Assembly: GCF_000316605.1 (NCBI RefSeq)
Contig: NC_019683.1
Location: 4,014,036 to 4,078,035 of the forward strand
Origin: [Leptolyngbya] sp. PCC 7376
GTDB taxonomy: Bacteria > Cyanobacteriota > Cyanobacteriia > Cyanobacteriales > MRBY01
Reading direction: 5' to 3'
DNA: 64,000 bases
Shown here in pieces: positions 1 to 64,000 of this stretch. The notes below the pieces were generated by a model that saw nothing but the letters and a program-made list of their open reading frames with translations, ran no database searches and was not told where the DNA came from. Position numbers and translations under genes: made by a program. Numbering within the stretch: the stretch's first letter is position 1; each line of letters opens with the position of its first letter.

Positions 1-621
1 TAGGTTTAAGGCAAAAGGATTGAAGTTATCCCGGAGGCGATCATAGTTGAAGTAGTAGCCTTCATTATTTAAGCCTGTTGCCCAAAGGACATCTGCTCCT
101 GTAATCCCTTGGTGCTTAAAGTTATGAACGGTATAACAAATACGCTGATCCCAAAGGCCATGGTATTTATACATCTCGAAGAGCATGACTGGAACCAGAC
201 CAGTTTGCCAATCGTGGCAATGGATCACATCGGGGCGTTTGCCAGATTGCTGTAAAAATTCGAGGGCTGCTTTACTGAAAAAGGCAAAACGCATGTGGTC
301 GTCTAAACCACCGTAGAAGTGACCTCGATTGAAGAAATTGTCTCCAGAGTGAGGCTCGATAAAAAAGCATTGTTGTCCATGTACCCAACCATAGAAAACA
401 GTGCAGTAGATTGCGCCATCATACCAAGGTACACAAAGGTTCTCATAGGCGACATGGAGTCCCCAGATATGGTCATAGCGCATGCAGTCATATTTGGGCA
501 GGATAATCTCGACATTATGACCTCTAATGCTGAGTTCGCGACTGAGTCCATATACGACATCCGCTAGTCCACCAACTTTCGCAACGGGTGCGCATTCTGA
601 AGCGATTTGGACAACATACAT
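1..621 (-). CDS. glgA: Glycogen synthase GlgA, N-terminal part (runs off the window)
   Basis: The first 207 codons of an ADP-glucose glycogen/starch synthase are visible; the rest lies left of base 1. The start is ATG at 621, giving MYVVQIASECAPVAKVGGLA. It contains the KVGGLADV loop that binds the ADP-glucose phosphates in GT5 synthases, and later HCHDWQTGLVP and YTVHNFKHQG, all characteristic of the N-terminal GT5 domain. The enzyme adds glucose from ADP-glucose to alpha-1,4-glucan in the cytoplasm. No stop occurs in the visible frame. Many cyanobacteria have two paralogues, GlgA1 and GlgA2; I cannot tell from this portion which it is. Confidence 0.93.
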   Translation of the reverse strand, partial: MYVVQIASECAPVAKVGGLADVVYGLSRELSIRGHNVEIILPKYDCMRYDHIWGLHVAYENLCVPWYDGAIYCTVFYGWVHGQQCFFIEPHSGDNFFNRGHFYGGLDDHMRFAFFSKAALEFLQQSGKRPDVIHCHDWQTGLVPVMLFEMYKYHGLWDQRICYTVHNFKHQGITGADVLWATGLNNEGYYFNYDRLRDNFNPFALNL

Positions 622-1121
622 GAAGCTTTCTTTCCCTCGGATTTAATAGGAGATTTCTAAAAATTTGTTCAACCATAATGCATCTATCTGCCAGGCAGCA
701 ACTATAAATCGGATGATGATTCATCAGTATTTTTAAGCTTTTAGATAGGTATTGTTTTGCAGAGAAAATCTATGGCAATAGTTTTCTTTTATGCCAGGGA
801 TCACTCAGTTTTTTAATGAAAAGGTTCAATCCAAGTCAGGATCAAGATATTTGCGCTTTTTGAGATGAGTATGGATGAGCAATTCTGCTTATTTAAGGGA
901 TGATTGCCATGAGAAGTCTATTGGTGATCAAACATATATCGATTGTCTGTCTATACCGGATTTTTTCTGATCGCTATATTGTCTGAAGTTTTAGGATAGG
1001 TGAAAGATTGAGGCGATCGCCAACACTTGAATTTCCTTCTCTGCACAGAAAAAAGACAGAGCTGAGAATAAATAATCAAGCAGCCCTGCCTTTAATTCAA
1101 AATGAATCGATATTGATTTAT
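622..1121. other. Intergenic region upstream of glgA
   Basis: About 500 bases lie between the start of glgA and the stop of the moeB-like gene, both on the minus strand. The region is AT-rich with one HIP1 site near 1014. It must hold the glgA promoter, but I see no clear -35/-10 pair, tRNA or other RNA gene. Short open frames here lack ribosome-binding sites and recognisable products. Confidence 0.5.
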
Positions 1122-2300
1122 CTAATAAGTGGGAACAGAAGAATCCACTTCTTCACTCCAAGCACGAATACCACCTTGAACGTTGGTACCAGCAATTCCT
1201 ACAGTATTTTGCAGAATTGTGAGTGCCTTTGCAGAACGACCGCCCATCTTACAGTGAGCAATGAGCTTTTTCCCATCAGTCACAAGTTCTTGTACTTGGC
1301 TCACACCATCACCAGTTTCAATCTCTGGTAAAGGAATCAACGTCGCACCAGGAATACTTGCGATATCGTATTCATTGGGATTACGCACATCAATAAGTAC
1401 ATAATCGTCAGCATCGCTATCGAGAAGAGCCTTAAGCTCTGTTACTGTCATTTCTTCCATATTGTTTTGCTGTTCAGCCTCCGCAGCTTGAGCTTGGGGA
1501 ATACCACAAAATTGTTCGTAATCGATTAACTTTTCGATCACTGGACGTACAGGGTTCGGGCGCAACTTCAGCTCCCGAAACTTCATGTCTAATGCGTTAT
1601 AGAGCATGAGCCGACCACTGAGAGTATTCGGCTTACCCAAAATAATTTTTATTGTTTCCGTTGCTTGGATAGTGCCAATAATGCCACAAAGCACACCGAG
1701 GACTCCGCCTTCCGCACAAGAAGGAACCATCCCTGGTGGTGGTGGCTCAGGATAAAGATCTCGGTAGTTGGGGCCGCCTTCATAGTTGAAAACAGTTGCC
1801 TGTCCTTCAAACCGGAAGATCGAACCATATACATTCGGCTTGTTTAGGAGAACGCAAGCATCATTGGTGAGATAACGAGTAGGGAAGTTATCTGTGCCAT
1901 CAACGACGATGTCGTAGCCCTTAATAATGTCCAGTGCATTGTCAGCACTGAGACGTGTTTCATGAAGATCAACTTGACAGAATGGATTAATATCAAGAAT
2001 TCTATTTTTCGCCGATTCGATCTTTGGTTTGCCGACCCATGAAGTACCGTGAATAATTTGTCGTTGGAGGTTGGAGAAATCGACGATATCGAAATCGACC
2101 AGACCAATGCGACCGATACCTGCGGCAGCAAGGTAAAGAAGTAGAGGAGAGCCAAGACCTCCACTACCAATACAAAGGACGCTGGCTGCTTTGAGCCGTT
2201 TTTGTCCATCTACGCCCACTTCCGGCAAAATCAAATGCCGAGAATAGCGTTCGTAGTCATCCTTTGTTAGTTCTATGGAGTCTAAATTAGGATTTAACAT
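1122..2300 (-). CDS. moeB: MoeB/ThiF-type adenylyltransferase with C-terminal rhodanese domain
   Basis: The product of 392 residues has an E1-like ThiF/MoeB domain (about 15-250) followed by a rhodanese domain (about 285-390), the MoeBR/MOCS3 layout. The nucleotide loop GSGGLGSP is at 45-52 and the family Cys is in SCAEGGVLG. The rhodanese loop CKMGGRS near 350 has the catalytic Cys. It would adenylate the C-terminal Gly of a small sulfur carrier (MoaD or ThiS type) and pass sulfur to it for molybdopterin or thiamin synthesis in the cytoplasm. The zinc Cys pairs of E. coli MoeB are not present; around 240-265 only a single Cys (EQFCG) is seen. MLNPNLDSIELTKDDY is a typical start. It stands alone, divergent from the LCP gene. 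Confidence 0.92.
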   Translation of the reverse strand: MLNPNLDSIELTKDDYERYSRHLILPEVGVDGQKRLKAASVLCIGSGGLGSPLLLYLAAAGIGRIGLVDFDIVDFSNLQRQIIHGTSWVGKPKIESAKNRILDINPFCQVDLHETRLSADNALDIIKGYDIVVDGTDNFPTRYLTNDACVLLNKPNVYGSIFRFEGQATVFNYEGGPNYRDLYPEPPPPGMVPSCAEGGVLGVLCGIIGTIQATETIKIILGKPNTLSGRLMLYNALDMKFRELKLRPNPVRPVIEKLIDYEQFCGIPQAQAAEAEQQNNMEEMTVTELKALLDSDADDYVLIDVRNPNEYDIASIPGATLIPLPEIETGDGVSQVQELVTDGKKLIAHCKMGGRSAKALTILQNTVGIAGTNVQGGIRAWSEEVDSSVPTY

Positions 2301-2551
2301 TAGGGTGTTCTGAGGAAAATATTTAAGATGTGAGGTCTGGGGTCACGACCAAGAACACGAGTGCAGCTTTCCAGTCTACTGCGTTGTGAGATTAGATTCT
2401 AGGTTAACGCAAGGGATTATGAATTAGGCATGCTTTCTAGGTATTGGTTGGACTTTTAGGAAAGTCAGTGGGTTGGGCTGAAGGAAAGTTTTAGGGATTC
2501 GACAATTGACCCTATAAAATTTTATTAAGGGAGATTTGATTTTTGATCTCT

Positions 2552-2557
2552 AGGAGA
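2552..2557 (+). promoter_or_regulatory. Ribosome binding site that decides the LCP gene start
   Basis: AGGAGA ends nine bases before ATG 2567. The frame is also open from a TTG at 2543, but that codon has no Shine-Dalgarno and lies upstream of this site, so ATG 2567 is the better start. Confidence 0.65.
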
Positions 2558-2566
2558 AAATACGCG

Positions 2567-3964
2567 ATGACTCGAGGGCAAGAAGTTAAGACAGGAGAAC
2601 AGGTAGCTAAGGCTTCCACAAAGCTTCTTGGCAAGCAGCAGCGTAATGCGGATGGTGGAAGGAAATTATCATTCCTGCTGAAAGGTTTTCTCTGGGGTTC
2701 GGGTTTTATGGGGACAACCCTCCTCTCGGCAGCGGTAGGCACTTGGCTTGCGCTCTACACACCCTTATCACAGATTGTCTTACCGTTTTTGCCGAGTTCT
2801 CTCGAAAGTCTGAAGCAGGAAGGTTTGCAGCAGCTTGGGAGTTATTCTCTAGGCCGACCTGTCAATATTTTAGTGATGGGGATCGACCGGGTAGAGGGTA
2901 CTGAAGGCAGTGAAATATTTGGTGGCCGTAGTGACACGATGCTATTGGTTCGATTTGATCCTGAGTTAGAAAATAAGCGGGTGAATATGCTTTCTATTCC
3001 TCGGGATACTCAAGTGTTGATTCCTGATGTGGGACTAACCAAGGTTAATGATGCAAATGTTTATGGTGGTGGCAAATTAGCGGCAGAAGTGGTGAGTGAG
3101 ACGCTTAATGATGTGCCTGTGGATCGCTATGTGCGGATTACGACGGATACGTTTAGGGAATTGGTGGATGCAGTAGGTGGTGTGAATGTTTTTGTGCCCT
3201 ATGACATGAAATATAAGGATGAGACGCAGGATTTAGAGATTGATTTGGAAGAGGGTTGGCAGGTTTTGGATGGGGATCAGGCAGAGCAGTTTGCACGGTT
3301 CCGGAATGATGAGTTTGGGGATATTGGTCGGGTACAGCGTCAGCAGGTTTTGCTGAAGGCGTTACGGGAAAAGGTTCAGTCTCCTGCGATTATTCCGCGT
3401 TTACCGAATTTGATTAGTTTGGTGCAAGAGCATATTGATACAGATTTGAGTTGGGAGGAGATGTTGGCGTTGATGAATTTTTCGCGTCAACTGGAAAAAG
3501 ATCATCTCAATATGGTGATGTTGCCGGGGCGTTTTAGTGATGCGGGGGAATATAACCGCAGTTATTGGCTGGTTTCAAATCAAGAGAAGAACCGGGTAAT
3601 GCAGGATTTCTTTGGGGTGGAGCCGCCACTTCAGGTTTTGGGTGATGGTGAATCTGGGGCGATCGCCCCTCAAAGATTACGGATTGCGATTCAGAATGCG
3701 ACTAATGAGAATGGTATTGCGGGTCAAATGTCTCGCTATTTGATGACTGAGGATTTTACGAACACTTATTTGGCGCGTGATTATTCCGACATCCTTGACC
3801 ACACTCAAATTATTGTTCAACGAGGGGATCTTGAAGCCGCAAATTTATTACTCGATGTGATTGGTGTTGGGCGAGTAGAAGCTTCTTCAATCGGCGAAAT
3901 TGAATCAGATATTACGATCCGGGTTGGGCGAGATTGGCTAGAAGCGATGGAAGAGACAGAATAA
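2567..3964 (+). CDS. LytR-CpsA-Psr (LCP) family cell-envelope transferase
   Basis: The protein has about 465 residues. A short cytoplasmic N-terminus is followed by one membrane segment (about 40-65), an LCP domain (about 90-250) and a C-terminal LytR_C domain (about 355-455). LCP hallmarks are NILVMGIDR, GGRSDTMLLV, SIPRDTQVLIP and the Arg-rich FARFRNDEFGDIGRVQRQQ, whose Arg and Asp residues bind the polyprenyl pyrophosphate. Family members transfer lipid-linked glycopolymers to peptidoglycan in the periplasm. The start ATG 2567 is chosen over TTG 2543 because of an AGGAGA site. Its right neighbours are polysaccharide genes on the opposite strand, but an exact acceptor or donor cannot be read from sequence. 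Confidence 0.88.
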   Translation: MTRGQEVKTGEQVAKASTKLLGKQQRNADGGRKLSFLLKGFLWGSGFMGTTLLSAAVGTWLALYTPLSQIVLPFLPSSLESLKQEGLQQLGSYSLGRPVNILVMGIDRVEGTEGSEIFGGRSDTMLLVRFDPELENKRVNMLSIPRDTQVLIPDVGLTKVNDANVYGGGKLAAEVVSETLNDVPVDRYVRITTDTFRELVDAVGGVNVFVPYDMKYKDETQDLEIDLEEGWQVLDGDQAEQFARFRNDEFGDIGRVQRQQVLLKALREKVQSPAIIPRLPNLISLVQEHIDTDLSWEEMLALMNFSRQLEKDHLNMVMLPGRFSDAGEYNRSYWLVSNQEKNRVMQDFFGVEPPLQVLGDGESGAIAPQRLRIAIQNATNENGIAGQMSRYLMTEDFTNTYLARDYSDILDHTQIIVQRGDLEAANLLLDVIGVGRVEASSIGEIESDITIRVGRDWLEAMEETE

Positions 3965-4002
3965 TCTCGCAACCAAAAAGATAATTTAGTTCAGAATAAA
4001 AT

Positions 4003-4031
4003 CCGAGGACTCAACATTGAGTCTTCGGGTT
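4003..4031. terminator. Bidirectional intrinsic terminator between the LCP and STAS genes
   Basis: A 12-bp stem (4003-4014 pairing with 4017-4028, one G-T wobble, tiny loop) lies between two converging genes. It is followed on the plus strand by GGGTTT and on the minus strand by ATTTTATT, so it can stop transcription from both sides. Confidence 0.7.
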
Positions 4032-4049
4032 TCCAAGTACAAAATATCT

Positions 4050-4382
4050 TTAAGATGGCGAAGACTCTAAAATCGCTGCATTAAAATCATCCCGGGTTGC
4101 AAAAATGGTAAAAACACGATCCATCTTTGTTAGCTCTAAAATCATTTGTACTTGCTCAGTTAAAGAACATAAATATAGTTCTTTCTCTCCAGCACGGACA
4201 AGCTTTAAGATTGCAACGAATGCGCCAATTCCCGAGCTATTCATAAATGTAATTTTGTTTAGATCAACCAAGATGACATCAACTGGCCCCTGAAGAATAT
4301 CAATAATCTGCTGCCTTAATTCATTTGTAGTGAGGCCGTCGAGAACGCCTTGAGGTTCAACAATCGTAATTTTTTTAGACAT
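4050..4382 (-). CDS. STAS-domain anti-sigma factor antagonist
   Basis: The 110-residue protein is a single STAS domain of the SpoIIAA/RsbV type. The motif FMNSSGIGAF at 46-55 carries the Ser that kinases of this family phosphorylate (Ser50 by alignment with SpoIIAA Ser58); the usual preceding Asp is Asn here. In partner switching the unphosphorylated STAS protein binds an HATPase anti-sigma protein, the kinase inactivates it, and a PP2C phosphatase reactivates it. The gene starts 67 bases after the stop of the cellulose-synthase-like gene on the same strand. That gene encodes just such an HATPase domain inside the synthase, so the two products are likely partners. That pairing is inference from position and domain type. 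Confidence 0.9.
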   Translation of the reverse strand: MSKKITIVEPQGVLDGLTTNELRQQIIDILQGPVDVILVDLNKITFMNSSGIGAFVAILKLVRAGEKELYLCSLTEQVQMILELTKMDRVFTIFATRDDFNAAILESSPS

Positions 4383-4449
4383 AAGATTTTTTTGTGATGA
4401 TGAGAAGAATTGCTTGAAATAATTTTATTATGGAAGCAAATTGAGAATA

Positions 4450-6834
4450 TCAATTATTATTTTTTGGTTGCCAATAAGCAGCTCTAATTACACTCCACAA
4501 TAAAGCTAAATGATAAATGCACCATACTGTATTAATAAGGTAGGTTGAGCTTGATAATTTAGTGCTTATGAATACTTGAATCCCTCCCCAGATCAAAGCC
4601 AAAATTGTGGCGATAAAGAATAAAATCTGAACAGGAATAAGTCTGAAATAAACACCAGATTGCCGTTGTTTTGGTGTGACTTTGAATTTCAGAGATTTGC
4701 CAGTAAAGACACTGGTCACTGCTTGGATCTGTAATGGGAAGAGGGCGATCGCATACTGTTCATTACGCCAGAGTTCACGCCAAGGAATCCCCCAACTGGC
4801 TAGCCAGAAGGTAATACGATTCAAAATGTAGGCTGGGACGAAATGCCACGCAAAATCTATACCAAACGTATTTACTGGAATTAAGCCTGTGGTTAGTGAA
4901 ACCAACGGACAAAGAAGCAATACCAAAACGAAAAAACCAGCAAAATAGCTATACATCGTCTGAAAATACTGCACGCGCTGGCTGAAGCTTAAGCCTGTTT
5001 TAAACAGAGGATTATCTCGCAAAAGTACTTGGATTGTTCCCTGAGCCCAGCGCAGTTTTTGCTGCAAAGTCGAACTCAGATCATCCGGAGCTAAACCCTC
5101 TGCTAACACTTCATCATGGTAGATCGAATACCATCCTTTGGAGTGGAGGCGCATAGCTGTATTCATATCTTCAGTGATACTAATACTCGATAGTCCCCCA
5201 ATCATTTCAAACTCTTCTAACTTTCGTTCATCAGCAGCATAGTCATCTGCAAAATGTTGCAAACCCATACGAATCAATGCTTCTCGTCTCAGTACTGCAT
5301 TAGTCCCTGTATAAAAGGCAGAGTTCATGCCATCTTTTCCTTGTTGGATTGGCCCATAAAAAACACGAGCATTATGACCAAATGGATCGTCAGATGGAAG
5401 GTTAGAAAAAGCTTGAGGAGTTTGGACGAATGCCACTTTGTTTAATTCATAATGACCTCGATCAACATTGAAGCGATAAAAATTTGGGATAACACGCTGT
5501 AAAAACTTAGTTTGCGGAATATGGTCTGCATCTAAAGTTAAAACGAGTTCACCATGGGTTTCACCACTAAAAATAGCATGGTTAATATTGCCTGCTTTCG
5601 CATGGTGGGGACGACCTTTTGGCTTTTTTCGAGCGATGTAACGACATCGAGGCAAGTCAATTAATCGTTGAGTATAGTTATTGACTTGTTTTTCTAATTG
5701 TTGAATTTCGCTGTTACAGATATCGGTTGTCGTGTGATGGTTTGGATTGCTAAGTAACAGTAATTCCCTCAGGCTATGAATATATCCTTGGTTTTGAGCA
5801 ATGCGATCTCGCTCAGTAGAAATAGTTTCTGACTCAAATTTTTTAATTAAAACTAAGCAATTCTGTTCATTATCAGTGCGCACATATGAAAAATAATCGA
5901 CGAGCTGACGAATAATGCCAAGACCTCGTCCATGTTCAGCCTCGACATCAACTTCTTCTTTCAAGTTTTGGAGATGAGCCTCTAGATCAAAAAAGCTTCC
6001 TTGATCCCAAATTTTTAGGATAAAGGCATGGTTAAAAAGAGAAAACTCGAGGTCTATTTTTTGATCTGGTGATAGATATTTATGGGCATGGGTAATGGCA
6101 TTATCTAAACCTTCTCCAAGAATAGTTTGACAAATAATCCAAGTCTTTTCTGAAACTTTGTTTGGGCGAAGCTGATTAAGCCAGTCCATGACATAGGCTA
6201 ATTCTTGTTTTTTGCTTGGGATGCTCAGTTGATAGGAATCTATAAATCCTTCTACTTCTACTAAATCTTTTTTGAGGATTCTGAGTTGATTAATACGAGT
6301 TTCACATCGATATTTTTGTTGGTTGATATGTTCAGCAGCATTCTTTACAGCTGGTGTTTTTAGATCTTCGAGACACAAGGTTGCGGTCATGTCTCTCATT
6401 TCAGGAGAGTTGCCATCATCAAGGATATACACCCGCAATTTTTCGGAAGGATAGTCCATTTTTAGGGCAGCTCTAGCGGTGAGCTCAACCATATCTGCTG
6501 GTTCGTTGTAGCAGGTGATGAAAATATCAACGGTGGGATAGTTTTCTGTCGGAAAGCTTGGGGTTAAGGCGGCTAAGCTTTTCGTGGTGCGCTTAATGGG
6601 CCGCCACAGGGAGTAGAAAAACATCACTCCCCCAAAAAACATATAGGTTTCTGCGCAAATGAGGGGCACAGCAAACCATAATGCCTGCATGTTTAATGAG
6701 TCTGTCCAGCGCCAATGTAGGTACCACACCCCGATAATGAGGTTAACGATCACCATATAGCGTAAGAGCAATGTGCGATCGCGTAGGGTAACGGTTTTAT
6801 TTTTCAGAGAAAGTTGTGGTTCTAGGGTGCTCAT
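4450..6834 (-). CDS. Cellulose-synthase-like GT2 with inserted anti-sigma HATPase domain
   Basis: The 794-residue membrane protein has N-terminal membrane segments (about 24-42 and 52-76) and a split GT2 catalytic domain. C-terminal membrane helices (about 630-650, 665-685, 728-752, 765-785) follow. GT2 processive motifs are complete: DDG 139-141, DAD 435-437, TED 554-556 and QxxRW 592-596. Between DDG and DAD lies an insert of roughly 260 residues. Its core (about 205-335) has the Bergerat ATP-fold boxes of RsbW/SpoIIAB kinases: N-box EGLDNAITHA at 241-250, G1 WDQG at 276-279 and G2 HGRGLGI at 301-307. No PilZ domain follows the transmembrane part, unlike BcsA. It probably polymerises a beta-glucan from UDP-glucose across the inner membrane. 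The embedded kinase would take part in partner switching with the downstream STAS protein. GT2 identity is secure; the polymer is not. Confidence 0.9.
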   Translation of the reverse strand: MSTLEPQLSLKNKTVTLRDRTLLLRYMVIVNLIIGVWYLHWRWTDSLNMQALWFAVPLICAETYMFFGGVMFFYSLWRPIKRTTKSLAALTPSFPTENYPTVDIFITCYNEPADMVELTARAALKMDYPSEKLRVYILDDGNSPEMRDMTATLCLEDLKTPAVKNAAEHINQQKYRCETRINQLRILKKDLVEVEGFIDSYQLSIPSKKQELAYVMDWLNQLRPNKVSEKTWIICQTILGEGLDNAITHAHKYLSPDQKIDLEFSLFNHAFILKIWDQGSFFDLEAHLQNLKEEVDVEAEHGRGLGIIRQLVDYFSYVRTDNEQNCLVLIKKFESETISTERDRIAQNQGYIHSLRELLLLSNPNHHTTTDICNSEIQQLEKQVNNYTQRLIDLPRCRYIARKKPKGRPHHAKAGNINHAIFSGETHGELVLTLDADHIPQTKFLQRVIPNFYRFNVDRGHYELNKVAFVQTPQAFSNLPSDDPFGHNARVFYGPIQQGKDGMNSAFYTGTNAVLRREALIRMGLQHFADDYAADERKLEEFEMIGGLSSISITEDMNTAMRLHSKGWYSIYHDEVLAEGLAPDDLSSTLQQKLRWAQGTIQVLLRDNPLFKTGLSFSQRVQYFQTMYSYFAGFFVLVLLLCPLVSLTTGLIPVNTFGIDFAWHFVPAYILNRITFWLASWGIPWRELWRNEQYAIALFPLQIQAVTSVFTGKSLKFKVTPKQRQSGVYFRLIPVQILFFIATILALIWGGIQVFISTKLSSSTYLINTVWCIYHLALLWSVIRAAYWQPKNNN

Positions 6835-7107
6835 AGAATGAACAGAGGTTCACTATCTGGTGATTTATGTGCTGGTTGGGTTAGGGGGATTGTTTCTGGT
6901 GGATCTTATCTTTCTTGTTTCGCTTCTTCTCTACTGAAACCGGATATTTTAGGTGTATGTAACTTGTACTAGGAATATATTAATTGTTGTCTTTTTTCGA
7001 ATCTCTACTCTGATTTTGTTAGAAATTGAAATTGATTTTTTAGACAAAAATGGGTTACTGATTTCAAATATCAAGGGTGATATACACCCTCAAAGAGATA
7101 TCTATTT
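6835..7107. other. Divergent promoter region of the synthase and barrel genes
   Basis: These 273 bases separate the start of the synthase (minus) from the start of the barrel gene (plus). The stretch is very AT-rich toward the right side. It should hold promoters for both transcripts, but no consensus -10/-35 pair stands out. Confidence 0.4.
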
Positions 7108-8226
7108 ATGAGCCAAATGCAAGGGAGTACGCTGAGATATTTAGTCGTTGGATTAATGTTTTTTGTGATGTATGACTTGGTTGATGGGGGAATGGCTCAG
7201 GCTCAGGTTCGGAGGGTTAGTCGAGAACGTTTTTTTTATTTGGCAGCGCCTCAAAATTTGAATCCAGGTTTACGGGAGCAGCCCGTTGAAATAGAGGTGG
7301 AAGAGGAACCGACGATCGCCCCAGAGCTTGAACTTGATCAAGAGTCTGAAACTCCTACAGTGCCACTATGGAAGCCAGAATCAGTCACGGTGGACTTTAA
7401 AGATAATGTGAGCAATTTTGGGCAAGATAATCAGTTTATTGAGCCGACTGTTACTGGCATTCTACCGAATGGCGATCGCCTGAGCATTACAAGTGGCTTG
7501 AACCAATTTCAGCAGCCGGAGATAAATTCTGTTCAAAATATTCCCTTTAAACTGGACTGGGAAGGAGAAATTGCTGGTTTAGCAACAAGCATTGGTGGTG
7601 GCATTGACTGGTTTGATGAAGTGCCTCTCGCCCTAAATTTTCGTGCCCAGACTAGTGTCCCCATCGGCAAAAAAGCGAAATTATCGTTCCATATCGAGCA
7701 TAGCCCCTATAAATTCAACGCGGAAACCATCCAGAATGAAATCAAATCTTGGCGTTACGGCCCCAATTTATTCTGGCAAATCTCTCCCGATACAACTTTT
7801 TTTAGTTTGGTGCGCTGGGGTCGCTATAACGATGGCAATCATGAGCAACAATCCTTTAGCCGCCTAGAGCATACCCGTGGTGAATTTAAGGTCGCAGCCA
7901 ATCTATTTAATTGGCGATACCGAGAAGACAATGAATCAGTGAGTGGTTATTTTTCCCCCTTAGATTTTTTGGTCGCTAATGGCGAAATTGTTTGGGAAAA
8001 AGACATTTTTGATTGGTTATCCTGTCGAGCCGCGGCCTCTGCTGGTCAACAACATTCCGAAGGGGAATGGACTTTTGCCTATGGCTACAACGGTAAATGC
8101 ACCACAAAGGTTAGTGACAATGTGGAGTGGGATCTCGGATACAACTTCAGCAATATCCCCGGCGAAGGAGGCAACAGCATTTTTAATGACCGGACTTGGA
8201 GTAGTCAATTGCGTGCCAAGTTTTAG
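7108..8226 (+). CDS. Secreted outer-membrane beta-barrel protein, BcsC-barrel-like
   Basis: The 372-residue protein has a signal peptide (hydrophobic 10-25, likely cleavage after AQA near 34). An acidic Pro/Glu-rich stretch (about 60-95) is followed by alternating-pattern strands and a terminal Phe, typical of outer-membrane barrels recognised by the BAM machinery. GYFSPLDFLVANGEIVWEK resembles the GYFSPQRY-type strand in the C-terminal porin part of BcsC, the cellulose export channel. The TPR scaffold of BcsC is missing. Divergent transcription from the cellulose-synthase-like gene supports a role in polysaccharide export. The BcsC resemblance is by eye. The stop overlaps the stop of the next, convergent gene by four bases. 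Confidence 0.7.
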   Translation: MSQMQGSTLRYLVVGLMFFVMYDLVDGGMAQAQVRRVSRERFFYLAAPQNLNPGLREQPVEIEVEEEPTIAPELELDQESETPTVPLWKPESVTVDFKDNVSNFGQDNQFIEPTVTGILPNGDRLSITSGLNQFQQPEINSVQNIPFKLDWEGEIAGLATSIGGGIDWFDEVPLALNFRAQTSVPIGKKAKLSFHIEHSPYKFNAETIQNEIKSWRYGPNLFWQISPDTTFFSLVRWGRYNDGNHEQQSFSRLEHTRGEFKVAANLFNWRYREDNESVSGYFSPLDFLVANGEIVWEKDIFDWLSCRAAASAGQQHSEGEWTFAYGYNGKCTTKVSDNVEWDLGYNFSNIPGEGGNSIFNDRTWSSQLRAKF

Positions 8227-9596
8227 CTTTCTGATTCCTTTGGAGTTTGAGCGGTGTTGAGACGTTGCAGTATGGATTGGTTACCAAGAGCTTTGTAATA
8301 AAGGATTTCGAGGATTAAACCGTTGGTATTGCCTGTCAAAATAGTATTGATATTGCCTGTTTCCTCATAAATACCAGCATAAAATCCATCACCATTGGGG
8401 TCTTGCAAATTTTGGGTCGCTTTAATGAGTTCGAGAGAGTATGTTTTTTTAGGGAATAGGTAATACCAACCAAAAGCAGCTTTTGTGCTGAGGGTACGGA
8501 GTTGCGGGTAAGGTTCGTTGTCTTCGGTAATCACTGCCCAAGGTTCACCGTTGGCAAACAGAGTACTGTAGAGAAAATGCGGAGCTTGATCTATATTGTC
8601 TTCGGATACAGCAGTTAAAAAGCCGGTTTCTTGATAGCGATTTTCTTGGGCTTGAAATAGAGATTCTGCATGTTGTGCCATGGTTTCATCCCAACCGAAT
8701 TCGATCGCTTCAAGGATATAGGACTCACTCACGACGTAGTTATTGGCATTCGTGCTTTCGTAATCGCGGCTATCCACAGGAATTTCAATGCCGGATATGG
8801 TTACCATCTCCATCGGTTCGAGGGCGATCGCCTCCTCTACCTGAAAGCCCCAGAGTTCATAGCCGCGTGCCGCATATTCTTCATAACCGAGCCGTCCTTC
8901 TTGGAGTAATGTGATGCTGCCATCTTCGGTGATCGCCGCGCCATAGAGCTGACCATCTTTAATAGAACGAGGCAGTTGCCAACTGGAAATAATCCCAGAA
9001 ATCCAGTCTTCATATTGGGGATGGCAGGAGCGAATAATATGTAGCGATGTCAGTAGTCGCCCCAAGTCTAAGGCTGACCATCCAATCCCTTCAGTCGTTG
9101 GTTGATTGCCATAGTCCACCATCTCTGCGGTAGCGCTGTTGTAAACCTTATTCGGTAAGGCATTGTCAACAAGGGGAAGCTCACCAAGGGTATTTAGAAA
9201 TTGATTCAGTTGGACATCAAAGGTTGCTTGGTCAATCATGCCGAACCATCGCACGGCATTCAGGGCCATCAGGTAGTTGCCTTGGTCCCAGAGAGTCCCT
9301 GACGGAAATTGATCTGCCGCATTGGTGAAACCTGTTTCTGATTGGTAGTTATTGACGAAATATTGCCAAGCCGCCGTTGCATATACTTGTTCTTTCTGAG
9401 TGAGTGGGCTTTGCAAATCGCCACAAATAGCATTACTCAACTCGGTCTCTTCAGCAGCGACAGGACTTACTTCTTCTTCTTCTTGGAGAGCTATCGGTGC
9501 TGGCGTTTGGGTACAGGCGATTAGGGTATTGAAACTGAGACTACCAAGACAAAGGGATATTAATGATTTACGAGAAATGTATTTGAAAAAATTCAT
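8223..9596 (-). CDS. DUF3131-type lipoprotein
   Basis: The 457-residue protein has a lipoprotein signal with lipobox LIAC at 25-28, so it should be lipid-anchored. The rest is one copy of a long domain that I assign to DUF3131. Diagnostic stretches are AWQYFVNNYQSETGF, LPNKVYNSATAEMVDYG, GRLGYEEYAARGYELWGF, DGEPW-like NGEPWAVIT and NGLILEILYYK. Such alpha/alpha-toroid-like domains occur near cellulose-synthase-like genes and may act on glucans, but no reaction is established for this subgroup. The gene lies 11 bases after the stop of the triple-domain protein and clearly shares its operon. It is about 60% alike by eye to the first unit of that protein, so the pair arose by duplication. Confidence 0.85.
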   Translation of the reverse strand: MNFFKYISRKSLISLCLGSLSFNTLIACTQTPAPIALQEEEEVSPVAAEETELSNAICGDLQSPLTQKEQVYATAAWQYFVNNYQSETGFTNAADQFPSGTLWDQGNYLMALNAVRWFGMIDQATFDVQLNQFLNTLGELPLVDNALPNKVYNSATAEMVDYGNQPTTEGIGWSALDLGRLLTSLHIIRSCHPQYEDWISGIISSWQLPRSIKDGQLYGAAITEDGSITLLQEGRLGYEEYAARGYELWGFQVEEAIALEPMEMVTISGIEIPVDSRDYESTNANNYVVSESYILEAIEFGWDETMAQHAESLFQAQENRYQETGFLTAVSEDNIDQAPHFLYSTLFANGEPWAVITEDNEPYPQLRTLSTKAAFGWYYLFPKKTYSLELIKATQNLQDPNGDGFYAGIYEETGNINTILTGNTNGLILEILYYKALGNQSILQRLNTAQTPKESES

Positions 9597-9607
9597 GGTG
9601 CTTGGGG

Positions 9608-12600
9608 TTAGTTGGGATTGCTGATGGGGCTGCCTTTGAGTTTGTAGAGCAGGCTTTCGAGGATGATGGCGTTGGTATTGATATTCAGGGAATGGTTTAT
9701 CCCTAATTTTTCATTTTCATATTTCCCAGCGAAAAAACCTTTCTGGTGATCGCCTAAGGTTTGGGCCGTGCGGAGCAGTTGTTGACAATAATCATCTTCA
9801 GGAAACAAACTAGCGAGGGCAAAAGCAGCTTTTGTGCTGAGAAACCGTAATTCGGGATGGGATTTTCCGCTGACAGTTTTAATTGACCAAGGTTCACCAT
9901 CGGCATAGGCACTGTAATAGAGAAAATAAGGCTTGCGGTCTAGTGAATCTTCATTAATTGCTGTGAGAAATCCGGTGCGTTCGGCACGATTCTTTTGAGC
10001 TTGTAGCAAGGCTCGAATTTGAGTTTGGGCTTGGTCTGTCCAGCCTATTTCCATGCCCCAGAGTGTATAGGGATCGTTAACGAGATAATTACTTGCGCCA
10101 GAGGATTTTCTATTGCGCTGATCCACTTCTAGTGCAATGTTTTCAACGCGGACTGTTTTGGTTGGCGAATGATGCAATGCATTGGTGGCAGTAATTCCCG
10201 ATTTTTGAAGACTTTCAGCTGCATATTGCTCATAGCCTAAACGACCTTCCTGCCAATATTGCAAGCCATTTTTTCCCCAACCGCTCCCCTGTAACCAACC
10301 ATCTTTTTCCAGTTGACTTAGATCGTAGCGGGCAATAATTTTATCTAGGCGATCGCCAAATTCTGGGTAGTGAGTTTTCAGGGTTTGGAGGGCAAGGAGA
10401 TATCGAGATAAATCCAGCACTGACCAACCACTCCGCCCACCTGGATCGGACTTATTACTGAGAGTACGCATCTGAGCTGTGGTAGTGCTGTATGCCTTAT
10501 TCGGTAAATTCGTTTTGGGTAATGGCAGAGTTTCGAGGGTATTGAGGAGGGTAATTAGTTTTATTTGGAAATCCTGCTGCCCAATCAAGCCCAATTGATA
10601 GGCGGCATGAAGACCAAAAATAGCGCTGCCTTGATCCCACCATGTCGTCCAATCATAGTTATCAACAGAATTCACCAGCCCGGTATTGCCCTGCCAATTA
10701 TTAGCAATGTATTGCCATGCTTGTTTGGCAGCAATTTGATCTTGGGCATCGGGTATCTGTTCAATGCTCGTCAACGGGAGTGCAATTTGATTAAGTGTTT
10801 TTTTTTGAGCCGCGGCTGAGGGTTTGGTTGTCGCAATGTGGGGGAGAAGGGCGATCGCCTTAGAGAGATTAGAAGGCATTTCCGAAACCATCAGAGTATC
10901 TTGTTTGTCTTGTGGTTGATTCACTACAGCCACAGTATTTGTAAAACTGTTATTTGCTTGAGTCTCATTCGCTTTGAGATCCCAATATTGATTTTCCGCA
11001 GAACGTTTAAGTTCAATAGCTGGGGTTCGTTGGGTAGGTAATCCTAAGCCATCACGATCGCCGTCTCGAATCGCTTTCCACCAAGGGCTACTGAGCGTTT
11101 CGTGGGGCTGAATAATCGGTTGGCGGCCAATATTTTTGTGCAGTAATGCTTGCAAAATAAGGCTATTGGTACTGCTCGTTAGCCCAAAAGTCCGTTGGCC
11201 AGTATTTTCATAAAAGCCTTCGTAATAGCCCAAAATTGGATTATATAAATCGAGAGTTGCTTGCCATAGTTCTTGACCATAATCATCGCCCGCAAATAGC
11301 GTTTGGTAGGCAAAGGCGATCGCCGTACTAACCACACGACCTTGTTCCACTAGATTGCCATCATCGTCAACTGCGGCCCAAGGCTCCCCATCGGCCACAA
11401 GGGTACTGTGCACGATGTAGGGTTCATTTTGAATAAGCGTGGTTCCAGAAGCGCTGAATATACCAGTTTGCTCATAGCGTTTGGCTTCGGCTCGATAAAT
11501 ACTTTCGATTAAATTGCGGCTTTGGGGATCAAATCCAAATTCCAAGCCATACAAAATAAACGGGGTGCTAATAGTGTTGAGCTGTTCATCTTGCTGACGT
11601 TGTTCTAATTGCGATCGCTCAACCGGAATTTTTTCGTCAGAAATTTTTTTTGTGACATATTCACCGCTAATGGATGATCGTTGCGCATCAAATCCCCATA
11701 GCTGAAATCCCCGTGCGGCATATTCTTCATAGCCGAGAATCTGGGCTGGCTGTACCTGAATTTGATGTCTACCTCGACTATTTTTTGCTAAAGTCGCATT
11801 TGAAATTTTGCCATCACGGACAACCCGGAGATATGACCAATCTAAAACCAATTGGTCAATAGCCTCTTCATACTCGGGATGACAGGTTTTCAGGACATGA
11901 AGTGATGCCAAGAGACGACCGATATCTAAGCCTGACCAACCATTATTTTCGCGATCCGAATTGCCACCATAATCAATTGGTTCGAGGGTAAGAGTGTTGT
12001 AAGCGCGGTAGGGCAACTCCCCAGCAAATAGCTCCATTTCCTGCAAAGCACCCAAAAGATGTCGCACTCGCTCATCAAAGGTTTTTGGGGAAATCACGTT
12101 CAGAGTCCGTGCCGCATGGAGGGCAGCCAAATAATCACCGATTCCCCACACTGTTGAACCATCAAGATCGCTTCGATCTGGCACTAACCCTGTCTGTTCA
12201 TAATTGGCATCAAAATATTGCCAGGCGATCGCCGCATATCGAGCATCGGTAACACTAATTTTTTTTTTCGGAAGGGGACAGCTACTGGATTTTGCAGCAT
12301 CCACAGGATCAATGGCCGCAACCTCTATGCCTGAATCATTGGAGGCAGAGACTTGTTGAGTAGAAGCGACTAGAGGAGGTGAATCTATTGCTTCGGGAGA
12401 ATTATTGGCCTGAGTTGTGGGAGGTGGCGGTAAATCTATACTTTGGCTAACTGCTGGAGTAGGGGTGGCGATCGCCGTGGATTGAGGGGCACTATTTTCT
12501 CCGAGCATGGGCTGATAACCCCGCGCCTTGTAATACAAAATTTCGAGAATTAGGCCATTCGTGTTGCCCGTCAAAATATCGTTAAGAGGGGGCTGCGGAT

Positions 12601-13801
12601 CGTACAATCCCGACTCATAAATTCCTGCATAATAGCCACGCCCGGAATTGGTTGTGTCTTTGACATGGTCGAAAATTTGCTGAGCATAAGGATCATCAGG
12701 ATAAACATAATGCCAACCAAATGCCGACTTAGAACTTAACGTCCGTAGCTCCGGGTGTAACTCGTTACTCTCAGTGATTACAGCCCAAGGTTCGCCATTA
12801 GAATAAACCGTGCTGTAAAGAAAATAAGGCGGCTGATTGATATTATCCTCAGACACTGCCGTCAAAAGACCTGTATCTTCATAGCGTCGCTTCTGTGCTT
12901 CAAAAACCCGGCGAGCATATTCCGCTTGATCGCCCTGTAATCCGAATTCAATTGCATCCAAAATATAGGATTCACTGACGACATAATTATTTGCATTGGT
13001 CTCGAAATAATCTCTCTGATCTACTGGAATCTGTAGACCATAAATATCGACAAATTTGAACGGATCATAGGCGATCGCCGCCGGTGCATTAAATCCCCAG
13101 AGGGCATAACCACGCGCTGCATATTCCTCATAGCCGAGACGTCCTTCCTGGACTTTTAACGTTGAGCCATCGGGTAAAACCGTTGCGCCGTAAAGCATGT
13201 CATTTTCGAGGGAAGCCGAAATATTCCAACTCGCAACAATCCCCGCCATCCAATCTGAATATTGCGGATGACAAGTGCGAATAATATGGAACGCCGCCAA
13301 AATACGTCCGATATCGAGAGCCGACCAACCAATACCTCGCTCGATAGGATTATTGCCATAGTCAACAATTTCTTTTGTTGCGCTGTTATAGACCTTATTT
13401 GGCAACGTATCTTCAAATAGTCGTAACTCCGACAAACTCGTTAGGAACTGGTTTAAGCGGCTATCAAATTCCCCGTGGTCAATCAATCCCATCCAAAGAG
13501 CTGCATTCATCGCCGTTAAATAATTTCCCAAATCCCATAACGTGCCAGAAGGGTAACCTCCCGCAGAATTAGATAATCCTGTCTCTGGCTGCACATTATC
13601 CACAAAATAATTCCATGCGGACTGAGCATAGTTTTGTTCCTCTGGTGTCAATGGCTGGGCGATCGCTCCACACATTGTTGCTGGCGTTTGGGCTGGTGCT
13701 GGAGAAACCTGAATAAAACTAAGCCAACAAGAAAGAAATAAACCAACTGCGATCCAAGAACAAAACTTTTTCCATCGACGACTAATACTAAGTAAAGACA
13801 T
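9608..13801 (-). CDS. Secreted protein with three tandem DUF3131 domains
   Basis: The 1397-residue protein has a signal peptide (hydrophobic 16-32, cleavage near PAQTPA at about 35-41). It contains three repeated units: about 45-445, 510-930 and 1015-1390. Each unit starts with an AWxYF/I motif and a W-G/D-x-G-x-Y/A-x-x-x-L-x-A stretch. It then has LPNKVYNSAT or a variant, GRLGYEEYAARG or GRLGYEQYAAE, ADGEPW and a closing NxNxxILxxLLYK. Linker 1 (about 446-508) is rich in Pro, Ser, Thr and Ala; linker 2 is also low-complexity. Unit 1 resembles the neighbouring lipoprotein most. The protein is probably periplasmic or extracellular and bound to or acting on the polymer made by the nearby synthase. 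Function beyond the domain name is not known to me. Confidence 0.85.
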   Translation of the reverse strand: MSLLSISRRWKKFCSWIAVGLFLSCWLSFIQVSPAPAQTPATMCGAIAQPLTPEEQNYAQSAWNYFVDNVQPETGLSNSAGGYPSGTLWDLGNYLTAMNAALWMGLIDHGEFDSRLNQFLTSLSELRLFEDTLPNKVYNSATKEIVDYGNNPIERGIGWSALDIGRILAAFHIIRTCHPQYSDWMAGIVASWNISASLENDMLYGATVLPDGSTLKVQEGRLGYEEYAARGYALWGFNAPAAIAYDPFKFVDIYGLQIPVDQRDYFETNANNYVVSESYILDAIEFGLQGDQAEYARRVFEAQKRRYEDTGLLTAVSEDNINQPPYFLYSTVYSNGEPWAVITESNELHPELRTLSSKSAFGWHYVYPDDPYAQQIFDHVKDTTNSGRGYYAGIYESGLYDPQPPLNDILTGNTNGLILEILYYKARGYQPMLGENSAPQSTAIATPTPAVSQSIDLPPPPTTQANNSPEAIDSPPLVASTQQVSASNDSGIEVAAIDPVDAAKSSSCPLPKKKISVTDARYAAIAWQYFDANYEQTGLVPDRSDLDGSTVWGIGDYLAALHAARTLNVISPKTFDERVRHLLGALQEMELFAGELPYRAYNTLTLEPIDYGGNSDRENNGWSGLDIGRLLASLHVLKTCHPEYEEAIDQLVLDWSYLRVVRDGKISNATLAKNSRGRHQIQVQPAQILGYEEYAARGFQLWGFDAQRSSISGEYVTKKISDEKIPVERSQLEQRQQDEQLNTISTPFILYGLEFGFDPQSRNLIESIYRAEAKRYEQTGIFSASGTTLIQNEPYIVHSTLVADGEPWAAVDDDGNLVEQGRVVSTAIAFAYQTLFAGDDYGQELWQATLDLYNPILGYYEGFYENTGQRTFGLTSSTNSLILQALLHKNIGRQPIIQPHETLSSPWWKAIRDGDRDGLGLPTQRTPAIELKRSAENQYWDLKANETQANNSFTNTVAVVNQPQDKQDTLMVSEMPSNLSKAIALLPHIATTKPSAAAQKKTLNQIALPLTSIEQIPDAQDQIAAKQAWQYIANNWQGNTGLVNSVDNYDWTTWWDQGSAIFGLHAAYQLGLIGQQDFQIKLITLLNTLETLPLPKTNLPNKAYSTTTAQMRTLSNKSDPGGRSGWSVLDLSRYLLALQTLKTHYPEFGDRLDKIIARYDLSQLEKDGWLQGSGWGKNGLQYWQEGRLGYEQYAAESLQKSGITATNALHHSPTKTVRVENIALEVDQRNRKSSGASNYLVNDPYTLWGMEIGWTDQAQTQIRALLQAQKNRAERTGFLTAINEDSLDRKPYFLYYSAYADGEPWSIKTVSGKSHPELRFLSTKAAFALASLFPEDDYCQQLLRTAQTLGDHQKGFFAGKYENEKLGINHSLNINTNAIILESLLYKLKGSPISNPN

Positions 13802-13876
13802 GCAATCTTTTAATTAAAAGCTTGAATAAATATGACGCAATAAATCACTAGAAAAAGAATTTATAACGGTATTTCT

Positions 13877-14086
13877 TTAAACATCAGTTTTTAAATGAAC
13901 TTGTGTGGAAGGATTTTCTACGACAACTTCAAGTCCACATTGCCCAGATAAACAACTTTGATCTGGTGAAAGGCGATCGCTGAAGTATTCCAAGACCATC
14001 ACTAATCCAATGCCAGATAACACACCTGCAATGACCGTGCCAACGACCCAAACTGTTGGTGGCCCTTCAAAATCTTCATCTTGCAT
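13877..14086 (-). CDS. Small single-pass membrane protein
   Basis: The 69-residue protein has one membrane helix (about 12-32: VWVVGTVIAGVLSGIGLVMV) and a hydrophilic C-terminus with two Cys (SCLSGQC). I do not recognise the family. It lies 75 bases upstream of the triple-DUF3131 gene on the same strand and could be the first gene of that operon. The Cys pair facing the periplasm could form a disulfide. The start ATG gives MQDEDFEGPPT. Confidence 0.6.
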   Translation of the reverse strand: MQDEDFEGPPTVWVVGTVIAGVLSGIGLVMVLEYFSDRLSPDQSCLSGQCGLEVVVENPSTQVHLKTDV

Positions 14087-14509
14087 GAACTCTAAAAAAA
14101 CTCAAACTGAATATCTATAGTTTACAAAAATACTCTTTTAAAATCAGGATTTTCTTATTCTGATACTCTTCTTTATTTTTTACGCCAAATCATTGAGTAT
14201 TCTCTTGAATATTAAGCATTTTCTACGATGCTATATTTTTCTCTACACTTTAAGAATATCTTTTTTTCTACTTTTTGCTACTGTAGATAAACGACTTTCT
14301 CCGATTTTTTTATCTGCTATGATGCCATAAAATCTTAGCGAAAAAAATGAAATATCTCAGAAAGAAAAAATGATTGAAATACTCCTGAAAACAAACTTCT
14401 TTTTCTGGATACAAGTAGAAATAGAGAGATTTGAGAAAATGTCCCTATCTGATTTGACTATAAAACTGGTGTTACCAGTAAATATCCTCCGTGAATAATC
14501 TTCCCAAAT
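14087..14509. other. AT-rich divergent intergenic region
   Basis: These 423 bases separate the small membrane protein (minus) from the REC-PP2C gene (plus). They are strongly AT-rich with several T and A tracts. I see no gene or structured RNA. They must contain promoters for both directions. Confidence 0.4.
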
Positions 14510-16585
14510 GTGAGTATTTCTCCTCTACCGATGCCTGATTCTTCACCTGAAGTTTTAATCATTGACGATGTTCGTCTCTCAAGAACATTCTTGCGACATG
14601 TTCTAAAACAAGCAAACTACCGAGTCTCAGAAGCCGAAAATGGCGCAGAAGGTATTGCTTTATTTAAAGAGCGATCGCCTTCATTGGTTTTAGTAGATGG
14701 CCTTATGCCAGAGGTTGATGGCTTTGAATGCTGCCGCACGATCAGGCAACTTCCCGGTGGCGAAGACATTCCTATTTTGATGGTGACCTCCCTCGAAGAT
14801 ACCGAATCCGTCAATAAAGCCTTCCAAGCTGGGGCGAGTGATTACATTACAAAACCGATCCATCCCTCCGTACTCCTCGGTCGGATGCGTTGCATGCTGA
14901 AGTCTCTCCACGCCATGCAAGAACTGCGAAATAGCGAAGAAAAATATCGTTCCCTTGTTACCAGTCTTCAGGAAGTTTTATTTCAGCTCACACCAGATGG
15001 AGAAATCATCTTCATCAATCCCATTTGGTACGACATTATGGGCTACAGTCCCATCGAAACAATTGGCGCGCAAATTCTGAACTTTATCCACCCCATTGAA
15101 CACAAGCGCAACACAGCAAAAATTCAACTCACTAGCAAAAACAAAGATCAGTGTTTCAGATACACAACGCGATTCATTACAAAACAGAAAGAGATTCGGT
15201 GGGTCGAAGTACAAATTTGTGGTAATGCTGATCCACAAACAGGTGAACTAATCAGAATTGCTGGCAGACTTTACGACATTACAGAAAGAGCCTTAAGCGA
15301 AAAATATCGCCGTCTAGAATATACCGTTAATCGAATTCTTTCCCATTCCGAAGATATTGATTTGGCAATTCGTCGTGTTTTGCAAGTAATCAGTGGTAAC
15401 TCAGAAACTCCTTTTGCTGAGTATTGGTCATTAGACGAAAGTAGCCAAGAATTAAGTAGCTCCACTTATTGGCATTTAAGAAATGATGCCTATAATGATT
15501 TTTCTGGTTCATCTATTAAGTTTTACCTCAAAGACTGGATGCAAAGTGTCCATGATATTACGTCATATATCGAAGAAATCAGAGCAGAGCAAGCAGTTGC
15601 TGCATCAAAAAACAAATCTTCCCACCCTCCTTTTGACCGGTGGCGCTGTGTTCAACAGTGCGTGGTTAGTCATGGTACACAAACTCTGGGTCTAATGGTA
15701 TTTTGGAACGACAAAAAAAATAAAATGGACGATACTTTTTCGATGGTATTAGAAATTTTAGGAAAGCAATTAGGACAGTATCTCAAACGCAAAGAAGCAG
15801 AACAAGAATTAAAGAAAAAGAATGATTTATTACAACGGGAATTAAATCAAGCTGCTCGTTATGTCGAGTCGTTACTACCACAGCCTGAGGCTCAAGAATC
15901 ACAACATTGTTCGGTACAGATTGATACTTTATTTCAACCTTCAAATGCTCTTGGTGGGGATGTATTTGACTATACTTGGCTCGATTCAGATAATTTGATG
16001 TTTTATGTGCTGGATGTTGCTGGCCATGGTGTTAAACCTGCATTACTATCAGTCTCAATTTTGAATATTTTGCGACGGCAAGGCTACTCTAATATTGATT
16101 TTTATGAGCCAGAAATTGTACTCACTGCTTTAAATCGTTTATTCCAAATGAGTGAGAGTGGTGATGATTATTTTTCAATGTGGTATGGCATCTACAATCA
16201 TTCAACTCGTGTCTTGAAATATGCTTCTGCAGGTCATCCTCAAGGGCTATTAATTGTTGCTGACGAAGATAATGAAGAGCACCAAATTAAAGAATTAAGT
16301 ACTGATAATATTGCAGTCGGGTTGTTTTCTGATTTTCCTTTTGAGGCAGCATCAGTGGAAGTGCCATTAGATAGTCATTTATTTATTTATAGTGATGGTG
16401 TGTATGAATTTTTTGTAGATAAGCACCAAGAAATGTTTGGGTTAGAAAATTGGAAAGATTTGATTTTGACTTATATGCAATCGAAACCAGCAACATTAAA
16501 GTCATTATTTCAACAAATTAATCATCTGAATTATGGTTCCACTTTGGGTGATGACTGTTCCATTATGGAGATAAGTTTTGGTTGA
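14510..16585 (+). CDS. Response regulator phosphatase, REC-PAS-GAF-PP2C (RsbU/SpoIIE type)
   Basis: The 691-residue cytoplasmic protein has four parts. The receiver (about 13-125) has IIDD, phospho-acceptor Asp in LVLVDGLMP and the Lys of ITKP. A PAS domain (about 140-262), a GAF-like domain (about 270-425) and a short coiled coil precede a PP2C phosphatase domain (about 465-690). Metal-binding acidic motifs LGGDVFDY, DVAGHG, YSDGVYEF and GDDCS are all present, so the phosphatase looks active. Such proteins dephosphorylate STAS antagonists when their receiver is phosphorylated. The likely substrate here is the STAS protein encoded about 10 kb away at the other end of the polysaccharide locus. 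The start is GTG 14510, or ATG 14531 (MPDSSPEV); neither has a strong ribosome site. Confidence 0.9.
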   Translation: MSISPLPMPDSSPEVLIIDDVRLSRTFLRHVLKQANYRVSEAENGAEGIALFKERSPSLVLVDGLMPEVDGFECCRTIRQLPGGEDIPILMVTSLEDTESVNKAFQAGASDYITKPIHPSVLLGRMRCMLKSLHAMQELRNSEEKYRSLVTSLQEVLFQLTPDGEIIFINPIWYDIMGYSPIETIGAQILNFIHPIEHKRNTAKIQLTSKNKDQCFRYTTRFITKQKEIRWVEVQICGNADPQTGELIRIAGRLYDITERALSEKYRRLEYTVNRILSHSEDIDLAIRRVLQVISGNSETPFAEYWSLDESSQELSSSTYWHLRNDAYNDFSGSSIKFYLKDWMQSVHDITSYIEEIRAEQAVAASKNKSSHPPFDRWRCVQQCVVSHGTQTLGLMVFWNDKKNKMDDTFSMVLEILGKQLGQYLKRKEAEQELKKKNDLLQRELNQAARYVESLLPQPEAQESQHCSVQIDTLFQPSNALGGDVFDYTWLDSDNLMFYVLDVAGHGVKPALLSVSILNILRRQGYSNIDFYEPEIVLTALNRLFQMSESGDDYFSMWYGIYNHSTRVLKYASAGHPQGLLIVADEDNEEHQIKELSTDNIAVGLFSDFPFEAASVEVPLDSHLFIYSDGVYEFFVDKHQEMFGLENWKDLILTYMQSKPATLKSLFQQINHLNYGSTLGDDCSIMEISFG

Positions 16586-16660
16586 TATTTTCTTTTATCA
16601 CGCTGATGGTGTACCGAAATCTCGCTAAAATCAAGGGCGATTCGTTGCGGAGATGGCAGG

Positions 16661-18388
16661 ATGGAAACGCTTCAGACAAAGGTTTTGGTGGTTGGTGGTG
16701 GTACTGGTGGTACAGCGGCAGCTCTGCAATGTGCGCGGAATGGTGTTGAGACAATCCTTGTGAGTGAATTTCAGTGGTTGGGCGGGATGTTAACAGCAGC
16801 TGGAGTTGCTGCACCGGATGGCAATGAGCTACTTCCTTGGCAAACAGGTCTATGGGGCACTTTTCTGCGGGAGTTACAAAAACGCCAAAAAGAGGGTCTC
16901 GATCATAGTTGGGTCAGTATGTTCACCTTTGATCCATGTTTGGGTGCTGAAATTTTTGCGGAATGGGTGAAGACAGAAAAGAATTTAACTTGGATTTCTG
17001 GTCAGGTTCCCCTTGAGGTAAAAAAACAGGGCGATCGCCTCACTGGAGTTCGTTTTGGAAAGTACGAAATTCACGCAGATATTATTATCGACGGCACAGA
17101 GTTGGGAGATATTCTTGCATTGGGAGATCTGCCCCACCGTTGGGGTTGGGACTGGGATGAGGGGATCACCATGGATGAACCCAGCGTTGTAAAGCAACCC
17201 AATAAAATGACCGAAACCTATCCGGTTCAGTCACCGACATGGGTGTTTTATATGCAAGAAAACGGTGCAAAACCTCCTGTTGATTATCGCGATTACACCA
17301 AATTCAAAGGTGCTTGGAAAGAGGGCGATCTTGACTTATTTATGAATTATGGTGGGTTGCCTGGCGGTAAATTTATGCTGAATTGGCCGATTGATGGCAA
17401 TGATTATGGCTTAGATGCTAATCGATTATTGGACCCCACTACCCGCCAAGATTTCTATAAAGATGCCCAAGCCCACAGTTTTGCTTTTGCAGACCATATT
17501 TATCGAGAATCCAATGGTAAATATGGATTGGCAAAAGAGATTTTTCCTCATGATTTAGGAGAAGGCAGTTTTGCATTAATGCCTTATTTCCGAGAAAGCC
17601 GCCGCATTATTGGTACAGAAACGTTTATCGAAAAACAACTTTTACCTGATGGTGATGTTGCTTTGTTACCCATAGATGATAAGGGAATAGTCACGGTGAT
17701 CGCCATTGGAAATTATCCGAATGATCATCATTATCCTGGTTTTAAATTTCCCCTATTCCCTAAATCAATTACTTGGGGAGGACGAGTCACTGGCACACCT
17801 TTTACATTGCCATTTTCTGTGCTAATTCCAGCAGAAACTGAAGGGTTAATTGCTTGTGAAAAAAACATTGCGGTGTCCCATATGGCGAATGGGGCAACAC
17901 GATTACAACCGTTAGTGATGAATACAGGGCAAGCTGCCGGACAAACTGCGGCCTTAGCAATTCAAAATAACTGTTCTCCTCGGAATATTTCGGTGCGAGA
18001 ACTTCAAGAAAAATTACTCACAGACACATCTGCACCTGCTGCAGTTATACCGTTTTATAATTTACCCTTAGAGCATTCTGAATGGCTTAAATGGCAACGA
18101 TTTTACTTAGATAATCCTGACCAATATCCCCAAACTGGAATTTGTCCTTGCAGTGATTTTCAATCATCTTTAACATCGCAAGCAAAAGAATATATGGGCA
18201 CTATCGAGAAAGTAGGTGATCGCCTTTATTTTGTGCAGTTAGATAATAATCAAGGTGGGTTTCGACTTATTACACTGAACCCAGAAATTCATCAGTGGTT
18301 AAGTGGTCTTAATGCGCCAGCAAAAGTAACAATGTTTGGGCGAATTAATCATGCGGCGTCATGGTTTGTTCTAGAGCAGATTTCATAA
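16661..18388 (+). CDS. FAD-dependent oxidoreductase (FAD_oxidored family)
   Basis: The 575-residue protein has an N-terminal Rossmann dinucleotide loop VVGGGTGGTAAA near 10-21, then FQWLGGMLTAAGVAAPDG, typical of the PF12831-type family often annotated as xanthan lyase-like FAD enzymes. ATRLQPLVMNTGQAAGQTAALA near 410-430 is the C-terminal FAD-contact motif. No signal peptide is evident, so it should be cytoplasmic. The substrate is unknown. The last 44 bases overlap the 3' end of the convergent hydrolase gene. Confidence 0.85.
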   Translation: METLQTKVLVVGGGTGGTAAALQCARNGVETILVSEFQWLGGMLTAAGVAAPDGNELLPWQTGLWGTFLRELQKRQKEGLDHSWVSMFTFDPCLGAEIFAEWVKTEKNLTWISGQVPLEVKKQGDRLTGVRFGKYEIHADIIIDGTELGDILALGDLPHRWGWDWDEGITMDEPSVVKQPNKMTETYPVQSPTWVFYMQENGAKPPVDYRDYTKFKGAWKEGDLDLFMNYGGLPGGKFMLNWPIDGNDYGLDANRLLDPTTRQDFYKDAQAHSFAFADHIYRESNGKYGLAKEIFPHDLGEGSFALMPYFRESRRIIGTETFIEKQLLPDGDVALLPIDDKGIVTVIAIGNYPNDHHYPGFKFPLFPKSITWGGRVTGTPFTLPFSVLIPAETEGLIACEKNIAVSHMANGATRLQPLVMNTGQAAGQTAALAIQNNCSPRNISVRELQEKLLTDTSAPAAVIPFYNLPLEHSEWLKWQRFYLDNPDQYPQTGICPCSDFQSSLTSQAKEYMGTIEKVGDRLYFVQLDNNQGGFRLITLNPEIHQWLSGLNAPAKVTMFGRINHAASWFVLEQIS

Positions 18389-19172
18389 GAAAGTTGTGGA
18401 GAAAAATTGAAATTTCTTTTGCATGAGTTTCAACAAAGTCGTGGTCTGCATCGGCAATAACTTGAAATTCAGTGTGGGGAATTTTTCCAGCGTAGGTTTC
18501 GCTATGCCAATGGGGAATAGTACTGTCATTTTCTGCCGCAATAACAATTGTTTTGAGGGCTATTTTGTAAATGTCTTTTTCAACAGTGTCCACTGCATCT
18601 TCAGGATTGAGGCGGCTTTTAAGCATCGCGGCGGCAGCTGGCTGAGTCATTAGAGCGTGGCGGGCTTGGGCAATTTTTTTATAGCCTGATTTATCACCTC
18701 GCAGATAAGCAAATGGTTTATAGAGGGTGATCGTCAGATCAACTAATTTTGTTTTCCAGAGCAGAGGCTTAAGATGATCATAATTCCCAGCAAAGCTATC
18801 ATCACGAATCCCCGCAGGGGCTATTAAACCCAAAGATTTCAACGTTGATTGATAGCGAATAGCATAAGCTGAAGCAACCCAGGCTCCATAAGAATAACCA
18901 ACAAGATAAAAATCATTCAAATTGAGAGCTTCTGCAAAGCCTTTTACAAAGTCAACCTGATCATCAATTAAATAGTTGATTTTAGGTTTAGCAGAATCAC
19001 CAAAACCAAGTAACTCCAAGCTAAAACATTGAAATTTTGACTGAAGATTTTCTGCCAACTGACTTAATGTCGATGAGTTGCCAAAAAAACCATGTAATAA
19101 GATAAGTGGCTTACCATTTCCTACCGCAGTATAAGCAGCTTGATAATCTCCTGCCTGAATAAATTGCTTCAT
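18345..19172 (-). CDS. Alpha/beta hydrolase
   Basis: The 275-residue protein has the alpha/beta-hydrolase fold. An oxyanion-hole motif LLHGFFG lies near 25-31. The nucleophile elbow GYSYGA near 92-97 has Ser, a late Asp is in ENDSTIP and the catalytic His is in DADHDFVE. It is a soluble esterase or lipase-like enzyme of unknown substrate. The start codon is only two bases after the stop of the upstream glycosyltransferase, indicating translational coupling, so the pair may modify the same glycolipid. The 3' end overlaps the FAD oxidoreductase gene on the other strand. Confidence 0.87.
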   Translation of the reverse strand: MKQFIQAGDYQAAYTAVGNGKPLILLHGFFGNSSTLSQLAENLQSKFQCFSLELLGFGDSAKPKINYLIDDQVDFVKGFAEALNLNDFYLVGYSYGAWVASAYAIRYQSTLKSLGLIAPAGIRDDSFAGNYDHLKPLLWKTKLVDLTITLYKPFAYLRGDKSGYKKIAQARHALMTQPAAAAMLKSRLNPEDAVDTVEKDIYKIALKTIVIAAENDSTIPHWHSETYAGKIPHTEFQVIADADHDFVETHAKEISIFLHNFLMKSALEQTMTPHD

Positions 19173-19174
19173 CG

Positions 19175-20437
19175 TTAATAATTGATAACTGGTTGTTTTG
19201 TTGTTAATGCTTTTTCAATAATCTCAGCTGCTTTATTAACACCACCAGCAGATTGAATTTGAGTTTGTAATCGCTGGGCATTTTTACGGTAGGAGGGTGT
19301 GGTTAAAACTTGTTGAATTATTGTCTGTAATTTTTGTGATGATAGCTTTTTTACATCGATGAATTGCCCAACTCCAGACCATGCAATTCGTGCCGCAATT
19401 CCGGGTTGGTCATTTGTAACTGGAATCGCTACTAAAGGAACACCATAGGTCAAGGACTCTAGAGTTGTATTCATACCTGCGTGGGTAATCGTCAAAGTAG
19501 CTTTTTGTAAAAGTTCAATCTGTGGTGCATAACGCACAACCAATGGATTACCTTTGAGTGGTGGAATATCTTCTGGATTTGATGCGCCGCCCAGAGAAAT
19601 CACCAATTGAGCATCAAGATCTTTGCAGGCTGTTGCAATCATTTGAAAGACATTATCTAATCGATTTTGCAGCGTTCCCATCGAGGCATAAATTAGAGGT
19701 TGACCTGTTAATTTATCCCAAGGAAAGTCAATATTTTCACGGCTACTAGTCGTATGGTAAGGGCCAGTGAAATGAAAGTGCTCTGCTAGCTTTTGACGTG
19801 GGAACTCCAAACCTGCCGGCTCTTGACAAAGAATTGCTAGGGGAGAATCAAAGTTTTTGGGATTTGATAAATTGTATTTTTTACGGAAGTCTCTAGCTGG
19901 TTTTTGTACTGATTTACCAATGAATGATCCTAACAAATGAACCGATTGATTTCTTAGTTTTGCCCACCATATATCGCGATATTCCCACGTGCTAAAAACA
20001 GGCGGAATGCCTTTCTCTTGATTAAAAGGTAACGCGCTACAAACCGTTACATAGGGAACATCTAAATAGTCGGCGATCGCTGACCCCTCAACAGTCGACT
20101 GATCGACAACTAAACCGTCTAACTTTAGTTCCTTACAAACATCTACAGCATCTTTTAGAACAATTTCTGTGAGCTTCTTAAAAAAATCAATGGTGTATAG
20201 AAGAGCCAAAATTCCTTCTAGTTCACCCAGCTCTGCAAACATTATTTCGGCACTACCTTTAGGAAAGTCGTCGATACCTACAGCACAAAAATCCAGGTCA
20301 GCAGCCTCTACTTTATCTTGGGCATCTTCGACACCGATAAATGTAATTTGATGTCCCTTTTGTTTAAGTGCCTCACCAATCGGCAACATTGTATTTAAAT
20401 GCCCAGTCTCAGCAGGACAATATAATCCAATATGCAT
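19175..20437 (-). CDS. GT1-type glycosyltransferase (UGT/CrtX-like)
   Basis: The 420-residue enzyme has the GT-B layout of UDP-sugar glycosyltransferases. The N-terminus MHIGLYCPAETGHLNTMLP is the acceptor-domain motif. The C-terminal donor domain contains YASMGTLQ, VVRYAPQIELLQ and THAGMNTTLESLTYGVP, the signature of GT1 enzymes acting on small molecules. Related cyanobacterial enzymes glycosylate carotenoids or sterols; the acceptor here cannot be read. Two bases separate it from the following hydrolase, so they are one transcription unit. Confidence 0.87.
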   Translation of the reverse strand: MHIGLYCPAETGHLNTMLPIGEALKQKGHQITFIGVEDAQDKVEAADLDFCAVGIDDFPKGSAEIMFAELGELEGILALLYTIDFFKKLTEIVLKDAVDVCKELKLDGLVVDQSTVEGSAIADYLDVPYVTVCSALPFNQEKGIPPVFSTWEYRDIWWAKLRNQSVHLLGSFIGKSVQKPARDFRKKYNLSNPKNFDSPLAILCQEPAGLEFPRQKLAEHFHFTGPYHTTSSRENIDFPWDKLTGQPLIYASMGTLQNRLDNVFQMIATACKDLDAQLVISLGGASNPEDIPPLKGNPLVVRYAPQIELLQKATLTITHAGMNTTLESLTYGVPLVAIPVTNDQPGIAARIAWSGVGQFIDVKKLSSQKLQTIIQQVLTTPSYRKNAQRLQTQIQSAGGVNKAAEIIEKALTTKQPVINY

Positions 20438-20560
20438 GAAGATTATTTATTTAGTAGAGAAGACAAGTCTTACCTCGAAGTTCTATGAGATAAGTTATTT
20501 ACACAACAGTATAGTTTAATTATGTGTTAAGAGTTCCCATTAAATCTCCTGTAAATATTA

Positions 20561-21517
20561 ATGACTAGCACTGATCTCATTTCCAGAAAATTTGAACAAC
20601 AAATATTTAAACCTGTATTCATCATGGGTGATCATCGTTCTGGAACAACTCTCTTATATCAAACCTTAGTCAAAACAAATTTATTTGCTTATATTAATGC
20701 TTATCAAATTATCAGATTCACTGAAATAATTGACGATTTTGAACAAGGTACCACAGATTCAGAAATCGAGAAGCTTACCCAAAAATTTCAGCAGCTTGGT
20801 ATAGGCGATCGCGTTTTTGATAAAGTTGAGGTTACACCGACGTTACCAGAAGAGTATGGATTTATTTTGTCAAATGCTGGCTATGAAAGATTTATTAATC
20901 AAGAGAATATTTCTTTTATGGAAGAAATTTGTCAAAAATCTCAATATATTCAGCTTCAAGCAAATTATTTACTGTTGAAAAATCCTTGGTGCAATCCCCA
21001 TTTTCTTTTTATTAAGCAGCAGTTTCCTGATGCAAAATTTATTTTCATTCACCGTAATCCTAGTCATGTTATCAACTCAAAGCTTAAGGCAATAAGACAA
21101 ACCCTTTCAGTTTGGAGTCCTTATACTGCACTAATTTCAAAACGGTATTCTGAAATATTTAAAAATCCACTACGTCGTGCTTTCTATCGGATGATGTATT
21201 CTAACTTTTTTGATTTAGGAGTTAAGCGAGCCTTAAGTCAATCTATCGAATCTTCAACAGCTTATCTAGAAGATATTGGAAAGTTAGATAAGCATGACTA
21301 TTTTGAACTAACTTATGAAGAATTTTGTTCTAATCCAAATCAGAGAGTTCAAGATATCTTGGATTTTTTGAACTTGAATATAGATCAGAAGATAGATTTT
21401 TCTAAAAATATTAGCCCAAGAAAAGTTGACCTTTTGCCAGAAGTAGAAAAAAATCTCTCGGTTATCCAAGAGACTTTTAAAAAATATTTAGAAGAAAAAA
21501 GTTACAAGCTAGGTTAG
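20561..21517 (+). CDS. Sulfotransferase family protein
   Basis: The 318-residue protein carries the PAPS-binding elements of the family. The 5' phosphosulfate loop is GDHRSGTTLLYQT near 23-35, and the 3' phosphate motif is FIFIHRNPSHVINS near 162-175. It would move sulfate from PAPS to a hydroxyl or amino group. Its codon usage is more AT-rich than its neighbours, which may point to transfer. It faces the convergent ABC-F gene 13 bases away. The substrate is unknown; a glycolipid made by the neighbouring GT1 is possible but unproven. Confidence 0.85.
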   Translation: MTSTDLISRKFEQQIFKPVFIMGDHRSGTTLLYQTLVKTNLFAYINAYQIIRFTEIIDDFEQGTTDSEIEKLTQKFQQLGIGDRVFDKVEVTPTLPEEYGFILSNAGYERFINQENISFMEEICQKSQYIQLQANYLLLKNPWCNPHFLFIKQQFPDAKFIFIHRNPSHVINSKLKAIRQTLSVWSPYTALISKRYSEIFKNPLRRAFYRMMYSNFFDLGVKRALSQSIESSTAYLEDIGKLDKHDYFELTYEEFCSNPNQRVQDILDFLNLNIDQKIDFSKNISPRKVDLLPEVEKNLSVIQETFKKYLEEKSYKLG

Positions 21518-21530
21518 GTAGATACTACAT

Positions 21531-23246
21531 TTATACTTTGACTTTTTTCTTTTTAGCTGCTTTCTTTGCCTCATTTTTTGCTTTTTTCGCTGCTTTTTTC
21601 TTAGCATCCTGTTCTGCTTTAATGCGAGCTTTTTCCGCCGCTTTTTCTTGTTCGATTTTCTCTAAATAATAATGATAATCACCATTGTAAACAACGAGTT
21701 CACCGTCTCGGACTTCAACAATTTTGTTGGCGACTTGGGAAATGAAATATCGGTCGTGGGAAACGATTGCCATCGTGCCGTCATATTCTTTGAGAGACCC
21801 TTCGAGCATTTCCTTTGCTGGAATATCAAGGTGATTTGTTGGCTCATCGAGAATCAGGAAATTCGCCGGAGCAAGAAGCATTTTCGCGAGAGCTAAACGG
21901 GCTTTTTCACCACCACTGAGGGAGCCAACTTTTTTGAATACTGTGTCGCCACTAAACAAAAACTGGCCGAGTAGGGTGCGCACTTCACGGTTTTCCCAGT
22001 CGGGCACTTCGTCGTGAATAGTATCCATTACTGTTTTGGTGAGGTCTAGAGCTTCAGCTTGGTTCTGCTCAAAGTAGCCGGGAAGAATATTGTGAGCACC
22101 GAATTTAGCAGAGCCATCTTCCGGTTCTTCGCTGCCAGTGATAAAGCGCAATAAAGTCGATTTACCACAACCATTGGGGCCTAGGAAGGCTATGCGATCA
22201 CCGCGCTCGATTTGGAGATTCGCGCCAAGGAAAAGGATTTTATCGTTGTAGGAATGGGTGAGATCGCTAATTGTTGCGACTTCCTCCCCACCTCTAGGAG
22301 CAGGAGGGAATTTAAAGCGAAGAGTACGTACATCACTGACGACTGCTTCCACTCGTTCAATTTTTTCGAGCTGCTTTTCTCTACTTTTAGCTTGGGTACT
22401 ACGGGTGGCGCTGGCACGGAATTTTTCGACAAATTCTTGCTGTTTTGCAATTTCCTTCTGCTGACGTTCAAAGGCGGATTGCTGAGCGTTTTTGTTTTCT
22501 TCTTTCTGGAGGAGATATTGAGAGTAGTTGCCGAGGTAGGTCGTCGAAACCCCGCGCTCTGTTTCTACAATTTTGGTGCAGAGACGGTCAAGGAATTCCC
22601 GATCATGGGAAATAATTACCATCGGTGTCGTTAAACCGCGTAGATAATTCTCTAGCCACTCAATGGTTTCAAGGTCGAGGTGGTTTGTCGGCTCGTCCAG
22701 CAGCAAAATGTCGGGGTCTTGCAGCAAAATTTTGCCTAAACTGATCCGCATCTGCCAACCGCCACTAAAGGAACTCACTAGGCGATCGCCGTCCTCGATT
22801 TCAAAGCCGACTTCGGGAAGAATTTTTTCGATATTCGACTCTAAACGATAGCCATCAAGGGCTTCAAATTTCCGCTGGGCACGATCAAGCTTATTAATTA
22901 GGTCATCAAGATCCGCATCAGGCTCAGCCATCTTGTGCTGAATCTCGTTAATTTCTTCCTGTGCGGCATTCGCTTCGACAAAGACTGTCCACATTTCTTC
23001 GCGTACAGTGCGAGTGGGGACAACATCAAATTCTTGGGTGAGGTGCGCAATCCTCAGGTCTGCAGGACGGATGATTTCGCCATCAGTGGCTTCGATCTCA
23101 CCCATGATGATTTTCATCTGAGTTGATTTGCCTGCACCGTTGACGCCAACTAAGCCAACACGTTCTCCAGCCTTTACTTCCCAGTTAACATCCTTGAGAA
23201 CCTCGCCTGTGGGATAAATTTTGCGGATATGCTCAAGTCGTAACAT
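21531..23246 (-). CDS. ABC-F family ATPase
   Basis: The 571-residue protein has two ABC ATPase domains and no membrane segment. Walker A motifs are GVNGAGKST (near 35-43) and GPNGCGKST (near 350-358); signatures are FSGGWQMR and LSGGEKARLA; Walker B motifs LLLDEP and LILDEP each precede TNHLD. The inter-domain linker is coiled and charged, as in ribosome-bound ABC-F translation factors. The C-terminal 45 residues are almost only Lys, Ala and Glu, a likely RNA-binding tail. Family members act in the ribosomal E site to resolve stalled translation. Confidence 0.92.
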   Translation of the reverse strand: MLRLEHIRKIYPTGEVLKDVNWEVKAGERVGLVGVNGAGKSTQMKIIMGEIEATDGEIIRPADLRIAHLTQEFDVVPTRTVREEMWTVFVEANAAQEEINEIQHKMAEPDADLDDLINKLDRAQRKFEALDGYRLESNIEKILPEVGFEIEDGDRLVSSFSGGWQMRISLGKILLQDPDILLLDEPTNHLDLETIEWLENYLRGLTTPMVIISHDREFLDRLCTKIVETERGVSTTYLGNYSQYLLQKEENKNAQQSAFERQQKEIAKQQEFVEKFRASATRSTQAKSREKQLEKIERVEAVVSDVRTLRFKFPPAPRGGEEVATISDLTHSYNDKILFLGANLQIERGDRIAFLGPNGCGKSTLLRFITGSEEPEDGSAKFGAHNILPGYFEQNQAEALDLTKTVMDTIHDEVPDWENREVRTLLGQFLFSGDTVFKKVGSLSGGEKARLALAKMLLAPANFLILDEPTNHLDIPAKEMLEGSLKEYDGTMAIVSHDRYFISQVANKIVEVRDGELVVYNGDYHYYLEKIEQEKAAEKARIKAEQDAKKKAAKKAKNEAKKAAKKKKVKV

Positions 23247-23400
23247 AAGGAAACGGCTCCTGTTTAGATTTGCACTAGTTTATAACAAATTGTAAAGGAT
23301 GAATCCCAAATTGGGAGTATTTTGTCATGCACGAAGCTTAAGGATTTTAGTTACCATCAAGAAAATACCGTTGTGATTGTAGAAGTTCGGGCATTTATTT

Positions 23401-23703
23401 ATGAGTAATTCGGATGAGATGCGGCGCAAGCTTGAAAAGATGGAATCAGACCTTAATGATGCAGCGTCGACAGTAGCACAAGAGTTTTCTTCAGAAGGCA
23501 GTGCTAATTTCTTAAAGCCTTTGGCAGAAACATTTAATAAACTGGGCACCGTCGCGAAAGTCGGGGCGATCGCCGTCGCTTTGATCTTGGGACTAGCAAT
23601 TTTGAGCACCGTTCTCAAACTCCTCATGTCTGCCATTGTCGTTGCTGTGTTGCTCTTTGCTGGCTACTTGGGCTACAAATTTTTACTGGCTGAAGATTCC
23701 TAA
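23401..23703 (+). CDS. Small membrane protein of unknown function
   Basis: The 100-residue protein has a charged, amphipathic N-terminal half (MRRKLEKMESDLNDAAS) and a hydrophobic C-terminal half forming one long or two short membrane helices (about 52-92). I do not recognise the family. It ends eight bases before the methyltransferase start, so they share a transcript. Confidence 0.75.
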   Translation: MSNSDEMRRKLEKMESDLNDAASTVAQEFSSEGSANFLKPLAETFNKLGTVAKVGAIAVALILGLAILSTVLKLLMSAIVVAVLLFAGYLGYKFLLAEDS

Positions 23704-23711
23704 GGGAACCG

Positions 23712-24371
23712 ATGAATAAAACCCTTAACCTCACGCCAGAACTGTATCAATATCTCCTCGATAATTCGCTGCGGGAGCATCCTGTCCTTACAGAGTTACG
23801 GCAATTTACTGCGACGCAGCGAGCTGCGAATATGCAAATTTCGCCGGATCAAGGGCAGTTTATGATTTGGCTCCTGCAATTGATGGGTGCAAAAAAGACC
23901 CTCGATATTGGGGTGTTTACTGGCTACAGCTCGTTAGTGGCGGCTTTAGCGATGCCAGAGGACGGCAAAGTTGTGGCCTGTGATCGCAATCCAGACTGTA
24001 CAAAAATTGCCCGAGAATATTGGCAGAAGGCTGGGGTTGCCCACAAAATCGAGTTGCGCTTAGCGGATGCCCTGGACACTTTGGATAAGCTAATTGCAAA
24101 CGGTGAAGCAGGAACGTTTGATTTTTCGTTTATTGATGCTGACAAACGTAATTACATTAACTACTTTGAAAAGTCTTTGACCCTATTGCGAACTGGTGGC
24201 GTGATTGCTATTGATAATGTTCTGTGGTCTGGACGAGTGGCAGATCCAGATGATGACGATAAGCGTACGCCTGTCATTCACGAGTTTAATGAGGCTCTCC
24301 ACCATGACAAACGAGTTGACCTCAGTTTGTTGGCGATCGCCGATGGTTTGACCCTTGCCCGCAAACTTTAG
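23712..24371 (+). CDS. Class I SAM O-methyltransferase (CCoAOMT-like)
   Basis: The 219-residue enzyme has SAM motif I LDIGVFTGYSSL near 62-73, motif II VVACDRNPD, and the metal-binding FSFIDADKRNY with a later DNVLWSGRVADP. These match the divalent-metal-dependent caffeoyl-CoA O-methyltransferase family, which methylates catechol-type hydroxyls. Length is normal for the family. It is followed immediately by a ChaN-like gene. Confidence 0.93.
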   Translation: MNKTLNLTPELYQYLLDNSLREHPVLTELRQFTATQRAANMQISPDQGQFMIWLLQLMGAKKTLDIGVFTGYSSLVAALAMPEDGKVVACDRNPDCTKIAREYWQKAGVAHKIELRLADALDTLDKLIANGEAGTFDFSFIDADKRNYINYFEKSLTLLRTGGVIAIDNVLWSGRVADPDDDDKRTPVIHEFNEALHHDKRVDLSLLAIADGLTLARKL

Positions 24372-24381
24372 AGTGAGTTTA

Positions 24382-25227
24382 ATGCATTGTTTTTTCGGTC
24401 TTTTTCTTGCCTTTTGTTTGTGTTGGAGTCCACCTGTTTTTGCCGCAGAATTCACTGACTCTCAAACCAAAATTTTGAGGGCTTTAGAGCAGGCTCCTGT
24501 GATTTACCTAGGTGAAGTTCATGACTACCCAGAGGATCATGAAACAGAGTTTGAGCTACTGAAGAAGTTATATATAAATAATCAAAATTTGGCTGTGGGT
24601 TTTGAGATGTTTCAGCGGCCTTTTCAGCCTTATTTGTCTCGCTATCTAGCGGACGAAATCACAGAATTAGAACTACAGGAATTAAGCGAATACGATAGCC
24701 GATGGGGATTTGACTGGGAATATTACGCACCGTTATTGCGGTTTGCAAAGGCTCACAAAATACCGTTATTGGCTCTCAATACACCCTCTGAAATCACCAA
24801 TAAGGTTGCGATTGAAGGTCTGGATAGTTTAGAAAGGCAAGACTATCGCTACATTCCAGCGCGAGAAGATTTAGATTTCTCAAATGAAGATTATTTGGCG
24901 CAGATTGAGGAGAGCTTCCGGGTACATATGGAAAATGACTATGGCAACAAAGCTCAAAATCCAGATAATTTCATCGCAGCGCAAATTCTCTGGGATGAAA
25001 CAATGGCTGAGGCGATCGCCGATTATCTTCAAGCTCACCAGGATCAGCAATTCATCACTTTTGTCGGTCAAGCCCACATTGAAAATAACTTTGGGATTCC
25101 TGACCGAGTTGCTCGCCGAATCCCCGATGTAAATGGTTTGCAGAAAACCGTTTTTCTCAGTTCAGATAATCCTGTCGAAGATGCTGAGCCCGCAGATTTT
25201 GTTTGGAATATAACGACAACAGAATAA
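24382..25227 (+). CDS. ChaN-like (haem-binding uptake / PF04187) secreted protein
   Basis: The product of about 281 residues has an N-terminal signal sequence (hydrophobic MHCFFGLFLAFCLCWSPPVFAA). The body contains YLGEVHDYPEDHETE near its start and FVGQAHIENNFGIPDRV near its end, the paired Glu/His motifs of the ChaN family. The frame is open further upstream, with TTG 24355 and GTG 24373 possible; ATG 24382 is chosen because it gives the cleanest signal peptide and does not overlap the methyltransferase gene. The role of cyanobacterial members is not established. Confidence 0.83.
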   Translation: MHCFFGLFLAFCLCWSPPVFAAEFTDSQTKILRALEQAPVIYLGEVHDYPEDHETEFELLKKLYINNQNLAVGFEMFQRPFQPYLSRYLADEITELELQELSEYDSRWGFDWEYYAPLLRFAKAHKIPLLALNTPSEITNKVAIEGLDSLERQDYRYIPAREDLDFSNEDYLAQIEESFRVHMENDYGNKAQNPDNFIAAQILWDETMAEAIADYLQAHQDQQFITFVGQAHIENNFGIPDRVARRIPDVNGLQKTVFLSSDNPVEDAEPADFVWNITTTE

Positions 25228-25237
25228 GTTTTGAGGA

Positions 25238-25819
25238 CTAGGAGAGTTGTCCAAAACGCTTCAATGGCCAAAAACGGGCGATCGCATGGCCGATCACATT
25301 TTGCTCTGGCACAAATCCCCAAATGTGGGAATCATTGCTGTTGTTGCGATTATCACCCATCACAAAAAAGTTATTGGGTGGCACTGTTAGCGCCTGCAAT
25401 TCATACTCCGGCGGTGCTGCGATAAAGCCTTCTTCAAGGGGCTCATCATCCAGATAAACAACACCATCATGTACCGCAATCGTCTGTCCTGGCTCTGCAA
25501 TCACCCGTTTAATAAAAGCCTGGTGTGGGTCATAGCCGAATAGCTCTAATTGTGGTGGCGTCCGGAAAACGACAATGTCGCCTTGTTCAATCGGCTGGAA
25601 GCGATAAGATACCTTCTCTACAACGACGCGATCACCCAATTGCAAAGTAGGCAACATCGAACCAGAAGGAATGTAACGCGGCTCAACAATAAACCAACGC
25701 ACTGTTACAGCAATAATTAAAGCGATCCCAAGAATTTTGGCATTGTCCCAAATTCGGTAACCAAGGGACTCCGTTTTGTCTGTTGAGCTTGGCGGTGACT
25801 GCGGCTCTTGATCGCTCAT
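25238..25819 (-). CDS. lepB: Signal peptidase I
   Basis: The 193-residue enzyme has one membrane anchor (about 28-45). Catalytic Ser lies in the box IPSGSMLPTLQLGD, the general-base Lys in FIKRVIAEPGQ, and the conserved box VMGDNRNNSNDSHIWGFVP is present. It removes signal peptides on the periplasmic or lumenal side of the membrane. It is convergent with the ChaN-like gene, 10 bases apart. Confidence 0.96.
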   Translation of the reverse strand: MSDQEPQSPPSSTDKTESLGYRIWDNAKILGIALIIAVTVRWFIVEPRYIPSGSMLPTLQLGDRVVVEKVSYRFQPIEQGDIVVFRTPPQLELFGYDPHQAFIKRVIAEPGQTIAVHDGVVYLDDEPLEEGFIAAPPEYELQALTVPPNNFFVMGDNRNNSNDSHIWGFVPEQNVIGHAIARFWPLKRFGQLS

Positions 25820-25855
25820 ATCAATACCTAAAAATTGATCGAAAAACTAGCGGCT

Positions 25856-26227
25856 CTATATTGTGGCACGTTGTTTTTGATTCAGCACAGGTTGTAACAA
25901 CCACAGCAAAAAACGTCGCATTGTTACGGGAGATTTCGTTGCCCAGAGGTGGATTGCTACACAGGTTGCCCCAAAGACTGGCAATACAAAAGTTGGGATC
26001 ATAACCACACCAATCAAAAACCATGTGCTCACATGAAGCACCATCAAGGTTACGCCACTATAGACGGCGATCGCATTTTTTCGGACGAGCTGTGGCGACA
26101 TTTCCCGTCCAACATAGACGAGGGTCAAAAAACTCAAAATGAGATTGAAAGGAACAAGACACCCACAGATACCGATGCAATGGTTCCGGGAAAACTCACA
26201 CAATTGATCAAACAGGCTCATCAGCAT
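25856..26227 (-). CDS. Membrane protein of unknown function
   Basis: The 123-residue protein has three predicted membrane helices (about 18-40, 53-70, 74-95). No family is recognised. It starts at ATG 26227; ATG 26221 is also possible. It lies 36 bases upstream of the signal peptidase gene on the same strand. The coding call rests on length, hydrophobic pattern and position only. Confidence 0.55.
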   Translation of the reverse strand: MLMSLFDQLCEFSRNHCIGICGCLVPFNLILSFLTLVYVGREMSPQLVRKNAIAVYSGVTLMVLHVSTWFLIGVVMIPTFVLPVFGATCVAIHLWATKSPVTMRRFLLWLLQPVLNQKQRATI

Positions 26228-26467
26228 GAACTAAATTGCACTCTCGACGTAATTATTAAAAGAAATTTCGATGATTTGAGCGTAACCAATTCCTAGGCGT
26301 TTTTACCTAACGTTTTATGAAGGCTTTATTGAGCAAAGGCTTATCTGCCAAGATTTCTGTGGGTTTTAACGCTTCGGGATTTGTTGCAGTGAATGCCCAA
26401 CTATTTTGGATTTTTGTAACGTGACGACAGTGCCGAAAAAATCAGGTATCGTATTAAGCCATGGATT

Positions 26468-26495
26468 TTGACAAATCTTGGCCGCACAGTATTTT
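26468..26495 (+). promoter_or_regulatory. Candidate sigma70-type promoter for rimM
   Basis: TTGACA at 26468-26473 and TATTTT at 26490-26495 are separated by 16 bases, about 30 bases upstream of the rimM start. The -35 is perfect and the -10 matches four of six positions. Confidence 0.4.
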
Positions 26496-26525
26496 TATTG
26501 AACTTCAAGATATTAAAGGTAAAGC

Positions 26526-27065
26526 GTGACAGAGCAAGAGTGGATTGTAATCGGGAAAGTGGTCGCAGCTCAGGGCTTAAAAGGTGAGATTCGAGTGAAT
26601 CCCAGCACTGATTTTCCAGAGCGGTTTGAAGTGGCGGGTCAACGGTGGCTCCGAATGCCGAATCAATCTCCTGAGTCCGTTGAGTTGGAGCGAGGCAGAC
26701 GGGTTCCTGGAAAAAATATCTTTGTGGTTAAGTTTGAGCACGTCGTTGATCGCAATCACGCGGAAACGCTAAGAGGTGCAGAAATTTTGGTGCGGGCAGG
26801 CGATCGCCCAGAATTGGAAGAAGGTGAATACCATGTCAGTGATCTCATTGGTCTGAATGTCTTAGATGTGGACACAAAAGAAAAATTGGGAATTGTGAGT
26901 GATATCTACTCAGCAGGCCAAGATCTTTTAGAAGTCACCGATGCGAACAAACAAAAACATTTAGTGCCATTTGTGAAGGAAATTGTACCCGTTGTGGATC
27001 TTGTCGAACAGCAGCTAGAAGTCAATGCCCCTCCGGGATTGTTTGGTGAAGCTCCGCAGTCTTAG
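26526..27065 (+). CDS. rimM: 16S rRNA processing / ribosome maturation factor RimM
   Basis: The 179-residue protein begins with a GTG start. It has the N-terminal RimM barrel with VVAAQGLKGEIRV near 12-24 and the C-terminal PRC-barrel-like domain with SDLIGLNVLD and LVPFVKEIVPVVDL. It helps fold the 3' domain of 16S rRNA through ribosomal protein S19. Length and both domains are normal. Confidence 0.95.
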   Translation: MTEQEWIVIGKVVAAQGLKGEIRVNPSTDFPERFEVAGQRWLRMPNQSPESVELERGRRVPGKNIFVVKFEHVVDRNHAETLRGAEILVRAGDRPELEEGEYHVSDLIGLNVLDVDTKEKLGIVSDIYSAGQDLLEVTDANKQKHLVPFVKEIVPVVDLVEQQLEVNAPPGLFGEAPQS

Positions 27066-27255
27066 CCCGATAATTTAACAAACTTTGAACAAAGTGCTAC
27101 AGATTCAGAGACAAAATCTGTTCATTGTGAGCAGTCGGGCTAAAATGATGCTTTGTTCTTCACAAAAAATTAACTATTTGGCTGAGCGATCCGGCGATCA
27201 CGCCCAATAGTTAGACCCATTTGAACCGCAAAAATTTATTTTTATTTGAATTGTT

Positions 27256-28833
27256 ATGGCTAAAGTTCTCGTCTCCGATTCCATCGATCAAGCGGGGATT
27301 GAAATACTCTCGCAGGTTGCACAAGTAGACGTCAAAGTTGGACTCCCCATCGAAGAACTCATCGGCATTATTCCCGAATACGATGCCCTGATGATCCGCT
27401 CTGGCACCAAGGTCACCAAAGAAGTGATTGAAGCCGCGAAAAACCTCAAAATCGTTGGACGTGCAGGCGTCGGTGTAGATAACGTAGATATTCCCGCTGC
27501 AACCCGCCAAGGTGTCATCGTAGTAAATTCCCCTGAAGGCAATACTATTGCCGCCGCTGAGCATGCCTTAGCCATGATGCTATCCCTCTCTCGCCACATT
27601 CCGAGCGCGAATCAATCCGTTAAAGCAAAAGAGTGGAACCGCAAGAAATTCATTGGCGCAGAAGTTTATAAAAAAACCCTTGGCGTTGTTGGTCTCGGTA
27701 AAATCGGCGCTCACGTTGCCACTGTTGGTAAAGCAATGGGCATGAAGCTCCTTGCTTATGATCCCTTCATTTCCGAAGAGCGTGCAGGCCAAATCGGTTG
27801 TCAGCTTGTTGATCTCGATTATCTCTTTAGAGAAGCTGACTATATTACCTTGCACGTCCCTAAGACTCCTGAAACAACTCACCTCATCGGTGAAGAGTCC
27901 ATAGCGAAGATGAAGTCCACGACACGCATTGTGAACTGCTCCCGTGGTGGTGTTGTTGACGAAACAGCTGTCGCTAAAGCAATTCGTGAGGGTCGTCTCG
28001 CTGGCGCTGCCCTCGATGTATTCGAATCAGAGCCTCTTGGTGAATCTGAACTGCGTGATTTAGAGGAAATTGTCCTCACACCTCACCTTGGTGCTTCTAC
28101 TGCTGAAGCTCAAGTTAACGTTGCTGTTGATGTTGCTGAACAAATCCGTGACGTCATCCTAGGATTACCTGCGCGTTCCGCCGTGAATATTCCAGGTCTC
28201 AATGCCAATGTGATGGAAAAGCTCCGCCCTTATCTCCAGTTGGCGGAAACTCTCGGCAATATGGTTGGTCAATTGGCTGGTGGTCGTATCGAGAAGCTTA
28301 ATGTCACCCTACAGGGAGATTTGGCTGAGAAAGAAGCTAAGCCACTCGTTGTCGCAGCTCTCAAGGGCTTACTTTCGCCTGCATTACGTGAGCGTGTCAA
28401 CTACGTCAATGCTGAAATTGAAGCGAAAGAGCGGGGTATCCGTGTGATTGAAACCCGTGATGAATCAGTTCGTGATTATACTGGCGCAATTCATCTTGAA
28501 GCTACTGGTGCAGATGGTGAAAACTCTGTGAATGGAGCACTACTAAGTGATGGCGAAATTCGCATTACTAATATCAATGGTTTCCCAATTAATGTGCCTC
28601 CCACGGGCTATATGCTCTTTACATTGCACCGCGATGTACCGGGCATTATTGGTAAGATCGGTTCGCTATTGGGCAGTTTTAATGTCAACATTGCAAGTAT
28701 GCAGGTAGGACGCAAAATTGTTCGAGGTGATGCTGTGATGGTTCTCAGTTTGGATGATCCTTTACCTGAAGGTGTTTTGAGCGAGATTATGAAAGTTACC
28801 GGAATCCGGGACGCTTACACCGTTAAGTTGTAA
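27256..28833 (+). CDS. serA: D-3-phosphoglycerate dehydrogenase
   Basis: The 525-residue protein has the full long-type SerA layout. It holds a split substrate domain, a NAD-binding domain with GVVGLGKIGAHVA near 142-154, an intervening domain and a C-terminal ACT domain (about 455-525: HRDVPGIIGKIGSLLG). Catalytic Arg is in NCSRGG, Glu follows in the same domain and His is in TPHLGAST. It oxidises 3-phosphoglycerate in the first step of serine synthesis. ACT domains of this class often give serine feedback control. Confidence 0.97.
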   Translation: MAKVLVSDSIDQAGIEILSQVAQVDVKVGLPIEELIGIIPEYDALMIRSGTKVTKEVIEAAKNLKIVGRAGVGVDNVDIPAATRQGVIVVNSPEGNTIAAAEHALAMMLSLSRHIPSANQSVKAKEWNRKKFIGAEVYKKTLGVVGLGKIGAHVATVGKAMGMKLLAYDPFISEERAGQIGCQLVDLDYLFREADYITLHVPKTPETTHLIGEESIAKMKSTTRIVNCSRGGVVDETAVAKAIREGRLAGAALDVFESEPLGESELRDLEEIVLTPHLGASTAEAQVNVAVDVAEQIRDVILGLPARSAVNIPGLNANVMEKLRPYLQLAETLGNMVGQLAGGRIEKLNVTLQGDLAEKEAKPLVVAALKGLLSPALRERVNYVNAEIEAKERGIRVIETRDESVRDYTGAIHLEATGADGENSVNGALLSDGEIRITNINGFPINVPPTGYMLFTLHRDVPGIIGKIGSLLGSFNVNIASMQVGRKIVRGDAVMVLSLDDPLPEGVLSEIMKVTGIRDAYTVKL

Positions 28834-28899
28834 TGTGAATGGATAGTGGGGAAAGTCAATGTTTTTTGGCTTTCTTCCTCAACGCAGGGGCGATTAACA

Positions 28900-29790
28900 A
28901 TGTCAACAAACTGGTGGGAACTTCAAGTTTTATGTGAGCCTAGTTTGGAGGAAAGTATCTTTTGGCGACTGGATGATTTTGGTTGTCGAGGGATGGCCTC
29001 CGAAAAAAAAGGTAAATCTTTTCTCATCCGTGCTTATAGCCCTCAAGCAGAATTTGACTATTTAGATTTGGCGGCCTTGGGTTTACTGCTCCGCCAAGAT
29101 TCTTTGATGATGGGTTTGCCTCGTCCCATCGTAAATTGGAATATGCTCGATGATGAGGATTGGTCGAGCAGCTGGAAAAGCCATTGGGAACCGCAAGATA
29201 TTGGCGATCGCTTCCTGATTTGTCCAGAGTGGATTGAGCCACCGGAAACAGACCGTATTATCCTCAAGCTTGATCCTGGTGCTGCTTTTGGCACAGGCAC
29301 TCACCAAACGACTCAGCTTTGCCTAGAAGCACTGGAAATGCGATTGGGCTATAAGCCAGAAACCCAAGTGATTGCAGATATTGGCTGTGGGTCTGGCATT
29401 CTTTCGATTGGCGCTCTACTACTCGGTGCGCAGCAAACGTTTGGGGTGGATACGGATATTTTGGCGATTGATGCTTCAGAAAGTAATCGCGATTTGAATG
29501 GCATTGATCCCGATAAGATGAAGGTGGCAAAGGGCAGTTTAGATCATCTACTCACAATGTACAGCGAGGGGTTTGATGGCATTGTCTGTAATATTTTGGC
29601 TGAAATTATTATTGAGCTGATTCCTCAAATGTCGGCGATCGCCAAGCCCACGAGTTGGGGAATTCTTAGCGGCATTTTAATTGAGCAAATCAAACCCATC
29701 GCCGATACCCTCGAACAACATGGCTGGGTAATTGCGGCTTTGTGGAAAAAAGATGAATGGTGTTGCTTTAATATTCGTCGCGCCACCTAA
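28900..29790 (+). CDS. prmA: Ribosomal protein L11 methyltransferase
   Basis: The 296-residue enzyme has a short N-terminal substrate domain and a class I SAM domain. [12 protein letters not shown]-like [15 protein letters not shown] near 125-139 is the PrmA hallmark. [18 protein letters not shown] is SAM motif I and [12 protein letters not shown] is motif IV. It methylates ribosomal protein L11. The frame extends upstream to 28846, but ATG 28900 has an AGGGG site nine bases before it and starts [10 protein letters not shown] as the family does. Confidence 0.95.
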
Positions 29791-29916
29791 TGTGACGGAC
29801 AATATCACAACGACTGATAGTATTGTTCGCTTAACAGTCCGTCATAATCCCTCAACTTCTCCTGAGAAAGTGCGCTAATAATAGTCAACATCCACTGCGC
29901 CTCCCAGACTTAACGC

Positions 29917-31854
29917 ATGAGCGAAAACCCTTCTCTTCCTCCTATTTCCAGACGTACAGCTTTAAAACTACTCGGAGTTGGTGCCGTTGGATCAGTTGCA
30001 GGATATTCTCGTTTCGCTACACCGCAACCCACTATTCATCAGCAGGATACCCTCGATTTACCCCAGCACCTCAGTAAGGGGAAAAAAGTCGTTGTTGTTG
30101 GTGGTGGCTTAGCTGGTCTTGCCTCTGCATATGAACTTAGTCAGCGGGGATTTCAGGTAACGCTCCTCGAAAAAGCACCTCAGTTAGGCGGTAAGATCGC
30201 GAGCTGGAAAATCAATGTTGGTGAAGATGAGTTCATGATGGAGCATGGTTTCCATGGCTTCTTCCCGCAGTATTACAACCTTAAAAGTTTGGTTGAAGAG
30301 CTCAGTATCAAAAATAATTTTCAGTCTCTCGATTTTTATTCCCTAGTCTTTAAAGATCCAGATGCTTATCGTCCCGAAGTTTTTCGCCCAACGAATACAG
30401 CCTTCCCTTGGAATATCGTTGATCTAGCCATCTCATCGCCAAATCGATTGCAATGGGGCATTAATCTCACCAACGTAAAACACCTTGAAGTTTTCCATGC
30501 GATTACAGGTTTTAAAATTCCCCGCACGTTTAAAAATTACGATGCGATTACCGTTGCCGAATGGGTGAATAAGGATTTTCCAAAAGGGCTTTATGATCTT
30601 TATTTTCTGCCTTTCGCAAAGTCTAGCCTCAATGCACCGGATACCCTGAGCGCTGGAGAATTACTGCAATTTTTCCACTTTTACTTTTTTGGAAATCCTG
30701 AAGGTCTTGCGTTTAATGGCACTGTGGACGATATGGGAACCAGTTTGGTGCAACCGATCGCCCGCGCTATTGAAGCTAGAGGTGGCCAAATTTTAACGGA
30801 TGTATCGGTAGGAAATATTCACTGTGAAAATGGTCAAGTGCAATCCCTCAGCTATCAAAAGGGTGATGAGCAAACGGATATTCCATTTTGGGTACAGGAA
30901 AATACGCTGATTGAGGATGATAGCCTGGCTTATTATGGTGCTGGCGATACGATGTATGCGGTAAATGAGGAGACCGATGAGGGGATTTCTCTCACTTGTA
31001 CTCATCAGGGTTGTACTGTCGGTCGGCAACCGGATGGGTCTTTCCTCTGTCCTTGTCATGGTGCGCGATATGACAAGGATGGTAAGCGGCTCAGTGGCCC
31101 AGCCCAAAGAGATTTAGCGACTTTTGAAGTACAAGATAAAACGTCAGATGAAGTGCAATTGGTGGCGACCAATCCAAGTTCTGATCTAGAAAAAGCAACT
31201 CTAGAGGCGGATTATTTTGTCATTGCCGCTGATGTGCCGGGGACTCGTCACTTATTTACGCGCATGACTGGCGATCGCCACACTGAGGCCACACGACGCA
31301 TTAATACCCTTGCGGTGTCTGATCCGTTTGCAGTGGGACGTTTCTGGTTTGACCGTGACTTTGATTGGGAGCATAGTTGGTTTACGTCTCTGTCTGGCTA
31401 TGCGCTCACGGACAGTATTACGCTGTACCATCGCATTCAGACGCAATTTAAAGACTGGGCGGCAAAGACTGGCGGCAGTGTTGTTGAGCTACATGCCTAT
31501 TGCTACAAGGAAAAAGAGTTCCCGACACAAGCCGATCTTTTAGCGACGTTTGAAAGTGAACTATACGAAATTGTGCCTGATCTGAAAGGGGCAACAGTGT
31601 TACATCGTCAGTTGGTGAATCAAAAGAATTTCTCTGGTTATCCACCGAATAGTTATGGCGATCGCCCCGAAACTCAAAGTGAAATCCCGAACTTGATGTA
31701 TGCAGGAGATTGGGTAAAGATGCCATTCCCTTGCGGTTTAATGGAGCGGGCAACCAGTAGCGGCTTACTTGCTGCGAACCAAATTATTCAGAAAGAAGGT
31801 TTGAGCCGTCGCCCGATTCTCTCCGTAAATCCAGAAGGGGTTTTTAAAATCTAA
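29917..31854 (+). CDS. cruE: CrtU/CruE-like carotenoid desaturase-methyltransferase with Rieske centre
   Basis: The 645-residue protein has a twin-arginine-like start (SRRTALKLLGVGAVGS at 11-26) and an FAD loop VVVVGGGLAGLASAYEL near 58-74. HGFHGFFPQYYNLKSLVEEL near 110-130 is typical of CrtU/CruE aromatic-carotenoid synthases. A Rieske [2Fe-2S] site sits inside the FAD fold (CTHQGC and CPCHG, about residues 364-386). The end has the FAD-contact YAGDWVKMPFPCGLMERA. Such enzymes turn beta-ionone rings into aromatic chi or phi rings. In Synechococcus PCC 7002 CruE acts in synechoxanthin synthesis, which is the likely pathway here. The gene symbol is by family resemblance only. Confidence 0.75.
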   Translation: MSENPSLPPISRRTALKLLGVGAVGSVAGYSRFATPQPTIHQQDTLDLPQHLSKGKKVVVVGGGLAGLASAYELSQRGFQVTLLEKAPQLGGKIASWKINVGEDEFMMEHGFHGFFPQYYNLKSLVEELSIKNNFQSLDFYSLVFKDPDAYRPEVFRPTNTAFPWNIVDLAISSPNRLQWGINLTNVKHLEVFHAITGFKIPRTFKNYDAITVAEWVNKDFPKGLYDLYFLPFAKSSLNAPDTLSAGELLQFFHFYFFGNPEGLAFNGTVDDMGTSLVQPIARAIEARGGQILTDVSVGNIHCENGQVQSLSYQKGDEQTDIPFWVQENTLIEDDSLAYYGAGDTMYAVNEETDEGISLTCTHQGCTVGRQPDGSFLCPCHGARYDKDGKRLSGPAQRDLATFEVQDKTSDEVQLVATNPSSDLEKATLEADYFVIAADVPGTRHLFTRMTGDRHTEATRRINTLAVSDPFAVGRFWFDRDFDWEHSWFTSLSGYALTDSITLYHRIQTQFKDWAAKTGGSVVELHAYCYKEKEFPTQADLLATFESELYEIVPDLKGATVLHRQLVNQKNFSGYPPNSYGDRPETQSEIPNLMYAGDWVKMPFPCGLMERATSSGLLAANQIIQKEGLSRRPILSVNPEGVFKI

Positions 31855-31866
31855 TTTGATGGGAAT

Positions 31867-32190
31867 TTAGGAGGATGTGTCTTCGTCAGATTGTTCAGAT
31901 TGTGAGGCTTTGAGTTTGGCGATCGCCCCAGAAAAGCCCAGCACCACCATCACATTCGATAACGTTAAAAACGATTCTGCACTACCGTGGAGCCAATCGA
32001 TATTAGCTAGCTCTGCGCCATACTGATTTTTGGCGTAGATGCCCGCAGGGATGGTGATCCCGACGAAGACTAGCAGTACATAAAATCCAATCAGCGCGAG
32101 CTTTGGTGTTTTGCCAGAGCGGGTTAAAAACCAGAGAAACCCCAAATAGGGAAATAGCGAAATGGCAAATAAGGTTTCTTTGGAAAACAT
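31867..32190 (-). CDS. DUF3593-like small membrane protein
   Basis: The 107-residue protein begins MFSKETLFAISLFPYLGFLW, as DUF3593 proteins of cyanobacteria and plastids do, and has three membrane helices. The frame is open to 32322, but the extra part overlaps the HlyD gene. ATG 32190 has GGGAG just upstream, so it is chosen. It is last in the secretion operon by position and convergent with the carotenoid gene 12 bases away. Function is unknown. Confidence 0.8.
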   Translation of the reverse strand: MFSKETLFAISLFPYLGFLWFLTRSGKTPKLALIGFYVLLVFVGITIPAGIYAKNQYGAELANIDWLHGSAESFLTLSNVMVVLGFSGAIAKLKASQSEQSDEDTSS

Positions 32191-32227
32191 GATGCTCCCG
32201 AACAAATAATCAAACTTATTAACTGAC

Positions 32228-33907
32228 TTAGCGCGATCGCTTGAGGTCATCAACGCGGCGATCAAACAAATCTGTAAAGACACTGTAAACGCGGCGATCT
32301 TCACGAATTTTGATATTAACATTCACCGACATTCCTGACTGAAGCGGGCGACCCAACAAATCTTGCTCATCCAGTGCGATGCGAATGGGGAAGCGATAAT
32401 AAGGATAAATTTGATCGGGCGGCAAGGCATCAGAACCAATACTTAAAATCTCGCCATCGATATCGCCATATTGGTTAAACGCATAGGTATCAATCCGCAC
32501 ATCAACTTTGACTGGGTCTCCACCAGCGAGTTCTTCATCAAACCGTTGGCGCACAAAACCAATATCGCTATTGGTGACAAAAACTTCTGCCACCAGCTCG
32601 TCATCCGGCACAATTTTCAGGAGCGGTTCAGCCTGACCAGAGCGAGGAACAAATCCTTCACCAGCTTTGAGATCAAAGACCGTACCACTAATCGGTGCGA
32701 TCACCTCTTGATATTCCAAAGTCTCTTCGTTTTGGATCAGTTGCGCTGTAATTTCTGAAAGTCGTTTTTCGTTTTCGACAATCACTTTATTCAGCTCACT
32801 ATCGACAAGGGCCAACCGCTGCTCCACATTATCGAGTTGCTCTCGTAAGTTCCGTTCAGATGCTGAGCTCGTATTCACTAGTTCTTGCCTTGCCTGACGA
32901 ATATCAAGTTGTAATCGCTGTTGTTCTTTGAGAAGTTGATCGATTTCGGCAATGCGGCTATCGACTCGCTGTTGCTGTTGCTGTAATTCGATACCACCAT
33001 TCGCTCTTTGGTCAATCATCCGTTCGGTACGGTCATTCACCTGCTGTTGTTGCCGTTCCAACTGCAATTGAGCTACTGCACCATCTGCGACGAGAGGCTC
33101 GAGAGTCTCCAAAATCTCGGTGTCAATCTGTAGGCTTTCTTCTGCTTGTGCCATCGAGTCTCGGTTACGATCGCGGATATCTTCGAGTACTTCGCGATCC
33201 GTTTTCAGTTGGGTGCGGCGATCGCCGATCTGTAGTTTATTTTGGGCAGCTAATTCTTGAAGTTGTCGGAGCTCTAATTCCGAGGCTTTAAGCCGGGAAT
33301 TAATTTCTTGTAGAGAAGCATTTAACCTAGCAGCTTGTTTCCCGTTGAGATTGCCTCTATTTAAGCCCAGTTGCGCACGAATCACCTGGGCTTCACCGAC
33401 AAGACTCAAACGATTACGTGCGAGAGCCGCAACCTCGGCTGGCACATTCAGCTGAATAATCAGACTTTCGAGAGCTGTTATGTCTGCGCTATCGCTAATA
33501 ATGGCGCGGTAAAGTTGGTTCTCTTGACGGAGAGAATTCTGGATTTCAAGGAGAGATTGTTGGTTGGCAAGGGCGGCATCAGAGTCAAAGGTTAGCAGCA
33601 GATCACCTTTTTTAACTTTGTCACCATCTTCGATCTCGACGGCTTTGACGATGCCATTAACTGGCGCTTGCACTTCCTTTACGTCGCCCTTGGGTTCCAG
33701 TCTGCCCGCCCCGGAGACCACTTGTTCGAGCCTCGCAAAATATGCCCAACTTACAAAAACGCCTGTAAAGATGAGAATAATCCAGATCACTGCCCGCGAG
33801 AGAACTGGGGATTGCCGAAGAACCACCGGTTGGTCAAATTCTTGGACTGGTGGGGGCGGAGCTTGCTGAGCGGTTTTACCGTTTGTGTCTGCTGGGGATT
33901 GGGTCAT
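32228..33907 (-). CDS. HlyD-family membrane fusion protein of a type I secretion system
   Basis: The 559-residue protein has a Pro/Gln-rich cytoplasmic tail, one membrane helix (about 38-57), a lipoyl-like half (RLEPKGDVKEVQAPVNGIV) and a long Gln/Glu/Arg-rich coiled coil (about 100-370). The second lipoyl half (EVIAPISGTVFDL) and a beta-barrel end the fold. It bridges the inner-membrane ABC exporter and an outer-membrane TolC-like channel. It follows the ABC gene by 74 bases on the same strand. No TolC gene is in the window. Confidence 0.93.
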   Translation of the reverse strand: MTQSPADTNGKTAQQAPPPPVQEFDQPVVLRQSPVLSRAVIWIILIFTGVFVSWAYFARLEQVVSGAGRLEPKGDVKEVQAPVNGIVKAVEIEDGDKVKKGDLLLTFDSDAALANQQSLLEIQNSLRQENQLYRAIISDSADITALESLIIQLNVPAEVAALARNRLSLVGEAQVIRAQLGLNRGNLNGKQAARLNASLQEINSRLKASELELRQLQELAAQNKLQIGDRRTQLKTDREVLEDIRDRNRDSMAQAEESLQIDTEILETLEPLVADGAVAQLQLERQQQQVNDRTERMIDQRANGGIELQQQQQRVDSRIAEIDQLLKEQQRLQLDIRQARQELVNTSSASERNLREQLDNVEQRLALVDSELNKVIVENEKRLSEITAQLIQNEETLEYQEVIAPISGTVFDLKAGEGFVPRSGQAEPLLKIVPDDELVAEVFVTNSDIGFVRQRFDEELAGGDPVKVDVRIDTYAFNQYGDIDGEILSIGSDALPPDQIYPYYRFPIRIALDEQDLLGRPLQSGMSVNVNIKIREDRRVYSVFTDLFDRRVDDLKRSR

Positions 33908-33981
33908 GGTTTGGGCGATCGCCTAGGAATCTAAATATTTTGGATATTAAAAAAAGAAATTAAAAAAAAGTTTTTCTCAAG

Positions 33982-36900
33982 TTACGATCCGCCACCCCGC
34001 GTCTGCTGCTGGTAAAGGCTGTAATATCGACCGCGCATGGCCATTAGCTCGTCATGGGTTCCCTGCTCACCAAGGGAGCCTTCATGCATCAAGATGATCG
34101 TATCGGCATCTTTAATCGTGTCAAGACGGTGGGTAATAAAAAAGACTGTCGTGTCGTCAAAGGCGTCTTTAAGGTTATTACAAACTTTGCGTTCAGTGAG
34201 GTAATCCAAGGCACTGGTTGCTTCGTCCAAGACTAAAATCTGGGGTCGCTGCAATACTGAACGGGCGATCGCAATCCGCTGTTTTTGTCCCCCGGATAAA
34301 GATGAACCTCGTTCTCCCACTTGGGTGTTATAGCCATTGGGCAAAGATTCCATAATGAAGTCGTGGGCATCGGCAACTTTCGCTGCGTATTCGATTTCTT
34401 CAGGCTCTGCCTCTGGATTGGTGAGGGCAATATTGTCCTGAACTGTTCCTTCAAATAAGAGCGTTTCCTGAGGGACAACACCCACCTGACGACGCAACGA
34501 ATAGAGTTCGACCTTATTTACGTCGTATCCATCGACTAGGATACGGCCGGCTTCAGGTTCGTAGAGTCTCGATAATAATTTCGTCAGGGTACTTTTACCT
34601 GCACCACTCTGTCCGACGATCGCCACAAAGGTTCCTGCCGGAAATATCAGACTGACATTATTGAGATTTAGGGGGCCATGCTTTTTAAATCGGAAGCTGA
34701 TATTTTCATAAATCACCTCACCCTTAACTAAAGGCATTGGGATATTGTCGCGGTCTTCTTCACCTTCTTGGGGATGGTCAACGATATCAGCCAAACGCTC
34801 AAGGGAAATAGCCGTGTCTTGGAAGTTTTGCCAGAGCTGAGTCAGACGCAAAATTGGCGAGGTCACATAACCCGCAATAATTCGGAAGGCGATCAGTTGT
34901 CCGAGGGTAATGCCATCTTCGGGGCCTTTTAGAACCAAGGATGTTCCGACCCATAGCACCAACAAACCCGACAGTTTATTCAAGAAATTACTGATGGAGC
35001 TGGAGGCGGTAGAGGTGACCACGGTATTAAAACCAGCGGATACGTAACTCGCATATTTCTCTTGCCATTTCCAGCGTGATCGCAGTTCAATATTTTGTGC
35101 TTTAACGGTTTGGACACCCGTCATTACTTCGACGAGATAGGACTGGCTCTTGGCATTTTTCTCGGCTTTAGTGCGGAGCTGTTTACGGATAATTGGGGAG
35201 AAAATCAGGGTAGTGACAATAAAGACGGGGATCACCGCGAGAGATACCGCCGTCAGAAGTGGGCTATACCAGAGCATTACAAAGATATAGACCACTGAGA
35301 AAACGGCATCAAGCACAACGGTAAGGGCTGTACCGGTTAAAAATGAGCGAATTTTTTCGAGTTCACCTACCCTTGTCGAAATTTCACCGACAGGCCGTCT
35401 CTCAAAGTATTGCAGTGGCAGTCGGAACAGATGATCGATAATTTCCGAGCCGAGGGTCATATCGATACGGTTCGTGGTGTCCACAAATAAACTTGTTCGC
35501 ACAAACCCTAAAATTCCTTCGGCGATCGCAAAAATCAGAAGCAGCGATCCATAAACCTGTAGGGTGTCAGCGCTTTGTTGGGAAATGACTTTATCGATAA
35601 TCTGCTGAATGATCAACGGGTTCGCGAGGGCCAACATCTGGAAGAGGAAAGAAGCAATTAATACTTCAATCAACACCCATTTATATTTTTTGATCGACGG
35701 GATAAACCAGTTCAGGCCAAATCGTTCTTCGGGGGTGTATTTCCCTTTTTTCAGGAGGAGCACTTCCACTTGACCCTGTTCATCGCCCCAGCCTTCGATA
35801 AAGTCTTGGGGTGTACGTTTGACGAGACCGATATCAGGAGCCGCCACAATGATTTCGCGATCGCCCACTTCATAAATAATCGCCAAACTGTCCCGCCATT
35901 TCACCATCACGGGCACAGTCAAGCGTGTCACTGTCTGAATCGGAATTTTAATGAGTTGGGCATTCAGTCCCATCAACTCGGAAATTGCGCCGCAAATCGG
36001 TAATGACAATCCCCCATATCGTTGGATTTGATCTCCGACCACCCGCCGGATCACATCACCTTTAAACCGCATCTCAAAATATTGCGCCAACATCTGAAAA
36101 CAGGCGATCGCCACCCCATCTTCCCCTTTAGCTTTAATGAGTGGATAACGTCTTGTGCGTCGTTCTTCTGCGGATTGCTCTGGCGTTAACCCCACAATTT
36201 CCACAGGAGCATAAGGGATTTCTTCTTCCTCTTCTTTGTCGTCGGGAGCATCCATCACTGTGACATTACCGTTGCCATTTGGTGGTGGTGTATCAGCAAA
36301 CGGGTCGGGAATGACATCAATCGGTAAAGGTGGCTCTGTTGGTTCAGATTTTTGTTGTTCAATAATGTGCGTCCAGGCCGTTTCTGGAAAACCAATCAAT
36401 CGTGCGGGTTGAATGCCCTTCACTTCTAAATTTTCTGTTTGCTCAAAATCGAGCTGAGTTCGGGGCGGGCAGGACATCAGACTCCCGCCACCACTTACAA
36501 ACCAAAGCTTGTCAGATTTACGGAGGATTTTTTGCTCAGCGCTATTTTCGGCGTAATAACCCGGCGGCAAATTGCAGACCTGAGCCTCTGCCATTGCGGC
36601 ATGGACAATATCTTTGAGATTGCCGTTTACCTTGGCTTTTTGGGAAAAGTAATAGCCGAGCAAATCAAATGTTTCGGTGATCGAGCAGCGGTCATAGAAT
36701 TCTTCTTTAAGTTCTGGAGACTCTTGCAGCAACTGCAAAAATTCTTGGCTAGTGATATTTAGACAAATGGCTTCGGTAGAGGCGATCGCCGTTTCGCAAG
36801 CAACACCCCGCACCGCATTAACCCAACCGATCACCCCACCCGGACTCATCAGTTTCAAAGTGGTTGGTGCTTGGGTGCGGGGTTCATAACCGAGAACGCG

Positions 36901-37077
36901 CACTTGCCCTTGATAAATAATCGAGACTTGATGGAGCAATTTTCCGCGCTGCATGATGGGCTGTCCCATGCGATAGCGGAACGCCGTTACCTTATTGCTG
37001 AGTGCCTCTAGTGTGGCGGCTGGTAAATGATTAAAAGGAGCCGTCTGACTCAGAAATTCTTGGTAATTGAGCTTCAT
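33982..37077 (-). CDS. Type I secretion ABC exporter with cNMP-binding and degenerate C39 domains
   Basis: The 1031-residue protein has an N-terminal cyclic-nucleotide-binding-like domain (about 10-150), an acidic Pro-rich linker, a C39-like domain (about 315-445), a transmembrane domain (about 475-760) and an ABC ATPase (about 790-1025; GQSGAGKST, LSGGQKQRIAIAR, ILVLDEATSALD). The peptidase position that is normally DCG reads EDGVAIAC, and the usual catalytic His stretch reads SLAIIYEVG. The domain is therefore predicted not to cut leader peptides and would act as a substrate-docking domain, as in RTX exporters. It is flanked by a PPIase and an HlyD gene in one operon. The substrate is not in the window. 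Confidence 0.93.
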   Translation of the reverse strand: MKLNYQEFLSQTAPFNHLPAATLEALSNKVTAFRYRMGQPIMQRGKLLHQVSIIYQGQVRVLGYEPRTQAPTTLKLMSPGGVIGWVNAVRGVACETAIASTEAICLNITSQEFLQLLQESPELKEEFYDRCSITETFDLLGYYFSQKAKVNGNLKDIVHAAMAEAQVCNLPPGYYAENSAEQKILRKSDKLWFVSGGGSLMSCPPRTQLDFEQTENLEVKGIQPARLIGFPETAWTHIIEQQKSEPTEPPLPIDVIPDPFADTPPPNGNGNVTVMDAPDDKEEEEEIPYAPVEIVGLTPEQSAEERRTRRYPLIKAKGEDGVAIACFQMLAQYFEMRFKGDVIRRVVGDQIQRYGGLSLPICGAISELMGLNAQLIKIPIQTVTRLTVPVMVKWRDSLAIIYEVGDREIIVAAPDIGLVKRTPQDFIEGWGDEQGQVEVLLLKKGKYTPEERFGLNWFIPSIKKYKWVLIEVLIASFLFQMLALANPLIIQQIIDKVISQQSADTLQVYGSLLLIFAIAEGILGFVRTSLFVDTTNRIDMTLGSEIIDHLFRLPLQYFERRPVGEISTRVGELEKIRSFLTGTALTVVLDAVFSVVYIFVMLWYSPLLTAVSLAVIPVFIVTTLIFSPIIRKQLRTKAEKNAKSQSYLVEVMTGVQTVKAQNIELRSRWKWQEKYASYVSAGFNTVVTSTASSSISNFLNKLSGLLVLWVGTSLVLKGPEDGITLGQLIAFRIIAGYVTSPILRLTQLWQNFQDTAISLERLADIVDHPQEGEEDRDNIPMPLVKGEVIYENISFRFKKHGPLNLNNVSLIFPAGTFVAIVGQSGAGKSTLTKLLSRLYEPEAGRILVDGYDVNKVELYSLRRQVGVVPQETLLFEGTVQDNIALTNPEAEPEEIEYAAKVADAHDFIMESLPNGYNTQVGERGSSLSGGQKQRIAIARSVLQRPQILVLDEATSALDYLTERKVCNNLKDAFDDTTVFFITHRLDTIKDADTIILMHEGSLGEQGTHDELMAMRGRYYSLYQQQTRGGGS

Positions 37078-37159
37078 ATTGCAGGCAAATCTCGGTATTT
37101 AAATAATGATAAAAAGAAATGGGTGGATAAGACTAAAGATCCGTTAAAAAATCGCTAGA

Positions 37160-37900
37160 TTATTCTAAATGTTCGATGAGTATTTGTTCTTGTACTTGCT
37201 GATTTAGCCATTGTTCAAATTGCTCATTTACTAATCGTTTTTTTGTTGCATCATCTAATTTGGCGGGTGCGAGTTTTTCGAGGCGTAAAATCACAAACCA
37301 TTCGCCAATTTTCATAGGGGGCTTGAGTTCTCCGGGTTTAGAGGATGAAAGAACCTGAATCATCGCTGGGTGAGGAACGCTCATTTCCACAGGGCCAACA
37401 AGTCCACCGGTTTGTGCCTCTGCGCCTTTAGAATATTGGCGTGCAATCTCTGGCATTACGCTGGGGTCATCAAGAATGCGGAAATAAAGTTCTTGGGCAA
37501 CACCGGGATCATCGGTACGAATTAGGGAATAAATAACGCGATCGAGTTTACTTTTTCGTTCGACAAAATACGATTCTAAGTTATCCCCCCAGCGTAATTG
37601 TTTGAATTTTTCGAGAAGAAGTGGGCGTGAGGCGATCGCCGGTAATTGTTCAATTGTGAGGCCATTTTTTTTGAGCCAAGTTTTCAGTTCTTCTTCAGAT
37701 TTAATTTGGCGTTGCTGCATCAATGCATTAACCGCGCCTTGGACTTCTTCTTGGCTACAGTCCATCTCCGGTGTGCTGGCGATCGCCTGATCGATGATCA
37801 TTTCCTGCGCTAAACGAGGGAGAAGTTGATATTGCGCCAAGAGTGACAGCAGTTGCTCCTGCTCTAGTTTCTGCTCACCAATCTGGACTTGAAGCACCAT
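37160..37900 (-). CDS. PpiC/parvulin-type peptidylprolyl isomerase of the secretion operon
   Basis: The 246-residue protein has a SurA-like helical N-terminal half and a parvulin domain (about 110-225). QYSKGAEAQTGGLVGPVEMSVPHP and IGEWFVILRLEKLAPAKLD are typical. It has no signal peptide, so it should act in the cytoplasm, perhaps holding export substrates unfolded. It is the first gene of the type I secretion operon, 82 bases before the ABC gene. The same gene order occurs with other cyanobacterial peptidase-like exporters. Confidence 0.88.
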   Translation of the reverse strand: MVLQVQIGEQKLEQEQLLSLLAQYQLLPRLAQEMIIDQAIASTPEMDCSQEEVQGAVNALMQQRQIKSEEELKTWLKKNGLTIEQLPAIASRPLLLEKFKQLRWGDNLESYFVERKSKLDRVIYSLIRTDDPGVAQELYFRILDDPSVMPEIARQYSKGAEAQTGGLVGPVEMSVPHPAMIQVLSSSKPGELKPPMKIGEWFVILRLEKLAPAKLDDATKKRLVNEQFEQWLNQQVQEQILIEHLE

Positions 37901-38072
37901 AACGACACATTAAACATAAATACCTACGGTTGATCATAAACCGACACTCTACGCTTGTCTTAAATCTTTCTTGAAGTTTGGGCGATCGCCTGAACAATGT
38001 GACTTTTTCGGGGATAAATCTGCGGTTGAAATCTATCGCTAGAATGACGACTAGGTAGCAGTTGAAACGAGT

Positions 38073-38672
38073 ATGCAAAAGATTAAGATTTTCCTCGCAT
38101 CTTCGTCTGAGCTAAGGTCAGATCGGGAGCAGTTCGAGATTTTTATTTATCGGGAATGTAAGAAACGCTTTGATGATGGGATTTTCTTACATCTTGATAT
38201 TTGGGAAGATTTTCTGGATGCGATGTCGGCGACGGGTCTTCAGAGTGAATATAACAAAGCGATTCAGGACTGTGATATTTTTGTGCTGCTCGCGTGGAAT
38301 AAGGTTGGCAAATATACCGCTGAGGAATTTGAGAAGGCGTTTGGTTCGTTTACCGAAAATAAAAAGCCGTTTATTTTCACATATGTCAAGCCGTCTACCA
38401 GTAGGGATCGGGATGAGCTAAAAAGTCTCTGGGCATTTGAGGATAAGCTCAACGAACTCAAGCATTACAAAACGCCCTACGAAACCATTGAGGGGTTGCG
38501 GGAGCATTTCGGGAATCAGTTGGATAAGCTCGCTAAAAATAATTTTGAGTTATTGGGTTTGTCGGCAGCAGCGGCGGATAGCGACACAGCAACAAGTTCT
38601 TCGACTGGAACAGTGACGGATAATCGCAAAATTTACAATATCGAAAAGATTGATAATGCAGAGTTTAGTTAG
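38073..38672 (+). CDS. DUF4062/TIR-like protein with short C-terminal signalling-like motif
   Basis: The 199-residue protein begins IKIFLASSSELRSDREQFE, the opening strand of DUF4062/TIR-like domains. IQDCDIFVLLAWNKVGKYTAEEFE is the later core strand (about 70-93). After a Ser/Thr/Ala-rich linker (about 165-182) it ends with RKIYNIEKIDNAEFS. A near-identical tail (YNIxKIDxAxF) recurs, to my knowledge, on other cyanobacterial STAND and effector proteins and may be a homotypic assembly motif. The domain call suggests a conflict or defence role. It converges on the wrecked STAND gene at 39.7-43.6 kb, its likely functional context. There is no enzymatic motif I can point to. Confidence 0.7.
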   Translation: MQKIKIFLASSSELRSDREQFEIFIYRECKKRFDDGIFLHLDIWEDFLDAMSATGLQSEYNKAIQDCDIFVLLAWNKVGKYTAEEFEKAFGSFTENKKPFIFTYVKPSTSRDRDELKSLWAFEDKLNELKHYKTPYETIEGLREHFGNQLDKLAKNNFELLGLSAAAADSDTATSSSTGTVTDNRKIYNIEKIDNAEFS

Positions 38673-38699
38673 TTTGGTGAAAAGTTCACCTCCAAGGAG

Positions 38700-39681
38700 C
38701 AGGGCTGTTTCATTCTGTCGAGAAAAAGGCTAAGAAGTACAAAAAGACAGTAAGAGAGGTAGTTTATGAGAAATCATCGCCATGGCTTCCGTCATGGAGT
38801 GATAACCATGTAATCGCAATAGCGAAATCACCCAGCTACGGAAGATAGCAAAATTCTGCGGAGCATTACCTCGTGTCTGTTGTGCTTGGTCTTCTTGGAA
38901 GATGACATCCTTGACCCAATGCAAGTTGTTCTCAATTTGCCAATGTTGACGAATCACCCGGCTTAACTTCTGCCCCTGGGGTGATAGTGATGTGATGTAG
39001 AACATTTGATTGTCATAGTCTTTGTTTTGTCTGCAACCCCAACGAGTTACTCGCACAACAGACTGGACATCACACCATTGCGTTGTGAAAAATGTCGGTA
39101 GAGACCAAACTTCCACCCACCGTTTCTCCTGACGACCATGATCAATATCCTTTGATTCAGTTTTGGCGAGTGGTTCATGCTCCAGACAATAGTCAATAAG
39201 AACTTGATACAACTTTTTCTGATTACCTTTGACTGTAATCACATAATCATGCTGATGATGTCATAGTTCTCCACTGTATTCTTAAGAGATTTACCATCCC
39301 CTGCCACTACATCCCCTTTTCTTACATGCTGCCTTGCCCACTGATTAAATACTTTGGCTACCTACTCAAAATCTAACTCCATCATTACTCGCCGAACAGT
39401 TGAATAGGAGGGCACACGGGCTTGAGGAATCTGCAGCGTCTTAATCAGTTCACGACGATGTCGTTCGATAAAGCGTCCAATACCTCGATATCCCCACTCG
39501 TCTCTCATACCTGCCATGATGATAATTAACAAGATTAGAGGCAGTGAGTATCTTCGTCCTGATGCTTCTCTTGGGTCTTCAATACGATTCAATGCCTCCA
39601 GCAAACTTTCGCCCATTTTTTGACACCAACTTCTTCTTTACTCTCATTCTCTTACTTCTTCTTTAGAATGAAACAGCCCTG
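38700..39681. mobile_element. ISAs1-family insertion sequence, degenerate
   Basis: The 982-bp element is bounded by perfect 17-bp terminal inverted repeats at 38700-38716 and 39665-39681 (CAGGGCTGTTTCATTCT). It encodes a broken ISAs1-type transposase on the minus strand. The flanks do not show a convincing 8-10 bp target duplication, so one side has probably been lost by deletion or recombination. Confidence 0.85.
38730..39616 (-). pseudogene. ISAs1-family transposase, nonsense codon plus internal deletion
   Basis: The N-terminal part (39616 to 39362) is the H-repeat-associated domain, with RIEDPREASGRRY. It ends at an in-frame TAG where the family has Gln (DFE-stop-VAKVFNQW). The frame continues through VVAGDGKSLKNTVENYD, the first catalytic Asp. 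It then jumps directly to ITVKGNQKKLYQVL, so roughly 80-90 residues that normally lie between, including the second Asp, are missing. The C-terminal part (39242 to 38730) has the final Glu region HWQIENNLHWVKDV. It cannot be functional. Confidence 0.85.
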
Positions 39682-39684
39682 CCT

Positions 39685-40009
39685 TGAGAAAGGGGGAACT
39701 TGAGAAGACCACACATACTTCCGGCAAACTTCACAAGCCTCCCGCGCCAGCTCACCCTGCGGCGGATTAAAAACATGGTGGTGACGCAACCGATTGCAAC
39801 ATACCGCCAGAGCCTCTTGCCAACTGCCTCCCCGCCACAGCCGGATGGAGAGCGCATCGTCTCCGGCAGCGATGCGCTCTCCATCCGGGCTAAATGCCAC
39901 TGACCATACCATACCCCCATAGCCCTGCAAGCATTGGATCTCACGGCTTAGCTCCACTGAGCTGCGTAGCAGACCCTGTATGGGCGTCAGCAGTTTTTGT
40001 TTTTTCGTC
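39685..40009 (-). pseudogene. C-terminal WD40 fragment of the STAND gene
   Basis: The piece encodes SVELSREIQCLQGYGGMVW, a single WD40 repeat (SVAFSPDGERIAAGDDALSIRLW) and the characteristic tail SWQEALAVCCNRLRHH to ACEVCRKYVWSS. Relatives have many repeats between these two ends, so the array has collapsed to one. The stop codon of the present frame lies inside the ISAs1 inverted repeat. Confidence 0.75.
39841..39888. repeat. Perfect 19-bp inverted repeat inside the WD40 fragment
   Basis: The arms 39841-39859 and 39870-39888 (CCGGATGGAGAGCGCATCG and its complement) flank a 10-base spacer. Both strands therefore encode a PDGERI...DALSIR-like stretch. It looks like a template-switch event in the WD40 repeat. 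Confidence 0.85.
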
Positions 40010-40804
40010 GAGAGTTTCAAGAGAGTAATGTTAAACGCCAATTGCGCAGTAGCTCAATACTTCCATTCACTCTAAATTTCGCAAACAGTGCCATGCTCAA
40101 GTCCACCATGTGTTTTGATTTAGAGACGACCTTCGTCCTGCGATGAAACCGAGCAAACCAATGGCGATTGTCTGAGTTGTTTCTCTCAATTGCTATTGTC
40201 TCTTTCTTGCTAATGACATGAAAAGCATCTGGGTGATTCTCTAATAGCTGTTGATAGGGTTTCCAATTATCGGTGCAATAGACAGTGATTTGCCATTGTG
40301 ATAACCGCTCTAGTAAATGACCTAAAGTTCGACTATCACGACTTCCCAATTCCCAGTCAATGAGTCGCCCAGTATTACGGTCATATGCTTTCCAGACCCA
40401 AAGTTTGTTTTTTTCTCTTGGATAAAATGCCATAGCTCATCTAGCTCCACCACGACAGCAGACTCAGGAGTGGGCTTTTCATAATTGGCTTCACCGGAAT
40501 CTCTTACCCAATTGAGCACTGATTGAGCTGATACACCGAGAATCTTGGCTGTCGCATTCATTGACATACCACTCATATACATCAATACAGCTTCTAATTT
40601 CATCCAGAGAGGCTTGCCCCGCTCTTTAGAAAAGCTTGTAAATTGATAATTGCACTGCTTACACTTAAATCGTTGACGATTTTTAGCGAATCCACTTTTG
40701 ATGATGTCTTGAGCATTACATTGGGGACAGTGAATTGTCATAGCGAGACTTCCAAGGAAACGACTCACTCCATTTTGCTATAGCATTACTTACTTGAAAC
40801 TCTC
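40010..40804. mobile_element. IS1-family insertion sequence with 8-bp target duplication
   Basis: The 795-bp element is bounded by imperfect inverted repeats starting GAGAGTTTCAAG at both ends. TTTTCGTC is directly repeated at 40002-40009 and 40805-40812. Both transposase frames and the frameshift site are intact, so this is a recent and possibly active copy. It interrupts the STAND gene. Confidence 0.92.
40017..40741 (-). CDS. IS1 transposase InsAB', made by -1 programmed frameshift
   Basis: InsA starts at ATG 40741 with a zinc ribbon (CPQC...CKQC) and an HTH (SMNATAKILGVSAQSVLNWVRD). The DDE part continues in the -1 frame: FYPREKNKLWVWKAYDRNTGRLIDWELG, YCTDNWKPYQQLL and ERNNSDNRHWFARFHRR. 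The shift takes place at seven A residues on the minus strand (40408-40414), as in other IS1 elements. If no shift occurs, a 139-residue regulatory InsA-like product results. Confidence 0.88.
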
Positions 40805-40812
40805 TTTTCGTC

Positions 40813-41010
40813 GTAATCTTCTCTAGGTTTTCCCCTGCACAACGAATCGACTCCATCGACCCCTGCACCGGACGCGTAGGCAAAAGATTCAAAACCTGCA
40901 TTGCCTCTTCCCGCAGCTTGATTTCAGCGAGGTTCTGTTCAATGAATGCAACTTTTTCGGTGGCACTCTCCTCACTGAGTTGATAATAATCCTGGGCTTC
41001 TATCGTTAAA
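40813..41010 (-). pseudogene. Linker fragment of the STAND gene between two insertions
   Basis: The minus strand reads LTIEAQDYYQLSEESATEKVAF then REEAMQVLNLLPTRPVQGSM and ENLEKITTK. This is the helical linker between the NTPase and WD40 parts of cyanobacterial STAND proteins. It lies between the IS630 and IS1 insertions and joins both sides in frame when they are removed. Confidence 0.7.
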
Positions 41011-41012
41011 TA

Positions 41013-41960
41013 TAGCAGCGAAGGAGAAGGTTAGGACATAGAACAGAAGGCTATTCTGATGGCATCGAACAAATCCTCAGTCTTCTTGATGAGCTTACTT
41101 ACCTCCTTCTTTAACCTCCCCCAAAACTTCTCTATCTTGTTCAGGTGTGGTGAGTAGGGTGGCAAAAATATCACTTCACATCCTGCCTTCGCCACCAATG
41201 TTTGTATTCTTTCCTTTGGATGAACACTGGCATTATCCAGAATAATAATTTGACCCGGAATCAACTCTGGCACTAAGCAATCCTCTACCCATTGGCAAAC
41301 TAAGGCGCTGTTGGCATAGCCCTCAAATACCATCGGTGCTATCTGCCTCTCCCTCTCGCCATCCTCCAATCACGCTAACTCGTTCTGTACGATGACCTAA
41401 CTTCTCTGCGATAAACCTCTCTGACTTATGGCAGTAGCCATACCCATAATCTAAGGTATTATCAAATCCACTTTCATCGATATATACGAGTCGTTCTTGG
41501 CCATACTGCTTCAGTTGTGCCACAAATGCTTTTTCTAATTCTTTATCTCTCTCTTGATATCGATAGGTCTTTTTTTTCGAGTAAATTCAATTTTCCGTAG
41601 AGCTTCACGTCTGGATGCATCACTAATAGACTCTGGCCATTTCTCCGCCATTTCCTTCTGGGTTAGATGCCCATATTCCTCTGCAAAAGCACGAAAAGCA
41701 TCTAGATCATTAATCTTCGGTTGAGGGCCTCGACGGTAATCTGTCTTCGGAGCGACTGAACCGATTTTCTCTCGTCGTTTCAGCCACAGGTCTAGCGTAT
41801 TTCGGCTAATACCAAAGAAGCGACAGATATCACTTTTTCGTTCACCTTTATCGAAGGCGGCAACAGCTTTTAGGCGTAAATCAAGACTATGGGGAGCAGG
41901 CATGGCATCTATGTTTATTGCTTCTATCCTATTCTGTCTTAACCCACTCCTTGCCTGCTA
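41013..41960. mobile_element. IS630-family insertion sequence, copy 1 (intact ends, frameshifted gene)
   Basis: The 948-bp element has inverted ends starting TAGCAG at both sides with about five mismatches in 26 bases. A TA duplication lies at 41011-41012 and 41961-41962, as usual for IS630. Its sequence is nearly identical to the copy at 62621-63557 on the opposite strand. Confidence 0.92.
41031..41903 (-). pseudogene. IS630 transposase, copy 1, disrupted by a one-base insertion
   Basis: The HTH part (41903-41535) matches copy 2 residue for residue. The DDE part starts with DESGFDNTLDYGYGY. An extra C at 41346-41347 relative to copy 2 turns GGWREGEQIAPMVF into GGWREGEADSTDGI and stops. The downstream frame resumes at IAPMVFEGYAN and keeps the remaining catalytic region (DNASVHPKE, PHLNKIEKFWGRLK). 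The copy cannot make full transposase unless the shift is bypassed. Confidence 0.88.
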
Positions 41961-41962
41961 TA

Positions 41963-43109
41963 GCCTTTAATGCTTTCCCAGTCTGCCCGCACCTCCAGCA
42001 TCAAGCCATTCGGCAAGAAATAATCCTCATTTTTTCCTTTCCCTAGCCATTCCCTATGGGCATCCTCCACCCAATCCGCCAGCCGCCGCCATTGCCGATC
42101 TTCAGACCGCCATTCCGCAAACCGTTGCCAGCCCTCTAGCAATGCTTCATGGGCCAGATCCACCCACACCTCTTCTTTCCCTCCAGCAACTAGCAGCCGA
42201 CTATCCTTACTCACCAAGAAATCCAATAATTCCCCTAGATTGTCTTGCTCATCCCCCGTCGCCAAAGCCAACAGATCAACCTTAAGCTGTCGCTGCCGGG
42301 TATCCTGTGTCCCTTGGCCAGTCCGCACCAACTTCAAAAAATCCGCTTCGCCAATCCTGCTCCTCTGATTCCAACTCCCCATAAACAGACTCCGCATGGA
42401 CATCCAGCGCCCCTTTCACCCCACCAATCTCATCGGTATAGGCCGCTAATGTAAAAGTTCTTTCCTGTTGCCTATCCCATAGTTGCGTTAGGGCAAACTC
42501 CAACAACGGCAAGAAATTCTTTTCCTGTTGCACATCCCGTAGGATAAGTTCCTTTAGCCCTGCCTCAAACCCATAACCCGCTATCGTTGCCGGAGCTATG
42601 ATTGCCGTTTCTAGTTCCTCTGGCTCCATCGGTAGCAAGAGTACCTGATGCTTCTGCAAGATTTCCCCTAAGCTCTGATAATCTAAGCAATTTTGAAAGA
42701 AATCGGCCCGCATTGTCGTGACGACTTTTAGAGGCGAATCTTCCAGCTCAGCAGCGCCCACCAACAGATCAATAAAAGCCTTGCGTTCAGCTTCTTTTGC
42801 CTCAGGGCAAACCGTAAATACTTCCTCAAACTGGTCTACCACCAACAATAATTTCTGTTCCAGCTTTAGCAACTCAACCGCTGCCGCCAAATTGCCCCCT
42901 GAAATCTTCGTACAAATCTTTTGTTTCAGCCTTGTCTTGGGGCATAGTTGCATCAATGTCCGACTGATTTCATTCATCGGATCTAAAGGCGAATCTCCCG
43001 GTTTAATGGGTGGCAAGATCTGAATATTCCCCTGATTTTTCAGGAGTGGAATAAGTCCTGCCCGCACCAAAGACGATTTTCCACTACCCGACGCACCGAT
43101 TACGGGCAC
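41963..43109 (-). pseudogene. STAND NTPase fragment (nSTAND1-like), frameshifted
   Basis: The region carries Walker A GASGSGKSSLVRAGLIP, Walker B LLLVVDQFEEVF and the sensor-like VVTTMRADFF. TLAAYTDEIGGVKGALDVHAESVY follows. Near 42336-42355 the frame shifts, and the expected continuation FLKLVRTGQGTQDTR is in a different frame that then runs to ADWESIKGY at the IS630 junction. Sequence around the shift includes an A6 run at 42336-42341. The NTPase motifs themselves are intact. Confidence 0.75.
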
Positions 43110-43142
43110 AAAATTAGACTTATCTAACTGGTCGAGCAGTCG

Positions 43143-43556
43143 CTATACAAAAACATCACGCCCTTTAAAAAATTGCGCCGTATCCTGAGTAAAAGCCTCT
43201 AGCCAGACGTAAGGACATATATCTTCGGCTACTGTTTGAATCTTCTTTTGCTTAGATTTCGCCTGACCTGCTTTTCCTGTAGCGACAGAGCTTTCAGTCT
43301 GCATCACCTCTTCCAGTGAAATCTGAAGAACCTTACAAATCACGACAAAATTTGTACGGCTGATACTTTTCTGATTAAAAAACTTGGAGATCGTGTCCCG
43401 ACTTTGGATATCGATTTCTTCAGCCAATTTCTCCTGAGTTAAACCACTAGCATCAAATTTCTGTCGAGCGATTTCTAAACCTTTCTCATGATTTTGCTTG
43501 CCATGACGAAAGCCGTTTTTGCAGATATGCTCTGAATGGCATTCAGGACAGTTCAT
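43143..43556 (-). pseudogene. N-terminal fragment: zinc ribbon plus XRE-like HTH
   Basis: The 137-residue piece reads through an HTH (GLTQEKLAEEIDIQSRDTISKF) used as the N-terminal module of many cyanobacterial STAND proteins. It ends EAFTQDTAQFFKGRDVFV at a TAG. The next frame-continuous residues RLLDQLDKSNFVPVIGASG lead into the Walker A loop, so the stop is a point nonsense mutation. The first 23 residues (CPEC, CKNGFRHGKQN) look like an IS1 InsA zinc ribbon. It could still be translated as a truncated DNA-binding protein. Confidence 0.7.
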
Positions 43557-43786
43557 TTTTTATTTGACAGCTTACTCCTCCTCTCTCATTTCACCAACGC
43601 CGATTTCTAATACCGTTAGCTATCAGCTCATCCGTCTCAACTCATCTACGAATGACCGCCTTGATGAACTTACCGATGATTTTGATAGCCACTAAAGTTC
43701 ATGAGACTACTCAAAAGTCGGGGATTTATTCTTTTGCTATTCGATGCCATCTTGAATAGAAATCCTCGACTTTTAAAACGTAAAGA
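43557..43786. terminator. Intergenic region with a terminator-like inverted repeat
   Basis: Arms 43713-43727 and 43760-43774 (one mismatch in 15) form a large stem-loop just after the stop of the oxygenase gene read on the minus strand, ending in TTTT. It may terminate the oxygenase transcript. No gene is visible in the remaining 200 bases. Confidence 0.45.
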
Positions 43787-45106
43787 CTATTTATGCTCTG
43801 GGTGACGATAATCAATAAAATAAAATTCCGATTCTAATTTGTAATGCAACATAGCGGCGATCGCCCCACAAATCCCACCAAAACCCAATAGACCAGCACC
43901 TACTTTGAGACGCTTAGCATCTGGCAATATCGCTGTTGCAGCAACAGAGGCGATCGCCATAGTTACCAGAATACGTTTCGCCAATTTCGTATTTTTTAGT
44001 GCGCCCTTACAGCTACTGCAATGTTGAGTATGCTGTCGATATCGATCTAGAACTACGGGGCGATCAGTTTCAATGGGTAGAGGTTGTGGTTTAATGCCCA
44101 AACTTTCCCAAGGCAATTTACCTTCGCAATGTTGATCAAACCAACGCCGAAATTCGATCACGAATCGATCTGCTTCGGCAGGCATTTTGTAGGCATCTTT
44201 CCAACTTTCTGAAGACTGATGATTAAAATATTCTTGGCGCTGCAAAATAATCATGTCACTATCTATCACCGCATTTCGGGTCTGACGATGCTCCCACCAA
44301 CGCGGAATAAGACGACCCAATTGTTTCGCGAAATTCCTCACAAAAAAGGCAATTAAGCGAGCTTTGCCGGGAGAAGTCGGCACGCAATAGGTGACAAGAC
44401 CAACCTGTTTCCCCGACGGAAATGGAATTTCATACTCGACCAAACAAGGTGGTTTGAAGGTGATATTGGTCTTAAAACCGCTGGTGACCTTACCCTCAAT
44501 GCAGGTCATTTCAGAACTGATAATCTCAAAAGTTAGAGGCTTTGCCATCTCACGTTTCCCTTGTAAACCATGGTGCGCAAAGGGGACATGGCTCGGATCA
44601 ACAATATTTTCGACGAGAGTTGTCCAGTCATAATCCACGTCTCGGGCGTAAGTCGACCACACAAATCCCTTTGTTTCACTAATATTGGGCGATAAAGGTA
44701 GCGGCATTTCGGCGGCCAAATCCGGTGTCGTTTCGTCTAACCAAACCCAGAGTAAATCCTGCTCAGTTTGCACCGGGAATGAGACAACACAAAAATTGTC
44801 GCGACGTTTTTCTAGAATTTCGGGCTGACCTAACTGAGGAATTCGTTGGCAACTACCCGCTTCATCAAACTCCCAGCCGTGATAGCTACACATTAGGCGA
44901 TCGCTCTTTTCATCGATGCGACCTTCACTGAGAGGGGCAAGACGATGGGGACATTTATCCAGAAAAACAGAATATTTTTGCTGAGCACGAGGCTTCCAAA
45001 TGACCAGTGGTTTACCAAGAATAGTAATCGCTTTTGGTGCCGAAGGGTCTAAATCTTCTAGCAAAGCGACTGGATACCATTGCTGTAAAAAATTGAATGA
45101 GGTCAT
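43787..45106 (-). CDS. PaO/Lls1-like Rieske non-haem oxygenase
   Basis: The 439-residue protein has an N-terminal Rieske domain (about 8-120) with CPHRLAPLSEG and CSYHGWEFDEAG. The mononuclear iron site is ENIVDPSHVPFAHHG. The C-terminal CSSCKGALK (about 372-380) is the CxxC of the pheophorbide a oxygenase/TIC55/PTC52 family. One or two membrane helices follow (about 388-430), so it is thylakoid- or membrane-bound. Relatives oxidise chlorophyll-derived or other ring substrates. It lies 19 bases after the stop of the next upstream gene on the same strand, likely an operon. Confidence 0.9.
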   Translation of the reverse strand: MTSFNFLQQWYPVALLEDLDPSAPKAITILGKPLVIWKPRAQQKYSVFLDKCPHRLAPLSEGRIDEKSDRLMCSYHGWEFDEAGSCQRIPQLGQPEILEKRRDNFCVVSFPVQTEQDLLWVWLDETTPDLAAEMPLPLSPNISETKGFVWSTYARDVDYDWTTLVENIVDPSHVPFAHHGLQGKREMAKPLTFEIISSEMTCIEGKVTSGFKTNITFKPPCLVEYEIPFPSGKQVGLVTYCVPTSPGKARLIAFFVRNFAKQLGRLIPRWWEHRQTRNAVIDSDMIILQRQEYFNHQSSESWKDAYKMPAEADRFVIEFRRWFDQHCEGKLPWESLGIKPQPLPIETDRPVVLDRYRQHTQHCSSCKGALKNTKLAKRILVTMAIASVAATAILPDAKRLKVGAGLLGFGGICGAIAAMLHYKLESEFYFIDYRHPEHK

Positions 45107-45125
45107 GGGGATTATCGAGGCTAAA

Positions 45126-46073
45126 TTATTGAATGGAGAGTTGCTTTTTATCTGCTGCTAATTGTTTTTCTTTTCCAGTAATCACCGTCATCTGTTTCTG
45201 GGCATCGAGAGTATTGGGGCGCATCCGAATTAGATAATAAGCTTCTTCGCCCAATGCAGAAATTGTTGTTTCACCTTCTAACTTTTGCCAGCTCAACGGA
45301 AAACTCGCTCGATTGTAAAAGGTCAAGTAATAGCTGTAGGGCGATCGCCGCGATTCAGCGATATTGATTTGTAGCGTTTCATCAGGCTTTAAAGCACCAA
45401 AGAAAAATTGAGTATCTGTCGCACCAACGGGCAAAAACTCATATTTCACGAAGCTTTCCGGTAGTAGATCCCGTAACTGAAAAATTGTGAAGATATAGTA
45501 ATGCAGCGCGGAAAAATACCAGTTTGTTTTACCCGCTAAAGTCTTATAAAAATCATTGCTATCAGACTCTATTTTGAGCGTTGGCACTTGAATGTCTGCG
45601 TCAGTAGTTACTGTTGGATAAACGATATTTTCTTTTGCATGGTAATAGCGTAAACCAACCGTGTATTTGCCTTTTGGTAACTTGATTTTCAGTTCAGATT
45701 GCTCTGGATTATCCGTTAAAGCTTCAAAGTTTGTGACGGTTCGGTAAGACGGAAAATCGTAAATACAACCAACCCAAGATTCAGTCGAGCTACGAATCGT
45801 ATCAAGGTTAATTGTGAGTTCTGACTCCACCGGAATTGGCCCTAAAGTACCGATAATCGCATGGGTATTCCAGCGAGGTGCTTTCGTCATTAGAACCGAC
45901 AAACTGAGCGGTTTCTTCAGGAGGTTTTCGGAAATGATTCGCCAAGTTTTGCTTTGCTCTGTATTACGACCGAGGTAGAGGGTATAGAGATTACCGATGA
46001 CAAATTTGTTGACCTTATAAAAGCCAAAAGAAAGCAGCGCAAATGGAATTTCGAGCCAAGTTTTAATTCCCAT
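45126..46073 (-). CDS. Uncharacterised cyanobacterial protein (DUF6208-like)
   Basis: The product of about 315 residues has one or two hydrophobic segments near the N-terminus (about 4-40, IPFALLSFGFYKV). A long soluble beta-rich part follows (RWNTHAIIGTLGPIPVESEL, ELKIKLPKGKYTVGLRYYHA). I recall such proteins as DUF6208, with low certainty. TTG 46085 and ATG 46079 are also in frame, but ATG 46073 has GGGG six bases upstream and is chosen. It is co-directional with the oxygenase gene. Confidence 0.75.
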   Translation of the reverse strand: MGIKTWLEIPFALLSFGFYKVNKFVIGNLYTLYLGRNTEQSKTWRIISENLLKKPLSLSVLMTKAPRWNTHAIIGTLGPIPVESELTINLDTIRSSTESWVGCIYDFPSYRTVTNFEALTDNPEQSELKIKLPKGKYTVGLRYYHAKENIVYPTVTTDADIQVPTLKIESDSNDFYKTLAGKTNWYFSALHYYIFTIFQLRDLLPESFVKYEFLPVGATDTQFFFGALKPDETLQINIAESRRSPYSYYLTFYNRASFPLSWQKLEGETTISALGEEAYYLIRMRPNTLDAQKQMTVITGKEKQLAADKKQLSIQ

Positions 46074-46095
46074 CAGCATCCCCAAAAATCACGCT

Positions 46096-46773
46096 CTAGA
46101 TTCTACCGTAGTGGGCGATCGCCTCTTTCTTTTGCCAGGCCCACATCTGATCGCCGTAGGAGAAATGCCACCATTCATTCGGGTGCTGCACAAAGCCAGC
46201 TTTCGTCATCACCTGTCGCAAGAGGCAACGATTTTGGTGATATTGCTGGGATTCGGCATCTGTTTTCTCCGAATAAAAATCTGGATAGGAGCGATCGCCA
46301 ATTTCATCGATATCGCCACCCATATTTAAGGAGCCACTAGATTCGGTCGTTGCAAGGGTTAGGTCTACTGCTGCACCAGTACTGTGGGGTGGTGGCGTTG
46401 CGGGATTATCGCTGGGAGCAGCCCAAAATTTATAAACCTGTTCCCAAACCTCTTTTTCCTCAGATTCATTTAGGAGGCGATCGCCCTTCAGTTCCGCAAA
46501 CGTGTAATCCACCATAAATTGCTGCACCGCAATCGGTCGGTAAGCATCAAAGATTTGAAGCGTCAGTTCAGGTCGTTCTTCCTGCAAGCAAATCTGCGCT
46601 GCGATTAGCCGTCTTAAAACCAACTCCCGCAAAAAATATGGCGATCGCCCATCATAGTCTGCGCCTAATTTCAGATAGGGATGTGGCTCAATAATCGAGA
46701 ATAAATCCTTGGGAATGGGTGCGAGAGGCTCTTCAGATGGAACGAGAGGAACCGATTGGTAAGGTTTTTTCAT
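46096..46773 (-). CDS. D-alanyl-D-alanine dipeptidase, VanX/M15D family
   Basis: The 225-residue enzyme has the zinc site of VanX-type peptidases. PHSTGAAVDLTL near 128-139 gives the His and Asp ligands. The catalytic Glu and second His are in NEWWHFSYG near 202-210. FDAYRPIAVQQF carries the conserved Arg. It cleaves D-Ala-D-Ala and helps recycle peptidoglycan. No signal peptide is seen. Its start is four bases after the stop of ktrA. Confidence 0.93.
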   Translation of the reverse strand: MKKPYQSVPLVPSEEPLAPIPKDLFSIIEPHPYLKLGADYDGRSPYFLRELVLRRLIAAQICLQEERPELTLQIFDAYRPIAVQQFMVDYTFAELKGDRLLNESEEKEVWEQVYKFWAAPSDNPATPPPHSTGAAVDLTLATTESSGSLNMGGDIDEIGDRSYPDFYSEKTDAESQQYHQNRCLLRQVMTKAGFVQHPNEWWHFSYGDQMWAWQKKEAIAHYGRI

Positions 46774-46777
46774 GGCA

Positions 46778-47485
46778 TTACTTACAAAATGGCAAACGAT
46801 GGATCGCTTCGTTGGTACCGATCACCATCATCATTAATTCTTTATCAAGACGTTTTTCGGGTGAGGGATTAATTTCAAAACAATCGTCATTACCCACCGC
46901 TAAAACATTGACACCATAATTTGACCGGAGAGACAACTCCGCAAGGGTTTTACCGTGGAACTCTTCAGGAATCCGAATTTCCACAATGCAGTGTTTATCA
47001 TCAATGGCAAAACGATCGAGGATCGAGGGTCGCGTCAAGGTCATTGCCAAGGCTGCCCCGGCTTCATACTCCGGATAAACAATGCGGTCTGCACCGACCC
47101 GTTTTAATAATTTGCCATGCACACTAGAGGATGCCTTCGCAATCACATTTTCCACACCGCCTTCTTTAACATTGAGAGTCGTGACGATGCTTTCTTGGAG
47201 ATAATTACCGATCGCCACAATAACGGTATCAAACTCAAAAATTCCCGCTTGACGCAAAGCTGTCACTTCAGTGGAATCGAGCTGAACTGCTTTAGAGACA
47301 AGTTTGTCAGTCATCACTGTGGCAACAAGTTTTTCGTTGATGTCAGTCCCCATCACTTCGTAACCCAGTTCGTGCAACTTCCCACAAACTGCTCGCCCGA
47401 AACGCCCAAGACCAATAACGGCAAATTGGCGATTTTCGCCCCGTCGCAAACCCTGAAATAGGAAATTCCAATTAGGCAGATTCAC
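46778..47485 (-). CDS. ktrA: Potassium uptake regulatory subunit KtrA (TrkA-N/RCK)
   Basis: The 235-residue protein begins with GTG and has an RCK N-domain with the NAD/ATP loop VIGLGRFGRAVC near 23-34. A TrkA-C-like domain (about 150-225) completes it. It forms a cytoplasmic ring gating the KtrB channel in response to nucleotides. The stop is four bases before the dipeptidase start and the gene follows ktrB on the same strand. Confidence 0.93.
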   Translation of the reverse strand: MNLPNWNFLFQGLRRGENRQFAVIGLGRFGRAVCGKLHELGYEVMGTDINEKLVATVMTDKLVSKAVQLDSTEVTALRQAGIFEFDTVIVAIGNYLQESIVTTLNVKEGGVENVIAKASSSVHGKLLKRVGADRIVYPEYEAGAALAMTLTRPSILDRFAIDDKHCIVEIRIPEEFHGKTLAELSLRSNYGVNVLAVGNDDCFEINPSPEKRLDKELMMMVIGTNEAIHRLPFCK

Positions 47486-47568
47486 GTGTTACTTATCCTC
47501 TTAATTTGAAAACTGAATGGTTAAGGTTAAAAAGTTATGCTGGTTCGGCAGCAGCAATTTGAAGGTTA

Positions 47569-48906
47569 TTATCCCACAAGCAAATTTTCTTCAGGGTAGC
47601 TAATGCGCTGGGGTGTAGCTTCACCTAATATTGCCGACATTAGCAGTAATACACCGACTCTTCCGCAATACATTGTGCCAATAATCGCAATTTTGCCAAT
47701 CCCCGATAGGCTTGCTGTAATACCCGTTGAGAGGCCCACTGTCGCAAAGGCTGAAATCACTTCAAATAAAACATCAATCAACTCGAGGTTGGGGTTGCTG
47801 ACAGAAATAATTGCGGTAACTAGGGTAATCACAGTGGCTGAACCAAACACGACGGCGATCGCCTTAAAAATAATCGTTTGAGAAATTTCCCGCTGGTGAA
47901 TAGTGACCGTATTATGACCCCGCAAAACGGATAATGTGCAGTTAGCCAAGATACTCATCGTTGTGGTTTTGACGCCGCCGCCAGTACCACTAGGGCTTGC
48001 CCCAATAAACATTAAACCCATTGTGATAAAAAGCCCAGCAGTGGTCATATTGCCGATATCGATGCTATTAAATCCAGCAGTCCGGGTTGTCATCGACTGA
48101 AACCATGCGGCGATCGCCTTATCACTGAAACTCGCCATCGGTGCAAGGGTACTGAGATTATTCCACTCCACAAACAAAAAGGCGATCGTGCCAATACCCA
48201 ATAACCACAACGTTGTACGCGTTACTACAATGAAATTCAGCGAAAAATTAAAGCGGCGAAGTTTCCCTTTTCGACGATGCTGCAACCATAAATAAAACTC
48301 GATAATCACCTCATAACCAATCCCGCCAAAGATTACGAGGGCAGGGATAACGAGATTAATAATCCACGAATTGTGGTAACCAACCAAACTATCGCTAAAC
48401 AGGCTAAAACCCGCATTATTCCAGGCGCTAATGCTATGGAAAATCGACATCCAGAGACCCGATGCTGCGCCAAAATCTTGACTGAATCGAATATATAGCA
48501 GAAAAATCCCGGTCAGTTCACCAATCAGCGTCGTCGCAATGATCGAACGAATTAGGGTGCGAGTGCCTTGGTTATAGGGCTGGTCAAAAGATTCTTTGAT
48601 CGCAAATTTTTGAGCCAGGTCAAAGCGTCGACCGATTAACAGCATCAAAAAAGTGGACAAGGTCATATAGCCCAGACCACCAATCTGAATCAGAAATAAA
48701 ATCACGCATTGCCCAAAAGTCGAGAACGCAGTGCCTGTATCCACCACGCTTAAACCCGTTACACAGACTGCCGAGGTGGAGGTGAACAACGCAACCAATG
48801 GATCATTCCATGACCCTGACGCCATGGAAAGTGGCAACATCAGGAGCAAGGTTCCGAGTAAAATCGCGCCTAAAAATCCTAGGCAAATTGTTCTGGCGAT
48901 CGTCAT
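47569..48906 (-). CDS. ktrB: Potassium uptake channel KtrB (TrkH/KtrB family)
   Basis: The 445-residue membrane protein has the four-fold helix-loop-helix layout. P-loop residues are in TSTSAVCVTGLSVV, SISAWNNAGFSL, RTAGFNSIDIG and AFATVGLSTGIT, each with the filter Gly. The flexible gate GASPSGTGGGVKTTT is present. It takes up K+ with Na+ in the plasma membrane. ktrA follows 83 bases downstream. Confidence 0.95.
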   Translation of the reverse strand: MTIARTICLGFLGAILLGTLLLMLPLSMASGSWNDPLVALFTSTSAVCVTGLSVVDTGTAFSTFGQCVILFLIQIGGLGYMTLSTFLMLLIGRRFDLAQKFAIKESFDQPYNQGTRTLIRSIIATTLIGELTGIFLLYIRFSQDFGAASGLWMSIFHSISAWNNAGFSLFSDSLVGYHNSWIINLVIPALVIFGGIGYEVIIEFYLWLQHRRKGKLRRFNFSLNFIVVTRTTLWLLGIGTIAFLFVEWNNLSTLAPMASFSDKAIAAWFQSMTTRTAGFNSIDIGNMTTAGLFITMGLMFIGASPSGTGGGVKTTTMSILANCTLSVLRGHNTVTIHQREISQTIIFKAIAVVFGSATVITLVTAIISVSNPNLELIDVLFEVISAFATVGLSTGITASLSGIGKIAIIGTMYCGRVGVLLLMSAILGEATPQRISYPEENLLVG

Positions 48907-49053
48907 AGTGTTTGGGGCTTAAGACAGCAACGACATTACATCTCTTCATGTCCGTCTAGTGACGATAATCGTAGCGGCATTCGCCAGTTTTGAGAACTTA
49001 TCTCGACCAACCACTTACTTTTGGTAGAGACAGCACCAAGGAAAGCTAATTCA

Positions 49054-50046
49054 TTAAGTCCGAAATTTGGCGCGGAGTTTACGAAGTTCGAGTTTGAGCT
49101 GAATCAGGAACTGATTTTTGCGATGGGTGGTAATTGTTGGTGGGGAAATTTCTTTGTAATCAAAGAAGTGATTGACTTCCTTGAGGATTGTTTCGAGTCG
49201 CGGCACAATAGCGGCTTCGCGGTAATGGTTGACGAGGTCGCTATTCTCAGAGGAAACAGAAAAGTTTTCGAGCGCTTTGAGGATGCGATCGCCGTCATAT
49301 TTAACGTTATAGGTGCTGATTTTTTTGCAATTAAAACCGGGGTCAAGATAATCGGCTAATGCGCCATTCACACTGGAAAAGATTTCACATCCGCAGGCGA
49401 TCGCCTCTAGGGGCGGGAGACCAAACCCTTCACTGACAGCATTATTTCCCCAATATTCAGCGGAGTCGTAAATATAAATTTTGGAACGATTAAAGACTTC
49501 GCTGAGGTCTGGGACGAAATGATCGAGGACTTTGACGCGACAGGATTTTTGGAGTTCAGGAATCAGTTGATTCAGAACATAACTAGAAGTCTTACGCTTT
49601 TGTACCAGCACATCTATATCCCGTTCTAGATTGCGATTATTGAAAATCGGCGCAATTTGATTCGGCAAATGAAAAATCAGATTATTCGGCGCTTTATCTC
49701 CCCAATAGCCCATCGAGTTGCGACTCACGGTCAAAATCGGAATTGAGCTTGGAATTTTAAAGTTATAACCCGTGCTATGGGCATGGTAAATAACGTGGTG
49801 CGATCGCAAAGTTTTGATGAGATGGGGAATATCAAAACCCCAACTGATCACAAAAATGGCAGAATTTGGCTCTGTTTTTTCGAGTACTTCAGGAAGAAAA
49901 AGATGATCTGCCGATTGTTCGCGGTAGGTGACTAAATGCGCTGTTTGGAGTTTTGCGGCGAGCTCATAGGCATTAATTTCGGCGAAGAGGCCACCGCTCG
50001 AAAATTTTTCACTAACTCCGGGGACAAGAAAATAAAGTGGGCGCAT
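49054..50046 (-). CDS. Glycosyltransferase (GT-B, GT4-like)
   Basis: The product of about 330 residues has the GT-B donor-domain pattern GNNAVSEGFGLPPLEAIACGCEIFSSVNGALADYL (about 203-240), with the EGFGLPPLEA motif that contacts nucleotide sugar. The N-terminal half (FSSGGLFAEINAYELA) is the acceptor side. The frame is open to TTG 50103, but ATG 50046 starts right at the first strand, MRPLYFLVPG. It is divergent from the peptide ABC gene. Acceptor and sugar are unknown. Confidence 0.82.
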   Translation of the reverse strand: MRPLYFLVPGVSEKFSSGGLFAEINAYELAAKLQTAHLVTYREQSADHLFLPEVLEKTEPNSAIFVISWGFDIPHLIKTLRSHHVIYHAHSTGYNFKIPSSIPILTVSRNSMGYWGDKAPNNLIFHLPNQIAPIFNNRNLERDIDVLVQKRKTSSYVLNQLIPELQKSCRVKVLDHFVPDLSEVFNRSKIYIYDSAEYWGNNAVSEGFGLPPLEAIACGCEIFSSVNGALADYLDPGFNCKKISTYNVKYDGDRILKALENFSVSSENSDLVNHYREAAIVPRLETILKEVNHFFDYKEISPPTITTHRKNQFLIQLKLELRKLRAKFRT

Positions 50047-50193
50047 GACAGAGGGGCGAAATGGCAGAGAGCAAAACTTTGTGAGGGTATTTGCTGAATC
50101 CAAATTGTACGACTGTGGGCGATCGCCTGCGAATTGGGCGGAGAATTTTACTTAGGGAGATAAAATCAGAGGGTCAGTTTTGCCAAGTCACCC

Positions 50194-51840
50194 ATGAACA
50201 CTCACGAAACATCCCTACTCTCGGTTCAAGATCTTGGGATTGCCTATCCACCAAGAGGTCAAGCGAAGATTTTGCAATGGGCTGTTGATGGTGTTTCTTT
50301 TGCTGTGGGACATGGCGATCGCCTTGGCTTAGTAGGAGAATCCGGCTGCGGTAAATCGACCATTGGGCGGGCACTTTTACAACTGCTACCGAGGGGGTCT
50401 CAAATTCGTGGTGAATCAACGTTTCAAGAGAAACCAATTCTCAATCTGACTGGCGAAGCGCTCCGGCATTATCGCGGTGAAGTGATGGGTTTGATTTTCC
50501 AAGACCCGATGACTCGCCTTGATCCGTTGATGACTATTGGCAATCATTGCCTCGAAACTCTGCGCTGTCATAGCCCCGAACTGAATAAGAAGGAAGCAAA
50601 GCAAAGAGCTCTCGAAACGTTAGAAGCCGTCAGAATTCCGGCAAACCGTTGGGATCAATATCCCCATGAATTTAGTGGTGGTATGCGACAACGGGTGGCG
50701 ATCGCCTTAGCTTTACTCCTCGATCCGAAGCTGATTATTGCCGACGAACCGACAACCAGTCTTGATGTCACTGTCGCCAACGAGATTTTGCAAGAATTAA
50801 CCAGACTCTGTGCTGAGCGAGATATGGGGCTGCTGCTGATTTCCCATGACCTTGCGATGGTGGCAGAATATTGCACCGAAATTGCTGTGATGCATGAAGG
50901 CAAAATTGTTGAAATGGGCGGTGTTCAAAAGATTTTCAAAACGCCAGACCATCCCTATACCCAATCTCTTCTCGAAGCAGCGCTCCATCTCCATAGTGAC
51001 AAAGAATTAAATGCTGAAATCGAAACTCAGCCTCTGCTCTCCCTAGAAAATTTAGAACAGCACTATATTCTTGAAAGCAACTTTTTCCAGCAATTTATTA
51101 CTGGTGAAAAGACCCAAGTGATTAAAGCCGTTGACGGTATTAATCTCGATATTTATGAAGGCGAAATTCTCGGTTTAGTCGGTGAATCCGGTTGCGGTAA
51201 AAGCACCCTTTCCCGCACGATTCTGCAACTTGTCCCTCCCACAGGCGGCAAAGTGATGTTCGAAGGAAAGGAATTAAATCGGTTGTCTGTCGCGGAAATG
51301 CGTCCCGAACGTCGTCACCTCCAGATGATTTTCCAAGATCCCCATGCCTCTCTCAATCCCTTGATGACTGTTGGCGAAAATATTGGCGACCCACTCCAAA
51401 TTCATGGTTTAGCTGAAGGCGATGAGATTAAAGAACAAGTAATGCTAATGCTCGAAAAGGTTGGTTTAACGCCAACTGAAGATTACTATTCGCGTTTTCC
51501 ACGGCAACTTTCCGGTGGGCAACAGCAACGAGTGGGCATTGCCAGAGCGTTAATTACCCGTCCCCGCCTCATAATCTGTGATGAACCAGTTAGTATGCTC
51601 GATGCAAGTATTCAGGCGCAGGTTCTGGAGTTAATGCAGAATCTCAAAGACGAATTTAATTTGACCTATTTATTTATTACCCATGATCTGTGGGTCGCGA
51701 AATTTTTATGCGATCGCATTGCAGTGATGAATCAGGGCAAAATCGTTGAACTTGGCAACACTGAAGATCTATTTAAAAATCCGCAGCATCCCTACACTCA
51801 GAAACTACTCGGAGCAGCGCCACTCCTCCAAAATATTTAG
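50194..51840 (+). CDS. Fused dual ATPase of a peptide/nickel-type ABC importer
   Basis: The 548-residue protein is two oligopeptide-type ATPases in one chain, a DppD-like half (about 1-265) and a DppF-like half (about 280-548). Each has a GESGCGKST Walker A. The signatures are [12 protein letters not shown] and [13 protein letters not shown]. Walker B regions are DEPTTSLD and CDEPVSMLD. Each half has the C-terminal oligopeptide motif ([22 protein letters not shown]). Permease and binding-protein genes are not in the window. Confidence 0.92.
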
Positions 51841-51932
51841 ATGGTTAAGATGAAGGGCGATCGCCCCTCTGCTTATATCTGAAGAGACCGAATCAGTTAA
51901 GGTAATGGAGTTCGTCCTTTACTCCACTTGCA

Positions 51933-53873
51933 ATGAGCATCATCACCCTCCAATCCGTTACTAAAGATTTTGGGATTAAAGAGATCCTGCGAGACGGAAA
52001 TCTCAGCGTTGACGGCACAGATAAGGTTGGGCTGATTGGGGTAAATGGTGGTGGCAAATCCACGTTGCTCAAAATGATTGCAGGTATCGAACCAATTGAT
52101 GGTGGGAAACGTCTTGTGCGTTCCGGGGCAAGAATTATTTATCTGCCGCAGCAACCAGAAATTGAGCCTGAAAATACGGTGCTTGATCAGGTTTTTGCGA
52201 ATTGTGGCGAGCAGATGAAATGGGTTAAAGATTACGAAGAGCTTTCTCACAAAATGTCCCAGGCGGAAGGGGATGAGTTAAATAGCTTGATGGGTAAACT
52301 CTCGGCGATTACCGAAAAAATGGATGCTCTCAACGCTTGGGAGATGGAGACCAATGCCAAGATTATTTTGAGTAAGTTAGGTATTACGGATTTTGAGGCC
52401 AAAGTGGGTAGCCTGTCGGGGGGGTATCGTAAGCGAATTGCACTAGCTTCAGCGCTACTCTCTGAACCCGATTTGTTGTTAATGGATGAGCCGACAAACC
52501 ATCTGGATGCCGACTCGGTGGAATGGTTGCAAAGTTATCTCAATCAATATTCTGGCGCTCTATTGCTTATTACTCACGACCGTTATTTTCTCGATCAAGT
52601 CACCAATCGTATCCTCGAAATTGACCGAGGTGATCTCTATGCCTATTCGGGAAACTATTCCTATTATTTAGAGAAAAAAGCGTTAGCTGAGGAAGCGGCA
52701 GCTAGCAGTCAACAAAAGCATAAAGGGGTCTTGCGTCGAGAATTGGAATGGCTTAAACGTGGCCCTCAAGGACGAGCAACAAAACAAAGAGCCCGCATTG
52801 ACCGCATTCATGAGATGAAAGATAAAGTCTTTAAAGAGGCGCAGGGAAAGGTTGATATTGACACACCCGGCAGACGCATCGGTAAAAAGGTAATCGAAGT
52901 CGAAAATCTCTCGAAATCCTACGGCGATCGCCCGATTATTAAAGACTTTAGTTATGAATTTAATCCTGGCGATCGCATCGGCATTATTGGCGGTAATGGC
53001 GCAGGGAAATCCACTTTTTTAAATCTGATTACCCACCGCATCGAACCGGACTCCGGCACAGTCGATATTGGCAGCACGATTCATATTGGTTATTTTGACC
53101 AGCATTCAGATGATCTTGATGAGAAAACTCAAACTCAACGCGTGATCGAATACATCAAAGATGTCGCAACCTATGTCGAAACGGCTGATGGCACACAAAT
53201 CTCCGCGTCGCAAATGTTGGAGCGCTTCCTATTTCCGCCCGACCAGCAGTATGCCCCCATCCATAAACTGTCCGGTGGTGAAAAACGCCGCTTATTTTTG
53301 CTCAAAGTGTTGATGGCCGCCCCAAATCTGCTGATTCTTGACGAACCAACAAATGACCTTGATGTCCAAACCCTATCAATTCTCGAAGAATATCTCGAAG
53401 AGTTCAATGGTTGCGTTGTGATTGTGGCTCACGATCGTTATTTTCTTGACCGCACTGTCAGCACAATTTTTTCGTTAGAAGGGCAAGGAAAACTCCGCCA
53501 ATATCCCGGCAATTATTCTATTTACCTCGATTACAAAAAAGCTGAGGAAGCAAAGAAAGCTGAACTCGAAGCTGCTCAAGCAAAATCCTTACCGGCAAAG
53601 ACTGCGACCAAGACAAAAGCCAAAACTTATCAGAAGCCTAAGTCTGCCTCGAATCGTCTTTCAAATTATCAACGGAAAGAACTCGAACGCCTCGAAATGA
53701 AAATTATTCCTGAGCTGGAAGAGAAAAAAGAAGCCCTCGAAGCACAGCTCTGTCAACAAGCTGATGGTGACTACGAAAAACTCCAAGCCCTTTCTGATAA
53801 TCTCGCTCAGCTCAACCAAGAAATTGAAACAAAAACAGAACGTTGGCTAGAGTTAGCTGAACTCGACAATTAA
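51933..53873 (+). CDS. ABC-F family ATPase, Uup-like
   Basis: The 646-residue protein has two ABC domains with Walker A GVNGGGKST and GGNGAGKST and signatures LSGGYRKRIALAS and LSGGEKRRLFLL. The linker has KRGPQGRATKQRARIDRI (about 268-285), typical of Uup. A C-terminal coiled coil (about 575-640, LERLEMKIIPELEEKKEAL) binds DNA or ribosomes in Uup relatives. It is a soluble translation-related factor. It is the second ABC-F in this window and not a close copy of the one at 21.5-23.2 kb. Confidence 0.93.
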   Translation: MSIITLQSVTKDFGIKEILRDGNLSVDGTDKVGLIGVNGGGKSTLLKMIAGIEPIDGGKRLVRSGARIIYLPQQPEIEPENTVLDQVFANCGEQMKWVKDYEELSHKMSQAEGDELNSLMGKLSAITEKMDALNAWEMETNAKIILSKLGITDFEAKVGSLSGGYRKRIALASALLSEPDLLLMDEPTNHLDADSVEWLQSYLNQYSGALLLITHDRYFLDQVTNRILEIDRGDLYAYSGNYSYYLEKKALAEEAAASSQQKHKGVLRRELEWLKRGPQGRATKQRARIDRIHEMKDKVFKEAQGKVDIDTPGRRIGKKVIEVENLSKSYGDRPIIKDFSYEFNPGDRIGIIGGNGAGKSTFLNLITHRIEPDSGTVDIGSTIHIGYFDQHSDDLDEKTQTQRVIEYIKDVATYVETADGTQISASQMLERFLFPPDQQYAPIHKLSGGEKRRLFLLKVLMAAPNLLILDEPTNDLDVQTLSILEEYLEEFNGCVVIVAHDRYFLDRTVSTIFSLEGQGKLRQYPGNYSIYLDYKKAEEAKKAELEAAQAKSLPAKTATKTKAKTYQKPKSASNRLSNYQRKELERLEMKIIPELEEKKEALEAQLCQQADGDYEKLQALSDNLAQLNQEIETKTERWLELAELDN

Positions 53874-54066
53874 GCAGGTAAATATTAGAGAGAAATATGA
53901 GGCGATCGCCTCTATCAAAAAACGAGAGCTTTCCATAACATCCTGAATCCTTAGAATCTCAGAATAATTTAACGATTAGCAAACCCTAAACCCAGATGGA
54001 TATGTCAGTATTTCTCTAGAACACTATGCTCATCGCTAAACTGTCGCTGGCAAATAAATTTCACCT

Positions 54067-56472
54067 ATGGTTTGGACTGACCAGCTGAAATGGTTTACTC
54101 GCAAATCCCAGCAGCTCCCTCTACGGCTCGTATTGGTTGTACCGTTTTTGCTGCAAATATTTGGAGTGGTGGGATTAGTTGGCTATTGGTCGCTCCGCAA
54201 TGGTCAAAAATCTGTCGATACTCTTGTCCAGCAACTCCAGACTGAAATTGGACGGGAGATTGATCTCCATTTACGCAGTTATTTACGGGAGCCAGATTTT
54301 GCCAATCGCGCCACCATTGCTGCTGTCGAATTAGGGTTAGTTGATCCAACCGATCAAAATGCTTTAACGACTTATTTTCGGCGGTTAATCAAAGACAATC
54401 CACAAATTAATACAATTCAATATGGTTCCTTAGAGGGTGACTATATCGGTATCGGACGCTGGAAAAAAGGTGAGCCTGTCCTTAAGATTGCGACCCGTGA
54501 GATGGATGGCAAATTTCAAACGCTCCGACTCAATAGCGAAGGTAAAACAACTTATATTTACAACACCCGCGAAAACTATGTATTGCAAGATCGCGATTGG
54601 TTTAAAAACCCAGTTGGTGCACAGGCAACCCGTTGGAGTCCGGTTTATGTGATGTTTAGCAATCGCATGTTAGGGCTGACATTGGCGGAACCTGTTGAGA
54701 ATGCCTCAGGCGAAATGATTGGAGTGATCGGCACAGATGTGTTGTTGGCGGAGTTAAATATTTTTCTCAAAAGCCTTGAGGTGGGTAAAACAGGACAGGC
54801 CTTTATCCTTGAACGGAATGGTGCATTAATAGGTAGTTCGACCCTGCGGAGTAGCCTCAATTTTCAGAATGATCAGGAGCGGCCAGAGCGTTTATTGGCA
54901 GAGGTTAGTGAGGATGACCTGATTGAATCGACCACTCGTTATCTCAGGCAAGAATTTGGCTCGCTAGAGAATATTGATCAACAGGAAAAGGGTCGCATCA
55001 ACTTAGACGGGAAAACGCATTTTTTACAAGTGAGTCCATATCAGGATGAGTTTGGGTTAGATTGGCTCGTGATTCAAACGATTCCTGAGTCAGATTTTAT
55101 GGCGCAGATTCATGTGAATACTCGCAACACGATTTTGATGATGTTTGTGGGTTTATGTATTGCGTCTTGGGTAGGGCTAATGACTTCTCGCTGGATTGCC
55201 AGCCCGATTTTGCAACTCTCTCAGGCGGCGATCGCCCTGGCGGAAGGAGAATGGAATGTCTTTATTCCAAATTACCAAACGGCTCGAGTGGGCATGATGC
55301 GAGAAACCACGAAATTAGCCTTAGCTTTCAATCGGATGCGTTCAGAGCTCCAAAAATCTTTTGATGATCTCGCCAAAGCAAAGAGTGGTTTAGAAGTAAA
55401 AGTGCAAGAACGCACAAGGGAATTGCGAGCCAGTGAAATTAAATATCGTGGCATTTATGACAATTCCCAGGTGGGGATTTTTCGAACACGAGTGGACAAT
55501 GGTCTAGTAATTGATGCGAATGCCCGCTGTGTTGAAATGATGGGTTATGACAGCGGTGATGAAGTCATTGGTCGGTTAACGGCAGCCGATTTTTATGCGG
55601 ATCTAAAAGACCGAACAAAGATGTTGCAGCAGGTGGTGGATTATGAGCTGCATAACTTTGAGACTCGATTTCGACGTAAAGATGGCAGCATTTTGCATGT
55701 CCTCATTTCTGGGCGTTATAACCAGGAAGATCGCTGCCTTGAGGGTGTAATTAACGATATCAGCGAACAAAAGAAGGCAGATGAAGCACTCAAACAAGAG
55801 CAAGCAAAGGCAGAGGCTTTACTCCTCAATATTTTGCCCGAGGCGATCGCCACCCAACTAAAAGAAAAGCCAGGTACCATCGCTGAACAATATGACCAAG
55901 CTACGATTCTTTTTGCTGATATCGTCGACTTTACGCCCCTCGCCTCACGCCTGTCGGCCCAAGCTTTGCTCGATATCCTCAACCAAGTTTTTTCGCAATT
56001 TGACGAACTTGCTGACCAATATGGTCTCGAAAAAATCAAAACAATTGGTGATGCCTATATGGTTGCAGGGGGATTACCCATTCCCGACCCAAATCACGTC
56101 GCGGCGATCGCCGATATGGCCTTAGCGATGATCGACATTGCCCAGAATATGAGCCCTCTCCAAGTGCAACTAGATGAAAATACCCAACTAAACCATCTCT
56201 TGCGGATTCGTATCGGTATCAATACAGGCGAGGTCATTGCAGGCGTCATCGGCACAAAAAAATTCATTTACGATCTTTGGGGAGACTCAGTGAATGTTGC
56301 TTCTCGAATGGAAAGCAGCGGTGAGCCCAACCTTATCCAAGTCACCGAATCTACCTATGAACTTCTCAAAGATGACTATATTTTTGAGCAACGTGGCATG
56401 ATCTCCGTCAAAGGAAAAGGCGCAATGACAACTTATTGGCTTCTCGGCAAGGCTGAAAATCCAGGCGCTTAG
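54067..56472 (+). CDS. Adenylate cyclase with Cache sensor, HAMP and PAS domains
   Basis: The 801-residue membrane protein has a first helix (about 20-42), a periplasmic Cache sensor (about 45-345), a second helix (about 355-375), HAMP (about 376-430), PAS (about 455-575) and a class III cyclase domain (about 605-790). Metal Asp residues are in FADIVDFT. Substrate-selecting Lys is in EKIKTIGDAY and Asp in DLWGDSVNVASRME, the adenine-specific pair, with the Asn/Arg of NVASR present. It should make cAMP from ATP in response to an external ligand. The cNMP-binding-like domain of the exporter at 34-37 kb is one of many possible cellular receivers. Confidence 0.92.
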   Translation: MVWTDQLKWFTRKSQQLPLRLVLVVPFLLQIFGVVGLVGYWSLRNGQKSVDTLVQQLQTEIGREIDLHLRSYLREPDFANRATIAAVELGLVDPTDQNALTTYFRRLIKDNPQINTIQYGSLEGDYIGIGRWKKGEPVLKIATREMDGKFQTLRLNSEGKTTYIYNTRENYVLQDRDWFKNPVGAQATRWSPVYVMFSNRMLGLTLAEPVENASGEMIGVIGTDVLLAELNIFLKSLEVGKTGQAFILERNGALIGSSTLRSSLNFQNDQERPERLLAEVSEDDLIESTTRYLRQEFGSLENIDQQEKGRINLDGKTHFLQVSPYQDEFGLDWLVIQTIPESDFMAQIHVNTRNTILMMFVGLCIASWVGLMTSRWIASPILQLSQAAIALAEGEWNVFIPNYQTARVGMMRETTKLALAFNRMRSELQKSFDDLAKAKSGLEVKVQERTRELRASEIKYRGIYDNSQVGIFRTRVDNGLVIDANARCVEMMGYDSGDEVIGRLTAADFYADLKDRTKMLQQVVDYELHNFETRFRRKDGSILHVLISGRYNQEDRCLEGVINDISEQKKADEALKQEQAKAEALLLNILPEAIATQLKEKPGTIAEQYDQATILFADIVDFTPLASRLSAQALLDILNQVFSQFDELADQYGLEKIKTIGDAYMVAGGLPIPDPNHVAAIADMALAMIDIAQNMSPLQVQLDENTQLNHLLRIRIGINTGEVIAGVIGTKKFIYDLWGDSVNVASRMESSGEPNLIQVTESTYELLKDDYIFEQRGMISVKGKGAMTTYWLLGKAENPGA

Positions 56473-56773
56473 TCAATTTCCAATACCTCAAAACGGCATT
56501 GTCAACAGATCGCAGAGTGCAAGATGGATTGTGCGTTGAATACCTTGCTTATCCATGAAGTTATAGCAGTGGTCATTTAGTTTGATACGTCATATGAACC
56601 TCAATCCTGAGCCTGTCTGCAAAACCATTATGGAGTGTCTTAATCTATCGGCGACTGCTATAGAAAGAGGACTTTGTGAGGCTGGCAAACTGCTTGGGAG
56701 GAAACATTATACTTGTAATTGTCGTCATTCAGAAGATCGAACGACACATGACAAATCTTTCTTACTGAGTCAA
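56473..56773. other. Upstream region of the DUF928 gene
   Basis: The frame of the DUF928 gene is open back to 56582, giving a Cys-rich N-terminal extension without family resemblance. I treat it as untranslated leader. No terminator or RNA gene is seen. Confidence 0.4.
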
Positions 56774-57475
56774 ATGTTTTCTAACAATTTCTTCTCTCAA
56801 ATCAGCTGGGCTGTGTTCTTTTCGGTACTCGGCTCGGGTTCTGTTGCTCTGGCTGACTACAATCCCCCCGATGCAGAAGTCCCTGATGGCTCCACCGTTG
56901 CGAATGGTTCTCGCACTTCCTGCATTATGGAAGAGGGCAACACCGCATTTACGCCTCTTATTCCGCTGACTCACCTCGCGAAGGGCGATCGCCAGCCGGA
57001 ACTTGCTTTTTATGTTCCCACAACCTCAGAGTATCGCGTCGATATCGGTCTCCTCGATAGCGATGGTGAATTCCTTGAATTTATTGAAGCAACAGGTACT
57101 GAACCGGGGATTGTCTCGGTGCCTGTGACGATGATATTAGAAACAGGTCGCTATCAGATACATGCAGGACTCGCTTGTGATGATGCCAGCCAATATCATA
57201 CTGAGGCGATCGCCTATTTTGAGTTAGAGGCTTTACCAGAAGCAGTGCAGACAGAAGTGGCAGATACTGCTGATGCTGCAACACAATCAGAAATTTATGC
57301 CGATGCCGGTTATTGGTTAGATGCTTTTACTCTCGCTGATGAGACGCAACGCCTTGATTTATTGCAACAGCTAGCCTCATTGGAGACGACGGAGCAACAA
57401 GCAAATTTAGTGGCGATCGCCGAAGCTTTGACCATGAAGCAAACAACAGACGTGACTGCCCATACTGTTCCGTAA
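56774..57475 (+). CDS. DUF928-like secreted protein
   Basis: The product of about 233 residues starts with a signal peptide (hydrophobic about 10-30, ending GSVALA-DYNPP). The mature part has DGSTVANGSRTSC and LTHLAKGDRQPELAFYVP, the pattern of the cyanobacterial DUF928 family. A helical C-terminal part follows. It would be periplasmic. ATG 56774 is chosen over 56582 because only it places the signal peptide at the start. Function is unknown. Confidence 0.78.
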   Translation: MFSNNFFSQISWAVFFSVLGSGSVALADYNPPDAEVPDGSTVANGSRTSCIMEEGNTAFTPLIPLTHLAKGDRQPELAFYVPTTSEYRVDIGLLDSDGEFLEFIEATGTEPGIVSVPVTMILETGRYQIHAGLACDDASQYHTEAIAYFELEALPEAVQTEVADTADAATQSEIYADAGYWLDAFTLADETQRLDLLQQLASLETTEQQANLVAIAEALTMKQTTDVTAHTVP

Positions 57476-57569
57476 GATCGTTTTTCCCGAGAATTCACGA
57501 AGACTTTTTGGGTTAAGACTTTTATGATGAAGACTAGGCAGTGCCTAGGTTGGAAGTCAACGGTTATCT

Positions 57570-58817
57570 ATGAGCGATCAAAATGAACTCCTCGAATTAG
57601 TTGAGACCCTAGTTCATGAGCAGAAGGGGGAATATCTTAGCGATCTGCAACGCATTATTTTGGCCGCATCCCTAGATGATTCGGGTAAACGCAAAACTTA
57701 TGAGGCGATCGCCAACGAAACGGGTTACTCACCGAAATACATTAAACAAGGAATTGCGCCTACCCTCTGGCAACTGCTCTCGGAACTATTTGGTGAGAAA
57801 GTCAGCAAAAGTAATATTTTTGCTGTGCTTTCTCAATACCAAAAACAACATCCACCCCAACCCAAAACAACTCAGCAAGCTACATCACAACCAGCAGAAA
57901 CATCAAAAGTTTCTCTCTTAACTCCGACAGCGGCAATACCGACCAGTAATGCCAAAGCCGTTATTTTATTAGTTGATGATCAGCCCCAAAACCTCGCCCT
58001 CCTCACCGATATGCTCGAAAGCGAAGGGTACGATGTGCGCCAAGCGATTAATGGTCGACTTGCGCTTAATGTTGTAAAAATTCAGCCGCCTGATCTCATT
58101 TTGCTAGACGTGAATATGCCTGAGATGAATGGTTATGAGGTGTGTCGTCAGCTGAAAGCAGATCCCAGCACTGCTTCGATTCCCGTCATTTTTATTAGTG
58201 CCCTTAATGAGAGTTGGGATAAGGTACAGGCGTTTTCGGTAGGTGCGGCAGACTACATCACCAAACCACCCAAGGTAGTGGAAGTTATCGCCCGTATTAC
58301 GAATCAACTCAATCTTTCGAAGGCTTACCAACAGTTTCGGCGGCTATCAGCCCATCTCCAATACAGCCAACGGTTACTTCGCGATGCGGGATTAGTCGAT
58401 GCCCATATGGGACTGATGACGCGGGACTATTTTGAGCAACGTCTTACAGAAAAATGGCCAGGGGCGATCGCCGCGCAACAGAGTATGGCATTAGTGCTGG
58501 TGAAATTTTCTTATCTCTCTGTGGGAGTGCATACCGATTTTCCTGCTGAGTGGCAGACCCTTATTACCCATCTCCTGTCTCTTGTGGATCTAGAGCAAGT
58601 CGAAGTCGCTCATTTTGCCCCCTTTACAGTCGCGATCTTGATGCCTGGTGTTAGCGCCAATCACCTCACTGAAGTGCAACAGGCGATCGCCCAACAGTTG
58701 GAACCCTATAAACTGCCTCTATCAATGGATTTTCAGATCTTTTCCCACAATGCCCAGCCCAGCGAAACACTGACGAGCCAACAATTTCTCGCTGCGGGTA
58801 AAGCTTTACTCCCGTAG
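57570..58817 (+). CDS. vMAP-type HTH - REC - degenerate GGDEF response regulator
   Basis: The 415-residue protein begins with an HTH (about 20-90: GEYLSDLQRIILAASL, TYEAIANETGYSPKYIKQG, LWQLLSELFGEKVSK). This is the vWA-MoxR-associated N-terminal HTH seen on cyanobacterial STAND and signalling proteins. A receiver domain (about 130-245) has LLVDDQPQN, phospho-Asp in LILLDVNMPE and Lys in ITKP. The C-terminal part (about 275-415) has a GGDEF-like fold with HMGLMTRDYFEQRL but lacks GGDEF residues, so no cyclase activity is expected. It is likely cytoplasmic. Its kinase is not in the window. Confidence 0.85.
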   Translation: MSDQNELLELVETLVHEQKGEYLSDLQRIILAASLDDSGKRKTYEAIANETGYSPKYIKQGIAPTLWQLLSELFGEKVSKSNIFAVLSQYQKQHPPQPKTTQQATSQPAETSKVSLLTPTAAIPTSNAKAVILLVDDQPQNLALLTDMLESEGYDVRQAINGRLALNVVKIQPPDLILLDVNMPEMNGYEVCRQLKADPSTASIPVIFISALNESWDKVQAFSVGAADYITKPPKVVEVIARITNQLNLSKAYQQFRRLSAHLQYSQRLLRDAGLVDAHMGLMTRDYFEQRLTEKWPGAIAAQQSMALVLVKFSYLSVGVHTDFPAEWQTLITHLLSLVDLEQVEVAHFAPFTVAILMPGVSANHLTEVQQAIAQQLEPYKLPLSMDFQIFSHNAQPSETLTSQQFLAAGKALLP

Positions 58818-58966
58818 GATTCTAAATTGTAAGTTTTAGAGAAAGTGACTTTTTTAAATCAAAGACATGACCAAAAATGACTTTTTCGGTATTTTTTCTG
58901 CTGGAAATTAGAGCGATAGTGAAAGCAATCAAGTTCACACAACATTCTTTCTCAGAGGTTAATCCG

Positions 58967-59068
58967 ATGAATCATGACCTTGTAACTGTCCTAGAGATCA
59001 ATGCAATTTTCGCTTTGTTCTTTACAGTTTATTCTCCGCTCATAATCTGGCGTCTGCCAACTCGCTAG
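58967..59068 (+). CDS. Very small membrane protein (33 residues)
   Basis: ATG 58967 has AGAGG eight bases upstream and encodes MNHDLVTVLEINAIFALFFT plus a short tail ending in RLPTR, with one hydrophobic helix (about 13-28). No family is recognised. It stands 79 bases before the DUF4278 gene and could share its transcript. A ribosome site and helix support it; nothing else does. Confidence 0.45.
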   Translation: MNHDLVTVLEINAIFALFFTVYSPLIIWRLPTR

Positions 59069-59147
59069 CTGATTTCTGCAACTAAAAACTCACTTTCTTT
59101 TTTGTCACATTTCCCTTATCAACAATTTCTTATCTCGGAGCAAAATA

Positions 59148-59321
59148 ATGACAACTCTCACTTTTCGTGGTTCTCAATTCACCTATCAACCTACTCGTAT
59201 TCATACACCTACTTGTAAGACCCACACAACCAAATATCGTGGACAAGTCGTTGCAATTCGTCAGCCGATCACCCCAGACTCTACACCCAAAGGTCTGATC
59301 TATCGAGGCGTTGCGTACTAA
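59148..59321 (+). CDS. DUF4278-like small protein (57 residues)
   Basis: The protein starts MTTLTFRGSQFTYQPTR and ends LIYRGVAY. The YRG motif (here FRG, KYRG and IYRGV) and final YRGVxY are typical of DUF4278 proteins, small cyanobacterial proteins of unknown function often induced by nutrient or light stress. CGGAG lies seven bases before the ATG. A strong terminator follows. Confidence 0.85.
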   Translation: MTTLTFRGSQFTYQPTRIHTPTCKTHTTKYRGQVVAIRQPITPDSTPKGLIYRGVAY

Positions 59322-59364
59322 AAGTTCGACTTAGGCATCTAGTCTGCAAGTTTTAGATACCCCA

Positions 59365-59395
59365 AGGCTTCCCAATACTGGGAGGTCTTTTTTTA
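59365..59395 (+). terminator. Intrinsic terminator after the DUF4278 gene
   Basis: A 10-bp stem (59365-59374 with 59379-59388, two G-T wobbles) with an ATAC loop is followed by seven T residues. Confidence 0.85.
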
Positions 59396-59399
59396 ATAT

Positions 59400-59720
59400 A
59401 TGGAGGCGATCGCCAAGCACAGCTCCCTTACAAATCGATCACCTCTACTTAGTTCGCCTCATCCAATATGATTTCGTGGATGAAATTCTGACTGGCGAAC
59501 CCTTACCCCGCTACCGATTTAAAGAGCTAAATCTGCAAGCAGATCCCGATAGCTATGACATATTGATCGCAATTAAACCTGTAAAAGAATGGCTTGATGG
59601 AGTCTACACATTGCTCTAGCAAGTCATCGATCAATCTGAAGCCGAAACTCTGACTGATTTGATTGATTTGACCTCTTGCAAAGATTCTGTCAGAGTTGAG
59701 TTGTCAAAATAGGTTTGAAT
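59400..59720 (+). pseudogene. Remnant of an unrecognised protein-coding gene
   Basis: One frame reads IDHLYLVRLIQYDFVDE, then GEPLPRYRFKELNLQADPDS, is broken by TAG after WLDGVYTLL and continues QVIDQSEAETLTDL. It has no start codon or ribosome site. Composition looks like former coding DNA. I do not recognise the family. It lies between a terminator and an IS transposase. Confidence 0.35.
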
Positions 59721-59774
59721 GTGACCGTCTGATATTGTTTGAGTCAACTTAAACCATCGCTCTCAAACCGTTCT

Positions 59775-60593
59775 ATGGACTGCCCTCATTGTGACTCGAC
59801 AAGATTTTCAGTCCTACAACGAAAGACTAACCTTGGTTACGATCGCTTTCAGTGTAAAACTTGCCATCGCACCTATAACGAGCGCACTGCAACACCTTTC
59901 AATTTCATTGAAGTGCCTACAGACATCGTCTTTGAAGTTCTATTCTGTCGAATCAGATATAAACTCAGCTATCGCGATGTCGCTGAATTCTATTTGCTTC
60001 GTGGATTTCAATTCAGCCATGAAACTGTTCGGGACTGGGAGGAGCGTTTCCTGCCTTATTTCACCGAACACATTCGAGAAAAACGACGAGGAAAAATAGG
60101 GCAAGTCTGGTTTGTTGATGAAACTTATGTCCAAGTTTCTGGGCGATGGTGCTATCTATACCGTGGCATTGATCAAGATGGCAATCTTGTGGATGTGAGG
60201 CTCTCTGATAAACGGGACATGGCAGGGACTAAAGCCTTTTTTGAAATGGCCAGAGAGATATCAGGGGAAAGTCCCGAGCAAGTCTTTACTGATGGTCTTA
60301 AGTCATACCCCAGAGCCATTGATGAAGAATTAGGAAAAGAGGTGGAGCATCAAGTGATTGGCTGTCAGGGTAATCCAGTGGAGCAAAGTCATCGTGGCCA
60401 GAAAGACCGATATTATCCGACTCTTGGATTTGGAGCCTTGGAATCAGCCCAGAGATTCTGTCAGGCTTTTGATGAGGTGAATAATGTTCTGAGACCTCGT
60501 CGTCAAATGGGAGAAGTAGTGTCTTCGTCTGAACGAAGAGATAGGTTTCTCCAAAGAATCGAAGCATTACACAGCATTTTCAATGCCGCTTAA
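59775..60593 (+). CDS. IS6-like transposase with N-terminal zinc ribbon
   Basis: The product of about 272 residues has a Cys4 zinc ribbon (CPHC...CKTC) and an IS6/IS240-type DDE core. WFVDETYVQVSGRWCYLYR carries the first Asp, EQVFTDGLKSYPRAI the second, and GNPVEQSHRGQKDRYYPTLGF the Glu. The frame is open to TTG 59739, but ATG 59775 starts at the zinc ribbon. The terminal repeats could not be found. The gene looks intact. Confidence 0.82.
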   Translation: MDCPHCDSTRFSVLQRKTNLGYDRFQCKTCHRTYNERTATPFNFIEVPTDIVFEVLFCRIRYKLSYRDVAEFYLLRGFQFSHETVRDWEERFLPYFTEHIREKRRGKIGQVWFVDETYVQVSGRWCYLYRGIDQDGNLVDVRLSDKRDMAGTKAFFEMAREISGESPEQVFTDGLKSYPRAIDEELGKEVEHQVIGCQGNPVEQSHRGQKDRYYPTLGFGALESAQRFCQAFDEVNNVLRPRRQMGEVVSSSERRDRFLQRIEALHSIFNAA

Positions 60594-60607
60594 CAACAGG
60601 CTTATCG

Positions 60608-61520
60608 AACGTGAGTTCGGGATAAGGAAATGAGGTTCTAATCAAGCTGAAGAGAGGGTTTCTTAGGCTGATGACAGTAGGCAATGAGACCGCAAAGCAA
60701 GTTGACACAAAAGTTCGCTGGACTGCGATGGCGAGAGTGTTCAATCTGAGAAATTTTCTTCAGTTGGTCAATGACTGTCTCAATTAAAGCTCGCTTACGA
60801 GCCAAAACTTTGTCACGCCAAAGCATCAGGTGATTCTTCATATTGCGACGAGGCTTAGCTAGAAGCCTCACATCATATTCTTCTTGTAAATACTGTGCCA
60901 GAGCTTGAGAGACGTAACTTTTATCAGCAAAGACTTTTCCCGATAACTCTTTCAAAAGCTCCACTACCGGCTTTCTATCATTGGTGTTGCCAGGCGTGAT
61001 TTTAACATTGAGTAATTCGCCATGGTCATTGATAACCAGATGTAGTTTGAAACCAAAGAACCAACCCACAGAGGTTTTACCTCGAGCGGCATGACCTTCA
61101 AAAACGCGATGTTGAGAGATGCGGCGATTGTGACAAACCTTGATACTGGTGGCATCAATGAAACTAATACCTGTGCATTGACCATAACAGTGCTGTAGGT
61201 AGACACATAGAGGTACTAACGTCGAAGGCATCCACTCCACAAAACGTTGGTCACTCACGGCTCTGGGAAAGGCTCCTCGCCAGTGATGACGCACATTGAT
61301 GAGATAGAAATACTTGAAGTGACGATAGTGAGATTGATGAAATGCAATCAATATCGTCATTATCTCGCTGAGACTAAGGCTTCTAGGGCGACGTCGCCGC
61401 CGTTGTTTCGAGGCCAGTAATTGTTGTTGCCATTGAGGTTCAAAGACTTGGCAGAAATCATCAATGGAACAAAACAAAGGTTCTAGACTGGTCATGGGAG
61501 AAAGTGGTGGATTGCTTATT
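60608..61520. mobile_element. IS982-family element, copy A, right end missing
   Basis: The left inverted repeat begins at 60608 with AACGTGAGTTCGGGATAAGG. The right repeat is absent: the sequence runs into the left repeat of the next copy at 61521. The copy is therefore likely immobile on its own. Confidence 0.75.
60638..61495 (-). CDS. IS982-family transposase, copy A
   Basis: The product of about 285 residues starts at ATG 61495 ([18 protein letters not shown]). The DDE catalytic region includes [35 protein letters not shown], the later [10 protein letters not shown] and [25 protein letters not shown]. All are typical of IS982. The frame is intact. It is diverged from copy B but clearly homologous. 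Confidence 0.88.
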
Positions 61521-62485
61521 AACGTGAGTTCTGGATAAGGAAATGAGACTCTAATTGAGTTAGAGAGAAGGTTTCTTAGGCTGATGACAATAGGCAATCA
61601 AGCCACACAGCAAATTGACGCAGAAGTTCGCTGGACTACGATGTCTAGAGTGCTCAATCTGAGAAATATTCTTCAGTTGGTCAATGACGGTCTCAATTAA
61701 AGCTCGCTTACGAGCGATGAATGTATCTTGCCAGAGCATCAAGCGATTCTCCATATTGCGGCGAGGTTTAGCAATTAACATCACATCATGTTCTTCTTTG
61801 AGATGTTGTGCCAGAGCTTGGGACACATAGCCCTTATCTCCAAAAACTTTGCTGAATAAATTCCGTAACAGTTCAACGACAGGCTTTCTGTCATCAATAT
61901 TGCCAGGAGTGATTTGTACATGAAGTAATTCTCCTCGGTCATTAATGACCAGATGGAGTTTGAAGCCAAAGAACCACCCAACAGAGGTTTTGCCTCTAGC
62001 GGCATGACCGTTAAAGACTCGATGTTGGGCAATACGGCGATTGTGACAAACTTTGATACTGGTGGCATCAATGAAACTAATGCCTGTGCAATCTCCATAA
62101 CAGTCACATAAATAGGCACATAGAGGCACTAAGCTGGAGGGCATCCATGCCACAAAGCGTTGATAACTCACTGCTTTGGGAAAGGCTTTTTGCCAATAGT
62201 GTCGCACCATCAGGAGATAGAAATGCTTGAAATTACGATAGTGAGATTGATGAAATGCAATCAGTATCGTCATCACCTCACTCAAGCTTAGGCTTCTAGA
62301 ACGGTGACGATACCTTTTGCAAGAGCTCAGTAATTCTTGATGCCACTGAGGTTCAAAGACCTGGCAGAAATCGTCAACGTCACAAAATAAAGCGTCTAAA
62401 CTAAGCATAGGAGAAAGCTGTGGATTGGTTTCAACTGCCACGATATGAGCTTTCTTCTTTTCTTTCCTTATCCAGAACTCACGTT
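61521..62485. mobile_element. IS982-family element, copy B, with perfect terminal repeats
   Basis: The 965-bp element has perfect 23-bp inverted repeats at 61521-61543 and 62463-62485 and one intact transposase gene. It is directly abutting copy A in the same orientation. No clear target duplication is visible. Confidence 0.87.
61560..62408 (-). CDS. IS982-family transposase, copy B
   Basis: The product of about 282 residues starts at ATG 62408 ([18 protein letters not shown]). It has the same DDE motifs as copy [41 protein letters not shown] and [17 protein letters not shown]. It looks functional and is inside intact terminal repeats. Confidence 0.88.
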
Positions 62486-62620
62486 AATTTACGTGGAATA
62501 TTACCGCACAAGTTTGCTAGAGATGACTTCAAAATATGGATTCGTTTTAATTCAACAAAATCAAAAAATGAGATAAGGCGATCGCCGTCCATCTGCTAGA
62601 GTGTCGATTTTAGGTTAATG

Positions 62621-63557
62621 GGAGTGGGTTAAGACAGAATAGGATAGAAGCAATAAACATAGATGCCATGCCTGCTCCCCATAGTCTTGATTTACGCCTA
62701 AAAGCTGTTGCCGCCTTCGATAAAGGTGAACGAAAAAGTGATATCTGTCGCTTCTTTGGTATTAGCCGAAATACGCTAGACCTGTGGCTGAAACGACGAG
62801 AGAAAATCGGTTCAGTCGCTCCGAAGACAGATTACCGTCGAGGCCCTCAACCGAAGATTAATGATCTAGATGCTTTTCGTGCTTTTGCAGAGGAATATGG
62901 GCATCTAACCCAGAAGGAAATGGCGGAGAAATGGCCAGAGTCTATTAGTGATGCATCCAGACGTGAAGCTCTACGGAAAATTGAATTTACTCGAAAAAAA
63001 AGACCTATCGATATCAAGAGAGAGATAAAGAATTAGAAAAAGCATTTGTGGCACAACTGAAGCAGTATGGCCAAGAACGACTCGTATATATCGATGAAAG
63101 TGGATTTGATAATACCTTAGATTATGGGTATGGCTACTGCCATAAGTCAGAGAGGTTTATCGCAGAGAAGTTAGGTCATCGTACAGAACGAGTTAGCGTG
63201 ATTGGAGGATGGCGAGAGGGAGAGCAGATAGCACCGATGGTATTTGAGGGCTATGCCAACAGCGCCTTAGTTTGCCAATGGGTAGAGGATTGCTTAGTGC
63301 CAGAGTTGATTCCGGGTCAAATTATTATTCTGGATAATGCCAGTGTTCATCCAAAGGAAAGAATACAAACATTGGTGGCGAAGGCAGGATGTGAAGTGAT
63401 ATTTTTGCCACCCTACTCACCACACCTGAACAAGATAGAGAAGTTTTGGGGGAGGTTAAAGAAGGAGGTAAGTAAGCTCATCAAGAAGACTGAGGATTTG
63501 TTCGATGCCATCAGAATAGCCTTCTGTTCTATGTCCTAACCTTCTCCTTCGCTGCTA
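62621..63557. mobile_element. IS630-family insertion sequence, copy 2 (intact gene, left end damaged)
   Basis: The sequence matches copy 1 (41013-41960) on the opposite strand. Homology starts only at GGAGTGGG (62621); the outer TAGCAGGCAA of the left repeat is replaced by unrelated sequence. The right end is intact and flanked by TA at 63558-63559. It is probably immobile but can still make transposase. Confidence 0.88.
62668..63539 (+). CDS. IS630-family transposase, made by -1 frameshift
   Basis: The HTH part starts at ATG 62668 (MPAPHSLDLRLKAVAAFDKG) and has DICRFFGISRNTLDLWLKRR. At a run of eight A residues (62994-63001) a -1 shift joins it to YQERDKELEKAFVAQLKQYG and the DDE domain: YIDESGFDN, ILDNASVHPKE, PYSPHLNKIEKFWGRLKKEV. 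Without the shift, a 122-residue HTH protein results. The DDE region is intact, unlike copy 1. Confidence 0.87.
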
Positions 63558-63649
63558 TAAAACCCATAAACCAAGCAAGAGCAATATCTTGAGCGAACAA
63601 ATGAACTACACTGCAAATTGTGTAGAACAAATATATTACGCTGTCACTA

Positions 63650-63691
63650 TGGCTCGAGGCAGATTTGAACTGCCGACCTTGGGCTTATGAG
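63650..63691 (-). tRNA. 3' half of a tRNA-Met(CAU) gene, truncated
   Basis: On the minus strand the 42 bases read from the anticodon loop CTCATAA through GCCC, a 5-bp T stem (GGCAG/CTGCC) with loop TTCAAAT, and the acceptor strand TCGAGCC plus A73. The 5' half with D arm and the matching acceptor strand GGCTCGA is absent. This is a partial gene, not a functional tRNA. Confidence 0.7.
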
Positions 63692-64000
63692 TCTCCAGTA
63701 CATGAGTACTATGAAAATGACTTGCTTCTCGCTTAAATTTGAGCTGTTTTATCGTTGCAATCCGAGAAAGTTGAGAGGCGATCACCTGCTTTAATTTTGA
63801 AAGCGAATAGGTGAAAAATCTTTGTCGATATTGGGGGATGAATTTATCTGAAGAGCATTCGTCGTGAATGCCAACTTGACTGCACAAGCTTGATGTTTTT
63901 GTTTCAATCTCTTACAAAATCCCTATTTTTTAGAAAATTGTTTATTGTGAAGGAGTTCCTATCTAGATTGTCTTATTTTTTTGACATCCTTTTCTGCTCG
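63692..64000. other. Non-coding right edge of the window
   Basis: About 300 bases hold no gene I can support. A frame on the minus strand passes through the tRNA fragment (HKPKVGSSNLPRA), the usual spurious translation of a tRNA, and is not a real gene. Confidence 0.5.

Follow-up and report, generated by a model that had tools for sequence, protein, structure and literature searches.

An anti-sigma-type kinase domain embedded in a cyanobacterial cellulose synthase-like protein as the putative kinase arm of a partner switch

Results and Discussion

In this study, we describe a CesA-like synthase of [Leptolyngbya] sp. PCC 7376 that carries within its own chain a HATPase domain of the SpoIIAB/RsbW type; it is encoded in the window, by which we mean the whole stretch of 64,000 nucleotides analysed here. 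That the synthase is a component of a partner switch is well supported by sequence, and the whole reading, in which a built-in kinase arm controls a beta-glycan synthase, is in our judgement the probable one. The support comprises the domain itself, its intact ATP and kinase residues, the composition of the locus, a single clade of insertion, purifying selection and a reciprocal residue change between kinase and STAS protein. A preliminary description of this DNA had already proposed a partner-switching role, and the adjacent STAS gene, the SpoIIE phosphatase, the separate kinases of the relatives and the reciprocal residues all speak for it. Together these data suggest that sugar-chain synthesis is switched directly and not through genes.

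The synthase and its embedded domain

The cellulose synthase and GT2 models of Pfam matched the protein, and the hallmarks of BcsA/CesA (D, DxD, TED and QxxRW, together with membrane helices) were all found in it, the four GT2 motifs lying where the preliminary description had placed them (Table 1). The UDP-forming equivalog TIGR03030 gave 305/699 bits and did not reach its cut-off. The protein is probably a processive beta-glycan synthase, with cellulose as the predicted product. No PilZ match was obtained in the protein (Pfam, E up to 0.1) nor across the complete own genome (E up to 0.001; as a control, the model gave matches in 5 of 14 genomes), so that the reported absence of this domain holds at both levels. 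Since the genome is without a PilZ match despite 34 GGDEF matches, c-di-GMP control through PilZ was rejected, and the usual c-di-GMP module would not be the controller of the synthase; other c-di-GMP routes are possible.

The HATPase boxes that had been read in the insert (the N-box, WDQG at residues 276-279 and HGRGLGI) were confirmed. The preliminary description would have been refuted by the lack of a significant HATPase match in residues 205-335; in the HMM search, PF13581 (HATPase_c_2) matched residues 206-331 with an E-value of 6.4e-18 and a score of 65.4 bits (cut-off 27.4). The RsbW equivalogs NF003144 and TIGR01924 matched weakly and below cut-off (28.7/145 and 23.3/155 bits, respectively), and by these scores the domain is assigned to the HATPase_c_2 domain family and not to RsbW itself. 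Foldseek retrieved the SpoIIAB structures 1l0o and 1th8 with it. Residues E241, N245, D277, G279 and G304, corresponding to the catalytic Glu, the N-box Asn, the D-x-G and the G-rich lid, are kept in all 22 inserted kinases compared.

The spacing between DDG and DAD is 296 residues here versus 158-163 in seven relatives without the HATPase, which indicates that the latter adds about 135-140 residues inside an existing hairpin. The insert had first been estimated at about 260 residues; extra material between the two motifs is indeed present, but that figure conflated a hairpin common to the family with the HATPase proper. Among the matches listed, standalone kinases align over their whole length to the stretch from residues 192-197, approximately, through 333-337 of the fused synthase. 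In the AlphaFold2 model, a coiled-coil hairpin separates the GT2 regions U1 and U2 and carries the kinase at its tip. A similar outgoing helix is present in the model of one uninserted relative, which was poor overall (pLDDT 63.7) and better in its hairpin helices (161-201 and 238-261); the models thereby predict that uninserted relatives have the hairpin without the kinase.

A second HATPase_c_2 fusion occurs in the same genome (C1:2156036-2159449; L002:655-1920). It is a 421 aa protein with a kinase domain and two rhodanese stretches, divergent from a REC-SpoIIE phosphatase gene, and similar frames of 429-443 aa were found in five same-genus genomes.

Table 1. Features of the synthase and of its neighbouring genes, in window coordinates.
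Feature	Position	Strand	Remarks
CesA-like GT2 synthase with embedded HATPase	4450..6834	-	794 aa, single open frame
DDG motif	6412..6420	-	residues 139-141
Outgoing helix of coiled-coil hairpin	6238..6354	-	residues 161-199; AlphaFold2 model
Embedded SpoIIAB/RsbW-type HATPase	5821..6249	-	about residues 196-338 (Pfam 206-331)
N-box EGLDNAITHA	6085..6114	-	residues 241-250; D244 diagnostic for inserted kinases
Returning helices of coiled-coil hairpin	5659..5814	-	residues 341-392; AlphaFold2 model
DAD motif	5524..5532	-	residues 435-437
TED motif	5167..5175	-	residues 554-556
QxxRW motif (QKLRW)	5047..5061	-	residues 592-596
STAS anti-anti-sigma protein	4050..4382	-	110 aa; 67 bp downstream of synthase, same strand; N48-S49 diagnostic
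Predicted outer-membrane barrel	7108..8226	+	BCSC_C match below cut-off
DUF3131 protein	8223..9596	-	belongs to conserved locus
Triple-DUF3131 protein	9608..13801	-	belongs to conserved locus
Response regulator-PAS-SpoIIE (PP2C) phosphatase	14510..16585	+	probable STAS-P phosphatase; equivalents near other synthases

Neighbouring genes

The STAS protein was identified by PF01740 (E 1.8e-18), by TIGR00377 above its cut-off and by matches to SpoIIAA structures. The phosphatase gene lies 7.7 kb from the synthase, on the side opposite the STAS gene, and as judged from these assignments the set of kinase, STAS protein and phosphatase appears complete around the synthase. The literature search found no paper on DUF3131. 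The outer-membrane barrel, with relatives in 37 of the 88 other loci searched, is a candidate glycan export pore. Farther along the window there are two identical 122-residue transposase-like frames, at 41535-41903 (-) and 62668-63036 (+), and several more such frames between 38 and 64 kb, all labelled by eye.

Fused and plain loci in other cyanobacteria

Synthases with the HATPase insert are termed fused and those without it plain. Close orthologues were detected in 8 of 59 other genomes, one inserted (L005) and seven uninserted (L006-L012), whose alignments cover approximately residues 1-200 and 348-794 of the synthase; five same-genus genomes gave no close orthologue (best E 5e-32). A genome scan yielded at least 80 loci, biased to fused forms. 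The locus survey took the window and 88 loci (L034-L121), reduced to 86 when the repeats L103, L106 and L114 were dropped. Among the matches listed, the window and the remaining 85 loci divide into 23 fused and 63 plain, a count in which L077 is a repeat of the L038 record and the plain label of L116 is unsafe because this fragment starts past the insertion site. The survey for the insert proposed earlier has thus recovered the same fusion in at least 22 other cyanobacterial frames, among which L060 is frame-broken, L063 stops at 563 aa and L059 is cut by a contig end; the suspicion that a sequencing error had joined two genes is not borne out by this recurrence. Of 386 cyanobacterial genomes sampled evenly (G000 included), 18 contain the synthase (E <= 1e-120), two of them in the fused form. 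Pleurocapsa sp. MO_192.B19 has two different fused synthases (L051 and L053).

In most plain loci, the synthase gene is followed by the STAS gene, then by a REC-SpoIIE phosphatase gene in convergent orientation and a gene for a free-standing kinase of some 140 residues. Neighbours were counted on the downstream side only. Among the loci listed for which 4 kb or more of sequence was available on that side, a standalone kinase was found within 6 kb in 50 of 59 plain loci (49 of 58 without the repeat L077) versus none of 18 fused ones (Fisher p 2.9e-11, related genomes not being independent). Again among the loci listed, 15 of 19 fused loci (four being without it) and 55 of 60 plain ones have a STAS gene close to the synthase, and the phosphatase is present within 6 kb in 8 of 18 fused loci (ten without) and 52 of 59 plain loci. 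One locus adjoins a hybrid histidine kinase gene with CHASE3, PAS, GAF, HisKA, receiver and Hpt domains (Pfam). In the fused frame L034:8582-10936 (G011), DDG, HAKAGN, TED and QxxRW are degenerate while the kinase N-box, the STAS protein and the phosphatase are intact, and DUF3131 was not detected in the 20 kb examined; it is possibly a pseudo-synthase kept for signalling.

A reciprocal residue change in STAS and kinase

A column was considered separating when fused-side and other-side partners had no letter in common. Only one of 106 STAS columns separates fully, residue 48, which precedes the Ser aligned to the SpoIIAA phosphorylation site. It is N in the 16 readable STAS proteins out of 17 beside fused synthases (the STAS of L058 is truncated and has no letter there) and D in all 76 others compared, that is, 60 beside plain synthases (a set that counts the repeat L077 and takes two proteins from each of L039 and L040) and 16 from other modules. 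On the kinase side, one of 135 columns separates fully, residue 244, preceding the N-box Asn, with D in 22/22 inserted kinases and T, A, I or S, never D, in 42/42 others. As controls, other clades gave 0-5 separating columns for STAS (five clades) and 0-3 for the kinase (three clades). Within six genomes, D was found at residue 244 in seven of seven inserted kinases and in none of 16 others (L145 read by eye). By alignment to SpoIIAA structures and to RsbW, both positions are at the phosphotransfer site.

We consider this reciprocal change the strongest new sequence evidence for a pairing of STAS and kinase, and it is highly likely that the neighbouring STAS protein is the cognate partner of the embedded domain. 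It lies on the stem of one clade and counts as one event, not many. It also leads to the prediction that a fused synthase with no STAS gene beside it is matched by an N-type STAS encoded at another place in the genome, and in the three such genomes the best STAS elsewhere was N-type in all three. One of these N-type proteins (L170:4559-6366, G419; 37% identical) adjoins a REC-SpoIIE phosphatase about 12 kb from the Adonisia fused synthase, with no kinase match within the 14 kb examined. For the two Acaryochloris N-type copies, the 11 and 12 kb examined gave no match to a kinase, and four neighbours of one of them are housekeeping-type genes. The 12 STAS matches of four genomes comprised six N-type, five D-type and one not read, the N-type copies of L163 and L165 having no assigned kinase. 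N at this position is therefore not exclusive to fused loci.

A published model of the Slr1861-Ssr1600 complex, according to the available text, has T46 and D58 among the interface residues, with D58-D42 and S59-E43 bonded (PMC12329169). In our own mapping, T46 would correspond to residue 244, by counting from E43, and D58 to STAS residue 48. The partner of D58 in that model is D42 (residue 240 here) and not T46, which counts against the proposed reading.

Evolution of the fusion

For the synthase tree, from which the insert columns were removed, 28 plain rows were selected and 21 of the 23 fused rows used, L060 and L063 being omitted. The 21 fused synthases formed one clade (SH-aLRT 99, quick method), which spans Leptolyngbyaceae, Nodosilineaceae, Acaryochloridaceae, Pleurocapsaceae, Geminocystaceae, Calotrichaceae and others. 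The kinase comparison comprised 22 inserted sequences, without that of L060, together with 19 selected operon kinases and 23 others. The 22 inserted kinases were likewise one clade (100/98); they are not nested in the operon kinases, and a joint clade was not rejected (AU p 0.163). The operon's own kinase is a possible source of the inserted one. The dN/dS of the inserted domain ranged from 0.07 to 0.30 in nine of 11 pairs, the other two being saturated, and indicates purifying selection.

The G1-box Asp (residue 277), kept in the inserted and the other kinases, is Ser in 15 of the 19 operon kinases of plain loci (e.g., L035, L036, L038 and L064). These operon kinases may be without the usual ATP binding and may act as binders of STAS or of the hairpin rather than as ordinary kinases. 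The replacement weakens the picture of a kinase that docks in trans, and our estimates for the main reading and for its widest form were set slightly lower because of it.

Proposed mechanism and alternatives

In the mechanism that we propose, the unphosphorylated STAS protein would dock on the embedded kinase and shift the hairpin, and the activity of the synthase would change; the preliminary description had suggested that ATP or STAS binding to the insert could open or close the active site. The kinase would then phosphorylate Ser49, upon which the STAS protein would leave, and the SpoIIE-type phosphatase, under receiver/PAS input, would restore it. In plain relatives, a separate kinase would bind to the hairpin in trans. 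Direct control of synthesis by the switch is what we favour, with reasonable though limited confidence, and that STAS binding activates rather than inhibits has an even or slightly better chance.

The signal could also run outward, the state of the synthase setting the embedded kinase, which phosphorylates a STAS protein that acts on some other target, for example a sigma factor or another enzyme. Canonical systems work with a kinase that governs a separate target. In G011, a motif-degenerate synthase is still accompanied by kinase domain, STAS and phosphatase, with no DUF3131 detected in 20 kb, and in two Acaryochloris genomes the gene for the best N-type STAS lies apart from that of the synthase. 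We nevertheless consider this route unlikely, in view of the proximity of STAS and synthase in the fused and plain loci counted above and of the separate-kinase relatives, in which the synthase is accompanied by the same module. The Vibrio SypA/SypE system also speaks against it, being, in the text available, a precedent for a STAS protein that controls polysaccharide below transcription (PMC10120452).

Alternatively, the embedded domain may serve for dimerisation or ATP sensing, the N and D changes marking a loss of phosphotransfer with binding kept. SpoIIAB-type domains dimerise, and GyrB-type ATPases likewise have a D in front of the N-box Asn, a likeness that makes ATP hydrolysis without STAS phosphorylation possible. 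Both substitutions fall at the phosphotransfer site, and the loss of the G1 Asp from most plain-locus kinases suggests that kinase activity is perhaps not essential in the family. Against this, the equivalent of the catalytic Glu (E241) is invariant, all 16 readable STAS proteins retain the Ser that follows residue 48, and a phosphatase gene accompanies part of the fused loci listed; we rate such a role as improbable.

An artefactual frame or a recent non-functional fusion, which the odd architecture and two broken or short frames among the 22 others (L060 and L063) might suggest, was rejected as next to impossible given at least 22 further fused loci from many families, their single clade and dN/dS well below 1.

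Relation to known systems and significance

A kinase inside a synthase was not found described in the literature searched, whose scope left out most subscription papers, in agreement with the preliminary description. Cyanobacterial cellulose synthases have been divided into PilZ-type and PCR-type, the latter with alr3757, Npun_F1469 and SYNPCC7002_A2118 as examples (PMC12430437, accessible text). By that description the present synthase resembles the PCR-type CesA, which is cyanobacterial, lacks PilZ and has a plant-PCR-like extra region between U1 and U2 (PMC12430437); an extra U1-U2 region and the lack of PilZ were both found here. The accessible text of that review does not contain the terms "ATPase", "anti-sigma" or "insert". 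The protein shares the GT2 fold, motifs and membrane helices of c-di-GMP-activated BcsA, but differs from it in the missing PilZ, the kinase on the catalytic-domain hairpin and the low equivalog score.

With the SpoIIAB/RsbW, SpoIIAA/RsbV and SpoIIE/RsbU systems it has in common the domain family, a STAS protein with a (D/N)SSG site and a SpoIIE-type phosphatase; here, however, the kinase is inside a membrane glycosyltransferase and the presumed target is an enzyme and not a sigma factor. Synechocystis Slr1861/Ssr1600, the icfG operon and Nostoc HmpU/V/W are likewise cyanobacterial HATPase-STAS-PP2C switches, although their kinases are free-standing and their outputs are SigC or unknown, as far as the available texts describe them (PMC12329169, PMC8256260). 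Anabaena All4160 also joins a partner-switch domain to a glycosyltransferase, but that domain is an N-terminal STAS, and no kinase insert is mentioned in the available text (PMC8256260). In Vibrio fischeri, the REC-linked serine kinase/phosphatase SypE controls the STAS protein SypA, and polysaccharide is affected below transcription through an unknown target; STAS control is thus tied to polysaccharide as here, whereas the Vibrio kinase is fused to the phosphatase and not to the synthase (PMC10120452, PMC4517449, available portions).

If the proposed reading is true, partner switching would gate an enzyme directly, and a cellulose-type synthase would have a control route independent of PilZ. 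It would also offer a candidate answer for the SypA target below transcription, given as unknown in the available text (PMC10120452), and the residue exchange would provide an unusually clean and testable specificity swap. In its widest form, to which we give an even chance, the synthase would be its own regulatory kinase, without a sigma factor or a c-di-GMP receptor domain, and the U1-U2 hairpin would be a general dock for switch proteins in these cyanobacterial synthases; one lineage would have embedded the kinase permanently and swapped an acidic residue between kinase and STAS protein at the phosphotransfer site, which would shield the pair against the cell's other partner switches.
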